NCBI GenBank assembly: GCA_030625965.1
Contig: DAOUPV010000015.1
Coordinates: 1 to 38,287, forward strand
DNA: 38,287 nucleotides
Direction of reading: 5' to 3'
Source: Clostridia bacterium
GTDB lineage: Bacteria > Bacillota > TC1 > UBA5767
Part shown: positions 1 through 38,287 of the stretch, one piece after another
How positions within the stretch are numbered: the stretch's first letter is position 1
How the letters are laid out: the number at the start of each line of letters is the position of its first letter
The notes under the pieces: model-generated
The model's database searches: none
Told to the model about the DNA's origin: nothing
Seen by the model: the letters and a program-made list of their open reading frames with translations, nothing else
Translations under genes and position numbers: made by a program

Positions 1-949
1 AAAGGCAATATTCTGGTCAGATGAGATTAGTTCTATATATCCCTATGGATTTAAGCATGCGGGTGGTGATAAAGAGAAGCAAGCTCATTCAGACATGGAT
101 TATCTTAGAGCTGAAGGCTTGTATAAATATACCAGCCCAGAGGATCTTGTAGCACAAGATTTCCGAGCAATCCTAGATGACTTGGTGGATTGCTATGATG
201 CGATAGAAGTTGAGAGAATGAGGGAAGATTTCAAAGTAACTGGATACGTCTATGAAATCTACAAGTCTAAGATGGACCATGAGATTATCAGGTTCCTTCT
301 AGAGAATGGTCTGGCAAGAGAGAGTGGGATTACTGAAGCGTTGGATGTTCTACCTGAGGTGGCATTGAAGTACATGAGTTTATTAGCAGGTTATGCTGCA
401 ATGGGTTATGGGGATTACAGTATATCAACTGATAACATCATGCATGAGTCTTTAATCTACTCTAAAGGAATGGGGGATGATGACGTTCATGCGTTACAAG
501 TAATTATGTCAGGTATACCTCAGCCGAGTGATACTTGTACTGTTCAAGAGATTGTTAAATTCAAACAGAAGAATTTGAGCGAGTTGGATCGCTATCAAGA
601 GTATTTATCAGATTGGATGGATATATTACAAAATGATATAAACGGTATTAAGCTACATTCATACTTAAGTGAGGTAGATCGCTACAACTGTGAGATGACT
701 AAACTAGTAAAATCAAGTGGACTGGGGTTTGAGATTAGTGATATCAGTGCACTCATGCCATATGCTGCATATTCAGCTATGAACTTAGTGCAACATGGAG
801 TTATTACAGATAGTATTACGGAGCATATGATAGTAGCGGGAGTATCAATAGCAACTACGAAAATAACATCGGCTATCCAACGTAAATCAAGAGTTAAAAG
901 CCTTCCTACTAGTTACATATTCAGAGCTATGAAACAGAAGATAGTATAA
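1..949 (+). CDS. DUF6236-like protein, 3' part (partial at window edge)
   Basis: The reading frame is open from base 2 to the stop at 947-949, so the gene starts upstream of the window; the ATG at 95 is probably internal. The first visible residues (AIFWSDEISSIYPYGF) resemble the N-terminal pattern of DUF6236 family proteins, in which an aromatic and acidic 'W-D-x-I' stretch is followed by a proline-rich turn. That match is from memory and rests on one short stretch. The rest (about 300 residues) is acidic and helical, with no membrane segment or signal peptide. No catalytic motif is recognised. The gene is AT-rich compared with the chromosome to the right and lies on the same side of the recombinase gene as the rest of the element, so it is probably cargo of the integrated element. 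Function unknown. Confidence 0.5.
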   Translation, partial: KAIFWSDEISSIYPYGFKHAGGDKEKQAHSDMDYLRAEGLYKYTSPEDLVAQDFRAILDDLVDCYDAIEVERMREDFKVTGYVYEIYKSKMDHEIIRFLLENGLARESGITEALDVLPEVALKYMSLLAGYAAMGYGDYSISTDNIMHESLIYSKGMGDDDVHALQVIMSGIPQPSDTCTVQEIVKFKQKNLSELDRYQEYLSDWMDILQNDINGIKLHSYLSEVDRYNCEMTKLVKSSGLGFEISDISALMPYAAYSAMNLVQHGVITDSITEHMIVAGVSIATTKITSAIQRKSRVKSLPTSYIFRAMKQKIV

Positions 950-1375
950 GAATTGATGCGTTAGATTAATAGCTTCACTTAAATATAACTATTGGTAGGA
1001 TGTTACAATGAGTTTTTTTCATGAAATGAGCTGATCAAAGTACTATACTGATCTACTCTCCAAAACAACAGTGCCGTTTCCTTCTGATAGTCCTGAGATC
1101 TAACCAGAGCCAGCCTGTTTGGTTTAAATTCCTTCGAGGAGGATTGCTATTGAACTCTTAGAACTGGTTCTGATGGTTGCATTTGTATCAAAAATTTGCA
1201 ATCAAAGCCCGTAGGATTATTTAGTGGTTAGATATTGTTAAGAGAGTTTCGATACTTCGTACCTGAAGAGATTGAAGCTCTTTTTTAGTATTACGAATGA
1301 TAGCGATAACTATCATTTTTCATTGCCAAATATATAGTTTGTACTGTAAAATATAAACAGTGGAGGTGCGACAAA
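950..1375. other. AT-rich intergenic region upstream of the recombinase gene
   Basis: No supported gene was found in these 426 bases. The right end holds the likely control region of the recombinase gene: a TTGCCA hexamer (1323-1328), a TAAAAT hexamer (1347-1352) at 18-base spacing, an inverted repeat ACTGT-n9-ACAGT (1343-1361) over the presumed -10 region, and a GGAGGTG ribosome binding site (1362-1368). The rest has no clear terminator or repeat. Confidence 0.5.
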
Positions 1376-3178
1376 ATGACAAATAAGAAAGTAGCTTGTC
1401 TTTACAGGGTATCTACAAAGAAGCAAATTGAGAAAGAAGATATCCCTATGCAGAAGAAAGCTTGTCAAGACTTCATATCAAGACATGAAGGTTGGGAGTC
1501 AGAGAAGGAATACTATGAAAAGGGTGTATCAGGTTACAAAGTGTCAAGTAGTGATAGAGATGTCCTACAGACAGTCCTGAAGGATGCCTCAAATGGAGTG
1601 TTTGATGTGCTCCTGGTCTTTAGCACTGACAGGCTTGGAAGAAGATCTGATGAATACACTCCCATAGTTAAGCAACTTAGTCATGATGTGGAAGTATGGT
1701 CAGTATCCCAGGGTGAGCTAACAATCAAAACCCACACTGATACACTCAAAACATTTGTAGATGGTTGGCAAAATGAAGGGGAGAGTATTAAGACCTCTCT
1801 TAGAATAGATGAGAAGCATAAACAAATGACAGAGGATGGTGTTTACAGAGGTGGTTGGGTTCCCTTTGGATACAAGAAGGTCAAATCAGGAAGGTATAAT
1901 TCTAGGGACAAGGATAAAAGAAAAGAATTGTATGATATGGCTATAGATGAAGACGAAGCTGAGGTAGTTCGTGAAATTTACGAACTGGCATTAAGAGGAA
2001 AGGGTGGTACAAGAATAGCACAAGCTTTAAATGAATCGGGTAAGAGAACAAAGAGAGGGAATTATTGGAATGCAACTACTGTATTCAAATTATTGAAGAA
2101 TCCAACTTATAAAGGGTATTTGAGCTATGGGAAGACATCATCAAAAAACGGAAAACAACGTAGACAAGACCCTTCAACATGGATACTTAGCTCTACACAG
2201 ATTGAAAGGCTTGTTATCGTGTCTGAAGACGAATGGGATAGAGTGAATGCAGGGATGGTCAGTCGTAGGAAAAAACCTGGGAGACCAAGCGAACCAACGA
2301 CATCAAGCAAGTTGCTGTTGCATGGACTACTTTACTGTGGACATTGCGATCATAAAATGACATCATCAACCCAATACAGAAACTACACTTATAAAACTGG
2401 TGAGAAGAAGGGGCAAAGCGAAAAGAAGATTTACTACAACTATAGATGCAATTGCAAAAAAGATGGTCATATATGTAATGGTAAAAAAACCTGTGCCTCA
2501 TGGAAAGTAGAAGAACCAGTTATTGAATTTGTAAAAGATTACTTAGACTCTTTGCGTGTTGATAATGTTAAAGATGATTTTATTAGACAACAAAAAAAGA
2601 CAGCTAAGGTGCTGGAAAGACAAGTAAAGAATAAAGCAAAAGAGTGCGAGAAAATTTACCAAGATATCAAGAACCTTGAAGAAGAACTACTTAAGGTCTT
2701 AACAGGTGAAAGTCCATTTAGTAGAGATCAGTTAGCTGACATAATGACTAAGAAGAAAACTGATTTGGTGACAGCTCAAGATGCACATAAAGCTTTGAAA
2801 GAAAACCTACAAGTTGCTAATGCTGACATCCAAGATGTTGACCAACTACAGGTTGTTATTCCAGTTTGGAGTGAAGTATTTGATAATGCTGACATCGAAC
2901 AAAAAAGAGATATGTTGAGAGCCATCATCGACAGAGTTGATCTATATGTTGATAGAGTTGAAATTAAGATTAAACTTCATATAGATGAGTTTATGGAGAG
3001 CATTTCTGACCCCAATGACTCTGACAATAATGATGAAGAGAAATGTACTGTAAAAAACAGTAAAGTGTCCATCCCAGGGAACTGTTCCGCCAGGCTATTC
3101 GACATGCCGCGGCAGGTATCATCCTGGTCCACAACCATCCCAGCGGTGATACTACGCCAAGTCAGGAGGACCTATTGA
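1376..3178 (+). CDS. Large serine recombinase (site-specific integrase)
   Basis: This 600-residue protein catalyses integration and excision of the element that carries it. The N-terminal resolvase domain holds the catalytic serine (Ser13 in YRVSTKKQ) and the arginine-rich DRLGRR motif near residue 83. A 'recombinase' DNA-binding domain follows (about 155-290, with [12 protein letters not shown] and a NPTYKGYL-type motif). Next comes a zinc-ribbon with CGHC and two later Cys pairs (about 320-370), and a long charged coiled coil (about 400-480), the standard large-serine-recombinase order. ATG 1376 is 7 bases after GGAGGTG. The last 37 or so codons (from about 3067) read through radC sequence in another frame, so the C-terminus of this integrated copy is encoded by host DNA. 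Such enzymes usually need a separate directionality factor to excise; none is visible here. Confidence 0.93.
3050..3076. other. Right attachment junction of the integrated element in radC
   Basis: The sequence changes here from AT-rich element DNA to radC coding sequence. In the radC frame, a stop codon (3061-3063) is followed at once by codons for SVHPRELF, a conserved RadC stretch, so the crossover lies at or just left of 3064-3075. The exact core cannot be fixed without the left junction, which is outside the window. An inverted repeat ACTGT-n5-ACAGT (3047-3061) sits just inside the element end. Confidence 0.75.
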
Positions 3179-3288
3179 TCACTGAACGGATCGTGGAAGC
3201 GGGACAAATCATGGGAATCGAGGTGCTGGACCACATTATTGTGGCCGGGGATGGATATCTGAGCTTCAGGGAGGAAGATCTCATCTAA
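3064..3288 (+). pseudogene. radC: radC 3' fragment (JAB/MPN+ domain), severed by integration
   Basis: The frame encodes 74 residues matching the C-terminal end of RadC, including the metal-binding signature [14 protein letters not shown] (His-x-His...Ser-x-x-Asp) and the ending [19 protein letters not shown]. The N-terminal part with the HhH region and the conserved upstream glutamate is missing, and an in-frame stop lies directly before the fragment, so it is not translated as RadC. RadC just upstream of mreB is a common Firmicutes order, so the remainder of the gene should lie at the other end of the element. Excision would be expected to rebuild it. Confidence 0.92.
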
Positions 3289-3297
3289 AATTGTTAC

Positions 3298-3325
3298 TTG
3301 TTATTCCCTTTCGCTAGAATATAAT
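3298..3325 (+). promoter_or_regulatory. Candidate sigma-A promoter of the mreB operon
   Basis: TTGTTA (3298-3303) and TATAAT (3320-3325) are separated by 16 bases. The site lies between the radC stop and mreB, giving mreBCD a promoter that does not depend on the interrupted radC. Confidence 0.6.
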
Positions 3326-3379
3326 ATAGAATGAAGTGATTATGTATTAAGACAATGAATAGACTATATGGGGGTATAA

Positions 3380-4414
3380 ATGTTTAAAGCGAAAGACTTA
3401 GGAATAGATTTGGGAACAGCGAATATATTAGTATATATCAGAGGCGAAGGCGTAATCATGCAGGAGCCTTCCGTTGTGGCCATACAGAAGAACACCAAGG
3501 AAATTTTAGCAGTAGGCAGTGAAGCCAAACAGATGATCGGCCGTACGCCGGAAAACATCGTGGCCATCCGTCCGATGAAGGATGGAGTCATCGCCGACTT
3601 CGACGTTGCCCAGGCTATGTTGCGTTATTTCATTAACAAATCCAAGAGCAGATTTACGCTGATTAAGCCAAATGTAGTGGTAGGCGTACCGACAGGAATT
3701 ACTGCTGTAGAGGAACGCGCAGTCAAGGATGCGGCCTTGCAGGCTGGTGCCAAGGATGTTCAGCTTTTGGCGGAACCCATGGCTGCAGCCATCGGCTCAG
3801 GAATGCCGGTAGGGGAACCTACTGGAAACATGATTGTGGATATCGGTGGTGGTACGACAGAGGTGGCAGTCATATCTCTGGGTGGCATTGTGACCGACCG
3901 CTCTATCCGCGTCGGCGGAGACGAGATGGATGCCCATATCGTCAGTTACCTGAAACGCAAATACAACCTGTTGGTGGGTGAGAGAACTGCTGAGGATCTC
4001 AAGATGAAATACGGTAGCGCATATTTTTCCGATTCTGCAGAAGATCAAAAGCGAAGAAATCTCAAATGCTCCATCAGAGGTCGGGACCTTGTGGAAGGTC
4101 TGCCCAAGAATATTGAATTGACCGGGGATGAGATCTGCGAGGCCATGAAAGAGCCGGTAGGTCGTATCCTGGAAGGCATTCGCTACTGCCTGGAACATAC
4201 CCCACCCGAGCTTTCCTCGGATATCATGGATAAGGGTATTGTACTGGCAGGTGGTGGGTCGTTGCTTTATGGATTGGATAAACTGGTCCGAGATGAAACC
4301 CACATGCCGGTATATGTAGCTGAAGAGCCTCTTACCGCAGTGGCCGAAGGTACAGGTGTCGTGGTAGAAAACCTGGAAAAATGGAGGAGAATTCTAAGCA
4401 ACGTAAACAGCTGA
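3380..4414 (+). CDS. mreB: Rod-shape determining actin-like protein MreB
   Basis: MreB is a bacterial actin that forms membrane-bound filaments and positions the lateral cell-wall synthesis machinery. The 344-residue length is normal. The actin-fold nucleotide-binding motifs are present: DLGTANILVY near residue 9 (phosphate 1), DIGGGTTEVAVI near 152 (phosphate 2) and VLAGGGSLLYGLD near 290 (adenosine). The start at 3380 follows a GGGGGT ribosome binding site. It is the first gene of the mreBCD-mrdA-rodA cluster, 16 bases before mreC, and is the first intact gene after the radC fragment. Confidence 0.97.
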   Translation: MFKAKDLGIDLGTANILVYIRGEGVIMQEPSVVAIQKNTKEILAVGSEAKQMIGRTPENIVAIRPMKDGVIADFDVAQAMLRYFINKSKSRFTLIKPNVVVGVPTGITAVEERAVKDAALQAGAKDVQLLAEPMAAAIGSGMPVGEPTGNMIVDIGGGTTEVAVISLGGIVTDRSIRVGGDEMDAHIVSYLKRKYNLLVGERTAEDLKMKYGSAYFSDSAEDQKRRNLKCSIRGRDLVEGLPKNIELTGDEICEAMKEPVGRILEGIRYCLEHTPPELSSDIMDKGIVLAGGGSLLYGLDKLVRDETHMPVYVAEEPLTAVAEGTGVVVENLEKWRRILSNVNS

Positions 4415-4430
4415 TCAAAGGGGATAGATT

Positions 4431-5249
4431 ATGGAAAATAGAAATAAGATTATCATATTCTTTCTTCTGGTCGCATGCATCGTGACCGTCCGACTCTCCT
4501 CGAAAGACCGTGAGATCACCCAGGTAGAGAGAATCCTGGCGGAAGGTTTCAGACCTATGCAACAGAGCCTGATGCAGGCTACAGAAAACCTGATCCTGTT
4601 CGCAGAAGGTGTGAGCAATCACCCGGCGGTAGCCAGGGAGAACGAGCTGCTGAAGAGCCAGATCGCCCAGATGGAAGTCGAGACGGATCTGGAACGGGAA
4701 TACTATTTCGAGAACATCCGCCTGCGAAAGCTGCTGAATATGAGGGAAACCTCTGAATGGCAAGTAATCGCGGCTGACGTGATTGCCCGGGGAATTAAAT
4801 CCTGGGATGATACCATGACCATCAACATGGGTGAGGATGATGGCGTGTCACTATATGATGGCGTCATGACCTATAATGGATTGGTCGGGAAGATATACCA
4901 AGTGAGCCCTCACACGGCTGAAGTGCGTCTACTTAATAACAGGTTGGGCTCAGTCGCCGCCATGACGGAACAGACCCGTTTCCCTGGTGTCATTGAAGGT
5001 ATCGGTGACGGATCTGGCTTGCTGCAATTGATCTATCTGCCTCATGACGCGCCTGTTGACTTGAATCAGACAGTTGTAACCTCGGGACTGGGTGGATTGA
5101 TACCAAAAGAAATTAAGATAGGCTATATAAGTTCCATTGATTATAACGAGGATGGATTACTGAAGAGTGCTATCGTTACACCGTTTGAAGATTTGGACCG
5201 GTTGGAGGAAGTACTAGTCGTCAAGCTTGAAGGCGGGGTGTCGCCTTGA
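4431..5249 (+). CDS. mreC: Rod-shape determining protein MreC
   Basis: MreC links cytoplasmic MreB to periplasmic-side wall synthases. This 272-residue protein has one N-terminal membrane segment (about 6-22, IIIFFLLVACIVTVRL), then a coiled-coil stretch rich in Glu/Leu (about 60-100), and then the beta-barrel domains typical of MreC with GMVTYNGLVGKIY-like and VVTSGLGGLIPKEIKIGYI-like stretches. The stop overlaps the mreD start, so the two are probably translationally coupled. Confidence 0.95.
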   Translation: MENRNKIIIFFLLVACIVTVRLSSKDREITQVERILAEGFRPMQQSLMQATENLILFAEGVSNHPAVARENELLKSQIAQMEVETDLEREYYFENIRLRKLLNMRETSEWQVIAADVIARGIKSWDDTMTINMGEDDGVSLYDGVMTYNGLVGKIYQVSPHTAEVRLLNNRLGSVAAMTEQTRFPGVIEGIGDGSGLLQLIYLPHDAPVDLNQTVVTSGLGGLIPKEIKIGYISSIDYNEDGLLKSAIVTPFEDLDRLEEVLVVKLEGGVSP

Positions 5250-5758
5250 GAATCAGAGAGTGGCTGATCTGGTTAGTAATCATTTATACCAGTCTGTTGC
5301 TAGAGTCCAGTGTGCTAGTGCATTTTACCATCTTCGGCGCCAAACCCGATCTGCTATTGGTAGGTGTGGTTCTGGTTGGATTGATGCAGGGTAAACAGGA
5401 AGCGCTGTCCAAGGGCTTCTTTGTGGGCTTGCTAGAAGATCTTTTCATAGGACGTTTTATAGGCAGCAACGCACTTGTAAAGGCGTTGGTTGGCTTTCTT
5501 AGTGGACAAGTGGAACGGGAAATCGTAAAGGAAAACGTGGTCATTGCAGTTTCCATGGTTTGGGTTTTTACCATTGTGAACCATCTGTTCTACGGTGCGT
5601 TGATGATATTGCTGGGTAATGCCAATATTCTGGGACTGGACTATCTGAGGACGCTCTTGACTTCCGCATTCTACAACGGATTGCTGACCATCGTAATGTT
5701 CCCAATGTTCTATTTCCTTTTAATCAAGGGAACACTGAAAAAAACCAAGAGACTATAA
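5246..5758 (+). CDS. mreD: Rod-shape determining membrane protein MreD
   Basis: This 170-residue protein is almost entirely membrane-embedded, with about five hydrophobic helices, as in MreD. The most likely start is TTG 5246, overlapping the mreC stop by four bases (TTGA) and preceded by an AGGCGGGG ribosome binding site. It starts MRIREWLIWLVI. MreD works with MreC and RodA/PBP2 in the elongation complex; its exact biochemical role is not known. The position between mreC and mrdA supports the call more than the poorly conserved sequence does. Confidence 0.92.
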   Translation: MRIREWLIWLVIIYTSLLLESSVLVHFTIFGAKPDLLLVGVVLVGLMQGKQEALSKGFFVGLLEDLFIGRFIGSNALVKALVGFLSGQVEREIVKENVVIAVSMVWVFTIVNHLFYGALMILLGNANILGLDYLRTLLTSAFYNGLLTIVMFPMFYFLLIKGTLKKTKRL

Positions 5759-5772
5759 CCGGGAGACTATAG

Positions 5773-7854
5773 ATGAATAAAGAAACAACAAAAAATATGG
5801 TTAACCGAACGCGAGTAATCCTGGCGGCCATCGTAGCGATATTCATGCTACTTGGCGTCAGGCTTTTTTACCTGCAGATTCAAACCAATGCGATGTTTAC
5901 CGACCGAGCGGAAAGAAACACCCTGCGTTTTGTTGAAGTAGAGGCTACGCGTGGAGATATCGTCGGTGCTGACGGCTACGTATATGCCACGAGCAAACCA
6001 TCCTATGTAGTTACGCTTGCCTATATTGCAGATAAGGAAGAGCGGGAAAAAGCCATCGTCAATCTGGCGGGTTGCATGGAAAAATATGGCTACTCCGAAG
6101 AGGATATCAGGGAGATGGTGACCGGCAACGCCAGGAAATTCGAGGCGACAGAAATTGCCAGTCTGCCCTGGGGGTTGGAAGCGATGGAGATGATCTCCGA
6201 ACTGTCCGAGCGTCGGGAGGCGCTACCGGGCGTGGTCATTAAGACAGTACCCATACGATCCTATCCGCTTGGTACGCTAGCAGGACATATCATCGGCCAT
6301 ACGGGACCCATCAACGAGAGCGAGATGGAGAATGTGGATCCGGAGATTTACGATATGAACGACAAGATAGGTAAATCCGGTGTGGAACGCACTTATGAGA
6401 TATTTCCCGCGGAAGACGATTACTATGGTCTGAAAGGAAACAAAGGAATCCAGAAATACCAGGTGGATGCGGCCAGTAGACCGTTGCAGGAGATGGATTT
6501 CAGCATTGCCCCAATTCCTGGGGATACAGTGGTACTGACCATAGAACATAATCTTCAGACAACCTTGGAAGACGCCATGGATGCAGTCATCCTGGACGTC
6601 TACGAGAATGAGAGTGATAAGGCCGGTTCTGCTGCTGGAGTACTGATCGAGGTGGATACAGGTAAGATCTTAGCCATGGCCAGCAGACCTACCTTCAACC
6701 CGGAAGATTTCGTAGATGGACTGACGCAAGAGGAAGTGGACTACTATTACCGCAACGAGATGCGGCCGGAAATCAATAAGGCGGTGGCTTCGGCCTACCC
6801 GCCCGGTTCGACGTTCAAGATGCTGACCGGTATGGCTTTTCTGGAGAACAGCAACTACAGTCCCAACTATGCCATCAATTGCACAGGCGCTTATTGGGAA
6901 AAGCCTCATATCGCCTGCTGGAATGTGCATGGACAAACCAACTATTTTGAAGCCATCGCTCAGTCCTGCAACAGCTACATGCAGTTCGCCGGACAGATAG
7001 CGGGTATTGACAACATCGCGGGACTGGCAACGGAATTCGGTCTGGGTGTGGATCCGGGACTCACGGATCTGCCTTCTGTCAGTGATGGTTTCCAAGCCAA
7101 TCCGGAGAATAAGTTCGATCTTCAGGAATCCTATCTGAATATGCGACTCAACCGCTACAAAAGACAGTACGAAGAAAAAGTGGAAGACATCAATCAACAG
7201 GAAATTACGCAGGAAGAAAAGGAAACGTTGATCGAGAAGGCTGAAAAGGAACGGGAAGCTAGTGAGAAGTGGGCGAACGGTATTTTCGCTTTTGAGAAGA
7301 CTTGGCAGGCCTACGATACCTATAATACTTCCATTGGTCAAGGAATGAATAACTATACCATGCTGCAGCTGGCCAATTACACGGCTACTCTGGCCAACGG
7401 CGGAACCCGCTACCGGCCTTATCTTGTGGAACGCATCGAATCACCACAAGGAGAGCTGGTCTGGCAGTCAGAGCCAGAAATACTGCAGGAAGTCACTGTC
7501 TCTGAGGAGACAATGGCACTTACCCGCAGAGGGATGAAAGAGGTAACCGAACCTGGTGGAACATCTTACTATCTTTACTATGATTTCCCCATTGAGGTGG
7601 CTGCCAAAACCGGAACCGCACAGACTGGACGAGCTGGTGACGATAAGAGTACTGAGTTCCATGGTTTATTTGTGGCATTCGCACCGTATGATAATCCCCA
7701 GGTAGCATTTGCCGGCATCGTAGAGTATGGGCGCCATGGCGGTAGTTCGGCTGGTGTCATTGCACGATCTGTATTCGCCGAATATTTCGGTGAAGAGGAT
7801 TACAAAGATGTCAACGCGGCAAATGACCTGAACAGCCCCTTGGTCGAGGAGTAA
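5773..7854 (+). CDS. mrdA: Penicillin-binding protein 2 (elongation transpeptidase)
   Basis: This is a class B PBP that cross-links peptidoglycan during cell elongation. The 693-residue protein has an N-terminal membrane anchor (about 14-33), a dimerisation domain, and a transpeptidase domain with all three active-site motifs: STFK in AYPPGSTFKMLTG near residue 341, SCN (SxN) near 398, and KTGTAQTG near 614. An insert of charged residues (about 455-490, Lys/Glu/Gln rich) sits between SxN and KTG, as seen in several clostridial homologues. It lies 14 bases after mreD and 2 bases before rodA, its glycosyltransferase partner. Confidence 0.96.
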   Translation: MNKETTKNMVNRTRVILAAIVAIFMLLGVRLFYLQIQTNAMFTDRAERNTLRFVEVEATRGDIVGADGYVYATSKPSYVVTLAYIADKEEREKAIVNLAGCMEKYGYSEEDIREMVTGNARKFEATEIASLPWGLEAMEMISELSERREALPGVVIKTVPIRSYPLGTLAGHIIGHTGPINESEMENVDPEIYDMNDKIGKSGVERTYEIFPAEDDYYGLKGNKGIQKYQVDAASRPLQEMDFSIAPIPGDTVVLTIEHNLQTTLEDAMDAVILDVYENESDKAGSAAGVLIEVDTGKILAMASRPTFNPEDFVDGLTQEEVDYYYRNEMRPEINKAVASAYPPGSTFKMLTGMAFLENSNYSPNYAINCTGAYWEKPHIACWNVHGQTNYFEAIAQSCNSYMQFAGQIAGIDNIAGLATEFGLGVDPGLTDLPSVSDGFQANPENKFDLQESYLNMRLNRYKRQYEEKVEDINQQEITQEEKETLIEKAEKEREASEKWANGIFAFEKTWQAYDTYNTSIGQGMNNYTMLQLANYTATLANGGTRYRPYLVERIESPQGELVWQSEPEILQEVTVSEETMALTRRGMKEVTEPGGTSYYLYYDFPIEVAAKTGTAQTGRAGDDKSTEFHGLFVAFAPYDNPQVAFAGIVEYGRHGGSSAGVIARSVFAEYFGEEDYKDVNAANDLNSPLVEE

Positions 7855-7856
7855 CT

Positions 7857-9002
7857 ATGACAGATAACAAGCAATTTAAAGAACTGGATTATGCCTATTT
7901 GATAACCTTGTTCCTGATTCTGGTTGGTAGCGCCATCGTACAAGCCACCGCCTCATACGGAGTCGTGCCAAATGATCCGTATTATTATTTCCAAAGGCAT
8001 TTGTTTTCAATTGGTACCGGGTTGGTGCTCTTTGCCGTTATCGCGATGATCAATTACCGCGATTACCGCAACTACAGCCGTCTGATCTATGTGGGCATGT
8101 TCCTGATGCTGGTGCTGGTTCTGGTGCCGGGAATCGGAAGTGTGCGTAACAATGCCAGGAGTTGGTTCGTATTGGGACCGCTCACCCTGCAGCCAGCGGA
8201 ATTCGCCAAGGTGCTCTTCATCGTACTTTTTGCAGATTTTCTGGACAAGAGGAAGAACCATTTGGAGAACCTGTGGCAACTGATTCCGTGTTTCATCTTT
8301 TTGGCGATTCCAGTGGGATTGGTACTGATGCAACCGGATATGGGGACATCGTTGGTTTTTTTCGCCATTACCTTCTTCATGCTGTTCGCGGCGGGGGCCA
8401 ATCCCAAGATTCTGTTCGGACTTTTGGTTTTAGGTCTGGGATCGGTGATACTGCTGTTGTTCATGCATTACCAGATGGGTTTACCGTTGCCGCTGGAAGA
8501 CTACCAGCTGATGCGCTTTACCGTATTTCTCGATCCATATAACGATGGGAAGGGGGGCCTGGGTGCTGGCTACAACATCATCCAATCCCTGATCGCCATC
8601 GGTTCAGGAGGGCTTTACGGCAAAGGATTCTTGCAGGGAACCCAAAGTCAAAGTAACTTTTTGCCTTACCATCATACAGATTTCGTATTTGCCGTCATCG
8701 GCGAGGAGTTCGGTTTCATCGGTAGTATCCTAGTGCTGGTATTTTTCCTGTTTCTGATGTACAGAGCGTTAATGATTGCCCGTAAGTCGTTGGATCTATA
8801 TGGTGCCGTCATCATCTCTGGTGTGGTCGGCATGATGTTCTTCCATATCCTGGAGAGTGCCGGCATGGCCATGGGTGTCATGCCCATCACAGGCATTCCG
8901 TTTCCGATCCTGAGTTCGGGAGGATCCTCGATGTGGTCCAACATGGCAGCCCTTGGTCTGATTATCTCGGTTGATTTGCACAAGAAAACCATTCGTTTTT
9001 AA
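7857..9002 (+). CDS. rodA: RodA, SEDS-family peptidoglycan glycosyltransferase
   Basis: RodA polymerises glycan strands with PBP2. The 381 residues form about ten membrane helices. The SEDS signatures are present: LTLQPAEFAKV near residue 107 (a family QPSE/QPAE motif), a large extracellular loop with FLDPYNDGKGGLGAGYN, SLIAIGSGGLYGKG and the C-terminal MPITGIPFPILSSGGSS. FtsW is the paralogue; the neighbouring mrdA and mreBCD favour RodA. ATG 7857 is two bases after the mrdA stop. Confidence 0.95.
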   Translation: MTDNKQFKELDYAYLITLFLILVGSAIVQATASYGVVPNDPYYYFQRHLFSIGTGLVLFAVIAMINYRDYRNYSRLIYVGMFLMLVLVLVPGIGSVRNNARSWFVLGPLTLQPAEFAKVLFIVLFADFLDKRKNHLENLWQLIPCFIFLAIPVGLVLMQPDMGTSLVFFAITFFMLFAAGANPKILFGLLVLGLGSVILLLFMHYQMGLPLPLEDYQLMRFTVFLDPYNDGKGGLGAGYNIIQSLIAIGSGGLYGKGFLQGTQSQSNFLPYHHTDFVFAVIGEEFGFIGSILVLVFFLFLMYRALMIARKSLDLYGAVIISGVVGMMFFHILESAGMAMGVMPITGIPFPILSSGGSSMWSNMAALGLIISVDLHKKTIRF

Positions 9003-9011
9003 GGAGTAGAT

Positions 9012-10901
9012 ATGTCAAAACGTATAAATAAGGACTGGCTGGAAGAAACCATTCTACCGCTGGTCGAAAAACCAATCCGCTATACAGGCGGAGAACTGAA
9101 TAGTATTGTCAAGGACCATGAGAAATGCTCGGTCCGATTCGCCTATGGATTTCCTGATGTATATGAAGTCGGCATGAGCCATCTGGGTACTCAGATACTA
9201 TACAAGGTAGTCAATGGAGCACCAGATTACTGCATGGAACGGGTATTCTGTCCTTGGGTGGATATGCAGGAGAAGATGAAGGAAGCCGACATCCCTTTGT
9301 ATACGCTTGAATCCTTTACCGAATTATCTGAATTCGATTTCCTGGGATTTACGCTGCAGTACGAGATGAGCTACACCAACATCCTGTCCATGCTGGATCT
9401 GGCACACATTCCCTTTTATAGGGAAGATCGTATGGGTGGAGACTATCCGCTCGTGATTGGTGGAGGACCATGCGCCTTCAATCCGGAACCGATAGCTGAT
9501 TTCTTCGATCTATTCCTCATAGGGGATGCCGAGGAAACCATATTGGAGCTGTTCGCGCTGTACGCCAAGTCTATGGAGGACGGCAAGGACCGAGTTTCCT
9601 TCCTGAAGGAAGCCTGCGCGCTGCCCGGCATCTATGTCCCAGGATTCTATGCTGCCAGTTATAGCCCTAAGGGTGCTGTGGAAGAATTCACCCCCCTCAT
9701 CCCAGAGGCACCGGCCAAGGTGGAGAAAAGCCTTCTGAAGGACTTGGAGACGGCCACTTTCCCCGACAAGCCCATTGTGCCCTATATGGATATCATCCAC
9801 GATAGGATCATGCTTGAGGTGCTACGGGGCTGTACACATGGATGTAGGTTCTGTCAGGCCGGTGTGCTTTACCGTCCAGTTCGGGAGAGAAGCCAGGAAC
9901 TGCTGCTCAAACAAGCGAAGGACCTGATGAAAAGTACTGGACATGAGGATATCTCACTCACGTCCTTATCTACGGCGGACCATACCCAATTGAGTCAGCT
10001 GGTGGATGAGTTACAGCAGACCTGTTTAGGAACGGGTGTTGGTCTCAGCTTGCCGTCACTTCGAGTGGATACCTTCTCTATGGGTATGGCCAAGAAAATC
10101 GCTTCAGTGCGCAAGACGGGGCTTACCTTCGCTCCTGAGGCCGGCACGCAGAGGATGCGGGACATCATCAACAAGGGTGTTCGCGAAGAAGACCTGATGA
10201 CGGTAACAGAAGATGCATTCCGGGCAGGATGGGAACGACTGAAGCTCTACTTCATGATCGGACTACCTATGGAACAAGATGAGGATCTGGAAGGCATCGT
10301 GCATCTGGGCAACAAGGTAATCTATTTGGGCAAGCGGGTGGCCGCTGAAATCGGCTCCAAGCGCAGGATCAGCGTGACCTTGAGTGCATCCGGCTTCGTA
10401 CCCAAACCATTCACCCCATTCCAGTGGATCGGTCAGGACCCTCTGGAAGAGTTGCAGCGGAAGCAATGGCTCATCAAGGATAAAGTACGGACCAAGAACC
10501 TGGTGTTCAACTACCATAACGCTAAGGTGTCGCATATTGAGGCGGCTTTCGCCAGAGGAGACCGGAGATTGAGCAAGGTCATCGTGGCTGCTCATGAGAA
10601 GGGCTGCCGTTATGATGGTTGGGACGAGTTCTTCAATTACGAACTGTGGCAGGAGGCCTTCAAGGAATGTGGCTTATCGTCTGCAGATTTCGCCCAACGT
10701 GAATTTGCGGAAGAAGATATATTGCCATGGGATTTCATCGATACCGGGGTGCGCAAGAGCTATCTGTACGAAGAATTTATGAATGCGAAGGACCAGGCCC
10801 TGACGCCAGATTGCCGGGATGATGGTTGTACCACTTGCGGCATCTGCATGGATATGGACTGCGAGATGATGCTGCAAGGGGAGGTGCCAAATGAAATATA
10901 G
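9012..10901 (+). CDS. B12-binding-domain radical SAM protein (TIGR03960 type)
   Basis: This 629-residue protein has an N-terminal cobalamin-binding-like domain (about 30-190, beginning with FAYGFPDVYEVGMSHLG) and a radical SAM core with the cluster cysteines in RGCTHGCRFCQAG (near residue 274; CxxxCxxC). A C-terminal tail carries another cysteine set (CRDDGCTTCGICMDMDC, near 606). It overlaps the next gene by 11 bases. In Clostridia this gene almost always sits before a DUF2344 gene and often before rng and rplU, suggesting a role in RNA or ribosome biology, but the reaction is unknown. The tail could hold a second metal centre; that is inference. Confidence 0.9.
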   Translation: MSKRINKDWLEETILPLVEKPIRYTGGELNSIVKDHEKCSVRFAYGFPDVYEVGMSHLGTQILYKVVNGAPDYCMERVFCPWVDMQEKMKEADIPLYTLESFTELSEFDFLGFTLQYEMSYTNILSMLDLAHIPFYREDRMGGDYPLVIGGGPCAFNPEPIADFFDLFLIGDAEETILELFALYAKSMEDGKDRVSFLKEACALPGIYVPGFYAASYSPKGAVEEFTPLIPEAPAKVEKSLLKDLETATFPDKPIVPYMDIIHDRIMLEVLRGCTHGCRFCQAGVLYRPVRERSQELLLKQAKDLMKSTGHEDISLTSLSTADHTQLSQLVDELQQTCLGTGVGLSLPSLRVDTFSMGMAKKIASVRKTGLTFAPEAGTQRMRDIINKGVREEDLMTVTEDAFRAGWERLKLYFMIGLPMEQDEDLEGIVHLGNKVIYLGKRVAAEIGSKRRISVTLSASGFVPKPFTPFQWIGQDPLEELQRKQWLIKDKVRTKNLVFNYHNAKVSHIEAAFARGDRRLSKVIVAAHEKGCRYDGWDEFFNYELWQEAFKECGLSSADFAQREFAEEDILPWDFIDTGVRKSYLYEEFMNAKDQALTPDCRDDGCTTCGICMDMDCEMMLQGEVPNEI

Positions 10902-11580
10902 GATGGAGTTTGCCAAGAGGGATTCCGTTGCCTTTGTTTCCCATCTGGAGCTGATGAAGGTGTTCTCCCAGGCCATCAGGCGTGCGGGACTGCCTATTGC
11001 TTGTACTGAAGGATTCAATCCCAGACCCAAAATTAATTTTTCCTCGGCCATCGCCACGGGTATGACCAGTTTGGCAGAATGTGCAGAAATGGAACTGACC
11101 TTGGAAGTGGATGCGGATCAGATTATGGAACGAATCAATGAAACCTTGCCGTCGGGTTTTTCGGTCGGTGCGATCCGTCAGATGGAGGGAAAGCACAAGT
11201 CATTGATGGCTCTTCTGTCCCATTCGGATTACCAGGTTAGAGTGCGCTTGGCTGAAACGTATGGCAAGGCTGCGGATTTGGATGAGGCCGTTAATTCATT
11301 CTTGGCACAGGATAGCATCGTGGTGTTGGCGAAGCGAAAGAACAAGGTCAAGGAAAAGGAGATCCGAGAGGGAATCCTGAGCCTTGAGGCTAGGGCGGAA
11401 GGTGACTTTCTTTATCTCACGATGCAGCTGGTGGCCGGCAGCAACGGGAATGTGCGTCCGGAACATGTCGCCCAGGCACTGATGGATTATCTGAGTACCC
11501 CGTCTCTAACCATGCGTATCGAGAAGACCATGACCTATGGCCTTAAGGATGACGAGAAAACTCGTTTGTTTCTGGTATAG
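10891..11580 (+). CDS. Radical-SAM-associated DUF2344 protein (TIGR03936 type)
   Basis: The 229-residue protein begins MKYRMEFAKRDSVAFVSHLELMKVFSQA, close to the conserved start of the TIGR03936/DUF2344 family, with the signature GFNPRPKINFSSAIATG near residue 48. It has no membrane segment. The overlap with the upstream radical SAM gene suggests coupled translation and a shared function; in some bacteria the two are fused into one chain. Function is not known. The ATG lies after a GGGGAGG ribosome binding site inside the upstream gene. Confidence 0.9.
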   Translation: MKYRMEFAKRDSVAFVSHLELMKVFSQAIRRAGLPIACTEGFNPRPKINFSSAIATGMTSLAECAEMELTLEVDADQIMERINETLPSGFSVGAIRQMEGKHKSLMALLSHSDYQVRVRLAETYGKAADLDEAVNSFLAQDSIVVLAKRKNKVKEKEIREGILSLEARAEGDFLYLTMQLVAGSNGNVRPEHVAQALMDYLSTPSLTMRIEKTMTYGLKDDEKTRLFLV

Positions 11581-11589
11581 GAGTTAAAG

Positions 11590-13050
11590 ATGAAGCGTAT
11601 AGTGGTACATCGCACACCTAAAGAAACCTTAATATCCGTTGTGGAAAACGACCGTCTTGTCGAAGTGTTTATCGAGCCGGTCGAGGACCGGAGCATTGTG
11701 GGAAGCGTCTATGCCGGCGTGGTGGAAAATGTCTTACCCGGCATGCAGGCGGCGTTCGTGGATATCGGCTTGGAAAAGAATGCTTATCTTTATATCGAGG
11801 ATGTGGTCTCTAAGGCGTTGCTTTCAGAGGTGCGCGCGAAGGACAAGAATATCAACATCAAGGACTACATAAAGCGGGGTCAGTCGCTGATGGTGCAGAT
11901 CAAGAAGGCACCGGTTGATAACAAGGGCGCACGGGTAACCTTGGATATTACCTTGCCGGGGCGCTATCTGGTGGTCATGCCCTACAATAATTATGTCGGC
12001 ATCTCCAAGCGCATCACTGATGTGTCTGAAAAGAACCGTCTTAAGGCCTTGGCTGAGAATCTGATGCATGATGGCAGGGGTATCGTCATCCGTACGGTGG
12101 CTGAAGGCATTGAAGAAGAAAAGCTGATAGCGGATTACAATAAGCTGAATTCCGTCTGGGAGGAGATGCAGACTGGTTACCGTGAGAAGAAGGGCACCAA
12201 GAGCCTTGTGCGTGGCGATGTGGATTTCGCGACCAGGGTCTTCAGAGACGTAATCAAGCAGGATGTGGACCGGATCACTGTAATGCACGACGAGACCTTC
12301 CATATGCTTAAGGACTATATCGAGAAATTCATCCCGGAGGCCAGAGGTAAGATCTTCTATAAGGAGCCTGGAACTTTCCATGACTTCGATGTGCTGGAAA
12401 TGCTGCGTAAAGCATTGAAGCGTAAGGTCTGGCTGGATAACGGAGGTTACCTGATTATCGACAAGGTCGAAGCCCTTACGGTCATAGACGTGAATACCGG
12501 TAAATATGTCGGGAAGAAGAATCTGGAGGAGACCGCCTACAAAGCCAACCTGTTGGCAGCCAAGGAAGTCGCCAGACAGATTAGACTACGCAACATGGGT
12601 GGCATCATCATCGTAGACTTCATTGATATGAAGAAGGATGAACATCGCTTCCAGCTGGTCAAGCTACTCGAGGAGGAAACCGCCAAGGATTCCATGAAGG
12701 TCCAAGTCATGGGTATAACCAAGTTGGGTTTGGTTGAGATGACGCGCAAGAAGGCCAAACGCTCGCTGTCCACCCTGTTGGAGAAGACCTGTCCCATGTG
12801 CCAGGGTAAAGGGAAAGTGCTCTCCGAGGAGAACATTCTGAGACTGATTGCCTACCGTGTGGTGGAGGTTGCCAGCATCTTGAGTGGCAAAACGATCTAC
12901 ATTCGGGTAAGCCCGGCGGTATACGATTATCTGATGCATCACGAGGCCGGATATTTCGATACATTGGAGTTTAGGCATGACAAGGAAATCGTCATAAAGC
13001 GGGATGAATCGCTGCCGTATGATGAATTTCATGTAGATGGAGAAAAATAG
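11590..13050 (+). CDS. rng: Ribonuclease G/E family endoribonuclease
   Basis: This enzyme cuts single-stranded AU-rich RNA in rRNA and mRNA processing. The 486 residues match the RNase G length rather than the long RNase E. An S1 domain lies near residues 36-125 (GSVYAGVVENVLPGMQAAFV). The catalytic DNase I-like part holds the metal-binding aspartates in TVIDVNTGKYVG and GGIIIVDFIDM (near 301 and 345). CPMCQGKGKV (near 401) is the zinc-link that supports dimerisation. It is ten bases after the DUF2344 gene and ends just before the L21 leader promoter. Confidence 0.95.
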   Translation: MKRIVVHRTPKETLISVVENDRLVEVFIEPVEDRSIVGSVYAGVVENVLPGMQAAFVDIGLEKNAYLYIEDVVSKALLSEVRAKDKNINIKDYIKRGQSLMVQIKKAPVDNKGARVTLDITLPGRYLVVMPYNNYVGISKRITDVSEKNRLKALAENLMHDGRGIVIRTVAEGIEEEKLIADYNKLNSVWEEMQTGYREKKGTKSLVRGDVDFATRVFRDVIKQDVDRITVMHDETFHMLKDYIEKFIPEARGKIFYKEPGTFHDFDVLEMLRKALKRKVWLDNGGYLIIDKVEALTVIDVNTGKYVGKKNLEETAYKANLLAAKEVARQIRLRNMGGIIIVDFIDMKKDEHRFQLVKLLEEETAKDSMKVQVMGITKLGLVEMTRKKAKRSLSTLLEKTCPMCQGKGKVLSEENILRLIAYRVVEVASILSGKTIYIRVSPAVYDYLMHHEAGYFDTLEFRHDKEIVIKRDESLPYDEFHVDGEK

Positions 13051-13060
13051 GCGGACAAGA

Positions 13061-13090
13061 TTGACATCGTATGTAATGATATGCTATTAT
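13061..13090 (+). promoter_or_regulatory. Promoter of the rplU-prp-rpmA operon
   Basis: A consensus TTGACA (13061-13066) and TATTAT (13085-13090) are spaced by 18 bases, directly after the rng stop. Transcription should begin near 13097 and include the L21 leader. Confidence 0.75.
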
Positions 13091-13096
13091 GCTATG

Positions 13097-13180
13097 ACGG
13101 ATAAACCGTTTGTAACCCCATGGAACAGGTAGAAACTCTGAAAGAGTACCTTTACAGGGAGTCTGAGACGAGGAGGTAAA
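13097..13180 (+). ncRNA. L21 ribosomal protein leader RNA
   Basis: The transcribed stretch before rplU matches the known Firmicutes L21 leader in position and general form. It contains a GGTA-AACTCT-GAA-AGAGT-ACC hairpin (about 13128-13150) and a purine-rich GAGACGAGGAGG segment that merges with the ribosome binding site (13166-13176). Such leaders are thought to allow feedback control by L21. The identification is from pattern and context; no covariance search was run. Confidence 0.7.
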
Positions 13181-13183
13181 AGA

Positions 13184-13495
13184 ATGTACGCAGTAATTCA
13201 AAATGGCGGAAAGCAGTTCAAGGTTTCCGAAGGCGATGTAGTGAGAATGGAAAAAATCGATGCCGAAGTCGACAGTGTTGTCGAGGCAGAGCAGGTTCTC
13301 ATGATTGCTGAAGGCAGTGATGTGAAGGTCGGCAAACCAGTTGTTGAAGGCGCAAAAGTTACTTTGAAAGTAACTAGCCATGGCAAAGGTGTTAAAGTTA
13401 AAATCTTCAAGTACAAGCCGAAGACTGGCTATCGTAAGAGACAAGGCCATCGTCAGCCTTACACTGAAGTAGTAGTAGAAAAAATTGAGGCCTAA
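13184..13495 (+). CDS. rplU: 50S ribosomal protein L21
   Basis: The 103-residue protein has the L21 start [20 protein letters not shown] and the C-terminal RNA-binding stretch [19 protein letters not shown]. It binds 23S rRNA in the large subunit. A strong AGGAGG site precedes ATG 13184. The stop shares one base with the next start (TAATG). Confidence 0.98.
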
Positions 13496-13839
13496 TGATT
13501 CATATTGTTTTTGAAAGAAAAAACGAGCGCTACAGACTAGTTCGTGTATCCGGTCATGCCGGTTATGACGATGAGGGGAAAGATATTGTCTGTGCCGGAG
13601 TATCCGCCTTGCTTGGTGGTATGCTCAACGGTTTGGAATATTTCCTGGAAGATGGGTTTGACTACCAAGTCGATCCTAGCGGCTGGTCAGAAGTCATTTT
13701 GCCTGGCAGAATGACGGAAGCGCAAGATGAAAAAGCCTTTACGATTGTCAAAACATTTGAGTTAGGGGTAAAGATGCTTAGAGCTGATTATCCCGACTAT
13801 GTAAGAATCCACGAAGAGGAGGTGGACTGTGATGATTAG
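13495..13839 (+). CDS. prp: Ribosomal-processing cysteine protease Prp
   Basis: Prp removes the N-terminal peptide of L27 in Firmicutes and related groups. The 114-residue protein has the catalytic His21 in [10 protein letters not shown] and Cys33 in [10 protein letters not shown]. It sits between rplU and rpmA, the usual place, overlapping both. The presence of an L27 pre-sequence in the next gene gives independent support. It is also annotated as YsxB. Confidence 0.95.
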
Positions 13840-14116
13840 AATAGATCTTCAACTATTTGCCCACAAAAAGGGACAGGGTAGTTCAAGGAACGGAAGAGAT
13901 TCTGAATCGAAACGTCTGGGACTTAAAAAACACGACGGCATGGTCGTGAAAGCCGGAAACATTATTACACGCCAGCGAGGAACTAAGATTCATCCTGGTA
14001 ACAATGTTGGAATCGGCCGTGATGACACTTTGTTTGCATTGATCGATGGAACTTTAAGGTTCGAGAGAAAAGGCAAAACAAGAAAGCAAGCAAGTGTATA
14101 TGCCGTAGAAGCGTAA
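13832..14116 (+). CDS. rpmA: 50S ribosomal protein L27, with cleavable N-terminal peptide
   Basis: L27 reaches into the peptidyl-transferase centre. The product begins [24 protein letters not shown]; Prp is expected to cut after the phenylalanine (F/A), freeing the mature AHKKG N-terminus. ATG 13832 was chosen because it gives the nine-residue pre-peptide usual for the family and lies 7 bases after AGGAGGTG; a GTG at 13829 would add one residue. The start overlaps the prp stop. A strong terminator follows. Confidence 0.96.
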
Positions 14117-14122
14117 CCAATA

Positions 14123-14150
14123 AATCCCCTGTTTTCAGGGGATTTTTTTT
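14123..14150 (+). terminator. Rho-independent terminator after rpmA
   Basis: The stem AATCCCCT/AGGGGATT has a six-base loop and is followed by a run of eight T residues. It ends the rplU-prp-rpmA transcript. Confidence 0.92.
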
Positions 14151-14180
14151 GATTTTCGGGATTGAATCCTGAAAATAGGG

Positions 14181-14186
14181 TATAAT
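14181..14186 (+). promoter_or_regulatory. Candidate -10 element of the obg operon promoter
   Basis: A perfect TATAAT lies 26 bases before the obg start codon and just after the rpmA terminator. No convincing -35 hexamer is seen at 16-18 bases upstream. Confidence 0.5.
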
Positions 14187-14212
14187 ATGATTTGATGTCA
14201 GGGAGTGATACC

Positions 14213-15490
14213 ATGTTTTTTGATCGAGTGAAAATTAATGTCAAGGCGGGGAATGGCGGCGATGGCTGCATCTCTTTCCGTCGTGAAAAATATGTAGATA
14301 TGGGCGGTCCCAACGGTGGAGACGGCGGTGACGGCGGTAGCATCTACCTAGAAGTGGATGAGTCGCTGAGAACCCTTGTGGACTTTAAGTACAAGCGCCA
14401 TATCAAATCTGTGCGCGGTGTGCATGGCAAGGGATCCAATAAGCACGGCAAGAATGCAGAACCCATCGTTGTCAAGGTGCCACCAGGTACTTTGGTGAAG
14501 GAAGAAGAGAGCGGAGCTATACTAGCCGACTTGATCCAACATGGTCAGAGACTACTGGTGGCCAAAGGTGGCCGTGGCGGTCGAGGCAATGCCCGATTCA
14601 TGACCAACAAGGACAAGGCGCCTAGAGTTGTGGAGAACGGTGAACCCGGAGTAGAGAAGTGGATCGTGCTGGAGCTTAAGCTGCTGGCCGATGTCGGGCT
14701 GGCTGGTTATCCCAATGCGGGCAAGTCAACCCTGATTTCTTCGATATCCGGAGCAAAACCTAAGATCGCGGATTATCCGTTTACAACACTGACACCAAAT
14801 CTGGGTGTAGTGGATCTGGGAGAGCAGAGCTTTATAATGGCGGATATCCCAGGACTCATCCAGGGTGCTCATTTGGGAGCAGGGCTTGGCCACGATTTCC
14901 TGAAACACCTGGAGCGTACCAGACTGATCGTGCACGTGGTGGACGTAGGTACCGAGGTAGAGGGACTGGATCGTGATCCTTACGAGGAATGGGTGCAGAT
15001 CAATGAGGAACTGAGTAAATATAGTGAAAATTTCCTGGGCAAATACCACGTAGTGGTAGCCAGCAAGATGGACCTGTCTGGTGCTGAGGAGAGACTGGAA
15101 GAATTCAAGGCGAAACTTCCGAAAGAAGTGGAGGTATTCCCCATATCCGCAGTGACCAAACAGGGCACCAAAGCATTGTGTCATCGTTTGGCGGATCTGC
15201 TGGATGAGATTGAGGAACCGATTATCCATGAAATCACCGACTACAAGGTGACCATCGCTCTGGAAGAGGAAAAATTCCAGATTCACCGTGATAGCGCAGG
15301 CACTTATGTAGTGGAAGGCAAGGAGCTGACCAAGAAGTTCATCATGAACCGTATGGACAGTGACGAGGCCCTGATGCATTTCCATAAGATTCTTGTCGCA
15401 ATGGGCGTGATCAAGGCACTGAAGAAAAAGGGCATCAAGCCTGGAGATACGGTGCGTATCATGGATATGGAATTCGATTTCGTTGAATAG
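14213..15490 (+). CDS. obg: GTPase Obg (ribosome assembly / stress GTPase)
   Basis: Obg is a GTPase that binds the 50S subunit. The 425-residue product has the glycine-rich Obg fold (about 1-158, with GGDGGDGGSIYL and GRGGRGNARF), a G domain with the P-loop GYPNAGKST near residue 165 and the G3 motif DIPGLIQGAHLGAGLGHDF near 212, and a C-terminal OCT domain. The G4 motif, normally NKxD, reads SKMD here (near residue 283), and G5 is ISAV. ATG 14213 was preferred over the in-frame TTG 14192 because it gives the conserved MFFDRVKINVKAGNGGDG start and has a GGGAG site 7 bases upstream. Confidence 0.96.
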   Translation: MFFDRVKINVKAGNGGDGCISFRREKYVDMGGPNGGDGGDGGSIYLEVDESLRTLVDFKYKRHIKSVRGVHGKGSNKHGKNAEPIVVKVPPGTLVKEEESGAILADLIQHGQRLLVAKGGRGGRGNARFMTNKDKAPRVVENGEPGVEKWIVLELKLLADVGLAGYPNAGKSTLISSISGAKPKIADYPFTTLTPNLGVVDLGEQSFIMADIPGLIQGAHLGAGLGHDFLKHLERTRLIVHVVDVGTEVEGLDRDPYEEWVQINEELSKYSENFLGKYHVVVASKMDLSGAEERLEEFKAKLPKEVEVFPISAVTKQGTKALCHRLADLLDEIEEPIIHEITDYKVTIALEEEKFQIHRDSAGTYVVEGKELTKKFIMNRMDSDEALMHFHKILVAMGVIKALKKKGIKPGDTVRIMDMEFDFVE

Positions 15491-15499
15491 GGAGGCAAT

Positions 15500-15790
15500 A
15501 TGTTAACAGGAAAACAAAAGAGATTTCTACGCTCGCAAGGCAGTCTGATGAAACCAACTGTTTCTATCGGCAAGGAAGGCCTTACAGAGCAGGTAATTAG
15601 TGAATGCAACCGTCAGATCACAGCTGGTGAACTGGTCAAGGTGCGCATACAGAAGAACTATTTCGGAGAAGTGAAAGAGGCGGCCGCCGAGCTGGCTGAC
15701 GCGACTAACAGTCAACTGGCCGGAGTCGCAGGCAGAAACTTCCTGCTTTATCTGGAGAACAAAGAGAAGAAGCAATACGACTTACCATAA
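15500..15790 (+). CDS. yhbY: RNA-binding protein YhbY (CRM domain)
   Basis: The 96-residue single-domain protein starts with LTGKQKRFLRSQG and contains VSIGKEGLTEQV and the later loop VAGRNFLLYL, the pattern of the CRM/YhbY fold. It associates with pre-50S particles. It is nine bases after obg and ten before proB, an order common in Clostridia. Confidence 0.92.
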   Translation: MLTGKQKRFLRSQGSLMKPTVSIGKEGLTEQVISECNRQITAGELVKVRIQKNYFGEVKEAAAELADATNSQLAGVAGRNFLLYLENKEKKQYDLP

Positions 15791-15800
15791 GAGGTGTGAG

Positions 15801-16922
15801 ATGACTAGAAGCAAGCAATGTCAAAGCGTAGAACGTGTGGTAGTCAAGGTGGGGACCTCGACGTTGACCCATCCGACGGGTGAGATGAACTTGTTTCGAC
15901 TGGAGTCACTGGTTCGTGAACTGGCGGATTTGAAAAACCGCGGTTTGGAAGTGATCCTTGTGACTTCAGGCGCCGTGGGTGCCGGTATCGGTAAAGTCGG
16001 CGGCAAGAAACCGTCCACCATGCCTGAAAAACAGGCAATGGCGGCCATCGGACAGGGTGCATTATTGCACATGTATGAGAAATTCTTCGCGGAATACGGC
16101 AAGACCGTGGGGCAGATCCTGCTCACCAAAGAGGATCTGGCGGACCGGGGACGGCATCTGAATGCCCGGAATACCCTATTCGCGCTCCTGCAGTACGGGG
16201 CCATTCCCATCATCAATGAGAATGATACGGTCACGGTGGACGAGATCAAGTTCGGAGACAACGATACATTGGCGGCACTGGTCGCGACATTGATTGACGC
16301 GGACTTACTGATTCTGCTGTCGGACATCGAGGGACTCTATACGGACAATCCCAAGAAGAATCCGGAAGCGACCCTGATCAAGGAAGTGAATGAGATCGAT
16401 GAAGACATCTTTTCATTGGCAGACGGGACGGGTTCTGAATTCGCCAGCGGCGGAATGCAGACAAAGATCAATGCGGCCAAAATCGCAACGTTGGCAGGCA
16501 TCCCCATGGTCATCGCCAATGGTGAGAATACAGGGGTGATCAAGCGTATCTTGGACGGTGAGGAATGCGGCACCTTTTTCAGAAGCAGTAATCTGAAGGT
16601 CAAAAACCGCAAATGTTGGTTGGCTTGGAGCGCCAAGGCCAAAGGGAGCATCTTCGTAGACGAAGGTGCCTTTCACGCTATCGCCAAATCAGGCAAGAGC
16701 CTCCTGTCGATCGGGATTACGGACATATCCGGCAGATTCGATGTAGGTAGCGTGGTATCGCTTAAAAATCACCTGGGCAATGAATTTGCCAAAGGCATCG
16801 TCAACTATTCTTCCGATGATTTGGAGAAGATCAGAGGCAAGCGTACTTATGAAATCAAGAATATATTAGGCGACAAGGATTATGATGCAGTGGTGCATCG
16901 TGACAACCTGTCGTTGAACTAG
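15801..16922 (+). CDS. proB: Glutamate 5-kinase
   Basis: ProB makes glutamyl-5-phosphate from glutamate and ATP, the first step of proline synthesis. The 373 residues hold an amino-acid kinase domain (VVVKVGTSTLTHPTG near residue 12; VTSGAVGAGIG near 53; NENDTVTVDEIKFGDND near 137) and a C-terminal PUA domain (about 275-355). It is ten bases before proA, and the pair forms the usual two-gene unit. Confidence 0.96.
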   Translation: MTRSKQCQSVERVVVKVGTSTLTHPTGEMNLFRLESLVRELADLKNRGLEVILVTSGAVGAGIGKVGGKKPSTMPEKQAMAAIGQGALLHMYEKFFAEYGKTVGQILLTKEDLADRGRHLNARNTLFALLQYGAIPIINENDTVTVDEIKFGDNDTLAALVATLIDADLLILLSDIEGLYTDNPKKNPEATLIKEVNEIDEDIFSLADGTGSEFASGGMQTKINAAKIATLAGIPMVIANGENTGVIKRILDGEECGTFFRSSNLKVKNRKCWLAWSAKAKGSIFVDEGAFHAIAKSGKSLLSIGITDISGRFDVGSVVSLKNHLGNEFAKGIVNYSSDDLEKIRGKRTYEIKNILGDKDYDAVVHRDNLSLN

Positions 16923-16932
16923 GAGGATAACT

Positions 16933-18186
16933 ATGCTGAAAGAGGAAATCTACGCACAAGGGAAACTGGCGAAACGTGCGGCACGAATCCTGGCAGGGCT
17001 CTCAGTCACCGAAAAGGATCAGGCACTGCTGGCAATGGCGGAAGCATTGATTGCCAATAAGGATAGCATCATTGATGAAAACAAGAAGGATCTGGTAGAG
17101 GGAGAGAAGAACGGACTCAGCAAAGCGATGGCAGATCGTCTGATGTTGAACGATCAGCGCGTAGAAGCGATGGCCGAGGGACTAAGGAAATTGGTGGCTT
17201 TGGCAGATCCAGTCGGTAAGACTGAGGTGATGTTCAAAAGACCCAACGGTTTGGAAGTCGGCAAGGTTCGAGTACCACTGGGAACGGTCGGCATGATTTA
17301 TGAAGCTAGGCCCAATGTGACTGTCGATGCGGCCGGTATCTGCATCAAGACGGGAAACGCAGTTATCTTAAGAGGTGGCTCCACAGCATTCCACTCTAAT
17401 ATTATTCTTAGTAATGTAATCGCTGAAGCGGCAGTGAAAGCGGGATTGCCCGAAGGTTGTATCCAGCTGATTCAGACCACGGACCGCGAAGCAGTAAATA
17501 TTCTCTTTACCATGAACCAATATCTGGATGTCCTGATTCCCCGAGGGGGTGCTGGTCTGATCCAGAGTGTAGTAAATAATTCGACGGTACCGGTCATTGA
17601 AACAGGTACAGGCGTCTGTCATGCCTACGTGGATGCAGAGGCAGATCTGCAGATGGCTGTTGATATCGTCAACAACGGCAAGTCGCAGCGTCCTAGCGTC
17701 TGTAATGCGCTCGAGACCGTACTGGTCCATCAGGATGTTGCTGAACGGTTCTATCCTATGCTGGAAGAGGTCTTTAAGGAAAAGAACGTCTTGATCCGGG
17801 CCTGTGAGGAATCAAGCAAGTTCCTGACTAAGAGTGAAGCGGCTACGGAAGAGGATTATAGCACGGAATACCTAGACTACATCATAACTGGGAAAGTGGT
17901 CAGGGATATCGACGAGGCCATGGACCATATCGCGGAATACGGAACACATCATTCCGATGTGATCATAACAAAGTCGTACGACCAGGCCAGGAAATTTCTG
18001 GCAGGAGTCGACTCAGCCGCGGTCTATGTTAATGCCAGTACTCGTTTCACGGATGGAGAAATGTTCGGATTCGGTGCCGAAATCGGTATCAGCACTCAAA
18101 AGCTGCATGCCAGAGGACCAATGGGTCTGGAAGAACTGACTACCTATAAATATGTCATTTACGGGAGCGGACAGATACGGGGATAG
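16933..18186 (+). CDS. proA: Glutamate-5-semialdehyde dehydrogenase
   Basis: ProA reduces glutamyl-5-phosphate to the semialdehyde with NADPH. The 417-residue protein has the aldehyde-dehydrogenase fold, with YEARPNVTVDAAGICIKTGNA near residue 119 and the catalytic cysteine in QRPSVCNALETVLV near 257. It ends two bases before nadD. Confidence 0.97.
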   Translation: MLKEEIYAQGKLAKRAARILAGLSVTEKDQALLAMAEALIANKDSIIDENKKDLVEGEKNGLSKAMADRLMLNDQRVEAMAEGLRKLVALADPVGKTEVMFKRPNGLEVGKVRVPLGTVGMIYEARPNVTVDAAGICIKTGNAVILRGGSTAFHSNIILSNVIAEAAVKAGLPEGCIQLIQTTDREAVNILFTMNQYLDVLIPRGGAGLIQSVVNNSTVPVIETGTGVCHAYVDAEADLQMAVDIVNNGKSQRPSVCNALETVLVHQDVAERFYPMLEEVFKEKNVLIRACEESSKFLTKSEAATEEDYSTEYLDYIITGKVVRDIDEAMDHIAEYGTHHSDVIITKSYDQARKFLAGVDSAAVYVNASTRFTDGEMFGFGAEIGISTQKLHARGPMGLEELTTYKYVIYGSGQIRG

Positions 18187-18188
18187 CC

Positions 18189-18827
18189 ATGAACAAAGGA
18201 AACCTACAGCGCATCGGCATTATGGGCGGTACCTTCGATCCGATACATTTCGGACACCTGGTGCTAGCCGAGACCGTGCGTGAATCGATGAAGTTGGACC
18301 GGATTCTCTTTATTCCGACCGGGGATCCACCACATAAGCAAGACCAGTCTGTGACCTCAGCTGAGCAGCGCATGGAGATGGTCGAGTTGGCGATCGGGGA
18401 CAACCCTGATTTCCTGTGCTCGGACATGGAAGTGGAACGCCAGGGTTACAGCTATACCGTAGATACCTTGGAGCGGTTGCGCGAAGAGTATGGGGACGGT
18501 TGCCAGTTGTTCTTCATTACTGGCGCGGACGCCATCATTGAGATTCTTTCCTGGAAGAATGTGGAACGCATCTCCGAGCTGTGCACCTTTGTAGCGGCGG
18601 CCAGACCGGGTACCGACCGGGAAAAGCTGTCAGATTTCATGGAAGATCTTCCTGGCTACTTGCATAACAAAGTGCACGTGACCCAGGTGCCGGCCCTGCA
18701 GATTTCTTCGACGGCCATCCGGGAAAAATCGGCGGCCGGAAAGACCATCCGCTACCTGTTGCCGGCCAATGTGGAACGGTATATCTTGGAGAACGGGCTC
18801 TACGGAGCAGGTGATCATCATGAGTAA
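18189..18827 (+). CDS. nadD: Nicotinate-nucleotide adenylyltransferase
   Basis: NadD converts nicotinate mononucleotide and ATP to deamido-NAD. The 212 residues carry the nucleotidyltransferase motifs GGTFDPIHFGHL (HxGH, near residue 13) and ISSTAIREK (ISSTxxR, near 175). In Firmicutes nadD is typically followed by yqeK and rsfS, as here. Confidence 0.96.
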   Translation: MNKGNLQRIGIMGGTFDPIHFGHLVLAETVRESMKLDRILFIPTGDPPHKQDQSVTSAEQRMEMVELAIGDNPDFLCSDMEVERQGYSYTVDTLERLREEYGDGCQLFFITGADAIIEILSWKNVERISELCTFVAAARPGTDREKLSDFMEDLPGYLHNKVHVTQVPALQISSTAIREKSAAGKTIRYLLPANVERYILENGLYGAGDHHE

Positions 18828-19416
18828 TCTGGGTCGAGACCTGGATAAGCTGATGCAGGACAAACTCACGTCCTTCCGCTACGAACATGTGAAGGGTGTG
18901 GCTGACATATCCGAAGAATTGGCCAAGCGGCACGGACTCAATCCCAAAGCGGCCTATCTGGCAGGTATATACCATGATGCCCTGCGGGAGGAAAGCAAGA
19001 AAAGCCTCCTGGCTCTGGCTGCACGATACCAGATGAATGTGGAGGACATGGAACGGGAATACCCGGTACTACTACATGGTCCAGTGGCCGCTAGGGCGTT
19101 GGAAGAAGAATTTGGAGTAAAAGACGAAAGCGTATTGGAAGCTATCGCCTGCCATACCACTGGCAAGGCGGGGATGGATGATCTGGCCAAGATTGTCTAC
19201 CTGGCGGATATGATAGAACCGACCCGGGAATATCCGGGGGTGGAACGCTTAAGAAAATTGGCTTATAATGATTTAGAACAGGCTTTCTATGTAAGTGTGA
19301 AACATAACATACTGCATGTTATTGATAGGAAGAAGAAGCTGCACAAGCATACGGTAGCTTGCTGGAACGATTTTGTTGATTTAGGAGGACCCATTGGAAT
19401 CAAAGGTAAAGGCTAA
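18820..19416 (+). CDS. yqeK: HD-domain Ap4A hydrolase YqeK
   Basis: YqeK-type HD hydrolases split diadenosine tetraphosphate symmetrically to ADP. Metal-ligand residues are seen in RYEHVKGVADIS, in AGIYHDALRE (HD) and in AIACHTTG, and LADMIEPTREYPG near residue 128 is typical of the family. ATG 18820 gives 198 residues, starts MSNLGRDLDKL and has a GGAG site just upstream inside nadD; a longer frame to 18769 has no such support. It overlaps nadD by eight bases. Confidence 0.93.
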   Translation: MSNLGRDLDKLMQDKLTSFRYEHVKGVADISEELAKRHGLNPKAAYLAGIYHDALREESKKSLLALAARYQMNVEDMEREYPVLLHGPVAARALEEEFGVKDESVLEAIACHTTGKAGMDDLAKIVYLADMIEPTREYPGVERLRKLAYNDLEQAFYVSVKHNILHVIDRKKKLHKHTVACWNDFVDLGGPIGIKGKG

Positions 19417-19735
19417 TAGTATAGCTACGTTGTTGGATGATAAGTTGGCAACAGACATTGTATTGCTGGATATGGAAGGCATTTCACTGCTGGCCGATTA
19501 TTACATCGTGGCTACGGGCAAGAGTACAAGACAGAACAAGGCGTTGCAGGGTTACATCGAAGAATCGATGACCAAAGAGGGCATGGAACCGCTGCAGATT
19601 GAAGGTCAGCGCAGTGGAGAGTGGATTCTGCTTGACTATGGTGATGTGATTATTCATCTATTTACACAGGAACAACGTAATTACTATGATTTGGAGCGGC
19701 TCTGGAAAGATGCCCCCAAAATTGAAATATCCTAG
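19394..19735 (+). CDS. rsfS: Ribosome silencing factor RsfS
   Basis: RsfS binds L14 and blocks subunit joining when nutrients are low. The 113-residue product has the family motifs LADYYIVATGKSTRQ near residue 31 and GEWILLDYGDVIIHLF near 76, ending YYDLERLWKDAP. TTG 19394 follows AGGAGG by five bases and is the best start. It overlaps yqeK by 23 bases. Confidence 0.94.
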   Translation: MESKVKANSIATLLDDKLATDIVLLDMEGISLLADYYIVATGKSTRQNKALQGYIEESMTKEGMEPLQIEGQRSGEWILLDYGDVIIHLFTQEQRNYYDLERLWKDAPKIEIS

Positions 19736-19765
19736 CAAAAATTATTAAAGAACGGAGTGAATACA

Positions 19766-22240
19766 GTGCAAGAACGCTATAATTTTGACGAAATTGAAAG
19801 CAAGTGGCAGGCGACTTGGGAATCCGAAGGCCAGTACACTTCGACTGAAGATGAAAGCAAAGAAAAATACTACGTGCTGGAGATGTTTCCCTATCCCTCC
19901 GGAAATCTGCATATGGGTCATGTGCGGAACTATTCCATCGGTGATGTCGTAGCCCGCTATAAGAAGATGGCCGGTTACAATGTGCTTCACCCCATGGGTT
20001 GGGATTCATTCGGATTGCCGGCAGAGAATGCTGCCATCCAACGGGGTATCCACCCTGCAAAATGGACGATAGCCAATATTGATAATATGCGCGAGCAACT
20101 GAAGAACCTGGGACTGGCCTATGACTGGGACCGGGAAGTGGCCACCTGTCTTCCGGATTACTACAAGGAGACGCAGCGTATCTTCATTGAATTCTATAAA
20201 AAGGGATTGGTCTATAAGAAAAAGGCAGCCGTAAACTGGTGCCCTAGCTGTGCGACCGTACTTGCCAACGAGCAAGTCGTTGACGGTGCTTGTGAACGTT
20301 GTGAGACCGAGGTGGAGAAGAAGGCGCTGTCTCAGTGGTTCTTCAAGATAACCGATTACGCCGACCGTCTGCTAGATGATATGGATCTCTTACCCGGATG
20401 GCCTGAAAAAGTTAAAACCATGCAGAGGAACTGGATTGGACGAAGTGAAGGCGCTGAAGTCGTTTTCCATAGTGAATCTGGCCTAGATATGCCGGTCTTC
20501 ACTACCAGACCAGACACCCTGTTCGGTGTGACTTATATGGTAATCGCTCCAGAACATTCGATGGTTCAGCAATTGACCACAGAGGACAAGAGGGAAGAAG
20601 TACAGGCCTTCGTACGCAAGGTATCCCTTCAGAGTACCATCGACCGGGTTGCGGCAGATACTGAAAAATTGGGCGTGTTCACTGGATCATACGCCATTAA
20701 TCCTTTGACGGATGAGAAGGTACCCATCTATCTGGCCAACTATGTCCTGATGGATTATGGTACTGGCATTGTCATGGCCGTGCCTGCGCACGACCAGAGA
20801 GACTTTGAGTTCGCCAGAAAATATGATATAGAGGTCAAGGTAGTCATCCAGCCAGAAGGCGAGAATATGGATGGCGCGACCATGGAAGAGAGTTTCCCGG
20901 CTGTGGGCAATATGGTCAACTCCGGTAAATTCAACGGCATGAAGTCCGATGAGGCGTTAAGTGATATCATCGCCTATCTGGAAGAGGAAAAACTGGGTCA
21001 GTCTATGATCAACTTCCGTCTGCGTGACTGGTTGATCTCCAGACAGCGTTATTGGGGTTGCCCCATTCCATTCGTCACCTGCCCGACCTGCGGTACCATA
21101 CCGGTGGACGAAAGCACACTGCCGGTGTTGTTACCAACCGATGTAGAGTTCAAAACAGGCGGCGATTCACCATTAGCCACGTCGGAAACCTTTAAGGAAA
21201 CGACCTGCCCCAAATGCGGCGGCAAGGCTGTGCGCGAGATTGATACCATGGACACCTTTGTGGATTCCTCTTGGTACTTTCTGCGTTATACCGATCCCAA
21301 AAACCAGAACAAACCTTGGGACAAGGAAAAATCCGATTACTGGATGAATGTGGACCAGTATATTGGCGGTGTGGAGCATGCGATACTACACCTGATGTAC
21401 GCCCGTTTCTTCAACAAGGTTTTCTACGATATGGGATGGACCAAGGAGAGCGAGCCTTTCAAAAATCTTCTGACACAGGGCATGGTGCTGAAAGACGGAA
21501 CAAAGATGTCCAAGTCTAAAGGCAACGTAGTCAGTCCGGAAGAAATCATCGAAAAGTATGGCGCAGATACGGCCAGACTGTTCATTCTGTTTGCCGCTCC
21601 TCCTGAGCGTGACCTGGAGTGGAATGAAAAAGGCGTAGAAGGATGCTACCGCTTCCTGAAACGCGTATGGCGTCTCTTTTACCAATTGCAGGATGACTTC
21701 AAGACCATCCAGCCGAAGGACATGGCTGCAACGGCCGAGGAGAAGAAACTCAGAGCGTTATTGCATGGAACCGTCAAGAAGGTTACTTCAGATGCCGGCG
21801 GCCGCTTCAACTTCAACACAGCGGTCAGTGCACTGATGGAACTGGTGAACGGTCTCTACCACTATATAGAGAAGACCGAAGAGTCTGAGTTAAACAGAGA
21901 GCTGCTAGTGTACTCTATGACCCAGTTGGTTCTGATGCTGGCACCCTTCACTCCCCACGTCTCTGAAGAGATCTGGCACCTGATGGGACATAAAGGCTCG
22001 GTACACAGCGAGTCATGGCCTACCTTTGATGAGGCGGCTATGGTACTGGACGAGGTGGAAATACCGGTTCAGGTCAACGGCAAGCTAAGAGATAAGGTAG
22101 TCGTGTCCCGGGATATTGACGAGGACGCACTGAAAGCGTTAGTTCTTGACCGCAGACTGGTGAAGACTAACATCGAAGGTAAGGAAATCAAGAAATTCAT
22201 CAATATCAAGGGTAGACTAATAAACATAGTAGTCAAGTAA
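19766..22240 (+). CDS. leuS: Leucyl-tRNA synthetase
   Basis: LeuRS charges tRNA-Leu. The 824-residue class I synthetase has the HIGH-like motif HMGHVRNY near residue 50, an editing (CP1) domain (about 220-420, with [12 protein letters not shown]), zinc-type cysteine pairs (CPSCAT; CPTCGT), and KMSKSKGN near 580. GTG 19766 was preferred because a GGAG site (19754-19757) lies eight bases before it; the in-frame GTG at 19757 overlaps that site. A terminator follows. Confidence 0.97.
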
Positions 22241-22248
22241 ACATTAGA

Positions 22249-22277
22249 AATGAGCGCTTAATGCGCTCATTTTTTTT
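22249..22277 (+). terminator. Rho-independent terminator after leuS
   Basis: The stem AATGAGCGC/GCGCTCATT has a five-base loop and a T-run. It closes the long housekeeping transcript. Confidence 0.92.
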
Positions 22278-22354
22278 ATCGATGCTTCAGGACCAGCGAG
22301 ATTACACCCCATGATATAATGGAGTATCTCAAGTGGAAACAGGAGGTTTAGCGA

Positions 22355-22678
22355 ATGATAGAATGGACATATTTACTGGTGGCGGCTTTGTTGTTTGTGA
22401 TCGGAGCCTTCATCAAATGGAAACAGGTGACTTGGTTGATATCAGGGTACAATACGGCATCAAAGGAAGAGAAGGCTAAGTATGATGTAGATAAGCTATG
22501 CCATTACACATCGAATTTCATCTTTGTACTGGCCTTTATATGGATGATGATGGCGGGCGCAGCCTGGCTGTATCCCGATCAAGTGGAGACAGTAACGGTT
22601 GTAGGCGTGGTTATCGAGTTCATCGCCATAGCCATAGGCATCGTCTTTTTGAACACGAACAATAGGGTAAAGAAATAA
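22355..22678 (+). CDS. DUF3784 family small membrane protein
   Basis: The 107-residue protein has three hydrophobic segments (about 5-22, 50-68 and 77-97). The stretch LISGYNTASKEEKAKYDVDKLC between the first two matches the conserved part of DUF3784. An AGGAGG site lies before ATG 22355. Function unknown. A weak hairpin with a short T-run (about 22690-22710) may end the transcript. Confidence 0.85.
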   Translation: MIEWTYLLVAALLFVIGAFIKWKQVTWLISGYNTASKEEKAKYDVDKLCHYTSNFIFVLAFIWMMMAGAAWLYPDQVETVTVVGVVIEFIAIAIGIVFLNTNNRVKK

Positions 22679-23088
22679 CTGAGAAGGGACTTCAAATGAA
22701 GGCTATTTTTGGTTTGAAAGAGTAATTCTTGTCGGGTTTGGTGATATAGTGCTTATGATTGTCCGAACTTCAAAAGTCAAATGATAGTACATGGAGTTAA
22801 TCTCCGATTAGTAGAGGATACTTTTACACAATACGAATATAAGGTGGAAGCAAAAACAGATTTTTGGAAACACCAGAAGAATAAGAAAGCAAATACAATA
22901 TCGACAACTATTCAGAAGTTCATCAGTAAGTTCATTGCGATGAAGTGGGTGCGGAATATCAACGGCGGCAGAGTTCTGCACAGAAAAAGCTTCTAGGTAG
23001 GTCATCTGAATTGATACTCTGATCGGTGAGATGACATTCACATGATATAAAGAAGTGAAGCGTGATCAATAGAATACGATACTGAGTC

Positions 23089-23120
23089 AAAGCGCTATCC
23101 TCAAAGGGATAGCGCTTTTT
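23089..23120 (+). terminator. Rho-independent terminator with no obvious upstream gene
   Basis: The stem AAGCGCTATCC/GGATAGCGCTT has a 5-base loop and ends in a run of T. Confidence 0.85.
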
Positions 23121-23181
23121 AAGTTAAGGGATTTATCCTATTCGAGGTAGCATTCGTTCAGTCTGCTTGCTTGCCACTTGA

Positions 23182-23210
23182 TTGCTAGTATGAATATTAA
23201 ACTGTATAAT
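23182..23210 (+). promoter_or_regulatory. Candidate promoter of the SDR/methyltransferase genes
   Basis: TTGCTA (23182-23187) and TATAAT (23205-23210) are 17 bases apart, 27 bases before the start codon at 23237. Confidence 0.6.
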
Positions 23211-23236
23211 GTTTTCAACGAAGCGAGGTAATGTAG

Positions 23237-24025
23237 ATGAAAAATATTGTAATAACTGGCAGCACTAGAGGAATTGGTTTGGCAATGGCAAAGGAATTTC
23301 TAGAGTCAGGCTGCAACGTTACTTTATCAGGTAGGGGAGAAGAACTTTCACAGTCTACTAAAGATGAGGTAGTAGCATTCAAAAGCCAGTATGTCTATAT
23401 TCCTTGTAACGTGCAGGAAAAATCAGAACTTCAGGAGCTGTGGGATGCATCGGTTCAGAAATGGGGCAAGATCGACATATGGATCAACAATGCTGGTCAA
23501 AATGCGCCGCATGCGTTTTCCTACGATACAGAAGAAAAATATGTAAGCGACATTGTGGCTACCAATATTACCGGCATAATCTATGGCTCCCAGATTGCGG
23601 CAAAGGGTATGCTAGCGCAAAAGCATGGTGCAGTCTACAGCATGGAAGGTTTGGGTTCCAACAATATGATACAGGTGAAAACCATTCTGTACGGAACAAC
23701 AAAACGTGCACTTACCTATTTCATGAAAGGGCTTGCAAAGGAGCTCGATGGAACCGGCGTTATCGCAGGTAGGTTGTCCCCTGGTATGATGCTGACCGAT
23801 TTTATTACCAAATCACCAGATGGAAAAGTGGCTACGATCGAGAGCAATGAAAGATTCAAGAAGATGTTTAATGTTTTGGCGGATAAGCCGGAAACGGTGG
23901 CGGCATTTCTGGTGCCTAGGATTTTATCCAATACCAAAAACGATAAACAGATTGCGTGGTTGACCAATGCGAAGGCTACGGTACGATTTATAACTATGCC
24001 ATTTAGCAAGAGAAAGTTGTTGTAA
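23237..24025 (+). CDS. Short-chain dehydrogenase/reductase
   Basis: This 262-residue NAD(P)-dependent oxidoreductase has the Rossmann motif TGSTRGIGLA near residue 7, NNAG near 86 and the catalytic YGTTK (YxxxK) near 155; the usual serine is probably in the SMEGLGS stretch just before. The substrate cannot be read from sequence. The final segment is basic (MPFSKRKLL) and the protein has no signal peptide. It is followed by a methyltransferase gene 45 bases on. Confidence 0.9.
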   Translation: MKNIVITGSTRGIGLAMAKEFLESGCNVTLSGRGEELSQSTKDEVVAFKSQYVYIPCNVQEKSELQELWDASVQKWGKIDIWINNAGQNAPHAFSYDTEEKYVSDIVATNITGIIYGSQIAAKGMLAQKHGAVYSMEGLGSNNMIQVKTILYGTTKRALTYFMKGLAKELDGTGVIAGRLSPGMMLTDFITKSPDGKVATIESNERFKKMFNVLADKPETVAAFLVPRILSNTKNDKQIAWLTNAKATVRFITMPFSKRKLL

Positions 24026-24070
24026 AGCAAAGAGCTGAAATGAATCTGTGAAGCTTGAAAGGGGGAAGTT

Positions 24071-24694
24071 TTGGGTGAAGAGAACAGCAACAGGCTTTTT
24101 AATTGGATAGCCCCCGTCTATGGCAAGTTCTATAACAGTCAGAAAACACATTTTGCTAAGGTCATCGAGGGTGTTGAAAAAGAATTAGACTTGACTTTAT
24201 TTGAGAAAATTCTTGATGTCGGATGCGGTACGGGAGCATTGTGTTCAGTTTTGAATGAAAAAGGGATGACGGTGACAGGAATCGATCCGGCAGAGAAAAT
24301 GCTCAATATTGCTAAGAATAAACCGGAAAACAAGAAGATCAACTTTGTTCACGCAAATGTTCTTGAGAGACTACCTTTTGAGGATAAATCTTTTGACATA
24401 TCAATTGCATCTTATGTGGCCCATGGTATGCAAAAGAATGAAAGAAAGCGGATGTACACAGAAATGAGCAGAGTGTCAAAATCAAAGGTTATCATTTATG
24501 ATTACAATCGAAGCCGCTCCATTTTGACATCATTTATCGAATGGCTTGAAAGAGGGGATTACTTCCGATTCATTAAAAACGCAGAAGAAGAAATGAAAAG
24601 CTGTGTTTCTGAAATGAAGGAGTGTTTCTCAGAGGTAGAGGTTATTGATGTGGATGTACGGGCAGCTTGGTACATTTGTACACCTAGGTTGTAA
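24071..24694 (+). CDS. Class I SAM-dependent methyltransferase
   Basis: The 207-residue protein has the SAM-binding motif ILDVGCGTGALC near residue 47, an acidic motif II (GIDPAEKML) near 74 and ANVLERLPFEDKSFDISI near 97, the general UbiE/methyltransferase-11 pattern. TTG 24071 follows a GGGGGA site by about five bases. Substrate unknown. It is more AT-rich than the housekeeping genes nearby, as is the SDR gene, so the pair may be acquired. Confidence 0.87.
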   Translation: MGEENSNRLFNWIAPVYGKFYNSQKTHFAKVIEGVEKELDLTLFEKILDVGCGTGALCSVLNEKGMTVTGIDPAEKMLNIAKNKPENKKINFVHANVLERLPFEDKSFDISIASYVAHGMQKNERKRMYTEMSRVSKSKVIIYDYNRSRSILTSFIEWLERGDYFRFIKNAEEEMKSCVSEMKECFSEVEVIDVDVRAAWYICTPRL

Positions 24695-24763
24695 AGGTTA
24701 CTACGCGAATAGCGGAAGTACCCAAATTTTGATACAAGATTATTCCAAATGAGTAGAAAGTTG

Positions 24764-24795
24764 AAAGCGCTGTCCCATACGGGAGGCGCTTTTTG
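24764..24795 (+). terminator. Rho-independent terminator after the methyltransferase gene
   Basis: A hairpin with arms near AGCGCTGTCCC and GGGAGGCGCT (one mismatch/bulge) and an ATAC loop is followed by TTTT. Confidence 0.8.
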
Positions 24796-24885
24796 TTGCC
24801 AAAGGGTTAAAAGAACGAATTGTTGCATGATAGGAAAGGAGTCACTGCATCTTCCAAGAATCCAAGACAAAAAGGAGAAAATCGT

Positions 24886-25458
24886 ATGTTGTCACAGTTG
24901 GATTGGAAAGTGAAGAAAGTCGTAGTGGTCGTAGTCAGCGTAACCCTGTTGGGAGTCGGTTCGATGGGGGTGAAGCTGGTAAAGAGTAGCGAACAGAAGA
25001 TCGTTTTTCAGGGTGAGGGGATAGAGGAGGCGGGAATCAGCATAGAGGATGGCACTAGTGAGGAACTGGTTCTGGCCGTACATGTGGGTGGAGAAGTGCA
25101 ATCGCCTGGAGTTTATTATCTGGCTGAAGACAGCCGTGTGGATGATGCCATCAGGTTGGCGGAACCGCTGGACAGTGCCTATATAGACGGGCTCAATCTG
25201 GCTATGCATGTTACCGACGGCCAGAAGATTTTCGTGCCATCTAGAGAGCAGGAAAAGAGCGATAGCCGGGTCAATCTGAACACCGCTATCCAGCACGAGC
25301 TGGAGACCTTGCCGGGAATTGGCGAGGTTACGGCTAGAAAGATCATCCGCTACAGAGAAGAAGTGAGTTTGTTCTATGCGCTGGATGATCTCCTGCGAAT
25401 CGAGGGTTTTGGGGAAGGGAAAATGGCTGAGCTTAAAGGACTCGTCTGCATCTACTAA
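24886..25458 (+). CDS. comEA: Competence protein ComEA (DNA receptor)
   Basis: ComEA binds double-stranded DNA outside the membrane and passes it to ComEC. The 190-residue protein has an N-terminal membrane anchor (about 11-30, rich in Val), an SLBB-type domain (AVHVGGEVQSPGVYYL near residue 67) and a C-terminal helix-hairpin-helix pair (VNLNTAIQHELETLPGIGE and LLRIEGFGEGKMAEL). ATG 24886 has an AGGAG site 8 bases upstream. Its stop shares a base with comEC. Confidence 0.94.
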   Translation: MLSQLDWKVKKVVVVVVSVTLLGVGSMGVKLVKSSEQKIVFQGEGIEEAGISIEDGTSEELVLAVHVGGEVQSPGVYYLAEDSRVDDAIRLAEPLDSAYIDGLNLAMHVTDGQKIFVPSREQEKSDSRVNLNTAIQHELETLPGIGEVTARKIIRYREEVSLFYALDDLLRIEGFGEGKMAELKGLVCIY

Positions 25459-27794
25459 TGTCGATTCTTGAGTTCGTTTTCTTGTCCACCTTGTTCGGTG
25501 CCTCCGGCGCGCTGGAACAGATAGAGCTTTTGCAGGGCTATCTGTTACTTCTTGGAATGGCCCTGCTCTTGATGATCATCAAGGTGATATGGTTTTCCGA
25601 GAACCTAGAGAAAGTCTGTATGGAGGATGAGAGCAGGAGCGCTTTTATTATCCTGATCCTCTGCCTGGTAGTTTCTCTCGCGTCATGGGGATACGCGTTG
25701 CGCTATGACCGGGATGTGATGAGTGACATCGAGATGCCGGATGAACAGGTTCTGTCACTCTTTCTGAAAGAACCGATGCAACAGAAAGTGAGGAATAGCT
25801 ATGGTGGTGCCCAAGTGTATTACCAGGGTATCTTTCTGACGGAGGGATTAGATTCCAATTTCAAAGTGCTACTCAAGTTGCCGGAATTCATGGATTTAGG
25901 GCAAGTGATAGCAGTCAGACGAGATATGCTCCAATTACCGGATACGGGCGGCGGGACCGGTCAGATGGATTTTAAGACGTATTGCTTCAGCAAAGGTATC
26001 TTCCTACAGGGAGATCTGAACCAAAGTAGCTACGAAAGATTACAGTATCGTAAGTCGAACATTAGCATCCGCATTGAAGAGCATAAGCAGCATTTCTATA
26101 AGAAGCTTGAGACCGTTTTGGGGGTGGACGCAGCACTCGTCGAGGGCATGGTGTTCGGTGACACGGAAGATATCCAGGAGGAAGAGCTTGAGCTCATTAC
26201 CAGCTTGGGACTCAGACATTTGTTTGCAGTATCCGGCTTCCATGTCGGCATTTACTATTGCCTGCTGCTTCTCCTGTGTTCATTGATCGGTTGCAGGGGC
26301 TGGATAAGGGCGGGGCTGATTAACATGGGCCTGGCCTATTTCTGTCTTTTAACCGGAGCTAGTGCATCCACACTTAGGGCATGCATGGTCCTTTCTGTGT
26401 ATCTACTCCTGGAGAATCTGCAGTGGGAAAAACGATTTCCGACATCTTTGGCTATAGCTGGTTTAATACTCCTGATTTGGAACCCCTACCTGATTTTCAA
26501 TCTCGGTTACAAGCTGTCTTTTGCAGCGGCCTTCGGTCTGGCCTATCTTTATCCTTTGTTCAAGAAGGTATGGGGAGCCAAGGTGCTGGGTGTTGGGATG
26601 GGCGCCTGGCTGGCTTCTCTACCCTTCCAGACGGTGTTTTGCGGTGTGTCCTGGGTCGGCATCTTTCTGACGCCTTTCTTTTCACTCTTCCTCGGCCTGT
26701 TTTTACCCAGCACTATATGTGCCTATCTCTTGGATTTCTGTCCGCTTTCCGATCTTATCCTGGTAGGCAGCAAGCCAGCACTTCAGTTTATGCTATTCCT
26801 GTTACATCTCTTCGACCGTTCAGAAGCTATGGCATGGTTGCTGGATAAGAGCGTTCTTCATTTCCCTGTGACCTCTTTTCCACGAATGTTATTTTACTAT
26901 TTTTGTCTCGTCCTATTGGTATGGCTGGGCTCTAATCTGAATGAGCAAGTCGGGCGCAAGGAACGCGTATACACCGGGCTGATTGTTGTGTTACTAGTCA
27001 TTTTTCTCGCGTTGCCTGTACCGGTCAGAGGTCTGGAGATGGTCTTCATCAATGTGGGTCAGGGTGACTGTACACTGGTCCGTTACCAGGACTTCAACAT
27101 GCTGGTGGACACTGGAACAGAAATGGCCGGCCGATATGCCGTTTTGCCGTATCTTAGAAGCAAGAAAATTGAAAGGATAGACCTATTGGTCCTGACGCAC
27201 CCAGATCATGACCATATCGGGGGAGCTATGGAGGTTCTGGAAAGTGTTAAGGTAGATTGCATCGCCTTCAGCCTGGCTTCGAGGGAAGAGCTCGGTGAGG
27301 AGGAACAGGAGCTGATGGAACTGGTGCGGGAAAAGGGCATACCGTACGCTTACCACAGTAAGGGGGACTCATGGCGTGTTGACGATCTGGTCATCGAGGT
27401 GCAGTCCCCTGACCGGGAAGCGGGTAGCAGGGGTTTGGAATCGAATGAAGGGTCTTTGGTGTTGGGTATAACACTGGAGGACCTTTATCTGCAACTCACG
27501 GGGGATGTGGATCAGTCCATGCTGGCGAATATAGTGACACCAGTGGAGGAGGATGTAATCTATCTTTTCAAGATACCGCATCATGGTTCGAAAAATTCTT
27601 TGAACGTGGAGATCAATGACCGGCTGAATGTGGATCTGGTTGTCATTTCCTGTGGGAAGAACAACCGCTATGGACACCCGCATAAGGACGTGATGGACTA
27701 CTGGCGGAAGCGGGCTGTACCCATTTACAGGACGGATGAGGTAGGTGAATTATTATTCCGTTATAGGCATAACGTTTTGTCCTTAGAAAACTGA
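25458..27794 (+). CDS. comEC: ComEC/Rec2 DNA-uptake channel with metallo-beta-lactamase domain
   Basis: ComEC forms the membrane channel for single-stranded DNA during transformation. The 778 residues include an N-terminal membrane and OB-like region, a multi-helix Competence domain (about 220-500, with GLRHLFAVSGFHVGI) and a C-terminal metallo-beta-lactamase domain (about 520-775) with INVGQGDCTLVR, LTHPDHDHIGG (HxDxDH-like) and IPHHGSKNS. All key ligands look intact, so the gene appears functional. Pairing with comEA suggests DNA uptake ability, although this alone does not prove competence. Confidence 0.95.
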   Translation: MSILEFVFLSTLFGASGALEQIELLQGYLLLLGMALLLMIIKVIWFSENLEKVCMEDESRSAFIILILCLVVSLASWGYALRYDRDVMSDIEMPDEQVLSLFLKEPMQQKVRNSYGGAQVYYQGIFLTEGLDSNFKVLLKLPEFMDLGQVIAVRRDMLQLPDTGGGTGQMDFKTYCFSKGIFLQGDLNQSSYERLQYRKSNISIRIEEHKQHFYKKLETVLGVDAALVEGMVFGDTEDIQEEELELITSLGLRHLFAVSGFHVGIYYCLLLLLCSLIGCRGWIRAGLINMGLAYFCLLTGASASTLRACMVLSVYLLLENLQWEKRFPTSLAIAGLILLIWNPYLIFNLGYKLSFAAAFGLAYLYPLFKKVWGAKVLGVGMGAWLASLPFQTVFCGVSWVGIFLTPFFSLFLGLFLPSTICAYLLDFCPLSDLILVGSKPALQFMLFLLHLFDRSEAMAWLLDKSVLHFPVTSFPRMLFYYFCLVLLVWLGSNLNEQVGRKERVYTGLIVVLLVIFLALPVPVRGLEMVFINVGQGDCTLVRYQDFNMLVDTGTEMAGRYAVLPYLRSKKIERIDLLVLTHPDHDHIGGAMEVLESVKVDCIAFSLASREELGEEEQELMELVREKGIPYAYHSKGDSWRVDDLVIEVQSPDREAGSRGLESNEGSLVLGITLEDLYLQLTGDVDQSMLANIVTPVEEDVIYLFKIPHHGSKNSLNVEINDRLNVDLVVISCGKNNRYGHPHKDVMDYWRKRAVPIYRTDEVGELLFRYRHNVLSLEN

Positions 27795-27839
27795 TGCGTT
27801 TATGGTACACTTAGCTAAGAATACTGACGAGGTAACGAG

Positions 27840-28823
27840 ATGGAACGAATAGAAGACTGGTTGAGCAAAAATGGAAAAAAACCACTGTATGTTATTGCCG
27901 GGGAAAATGGATTTCTACGCAAGGAAAATGAGCGGGAGCTGATGCTATGCATCCGAGAAGACCGGGAAGTGGAGAAGCTGAGTGATAGCGAGCCACTGGA
28001 ATATCTGGTGGATAGCGCCAATATGCTTTCGCTTTTCGGAACGGGCAAAGTGATTATCCAGAAAAATCCTGCTTGGTTGAAAAAGGGTGAGGATCTAGAT
28101 TTGCTGATGGAATGGGTCGAAGATCCGACACCTGGCGTCACTGTGATTGTTGTGTGGGAAAATGGCATCGACAAGAGGAAGAAATCCTTCAAGTGGTTCA
28201 TAAAGAAAGGGAGTCTTATTTCCTGTGATAATGTCAAATCATGGGAACTGCCTGCATGGATCAAAAAGCGATTTGCACACAGGGGTAAACGCGTGGATGC
28301 GAAAGCGGCGGAAGCGCTGCTGGCTCTGGTAGGTGAGTCTCAGATTCTTTTGGATAATGAGATTGAGAAGATCTGTCTGTATGCAGGCAAGGAAAAGGAT
28401 ATTTCTTTAGCCACAGTCGAAGCGCTTTCATCGGCTACAGCCGAGGCAGGCATTTTCGATTTCATCGATTCGCTGTGCGCTAGACAGGGGGTAGCCTGTC
28501 TGAACAAACTGGACAATCTGCTGAAAATGAAGGAACCGGTGGTGAAGATAAACTTCATGATTGCCAGACAGTTTCGCATCCTGCTGCAGGGGAAACAAAT
28601 GAAACGCAGTGGTGTTCTCAGGCAGGACGTTGCCAAGAGGATGAAAGTGAATCCCTATGTCTGGAAGAAAGCCGAACCGTTCGTGGATAGGTACGATGAA
28701 TCGATCTTGGAAGAATATTTCTTCAAGACCCAGAAGCTAGACTGGGATATCAAGAGCGGTAAAGGGGAGCCCCGAATCCTGCTGGAGCAGTTCATACTGG
28801 ATTTCTGCACCCTAAACTCATGA
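27840..28823 (+). CDS. holA: DNA polymerase III delta subunit
   Basis: HolA opens the sliding clamp within the clamp loader. The 327-residue protein starts with an N-terminal clamp-loader-like region (PLYVIAGENGFLRKENERELM) and has ALLALVGESQILLDNEIEKICLYAG near residue 160, a typical HolA stretch. Placement right after comEC is standard in Firmicutes. It has a GAGG site before ATG 27840 and overlaps the next gene by four bases. Confidence 0.93.
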   Translation: MERIEDWLSKNGKKPLYVIAGENGFLRKENERELMLCIREDREVEKLSDSEPLEYLVDSANMLSLFGTGKVIIQKNPAWLKKGEDLDLLMEWVEDPTPGVTVIVVWENGIDKRKKSFKWFIKKGSLISCDNVKSWELPAWIKKRFAHRGKRVDAKAAEALLALVGESQILLDNEIEKICLYAGKEKDISLATVEALSSATAEAGIFDFIDSLCARQGVACLNKLDNLLKMKEPVVKINFMIARQFRILLQGKQMKRSGVLRQDVAKRMKVNPYVWKKAEPFVDRYDESILEEYFFKTQKLDWDIKSGKGEPRILLEQFILDFCTLNS

Positions 28824-29626
28824 TGCAAAGACCGAAATCCAGAAGTACAGTACGTCTCTTGATGGGGAGACAATACTATTGTCTGATGCGTAGGCTGAAC
28901 TGGCTGGTGTCTTCTGAGCGTATAGCAAATAAGCGACAGCAAGAAGAGCTAACATACGAGGTGATCAGTCACCGAACCCCCATATACCGCAATCTGAAGA
29001 ATGTGGATATGTGGCTACAGGAAAACAAGGAAGTGAATCTCAGGCTGGCCATCAAGAAATTTGATGGCTTGTTGTTTGCGCCTGGGGAGACATTTTCCTT
29101 TTGGCGAATTCTGGGGAAACCGAGCAGACGCAAGGGGTACCGGGATGGGATGGTCTTGTCGGGCGGACAGTTTCGGTCTGGTACAGGTGGAGGCCTATGT
29201 CAGCTAAGCAACCTTATATTCTGGATGGTGCTGCATACGCCCTTTAAAGTGAGTGAGCGTTATCGACACAGTTTTGATGTGTTTCCTGACGAGAAAAGAA
29301 GCTTGCCCTTTGGCTCTGGAGCGACCTGCGTATACAACTACCGTGATCTGGTGTTTCACAATACGACCAATGAGACTTTCCAGTTCCGCTTCTGGATAGA
29401 GGGGGGGAATCTTTGCGGTGGGATCCACAGTCATCGTCAACCTCTTTTCCAATACAGGATTAAGGAGAAGAATCACCGAATGTACCCTGGTGGCTTCGCC
29501 TATGTCCGAGAAAATGAATTGTATCGCCAGACCTACGAAGATGGGAAATGCATTGATGAATCATTCCTGTTCTCCAACCAGGCATGGATGATGTATGAAC
29601 CGTTTCTTGAAGGGGGAAAGCAATGA
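28820..29626 (+). CDS. VanW-like protein
   Basis: This 268-residue protein matches the VanW family: NLRLAIKKFDGLLFAPGETF near residue 74, the motif SGGQFRSGTGGGLCQLSN near 113, and RYRHSFDVFPD near 140. VanW was named from vancomycin-resistance clusters, but its function is unknown and most members are not linked to resistance. No van ligase or van regulator is nearby, so no resistance claim is made. ATG 28820 overlaps the holA stop. Confidence 0.88.
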   Translation: MMQRPKSRSTVRLLMGRQYYCLMRRLNWLVSSERIANKRQQEELTYEVISHRTPIYRNLKNVDMWLQENKEVNLRLAIKKFDGLLFAPGETFSFWRILGKPSRRKGYRDGMVLSGGQFRSGTGGGLCQLSNLIFWMVLHTPFKVSERYRHSFDVFPDEKRSLPFGSGATCVYNYRDLVFHNTTNETFQFRFWIEGGNLCGGIHSHRQPLFQYRIKEKNHRMYPGGFAYVRENELYRQTYEDGKCIDESFLFSNQAWMMYEPFLEGGKQ

Positions 29627-30114
29627 CCAATATAGCCTTATATCTGGCGACAGTCCTGCTACTGGGCTTGTCGTATACCCGCGATAGAGGGAAAACCAGG
29701 AAAGCGCTTAAGAAAGCCCTGAAGGCTTTCAAGAACATATTGCCCCAGTTTCTGGGGATCATCGTGCTGGTAGGGTTGTTGATGGCCGTCTTTGACGCTG
29801 CATTCATATCCAGGCTCATCGGACAGGAATCCGGATGGCTGGGTGTGCTTCTTTCGGCAGTGGTGGGCGCCGTGACCCTGATTCCTGGGATCGTGGCTTT
29901 TCCTACGGCTGCCATGCTCATTCAAGGTGGGGCCGGCTACATGAAAATTGGGGCCTTTGTCTCCGCTTTGATGATGGTGGGCGTTGTGACCTTGCCAGTT
30001 GAGTTGGAATATTTCGGCCGGAGACTGAGCATAGCCAGAAACCTGCTGGCCTTTCTTTTCTCTCTGTTGGTGGCCTATATAATCGGAAAGGTGTGTGGTG
30101 GACTATGGTTCTAA
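29623..30114 (+). CDS. Permease half-protein A (COG0701/DUF318-like)
   Basis: The 163-residue protein has about four to five membrane helices. The segment GAVTLIPGIVAFPTAAMLIQGG near residue 88 resembles the conserved core of DUF318/ArsP-type permeases. It starts four bases before the VanW stop and overlaps permease B, so the two are probably two halves of one transporter made from adjacent genes. The substrate is not known. Confidence 0.8.
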   Translation: MTNIALYLATVLLLGLSYTRDRGKTRKALKKALKAFKNILPQFLGIIVLVGLLMAVFDAAFISRLIGQESGWLGVLLSAVVGAVTLIPGIVAFPTAAMLIQGGAGYMKIGAFVSALMMVGVVTLPVELEYFGRRLSIARNLLAFLFSLLVAYIIGKVCGGLWF

Positions 30115-30539
30115 TCAAGAGGTACAGGTTTTTCCTTGCGACCGCAACCATCTTGCTGGTCATATCACTAGTCAACCAGGAAATAGGCAGCAGGGCTGTG
30201 GGCGTAGTCGGCTATACCTTCAGGGAAATGGCCATGATCATCCCACCGGTATTCATTCTGCTGGGGCTTCTGGATGTCTGGATTCCCCGGGAGACCATGA
30301 TGCGATTCATGGGCGAAGGATCCGGGGTCAAAGGTATGCTTATCGCCATACTGCTGGGTTCCGCAGCAACTGGTCCATTGTACGCGGCTTTCCCGGTTGC
30401 CTCGGTATTTATGAAGAAGGGTGTGAAATTCAGTAACGTACTTATTTTCATCGGAGCTTGGACACGGAGCAAATTTACTCAGTACCAAACTACACCAAAA
30501 TTATGGATAAATTCTCAGTATCTTAGAAATCTACAATAA
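30105..30539 (+). pseudogene. Permease half-protein B, 5' part, cut by an insertion
   Basis: The frame encodes a membrane protein like permease A, with GSAATGPLYAAFPVASVFM near residue 90, up to GAW at codon 30459-30461. The rest (from 30462) is insert-derived (TRSKFTQYQTTPK and on) and ends at 30539. The missing C-terminal segment reappears in frame at 32020-32196. Joining at the tryptophan codon rebuilds GAW-STTKIPMFLFELSN, so the gene was whole before the insertion. ATG 30105 is preferred, overlapping the permease A stop. Confidence 0.85.
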
Positions 30540-30570
30540 GAGCCATTCTAGAAAATAAAATGGCTCTTTA
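30538..30570 (+). terminator. Hairpin terminator inside the insert's left end
   Basis: The stem AAGAGCCATT/AATGGCTCTT with an A-rich loop is followed by TATTG. It lies at the stop of the truncated permease and would insulate the DUF4062 gene. Confidence 0.6.
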
Positions 30571-30738
30571 TTGCTATGTTGAAAATGATCGATAGGTAAA
30601 AATTTATTTTTGGCAATTACAAATAGTACGAAATCCTTCTCATTTAAGGGCTTTTTTATTTTGCAGGGATGGTGTAGGATGGTAACAATACAACAAATTA
30701 GATCTAATGTTCATTTTACATTTGATAGGGAGAATAAT

Positions 30739-31731
30739 ATGGCAGATAAGAAGTATCAAGTCTTTATCAGTTCGACGTATATGGATTTAATCGAAGAGCG
30801 TCGAGCAATTATTGAGAACATTTTAGTGGCTGACTGTATACCAGCTGGTATGGAAGCTTTCGTTGCAACTGATGATGAACAGTTCGAAGTAATAAAAAAA
30901 GTGATTGATCTTTGTGATTACTACGTGCTTGTGATTGGGAAAAGATATGGCACAGTGAATCTAGATACTAAACTTAGTTATACTGAGATGGAGTATGATT
31001 ATGCTATAGAGAAACAGATACCAGTTCTTGTGTTTGCTATCGACGAGAAAGTTACCCTATCTTCTGACAAAGAAGAACAGGAAACTACCAATATTGAGAA
31101 ACTTAAATGTTTTCGAGAAAAAGCAATGAAGAGTAGAATGGCTAGTGTTTGGAAAGATAGCAGTGAATTAGCATTATACGTATCTCATTCAATTAATTCT
31201 GCGAAGGCGAATACTCCTCGACTAGGATGGCAAAGAGCTACGGATTATGATGAAGCATCATTACGACGTAAGATAATGGACATGCAATTGAACAAATTGG
31301 TTTTAGAAAAAGAACTAGCAACAGCAAAAGAACAGATTCAGATGTATCTCGAACAGAATGATGTTGCATTTGAAGATGTTACAGTTAATGCTCGTTACAA
31401 CTATTTTCGGGATACTGGTGGGCGTATTCATGTTGATAAAGAAGTTTCTCTAGAAATGATATTCACGATTGTAGCTACACAGATGATGGATGTAATGATA
31501 CCAGAGACGAGTATTTCTAATATTTTACTGGAAAAACTGACCGGAACCTCGTACGATCACTATTTCAGTGATACTCAATTTGTGAAGACAATTCTAAATC
31601 AATTTCGTGCTATTGGGCTGATTAATCCAAGTTGGAGGAAGGAAAAGTCATTACTATTATGGGGTTTAACAAAGAAAGGTCAAAAAATCCGTGATGATAG
31701 AATTTTAATTAGGAATAGCGAGGAAGAATAA
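30739..31731 (+). CDS. DUF4062 domain protein (insert cargo)
   Basis: The 330-residue protein begins MADKKYQVFISSTYMDLIEERRAI, the hallmark of DUF4062, with PAGMEAFVATDDEQFEVIKK near residue 34 and CDYYVLVIGKRYGTV near 58. The domain covers about residues 4-95 and shows up as the N-terminal part of several NTPase and defence-type proteins. Here no NTPase follows; instead there is a short coiled-coil stretch (about 185-215) and a C-terminal part ending in a winged-helix-like LLLWGLTKKGQKIRDD. ATG 30739 follows AGGGAG; an upstream in-frame start (30610) lacks support. A nucleotide-sensing or anti-phage role is possible but unproven. Confidence 0.85.
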   Translation: MADKKYQVFISSTYMDLIEERRAIIENILVADCIPAGMEAFVATDDEQFEVIKKVIDLCDYYVLVIGKRYGTVNLDTKLSYTEMEYDYAIEKQIPVLVFAIDEKVTLSSDKEEQETTNIEKLKCFREKAMKSRMASVWKDSSELALYVSHSINSAKANTPRLGWQRATDYDEASLRRKIMDMQLNKLVLEKELATAKEQIQMYLEQNDVAFEDVTVNARYNYFRDTGGRIHVDKEVSLEMIFTIVATQMMDVMIPETSISNILLEKLTGTSYDHYFSDTQFVKTILNQFRAIGLINPSWRKEKSLLLWGLTKKGQKIRDDRILIRNSEEE

Positions 31732-32019
31732 CCTATAATAAGCCATTAGTGGAATTGTGATCTTTAATAGTCTCAATGAACTCAACTGACTGGCTATCTC
31801 CAAAATGTATATTATTTCCGCAACAAATGACTGTCAGTCAATTTCAAAAAAATGAGATCTGAATCCTTCAGGATGTAAGGGATTCAGCGTTTCACTTTTT
31901 GGATGTATAAAATTTGATTTCAAGACATGAAAGAAAATATTGTATTGTTAAACTGAATAATACTATGGATTGATTCTCGGCAGATTAAAACTTAGTGTAG
32001 TGTTTAGGTAGGTGGTGAC
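31732..32019. other. Right non-coding end of the DUF4062 insert
   Basis: No gene is seen. A hairpin CTGAATCC/GGATTCAG (31859-31887) followed by a short T-rich stretch is a likely weak terminator of the DUF4062 gene. The last 40 bases contain the right imperfect inverted repeat (31984-32010), and GGTGGT-n9-ACCACC (32011-32031) spans the junction with host DNA. Confidence 0.55.
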
Positions 32020-32196
32020 TGGTCTACCACCAAGATACCCATGTTCCTGTTTGAGTTGTCCAATTTGGGAGCACGATTTGCGGTGACTCGTCTGTTGGTG
32101 GACATTCCCGGCATCATAATTATCGCCCATATCCTTAGCAGAATGACGGCAAAAAAAGAAGTGGAACGCATCTACCGCAAAGCGGAGGCCAGATAA
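32020..32196 (+). pseudogene. Permease half-protein B, detached 3' part
   Basis: The frame TGG-TCT-ACC-ACC continues as KIPMFLFELSNLGARF, then a hydrophobic VDIPGIIIIAHIL and a charged tail to the stop at 32194-32196. It supplies the C-terminal helix missing from the 30105-30461 fragment and lies in the same reading phase after removal of 1,561 bases. ATG 32041 could in theory restart translation, but no ribosome binding site is seen. Confidence 0.85.
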
Positions 32197-32271
32197 AAGC
32201 TATTTACGGCATTTGCTCAACCACCGGGTAGAACTATCTTATTACCAATACCTGGAGTATAATATAGATAA

Positions 32272-32402
32272 TTAATGAGGTGCTTGCAGGAAATTGGGTG
32301 TGATTCCCAGACAGTCCTAGCTACCGTTACAGTCGGAAAACGCAAGCCGCCAATATTTACTCTAGGGTTAGACTTCGGGCTGCCTTAGGCAGCCTATTTT
32401 TT
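32272..32402 (+). promoter_or_regulatory. Cobalamin-type riboswitch with terminator
   Basis: The leader contains GAGGTGCTTGCAGGAAATTGGGTG, GATTCCCAGACAGTCC, an AGCTACCGTTACAG stretch in the place of the B12-box, and CGGAAAACGCAAGCCGCC, in the order seen in cobalamin riboswitches. GCTTGC (32282-32287) can pair with GCAAGC (32342-32347). A terminator hairpin GGCTGCC-TTA-GGCAGCC (32378-32394) with a T-run ends just before the AGGAG of the next gene, which suggests control of transcription by ligand. A TATAAT at 32258-32263 is a likely -10 element. No covariance model was run. Confidence 0.82.
32377..32402 (+). terminator. Riboswitch expression-platform terminator
   Basis: A perfect 7-base-pair stem with a three-base loop is followed by TATTTTTT, directly before the ribosome binding site at 32403. 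Confidence 0.85.
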
Positions 32403-32414
32403 AGGAGAAACGAC

Positions 32415-32801
32415 ATGAAAAAAGATTACAGGATAAAAAAACCGGAATTATTGGTGGTAGTTCTGCTACTACTGGTTACGGTCTTTGCTGGATGTGCAGA
32501 ACAGACTTCATTGGATGAGAAGAGCATAGTGATAGAAGTGAACGGGATCGATGGATACGAGAACCTATATGAGGTAACGACAGAGGTGGAGTATTTGGGA
32601 GAACTACTCGATGAGATGCAGATTGCTCAACTGGTAGAGAGCGATTTCGGTCGCTATATCGTTTCCGTGGACGGTTATGTCGCCGATGAGATGCGTGAAT
32701 ACTGGAGTATCAGCCACAATGGTGATTATGCCACGGCAGGTGCAGATGAATTGATACTTGGAGATGGCGATATTATCATATTGGCCATCGACGAGTTTTA
32801 G
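32415..32801 (+). CDS. DUF4430 lipoprotein, transcobalamin-like domain (first copy)
   Basis: The 128-residue protein has a lipoprotein signal (hydrophobic 12-24, lipobox FAGC with Cys27), so it is probably anchored outside the membrane. The rest is a DUF4430 domain, with YWSISHNGDYATAGADELI and LGDGDIIIL at the end. DUF4430 is related to the C-terminal beta domain of transcobalamin/intrinsic factor. Under the cobalamin riboswitch and next to an ECF substrate-binding membrane protein, it is a good candidate for an extracellular corrinoid-capture protein. That function is inference. Confidence 0.85.
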   Translation: MKKDYRIKKPELLVVVLLLLVTVFAGCAEQTSLDEKSIVIEVNGIDGYENLYEVTTEVEYLGELLDEMQIAQLVESDFGRYIVSVDGYVADEMREYWSISHNGDYATAGADELILGDGDIIILAIDEF

Positions 32802-32811
32802 AGGTGAGATT

Positions 32812-33294
32812 ATGAAAGCCAAAGAAGTGGCCTTTGCGGCCTTATTTGCATCCTTGTTTACCTTGGGTGACTTTCTATCTGTATATAATTTCCAGGTCGT
32901 AACAGCTTTCATGGTAGTATGCTACGTTTTCTGCGGTCGTAGGGTGCTCTTAGCTGGAACGTTCATCTATGGCCTGATCGATGTCATATTCGGGCTAGGT
33001 ATGTACTGGACACTGGTGCTGAATTGGGAGACTGCCGCTCTGACCATCATTCTGGTCCTGCACTTGAGACCCAAAGCGTATGGTTTGGCAGCCGGTTTGG
33101 CCTTTCTTACCTTCAGCCTCGTAGATGCAGTCGTGGCCTCAATAATATTGGACGTATCCATCTGGGCTTATTTGGTGGCCGGTAGCTTTTTCGTTGTGCG
33201 AGGTGTACTATCCGGGATGCTCGTTGGAGCCATTCTCGTTAAAATACTAGAAAGAAGGACGAATTTACATGAGACATTTCAGAAAACCAGCTAA
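32812..33294 (+). CDS. ECF transporter S component, probably corrinoid-related
   Basis: The 160-residue protein has about five to six hydrophobic helices and starts MKAKEVAFAALFASLFTLGDF, the N-terminal pattern of ECF-type substrate-binding S components. ATG 32812 follows GAGGTGA, ten bases after the first DUF4430 gene. No ATPase or T component is nearby, so a shared energising module elsewhere would be needed. The riboswitch upstream suggests cobalamin or a precursor as substrate. It overlaps the second DUF4430 gene by 26 bases. Confidence 0.8.
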   Translation: MKAKEVAFAALFASLFTLGDFLSVYNFQVVTAFMVVCYVFCGRRVLLAGTFIYGLIDVIFGLGMYWTLVLNWETAALTIILVLHLRPKAYGLAAGLAFLTFSLVDAVVASIILDVSIWAYLVAGSFFVVRGVLSGMLVGAILVKILERRTNLHETFQKTS

Positions 33295-33649
33295 AATTAT
33301 TTTGTGTGTCCTAGTGGTCATGTTGCTTGTAGGCTGCGCAAAGGAATCGCCGGCTCAAACCGGCAAAAGTGTCACCATTGAGATCAGGGACTTGGAGGGT
33401 GCGCAGCTATCATTAATTGAGACAGTGACAAATGCGGAGAACCTAGCCGATCTTCTAATGGATCAGGAGCTGATGGATTATGATGAGACAGGGCTCGGCA
33501 GATTCATAACCGGCCTGGCAGGAGTAATAGCGGATCCCAGTACAGAATATTGGGCGATCTATGTGAATGGGGAGTATGGGCTTTACGGTGCGGATAACCA
33601 GAAAATAGAGGATGGTGACCAGTTCCTGTTCCTCCTGGAAGAATATTAA
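33269..33649 (+). CDS. DUF4430 lipoprotein, transcobalamin-like domain (second copy)
   Basis: The 126-residue protein has a lipoprotein signal (hydrophobic 10-21, lipobox LVGC with Cys23) and a DUF4430 domain ending YWAIYVNGEYGLYGADNQK and EDGDQFLFLLEEY. The two copies share this end but differ through most of their length, so they are not a recent duplication. Two different surface proteins around one S component suggest either two ligands or a paired binding site. The start lies inside the S-component gene, which suggests translational coupling. Confidence 0.85.
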   Translation: MRHFRKPAKIILCVLVVMLLVGCAKESPAQTGKSVTIEIRDLEGAQLSLIETVTNAENLADLLMDQELMDYDETGLGRFITGLAGVIADPSTEYWAIYVNGEYGLYGADNQKIEDGDQFLFLLEEY

Positions 33650-33660
33650 TGAATCTTTTT

Positions 33661-33690
33661 AATCCCGTTTCTTTGGAAGCGGGATTTTTT
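33661..33690 (+). terminator. Rho-independent terminator after the DUF4430 operon
   Basis: The stem AATCCCG-TTTC/GAAG-CGGGATT (inner mismatch) is followed by TTTTTT. Confidence 0.9.
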
Positions 33691-33730
33691 TACTTAACCC
33701 TGACCTAACGTCATAGGGTATGATGGATTT

Positions 33731-34005
33731 TTGACACTCCCCATGGATAAATCCAGGGGATTCTCAGGTGATGAAAGGCAAGGTCCGTTTCCGTTATGCC
33801 AGTGTGACCCTGAGTTAAGGGCTATGCCATTAGCCCGTTCTAAGACAGTGCATGTAGCATCTTAGGCTGGTAGACTGTTACCATCCACCACAGGTGTTTT
33901 AAGTCACCGCTGACTTTTGGTGCTTGAATATTTTACAGTGTGGAGCATTTCCCACGCTAACGCCCAATATTCAGTTTCAGTGTTTTAGAGTCTTATACTT
34001 GACTT
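33731..34005 (-). ncRNA. Omega-RNA-like structured RNA without a TnpB gene
   Basis: Minus-strand sequence downstream of a good promoter is rich in hairpins: GGGCTA-ATGGCA-TAGCCC (33814-33832 region), CTAAGA...TCTTAG, and the terminal hairpin CCCC-TGGAT-TT-ATCCA-T-GGGG ending GTGTCAA. This is the order expected for an IS605 right-end guide RNA, with the guide being the flanking DNA to the left of 33731 (minus strand AAATCCATCATACCC...). Whether it is transcribed or loaded by a TnpB elsewhere is unknown. Confidence 0.42.
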
Positions 34006-34011
34006 AAGCAT

Positions 34012-34040
34012 ATTATATAAGACTAAGCGACAATAAGCAA
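34012..34040 (-). promoter_or_regulatory. Minus-strand promoter for the omega-RNA-like RNA
   Basis: On the minus strand, TTGCTT (34040-34035) and TATAAT (34017-34012) are separated by 17 bases. Confidence 0.5.
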
Positions 34041-34232
34041 TAACTTACACCTTATACTCGGGTAGACAAGGGCATCACTGCCCGAGTCAATGGCACTGAC
34101 CTTCAGGACTTTTTGCAAATTCTTCTGAAACTGAACTAAAAAAGACAAAGAAGGCTAAGATTTGCAGCTTAAACCGTCTTTGTCTTCTCTCTGACCACCT
34201 GCATAGCAGGTGGTCTTCTTTCTATAACAAAT

Positions 34233-34256
34233 GAGCCTTCCACTTTTGGAAGGCTC
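34233..34256. terminator. Hairpin between the relic and the XRE-cupin gene
   Basis: A perfect 9-base-pair stem GAGCCTTCC/GGAAGGCTC has a six-base loop. On the minus strand it follows the XRE-cupin gene, but the T-tract after it is poor, so termination is uncertain. Confidence 0.45.
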
Positions 34257-34322
34257 AAAAATACATCCTGAATTTTATTTCAGCACTTTTTATATTTAAA
34301 TTATTTGTTGCTATATACTAAT

Positions 34323-34871
34323 TTAGAAGCTTGCAGGAGTACATGCAACAAGTACCTCGCATTCCTCATCACCAATATTTCTCCACTTATGCATGAGCTC
34401 GGCTTGATAAGATGCTACATCGCCAACTTCTAATACATAGTTACCCCAATTTTCAATTGAAAGTTCAACTTTGCCTTTAATAACATAACAAAATTCATTA
34501 CCACGATGAGATACCGGCTTTTTAGTATCACTACCAACAGGCAAATGAATTATGCTTGCCTCAAGTTCTTTGGCAGGAGTAGAAAAAAGCATGTCGATAG
34601 TAACATTTCCTTCATTTCTCATATATGATCTTTTTTCTTCTTTATGAATCACTTCAACCGGCAAATCGTGGACATCATCTAATAAAATGGCTACCGAAGA
34701 TAAGTCAAGTATTTTTGCAATATCCATTAAAAGCGCCACATTGATATTTGATTTACCACTTTCAATTTGACTCATATATGATTTTGATAAACCTAATTCT
34801 TTTGCAAATTCTGTAAGGTTATACCCCTTACGTTTACGAAATTCCTTTATTCTTTTGCCGATAGCTTCTAT
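34323..34871 (-). CDS. XRE-family regulator with cupin sensor domain; unusual start
   Basis: The product has an N-terminal helix-turn-helix (IGKRIKEFRKRKGYNLTEFAKELGLSKSYMSQIESGKS) and a C-terminal cupin domain (about 85-180: HRGNEFCYVIKGKVEL, LEVGDVASYQAELMHKWRN). An ATG at 34775 lies inside the recognition helix, so it cannot be the real start. In frame upstream there is no ATG, GTG or TTG before a stop; the frame opens with ATC and ATA (34874-34869) after a strong GGAGAGGTGA site. Either a rare ATA/ATC start is used or one base in the read is wrong. Its target genes are not known; a likely target is itself or the divergent region. Confidence 0.8.
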   Translation of the reverse strand: MEAIGKRIKEFRKRKGYNLTEFAKELGLSKSYMSQIESGKSNINVALLMDIAKILDLSSVAILLDDVHDLPVEVIHKEEKRSYMRNEGNVTIDMLFSTPAKELEASIIHLPVGSDTKKPVSHRGNEFCYVIKGKVELSIENWGNYVLEVGDVASYQAELMHKWRNIGDEECEVLVACTPASF

Positions 34872-34874
34872 GAT

Positions 34875-35030
34875 AACTCACCTCTCCATTTTGTACTTCA
34901 GCTATAAATATAATAACACGGTATTATAACATCTATTCATCAGTCAAGTCCATATTTGTGTGTAAAATTACTCGTTAGTATCAAGTTAAGTGTGCAATTT
35001 CATCAGTAATTGAATTAGGTATAGTAGAAA
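34875..35030. other. Upstream region of the XRE-cupin gene
   Basis: The region is AT-rich. On the minus strand it has a TTGACT (34948-34943) and a TATAAT (34929-34924), but the 13-base spacing is too short, and the imperfect inverted repeat GTTATAATA...TATTATA (about 34908-34931) may be an operator. No gene is seen. Confidence 0.35.
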
Positions 35031-35405
35031 TTAAGCTGCTTGTTGTCGTTGAGTGGTAGTCATCTCAAGAATTTCAATTTTTACATTGGATCAACCAGTG
35101 GACCAGTCTTAACTGTACTCAATAAGGTAACTGGCAACTAGCCGGACATAGGAATCCGTGGAGGGAAAACTCCCAACCACACTTGAGCGCCTTCGGATTT
35201 CTCTATTAAGTCGTTAGTTGAGGAAATTCTGCGAGAATCAAGTCCTTGGAAACTTGTAATATCTGATCGAATCCTCAAGCCCTTCTTCCAAAGTCCAGAT
35301 AGCTTTTGGAAAGCAGGCTTCTAATTGGTCCATAAGCAAGTTTGCATAAGCTCTGGCTGACTTTTCATCCGGCTGTTGCCAAATATTTTTGATTTTAGCT
35401 GCGAA
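35031..35405 (-). pseudogene. Decayed IS256-family (Mutator) transposase C-terminal remnant
   Basis: Read on the minus strand, three frames together give a normal IS256 C-terminus: AKIKNIWQQPDEKSARAYAN...FPKAIWTLEEGLEDSIRYYKFPRT, then (after a one-base shift) TDSRRISSTNDLIEKS, then (after another shift) FPSTDSYVRLVASYLIEYS-stop-DWSTG-stop-SNVKIEI, ending at TAA 35031-35033. At least two frameshifts and two stops show it is dead. It abuts the stop of the 868-residue fusion gene at 35429, so it may have replaced that gene's original downstream sequence. Confidence 0.85.
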
Positions 35406-35428
35406 AGAGACTTGTATATTTATTAATA

Positions 35429-38035
35429 TTAGCTGAAGAGTCCCAGGTAGTTCTGGGTGTTGTCGGTTTCGCTGAACTTGTCCACGATGGTAGCGGACAG
35501 AGCGCCAGTCGGGCAGGAGGAGATGCATACTCCACAGTTTCTGCACAGGTCGCGGTCTACGGTCATGATCGGGAAGTCCAGCTGACGTGCGTCGTAGGAG
35601 CAAGCCTCAACGCAACGCATGCAGTTGATACATCCGCAGTGCATGCAACGGGCAGCTTCTTTTCTGTCATCATCTTCCAGAAGACCCAGTTCCACTTCGT
35701 TGAATCCAGGAACTCTGTCTTCCACGTCGATGAAGTACTCGTCCATTCTGCCTTGTACATCGTCGTTCAGGTCGATGAAGTGCAGACGCTTGGATTCCAG
35801 CTCGCCTTGAAGGTCTCCGCTGCCGCCCAATTCGAAGTCGATGGCTTCAGCAGATCTTCTTCCGCCGGCTACAGCTTCGATAACCGATTTAGGACCGGTT
35901 GCGCAGTCACCGGCTACATATACGCCAGCTTCAACGGATTTTCCACTGTTCATGTCGATTACGTTCGGAATGAAATCACCAACGATGGTCTGTCCGGTAG
36001 CCAGGATTACGATGTCAGCATCGATAGCCACATCAGCATCGCCAGTCGCTTCCGGTCTTCTTCTACCAGATCCGTCTACAGCGCCCAACTTCATGGGTGA
36101 GTAGTACAGCTTGTCGCCGTCGATCTTGGAAGGAGCCGCCAGGAATTTGTAGGCTACGCCTTCTTCTTTAGCGTGAGCGATCTCTTCGGTGTAAGCCGGC
36201 ATCGCATCTTCGTCTCTTCTGTATACCACGGTAACTTCGTCAACAGACAGTCTCAGGGCACTTCTGGCTGCGTCGATAGCTACGTTACCACCACCAACAA
36301 TGGCAACTTTCTTGCCTTTCATGGAGCCGGCAAGGTTCATGTTCACATCTCTCAAGAAGGATACGCCGGAAAGAACGTTTCCGCTTTCCTGTCCGTCGAT
36401 GGAGATATCCGGATCGCCGTGTGCGCCCAGGGCCACGATTACGCCGTCAAACTGTTCTTTGAGTTCCGCAATACTGATGTCGGTTCCCACTCTGACACCG
36501 GTTCTGATCTCAACGCCCATGCTCTCGATGCGCCCGATTTCCAGGTTCATGATGTCCTTAGGCAGTCTGTAGTCGGGGATACCTACGGCCAGCATACCAC
36601 CAGCGATAGGAAGCGCTTCGAAAATCTTCACGCCATAGCCGGCTTTAGCCATGTAGTAAGCAGCAGACAGTCCAGCCGGGCCGGAACCTACGATGGCGAT
36701 ATCCTTGCCATTGTATGCAGCCAACTCAGGGATAGGCAGTTCGGAACCGCAAGACATGTAGGTCTCATCGGCAGCCGCTCTTTTCAGAAGACGGATGCTG
36801 ATGGGCTCATCTACGAAGCCACGACGGCAAGCCGCTTCACAGGGGTGGTCACATACTCTGCCACAGATGGCTACCAAGGGATTGGCATGGCTTACTGTGT
36901 TGTACGCGCCCAGGTAGTCACCGCGACGCACCTGATCGATGTAAAGAGCCACGTCCACGCCAGCCGGGCAAGCTTCCTGGCAGGGTGAGTAGTCGGCATC
37001 ATATTTGAATTGGAATTTAACGTCAGATTCTTTGTTTTCTTCTCTTTCGCCTACGTGGGGCTTGTTCTCGAACTGAGTTTCGAAGGCAGGCAATGCAGCA
37101 CCTACAGCCTCAGTCAGGGAGTTGTAGCCCAACTGCTTCAGCAGTACGGAAAGATCCTTGCAGAGCTTGGTGTAGAACTCGATGCCTTTGATGATGGCGA
37201 TGGAACATACACCGACTGCTTTACAACCAACCATCAGAAACTCAACCAAGTCTTCTGCATTGGTCACACCACCGATACCGTAGAGGTTCAGGTCTTCGAT
37301 GCCGTCTTCGATAGCGTTTCTGGCGATCTCGGAGTTGATTCTCATGGCGATGGGCCTTATGGCACCACCGGACATCCAGCCGTAACCGTCAGCGGAACCC
37401 ATAGCCGGTCTCTTGTTGTAGATGTCGACTTTCAGGGTCGGGCCGATGGAGTCGATGGCCGCGATAGCGGATGCGCCCAGCTCCAGGCAGGTTCTGGCGC
37501 AACTGGCGGGATCCGCCCAGTTGGCGCTCAATTTACAGATGATGGGGATGGACACACGCTCCAGCGTAGCTTTGAGCATGGGAATCATGTCGAGTTCGGT
37601 ATAGGAAACCAACTCGATGAAGTCAGCACCGGCTGCTTCGGCTTTGGCTACGAGGGCCTCGGCTTCCGGCAGGGTGTGACCTACAGATGCGATAACCACG
37701 GCGCCTGCCGCTTTGGTCATGGGGATTTCTCTCTCGAACCATACTTCAGGATCGGAGTCCGCCCATGCCTCACAGTTGATCAGCGAGTCGTTGTCGTGCA
37801 TCGCGATATGAGGAACCGCGTTTACGGCTCTTTGCTTACGGATGGTCTTGGTAACCACCGCACCAGCGCCGCATTCGTGTGCGCGGATCATACCTTCAGC
37901 TGCGAAGGAAAGAGGGCCGGAAGAAAGAATCAAGGGTGACTGCATCTTCACACCACAGAGCTCTGTAGTAATGTCCGCGCCTTTAAAATCCTCGGGCAAA
38001 TCCTTCATCCATCTAATGTTTCTGATACTTTGCAT
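35429..38035 (-). CDS. Permuted dihydropyrimidine-dehydrogenase-like flavin/Fe-S fusion enzyme
   Basis: This 868-residue protein joins a dihydroorotate/dihydropyrimidine-dehydrogenase-type FMN barrel (about 1-310, with SGGAIRPIAMRINSEIARN near 228), a Fe-S N-domain and GltD-like FAD/NAD(P)H module (about 345-770; CQEACPAGVDV near 348, GSGPAGLSAAYY near 452, GGGNVAIDAARSAL near 581), and a C-terminal 2x[4Fe-4S] ferredoxin part (CMHCGCINCMRC near 798, CRNCGVCISSCP near 835). In mammalian DPYD and in PreT/PreA the reductase precedes the barrel; here the barrel comes first. At the site of the barrel's catalytic cysteine (NLSCPHG in DPYD) the sequence reads LVSYTELD (near 145), with no Cys. It probably reduces or oxidises a substrate other than uracil/thymine. 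ATG 38035 follows GGAGG. Confidence 0.88.
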   Translation of the reverse strand: MQSIRNIRWMKDLPEDFKGADITTELCGVKMQSPLILSSGPLSFAAEGMIRAHECGAGAVVTKTIRKQRAVNAVPHIAMHDNDSLINCEAWADSDPEVWFEREIPMTKAAGAVVIASVGHTLPEAEALVAKAEAAGADFIELVSYTELDMIPMLKATLERVSIPIICKLSANWADPASCARTCLELGASAIAAIDSIGPTLKVDIYNKRPAMGSADGYGWMSGGAIRPIAMRINSEIARNAIEDGIEDLNLYGIGGVTNAEDLVEFLMVGCKAVGVCSIAIIKGIEFYTKLCKDLSVLLKQLGYNSLTEAVGAALPAFETQFENKPHVGEREENKESDVKFQFKYDADYSPCQEACPAGVDVALYIDQVRRGDYLGAYNTVSHANPLVAICGRVCDHPCEAACRRGFVDEPISIRLLKRAAADETYMSCGSELPIPELAAYNGKDIAIVGSGPAGLSAAYYMAKAGYGVKIFEALPIAGGMLAVGIPDYRLPKDIMNLEIGRIESMGVEIRTGVRVGTDISIAELKEQFDGVIVALGAHGDPDISIDGQESGNVLSGVSFLRDVNMNLAGSMKGKKVAIVGGGNVAIDAARSALRLSVDEVTVVYRRDEDAMPAYTEEIAHAKEEGVAYKFLAAPSKIDGDKLYYSPMKLGAVDGSGRRRPEATGDADVAIDADIVILATGQTIVGDFIPNVIDMNSGKSVEAGVYVAGDCATGPKSVIEAVAGGRRSAEAIDFELGGSGDLQGELESKRLHFIDLNDDVQGRMDEYFIDVEDRVPGFNEVELGLLEDDDRKEAARCMHCGCINCMRCVEACSYDARQLDFPIMTVDRDLCRNCGVCISSCPTGALSATIVDKFSETDNTQNYLGLFS

Positions 38036-38088
38036 AACTACCTCCAAAATAATTTTCTAATCTATGTTCAGTATGTACTAAATGCTTC

Positions 38089-38287
38089 TTAATCTTCCAG
38101 CTTGTCCTTGGCATCTTCAATGGCGTCGACAACCTGCTTGTAACCAGTGCAACGGCACAGGTTACCCGAAATGGCTTCCACGATTCTCTCGCGATCGGCC
38201 TCAGGATACTTGTCCAGAACGTTCTTGCCAGACAGCACCAGTCCTGGAATACAGAAACCGCACTGCAGAGCATTGTGTTCCACGAAG
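38089..38287 (-). CDS. 2Fe-2S small subunit of a molybdenum hydroxylase (3' end only)
   Basis: The frame runs off the window edge and starts within FVEHNALQCGFCIPGLVLSG; GNLCRCTGYKQVVDAI follows. These are the second 2Fe-2S cluster motifs (CGFC and CRC) of xanthine-dehydrogenase/CoxS small subunits. The rest of the gene, and probably the large molybdopterin subunit, lies to the right. It is 53 bases before the fusion enzyme and on the same strand, so the two are probably co-transcribed, which suggests that the fusion enzyme serves the same pathway, possibly purine or N-heterocycle catabolism. Confidence 0.9.
   Translation of the reverse strand, partial: FVEHNALQCGFCIPGLVLSGKNVLDKYPEADRERIVEAISGNLCRCTGYKQVVDAIEDAKDKLED

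Follow-up and report, generated by a model that had tools for sequence, protein, structure and literature searches.

Gram-positive bacteria have been predicted to scavenge B12 with proteins that are kin to the animal B12 carriers (Burroughs et al. 2007, PMC1796856). In that study, the DUF4430 beta-grasp domain was described on secreted Gram-positive proteins, both as paralogous pairs within one operon and as stand-alone domains, with a beta-hairpin insert after the helix as a clade feature, and the predicted scavenging was placed alongside CbiO/CbiQ-type transport genes. Its main text mentions neither riboswitch, lipoprotein nor S-layer, and an association of DUF4430 with riboswitches or with CbrT was not found there. 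Our literature search returned no paper joining DUF4430, by name, to bacterial cobalamin uptake, and no experimental test of the 2007 prediction. On the transport side, CbrT is an S component for B12 and cobinamide that uses a shared ECF module (PMC5997447). Homologues of this protein, known from the ECF-CbrT of Lactobacillus delbrueckii (PDB 6fnp), adjoin DUF4430 genes, and the paper on ECF-CbrT makes no mention of a lipoprotein (PMC5997447). Capture of B12 at the cell surface ahead of a transporter is described for the Bacteroides surface lipoproteins BtuG and BtuH (PMC6143338, PMC8941943).

The operon described here lies in a stretch of 38,287 nucleotides from the genome of a Clostridia bacterium, the whole of which is referred to below as the window. 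Its best reading, which we hold to be probable, is that of a corrinoid capture and import unit, because it is conserved within its family, because DUF4430 is kin to transcobalamin, and because DUF4430 is linked across the phylum to riboswitches and CbrT. With the systems of Burroughs et al. (2007) it has in common a paralogous DUF4430 pair in one operon, but it has no toroid and no CbiO/CbiQ gene, and an S-like protein sits between its two lipoproteins. The general concept is not new. What is new is the toroid-free version with two lipoproteins and an unrecognised S-like protein, in a family of genomes that is devoid of CbrT. With its three genes, the operon offers a small test bed for the prediction that Gram-positive cells obtain B12 through bacterial cousins of human intrinsic factor and transcobalamin that capture it.

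Operon layout and riboswitch leader

From 5' to 3', the operon consists of a riboswitch, a terminator, DUF4430 lipoprotein a, a membrane protein, DUF4430 lipoprotein b and a second terminator, the first 26 bp of the gene for lipoprotein b being shared with the end of the membrane gene. The features, in window coordinates, are the following.

32258..32263, + strand: TATAAT, tentative candidate for the -10 of the operon promoter (sequence reading; aligned columns conserved in the relatives' leaders)
32281..32348, + strand: AdoCbl-II riboswitch aptamer RF01689 (covariance match; same place in relatives G001, G002 and G003)
32361..32373, + strand: expression-platform segment CUCUAGGGUUAGA, whose CUAGG is complementary to the CCUAG of the aptamer loop
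32377..32403, + strand: rho-independent terminator of the riboswitch expression platform (8-pair stem and T run)
32415..32801, + strand: DUF4430 lipoprotein a, 128 aa, transcobalamin-beta-like (PF14478, E 4e-9; lipobox VFAGC)
32812..33294, + strand: membrane protein with six helices, 160 aa, probably an ECF S component that has diverged strongly (remote profile match)
33269..33649, + strand: DUF4430 lipoprotein b, 126 aa (PF14478, E 1e-9; lipobox LLVGC; PDB 3u7z, E 5.9e-6)
33661..33686, + strand: operon terminator (11-pair stem and T run)

A preliminary description, made from the letters of the DNA, had placed a B12-type riboswitch with a terminator at the head of the operon. This was borne out by a covariance search with Infernal, in which the AdoCbl-II riboswitch RF01689 was found at 32281-32348 (+) with 40.1 bits (E 2.6e-6), above its gathering score of 36.5, as the sole Rfam match in the window; the leaders of the three relatives score 40.5, 41.8 and 49 bits. 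The hairpin of the riboswitch terminator (GGCTGCC-TTA-GGCAGCC, then a T run, 32377-32403) has its stem kept in 4/4 leaders (in G002 a G-C pair is replaced by A-U), and all four leaders thereby display a switchable expression platform, in the form of a conserved terminator between the aptamer and the first gene. Cobalamin riboswitches are known for long-range loop pairing, which CCUAG and CUAGG fit, and these two motifs are likely to constitute such a pairing between aptamer and platform. Read by eye in the alignment, both are present in the leaders of the window, G001 and G002, while G003 has CCUGG with CCAGG instead, a compensating change (one alignment column is shifted there and the register was adjusted by eye). 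The folding energy of the leader RNA is not unusual (z -0.71); the evidence for its structure is the Rfam model together with conservation. A promoter scan of the leader found no good -35 for the TATAAT. Going by this anatomy, plentiful AdoCbl would bind the aptamer and transcription would stop at the terminator, and the operon would be transcribed when AdoCbl is scarce.

Relatives of the membrane protein place it in four genomes including the source, two of the others belonging to the same genus and one to the same family (identities 82, 63 and 61%). All four retain the riboswitch and the membrane gene together with one or more DUF4430 genes, which argues that the linkage is more than chance. 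Gene order varies, from riboswitch-DUF4430-membrane gene-DUF4430 in the window genome to riboswitch-membrane gene-DUF4430 in G002 and G003 and riboswitch-DUF4430-membrane gene in G001. Lipoprotein a is nearest to the G001 copy (51% identity) and lipoprotein b to the G002 copy (63%), which suggests that both lipoprotein types predate the split of these species.

The lipoproteins and the transcobalamin beta domain

Two diverged DUF4430 lipoproteins do flank the membrane protein, as had been claimed: PF14478 matches on both sides with 37.2 and 39.2 bits (curated cut-off 23.8), both proteins carry lipobox-like signal sequences (FAGC and LVGC), and they are 34% identical after the lipobox Cys. The further claim, of kinship between DUF4430 and the beta domain of transcobalamin, holds by fold as well as by profile. 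The AlphaFold model of lipoprotein a (mean pLDDT 83) has as its best Foldseek match 3u7z, a DUF4430 protein of Ruminococcus gnavus (E 8e-10), and matches the beta domain of human transcobalamin in 5no0 and 5np4 at about 1e-6 in both cases (5np4: E 1.2e-6, target TM 0.72). Haptocorrin and intrinsic factor also match, all with E 2e-5 or better (1.6e-6 for 4kki), and a profile built from nine DUF4430 lipoproteins matches human haptocorrin (TCN1) by sequence (E 1.8e-6). Both 5no0 (apo) and 5np4 (cyanocobalamin-bound) consist of the beta domain alone, so that an isolated beta domain has already been crystallised with cyanocobalamin. In the model of lipoprotein a, strands 71-76 and 79-85 follow a helix at 61-68, a candidate for the beta-hairpin insert of Burroughs et al. 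(2007).

Human transcobalamin, haptocorrin and intrinsic factor have the beta-domain fold and a G...YW...G...G pattern in common with the window lipoproteins. The animal carriers have, in addition, an alpha/alpha toroid domain, whereas the window lipoproteins are membrane-anchored and toroid-free. The missing toroid counts against a role in corrinoid scavenging, since B12 lies buried by this domain in the animal proteins. Like BtuG and BtuH, which capture B12 before a transporter, they are surface lipoproteins, and a similar capture role is proposed for them. The folds of BtuG and BtuH differ from that of the window lipoproteins, and their partner is an outer-membrane TonB system, whereas the window system belongs to a Gram-positive envelope and has a probable ECF partner. 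Anchored at the outside of the membrane, the lipoproteins would hold a corrinoid (cobamide or cobinamide) in their transcobalamin-beta-like fold.

DUF4430 loci in the phylum and in the source genome

DUF4430 was found in 90 of the 299 sampled genomes of the phylum (about 30%). The survey took in about 7 kb around each of 36 DUF4430 loci, which were chosen for their high scores rather than at random, with a single locus from each genome; some of them are cut by contig ends. A cobalamin riboswitch (RF00174) lies upstream and co-directional in 26 of these 36 (median 2.2 kb before the domain), against a chance expectation of 0.9 derived from the riboswitch density of the source genome of the window, and such a riboswitch was seen in 0/20 BioY loci of the same phylum that served as a control. 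Three loci (L069, L075 and L083) have no riboswitch beside their DUF4430 genes in the stretch examined, which for L083 is truncated where the contig stops. The association extends to the transporter: a search of 199 genomes gave 61 strong homologues of a CbrT-like protein, that of locus L078, and 52 of these homologues lie within 10 kb of DUF4430. This protein matches PDB 6fnp, which we take to be ECF-CbrT, the B12 S component, with E 4e-20. A strong, phylum-wide association of DUF4430 genes with cobalamin riboswitches and CbrT is therefore well supported, which makes the 2007 prediction much stronger. If corrinoid capture is indeed their role, a function would be named for a family present in some 30% of the sampled genomes (90/299), with a bearing on competition for B12 in anaerobic communities.

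The L078 locus (G268:C8:532500-540000) has a riboswitch and genes for a DUF4430 lipoprotein, a CbrT homologue and a cobalamin adenosyltransferase in a row, and reads as a close parallel to the window operon; for bench tests it is the cleaner system of the two. Five loci (L071, L076, L096, L103 and L104) have two cobalamin riboswitches each, either in tandem before one operon or one gene apart. Larger DUF4430 loci encode an SLH-anchored protein combining a squalene-cyclase-type toroid with DUF4430, then a smaller DUF4430 protein and then an EcfT-like gene.

The third DUF4430 gene of the source genome is also under a cobalamin riboswitch. On contig C144 (L008:2591-7809), such a riboswitch is followed by two genes. 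The first encodes a protein of 1212 aa that has Cu_amine_oxidN1 and two stretches of DUF4430; the product of the second, 444 aa long, is a toroid protein of the squalene-cyclase type that has Cu_amine_oxidN1 and is devoid of DUF4430. This large wall-type DUF4430 protein and the toroid protein may serve as an outer collector. A bolder version would be a split transcobalamin, in which the toroid half from C144 and the beta halves from the window, encoded at separate riboswitch loci, close around a corrinoid at the surface and feed a new S-component family; we regard it as doubtful. In descriptions of ECF transporters, substrate binding falls to the S component in the membrane, and an extracellular carrier of this kind would be a new mode for them.

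The membrane protein and the probable import substrate

The membrane protein had been put down as an ECF S component, a name that no sequence library gives it. It has no sequence match in Pfam, NCBIfam or PDB, and none of the four family members matches a recognised S-component family (PF12822, PF07155 or other). A scan of genome contigs with the single protein returned no relatives, a scan with the alignment added the same two relatives only, and its profile (hmmsearch, 299 genomes of the phylum) gave no convincing match outside the four family genomes. Partial matches in G088, G096 and G237 (E 0.003-0.006) were judged to be due to chance, and matches to Frizzled and SecY were unconvincing and were dismissed. 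The AlphaFold model has six helices and is poor (pLDDT 57.6); RibU S components head its Foldseek matches without reaching significance (E 1.8). In profile-profile comparisons, there was a marginal match to CbrT that runs end to end over 149 columns (E 1.6e-4, score 32), nearly equalled by one to BioY (E 4e-4, about 148 columns), and none to two other S families, the CblT-type being among those unmatched. Scores against CbrT and BioY are 30-32, and block-shuffled CbrT profiles reach at most 24; the CbrT match is unstable, its E-value ranging from 2.6e-4 to 0.02 among subsamples of the CbrT set, and known S families match one another far better (7e-7 to 2.5e-11). A search for CbrT homologues gave no match at the window protein and only a weak one elsewhere in its genome (3.3e-4, C40), so that the protein is not recognisable as CbrT and resembles it by the remote profile match only. 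The window's family is without CbrT, and the S-like membrane gene sits in the CbrT position. We consider it likely that the protein is an ECF S component: the earlier claim keeps the marginal CbrT/BioY match in its favour and has against it the silence of the libraries and the poor model. For the corrinoid-scavenging reading as a whole, a membrane protein that matches no known family and has a marginal, unstable CbrT match is the weak point.

A motor for such a protein would appear to be at hand. Six EcfT genes score above cut-off in the genome, and one locus reads EcfA, EcfA', EcfT, truA, rplM (names other than EcfT by reading), the neighbourhood of truA and rplM being the usual place of the shared ECF module; an energising EcfAA'T module is thus predicted to be available. 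Two further loci of the genome, L013 (C145) and L014 (C9), are near-identical; in both, EcfT and a pair of ECF ATPase genes accompany an amidohydrolase-like gene. The lipoproteins would hand the corrinoid to the membrane protein, acting as a diverged S component in the slot of CbrT, which would dock on the shared EcfAA'T motor for ATP-driven import. If this is true, ECF vitamin importers sometimes work with an extracellular capture protein.

Alternatively, the lipoproteins could capture a corrinoid and pass it to a separate BtuFCD importer, the membrane protein being an accessory or a sensor rather than an S component. The missing S-family match and the poor model are compatible with this, and a BtuF-BtuC locus (L027, a Peripla_BP_2 and BtuC-like pair) does lie elsewhere in the genome under a cobalamin riboswitch, the window operon itself having no BtuF-type binding protein and no BtuCD permease or ATPase. 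The size of the membrane protein, its six hydrophobic helices, its occupation of the position held by CbrT in other genomes and its end-to-end alignment to CbrT and BioY, scoring well above the shuffled profiles, all speak for an S component, and we consider the alternative unlikely. Cobalamin riboswitches also precede hemA (L022), a gene for CbiK (L025) and an alcohol dehydrogenase-like gene (L024). Several riboswitch-controlled corrinoid loci imply that several routes to corrinoids, and some genes of the corrin pathway, are open to the organism and, with BtuF-BtuC and CbiK among them, the genome is not obviously dependent on the window operon.

Transporters of lower-ligand precursors are also controlled by B12 riboswitches. 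The operon might accordingly import dimethylbenzimidazole or alpha-ribazole, as CblT does, with the DUF4430 proteins binding that part of the molecule, and a small S-like membrane protein that matches no family would suit this role. However, a separate locus of the genome (L023), controlled by a cobalamin riboswitch of its own, holds the gene for a CblT-type S component and next to it a CblS-like gene (names by reading), profile comparison gave no match between the window protein and the CblT-type family, and the fold of DUF4430 is that of carriers of whole cobalamin, which together render import of a precursor improbable.

Cobalt importers, too, are often found under B12 riboswitches. Uptake of cobalt or another metal, with DUF4430 as a metal-binding protein in keeping with the deposition of 3u7z as a 'putative metal binding protein', is nevertheless very improbable, given that the columns invariant among nine DUF4430 lipoproteins (Met1, L61, G87, W97, G109 and G118) contain no conserved metal-ligand cluster, that the structural neighbours of DUF4430 are B12 carriers, and that DUF4430 adjoins CbrT, a transporter of B12 and cobinamide (PMC5997447).

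Elsewhere in the window, just upstream of the operon, a gene for an ArsP_1-like permease appears to be split into two parts (30093-30539 and 32020-32196). The 5' part breaks off after '...FIGAW' near 30460, and what reads as its continuation in the same frame, WSTTKIPMFLFELSNLGARF..., is found at 32020-32196. The two parts are separated by about 1.5 kb that includes a DUF4062 gene (30733-31731), and a search for direct repeats on the flanks gave none. At the other end of the window, a large serine recombinase gene (1376-3178) is found immediately upstream of a cell-shape gene resembling mreB (3380-4414) and is preceded by a gene with a weak DUF6236 match (95-949), which suggests that this region is an integrated element.
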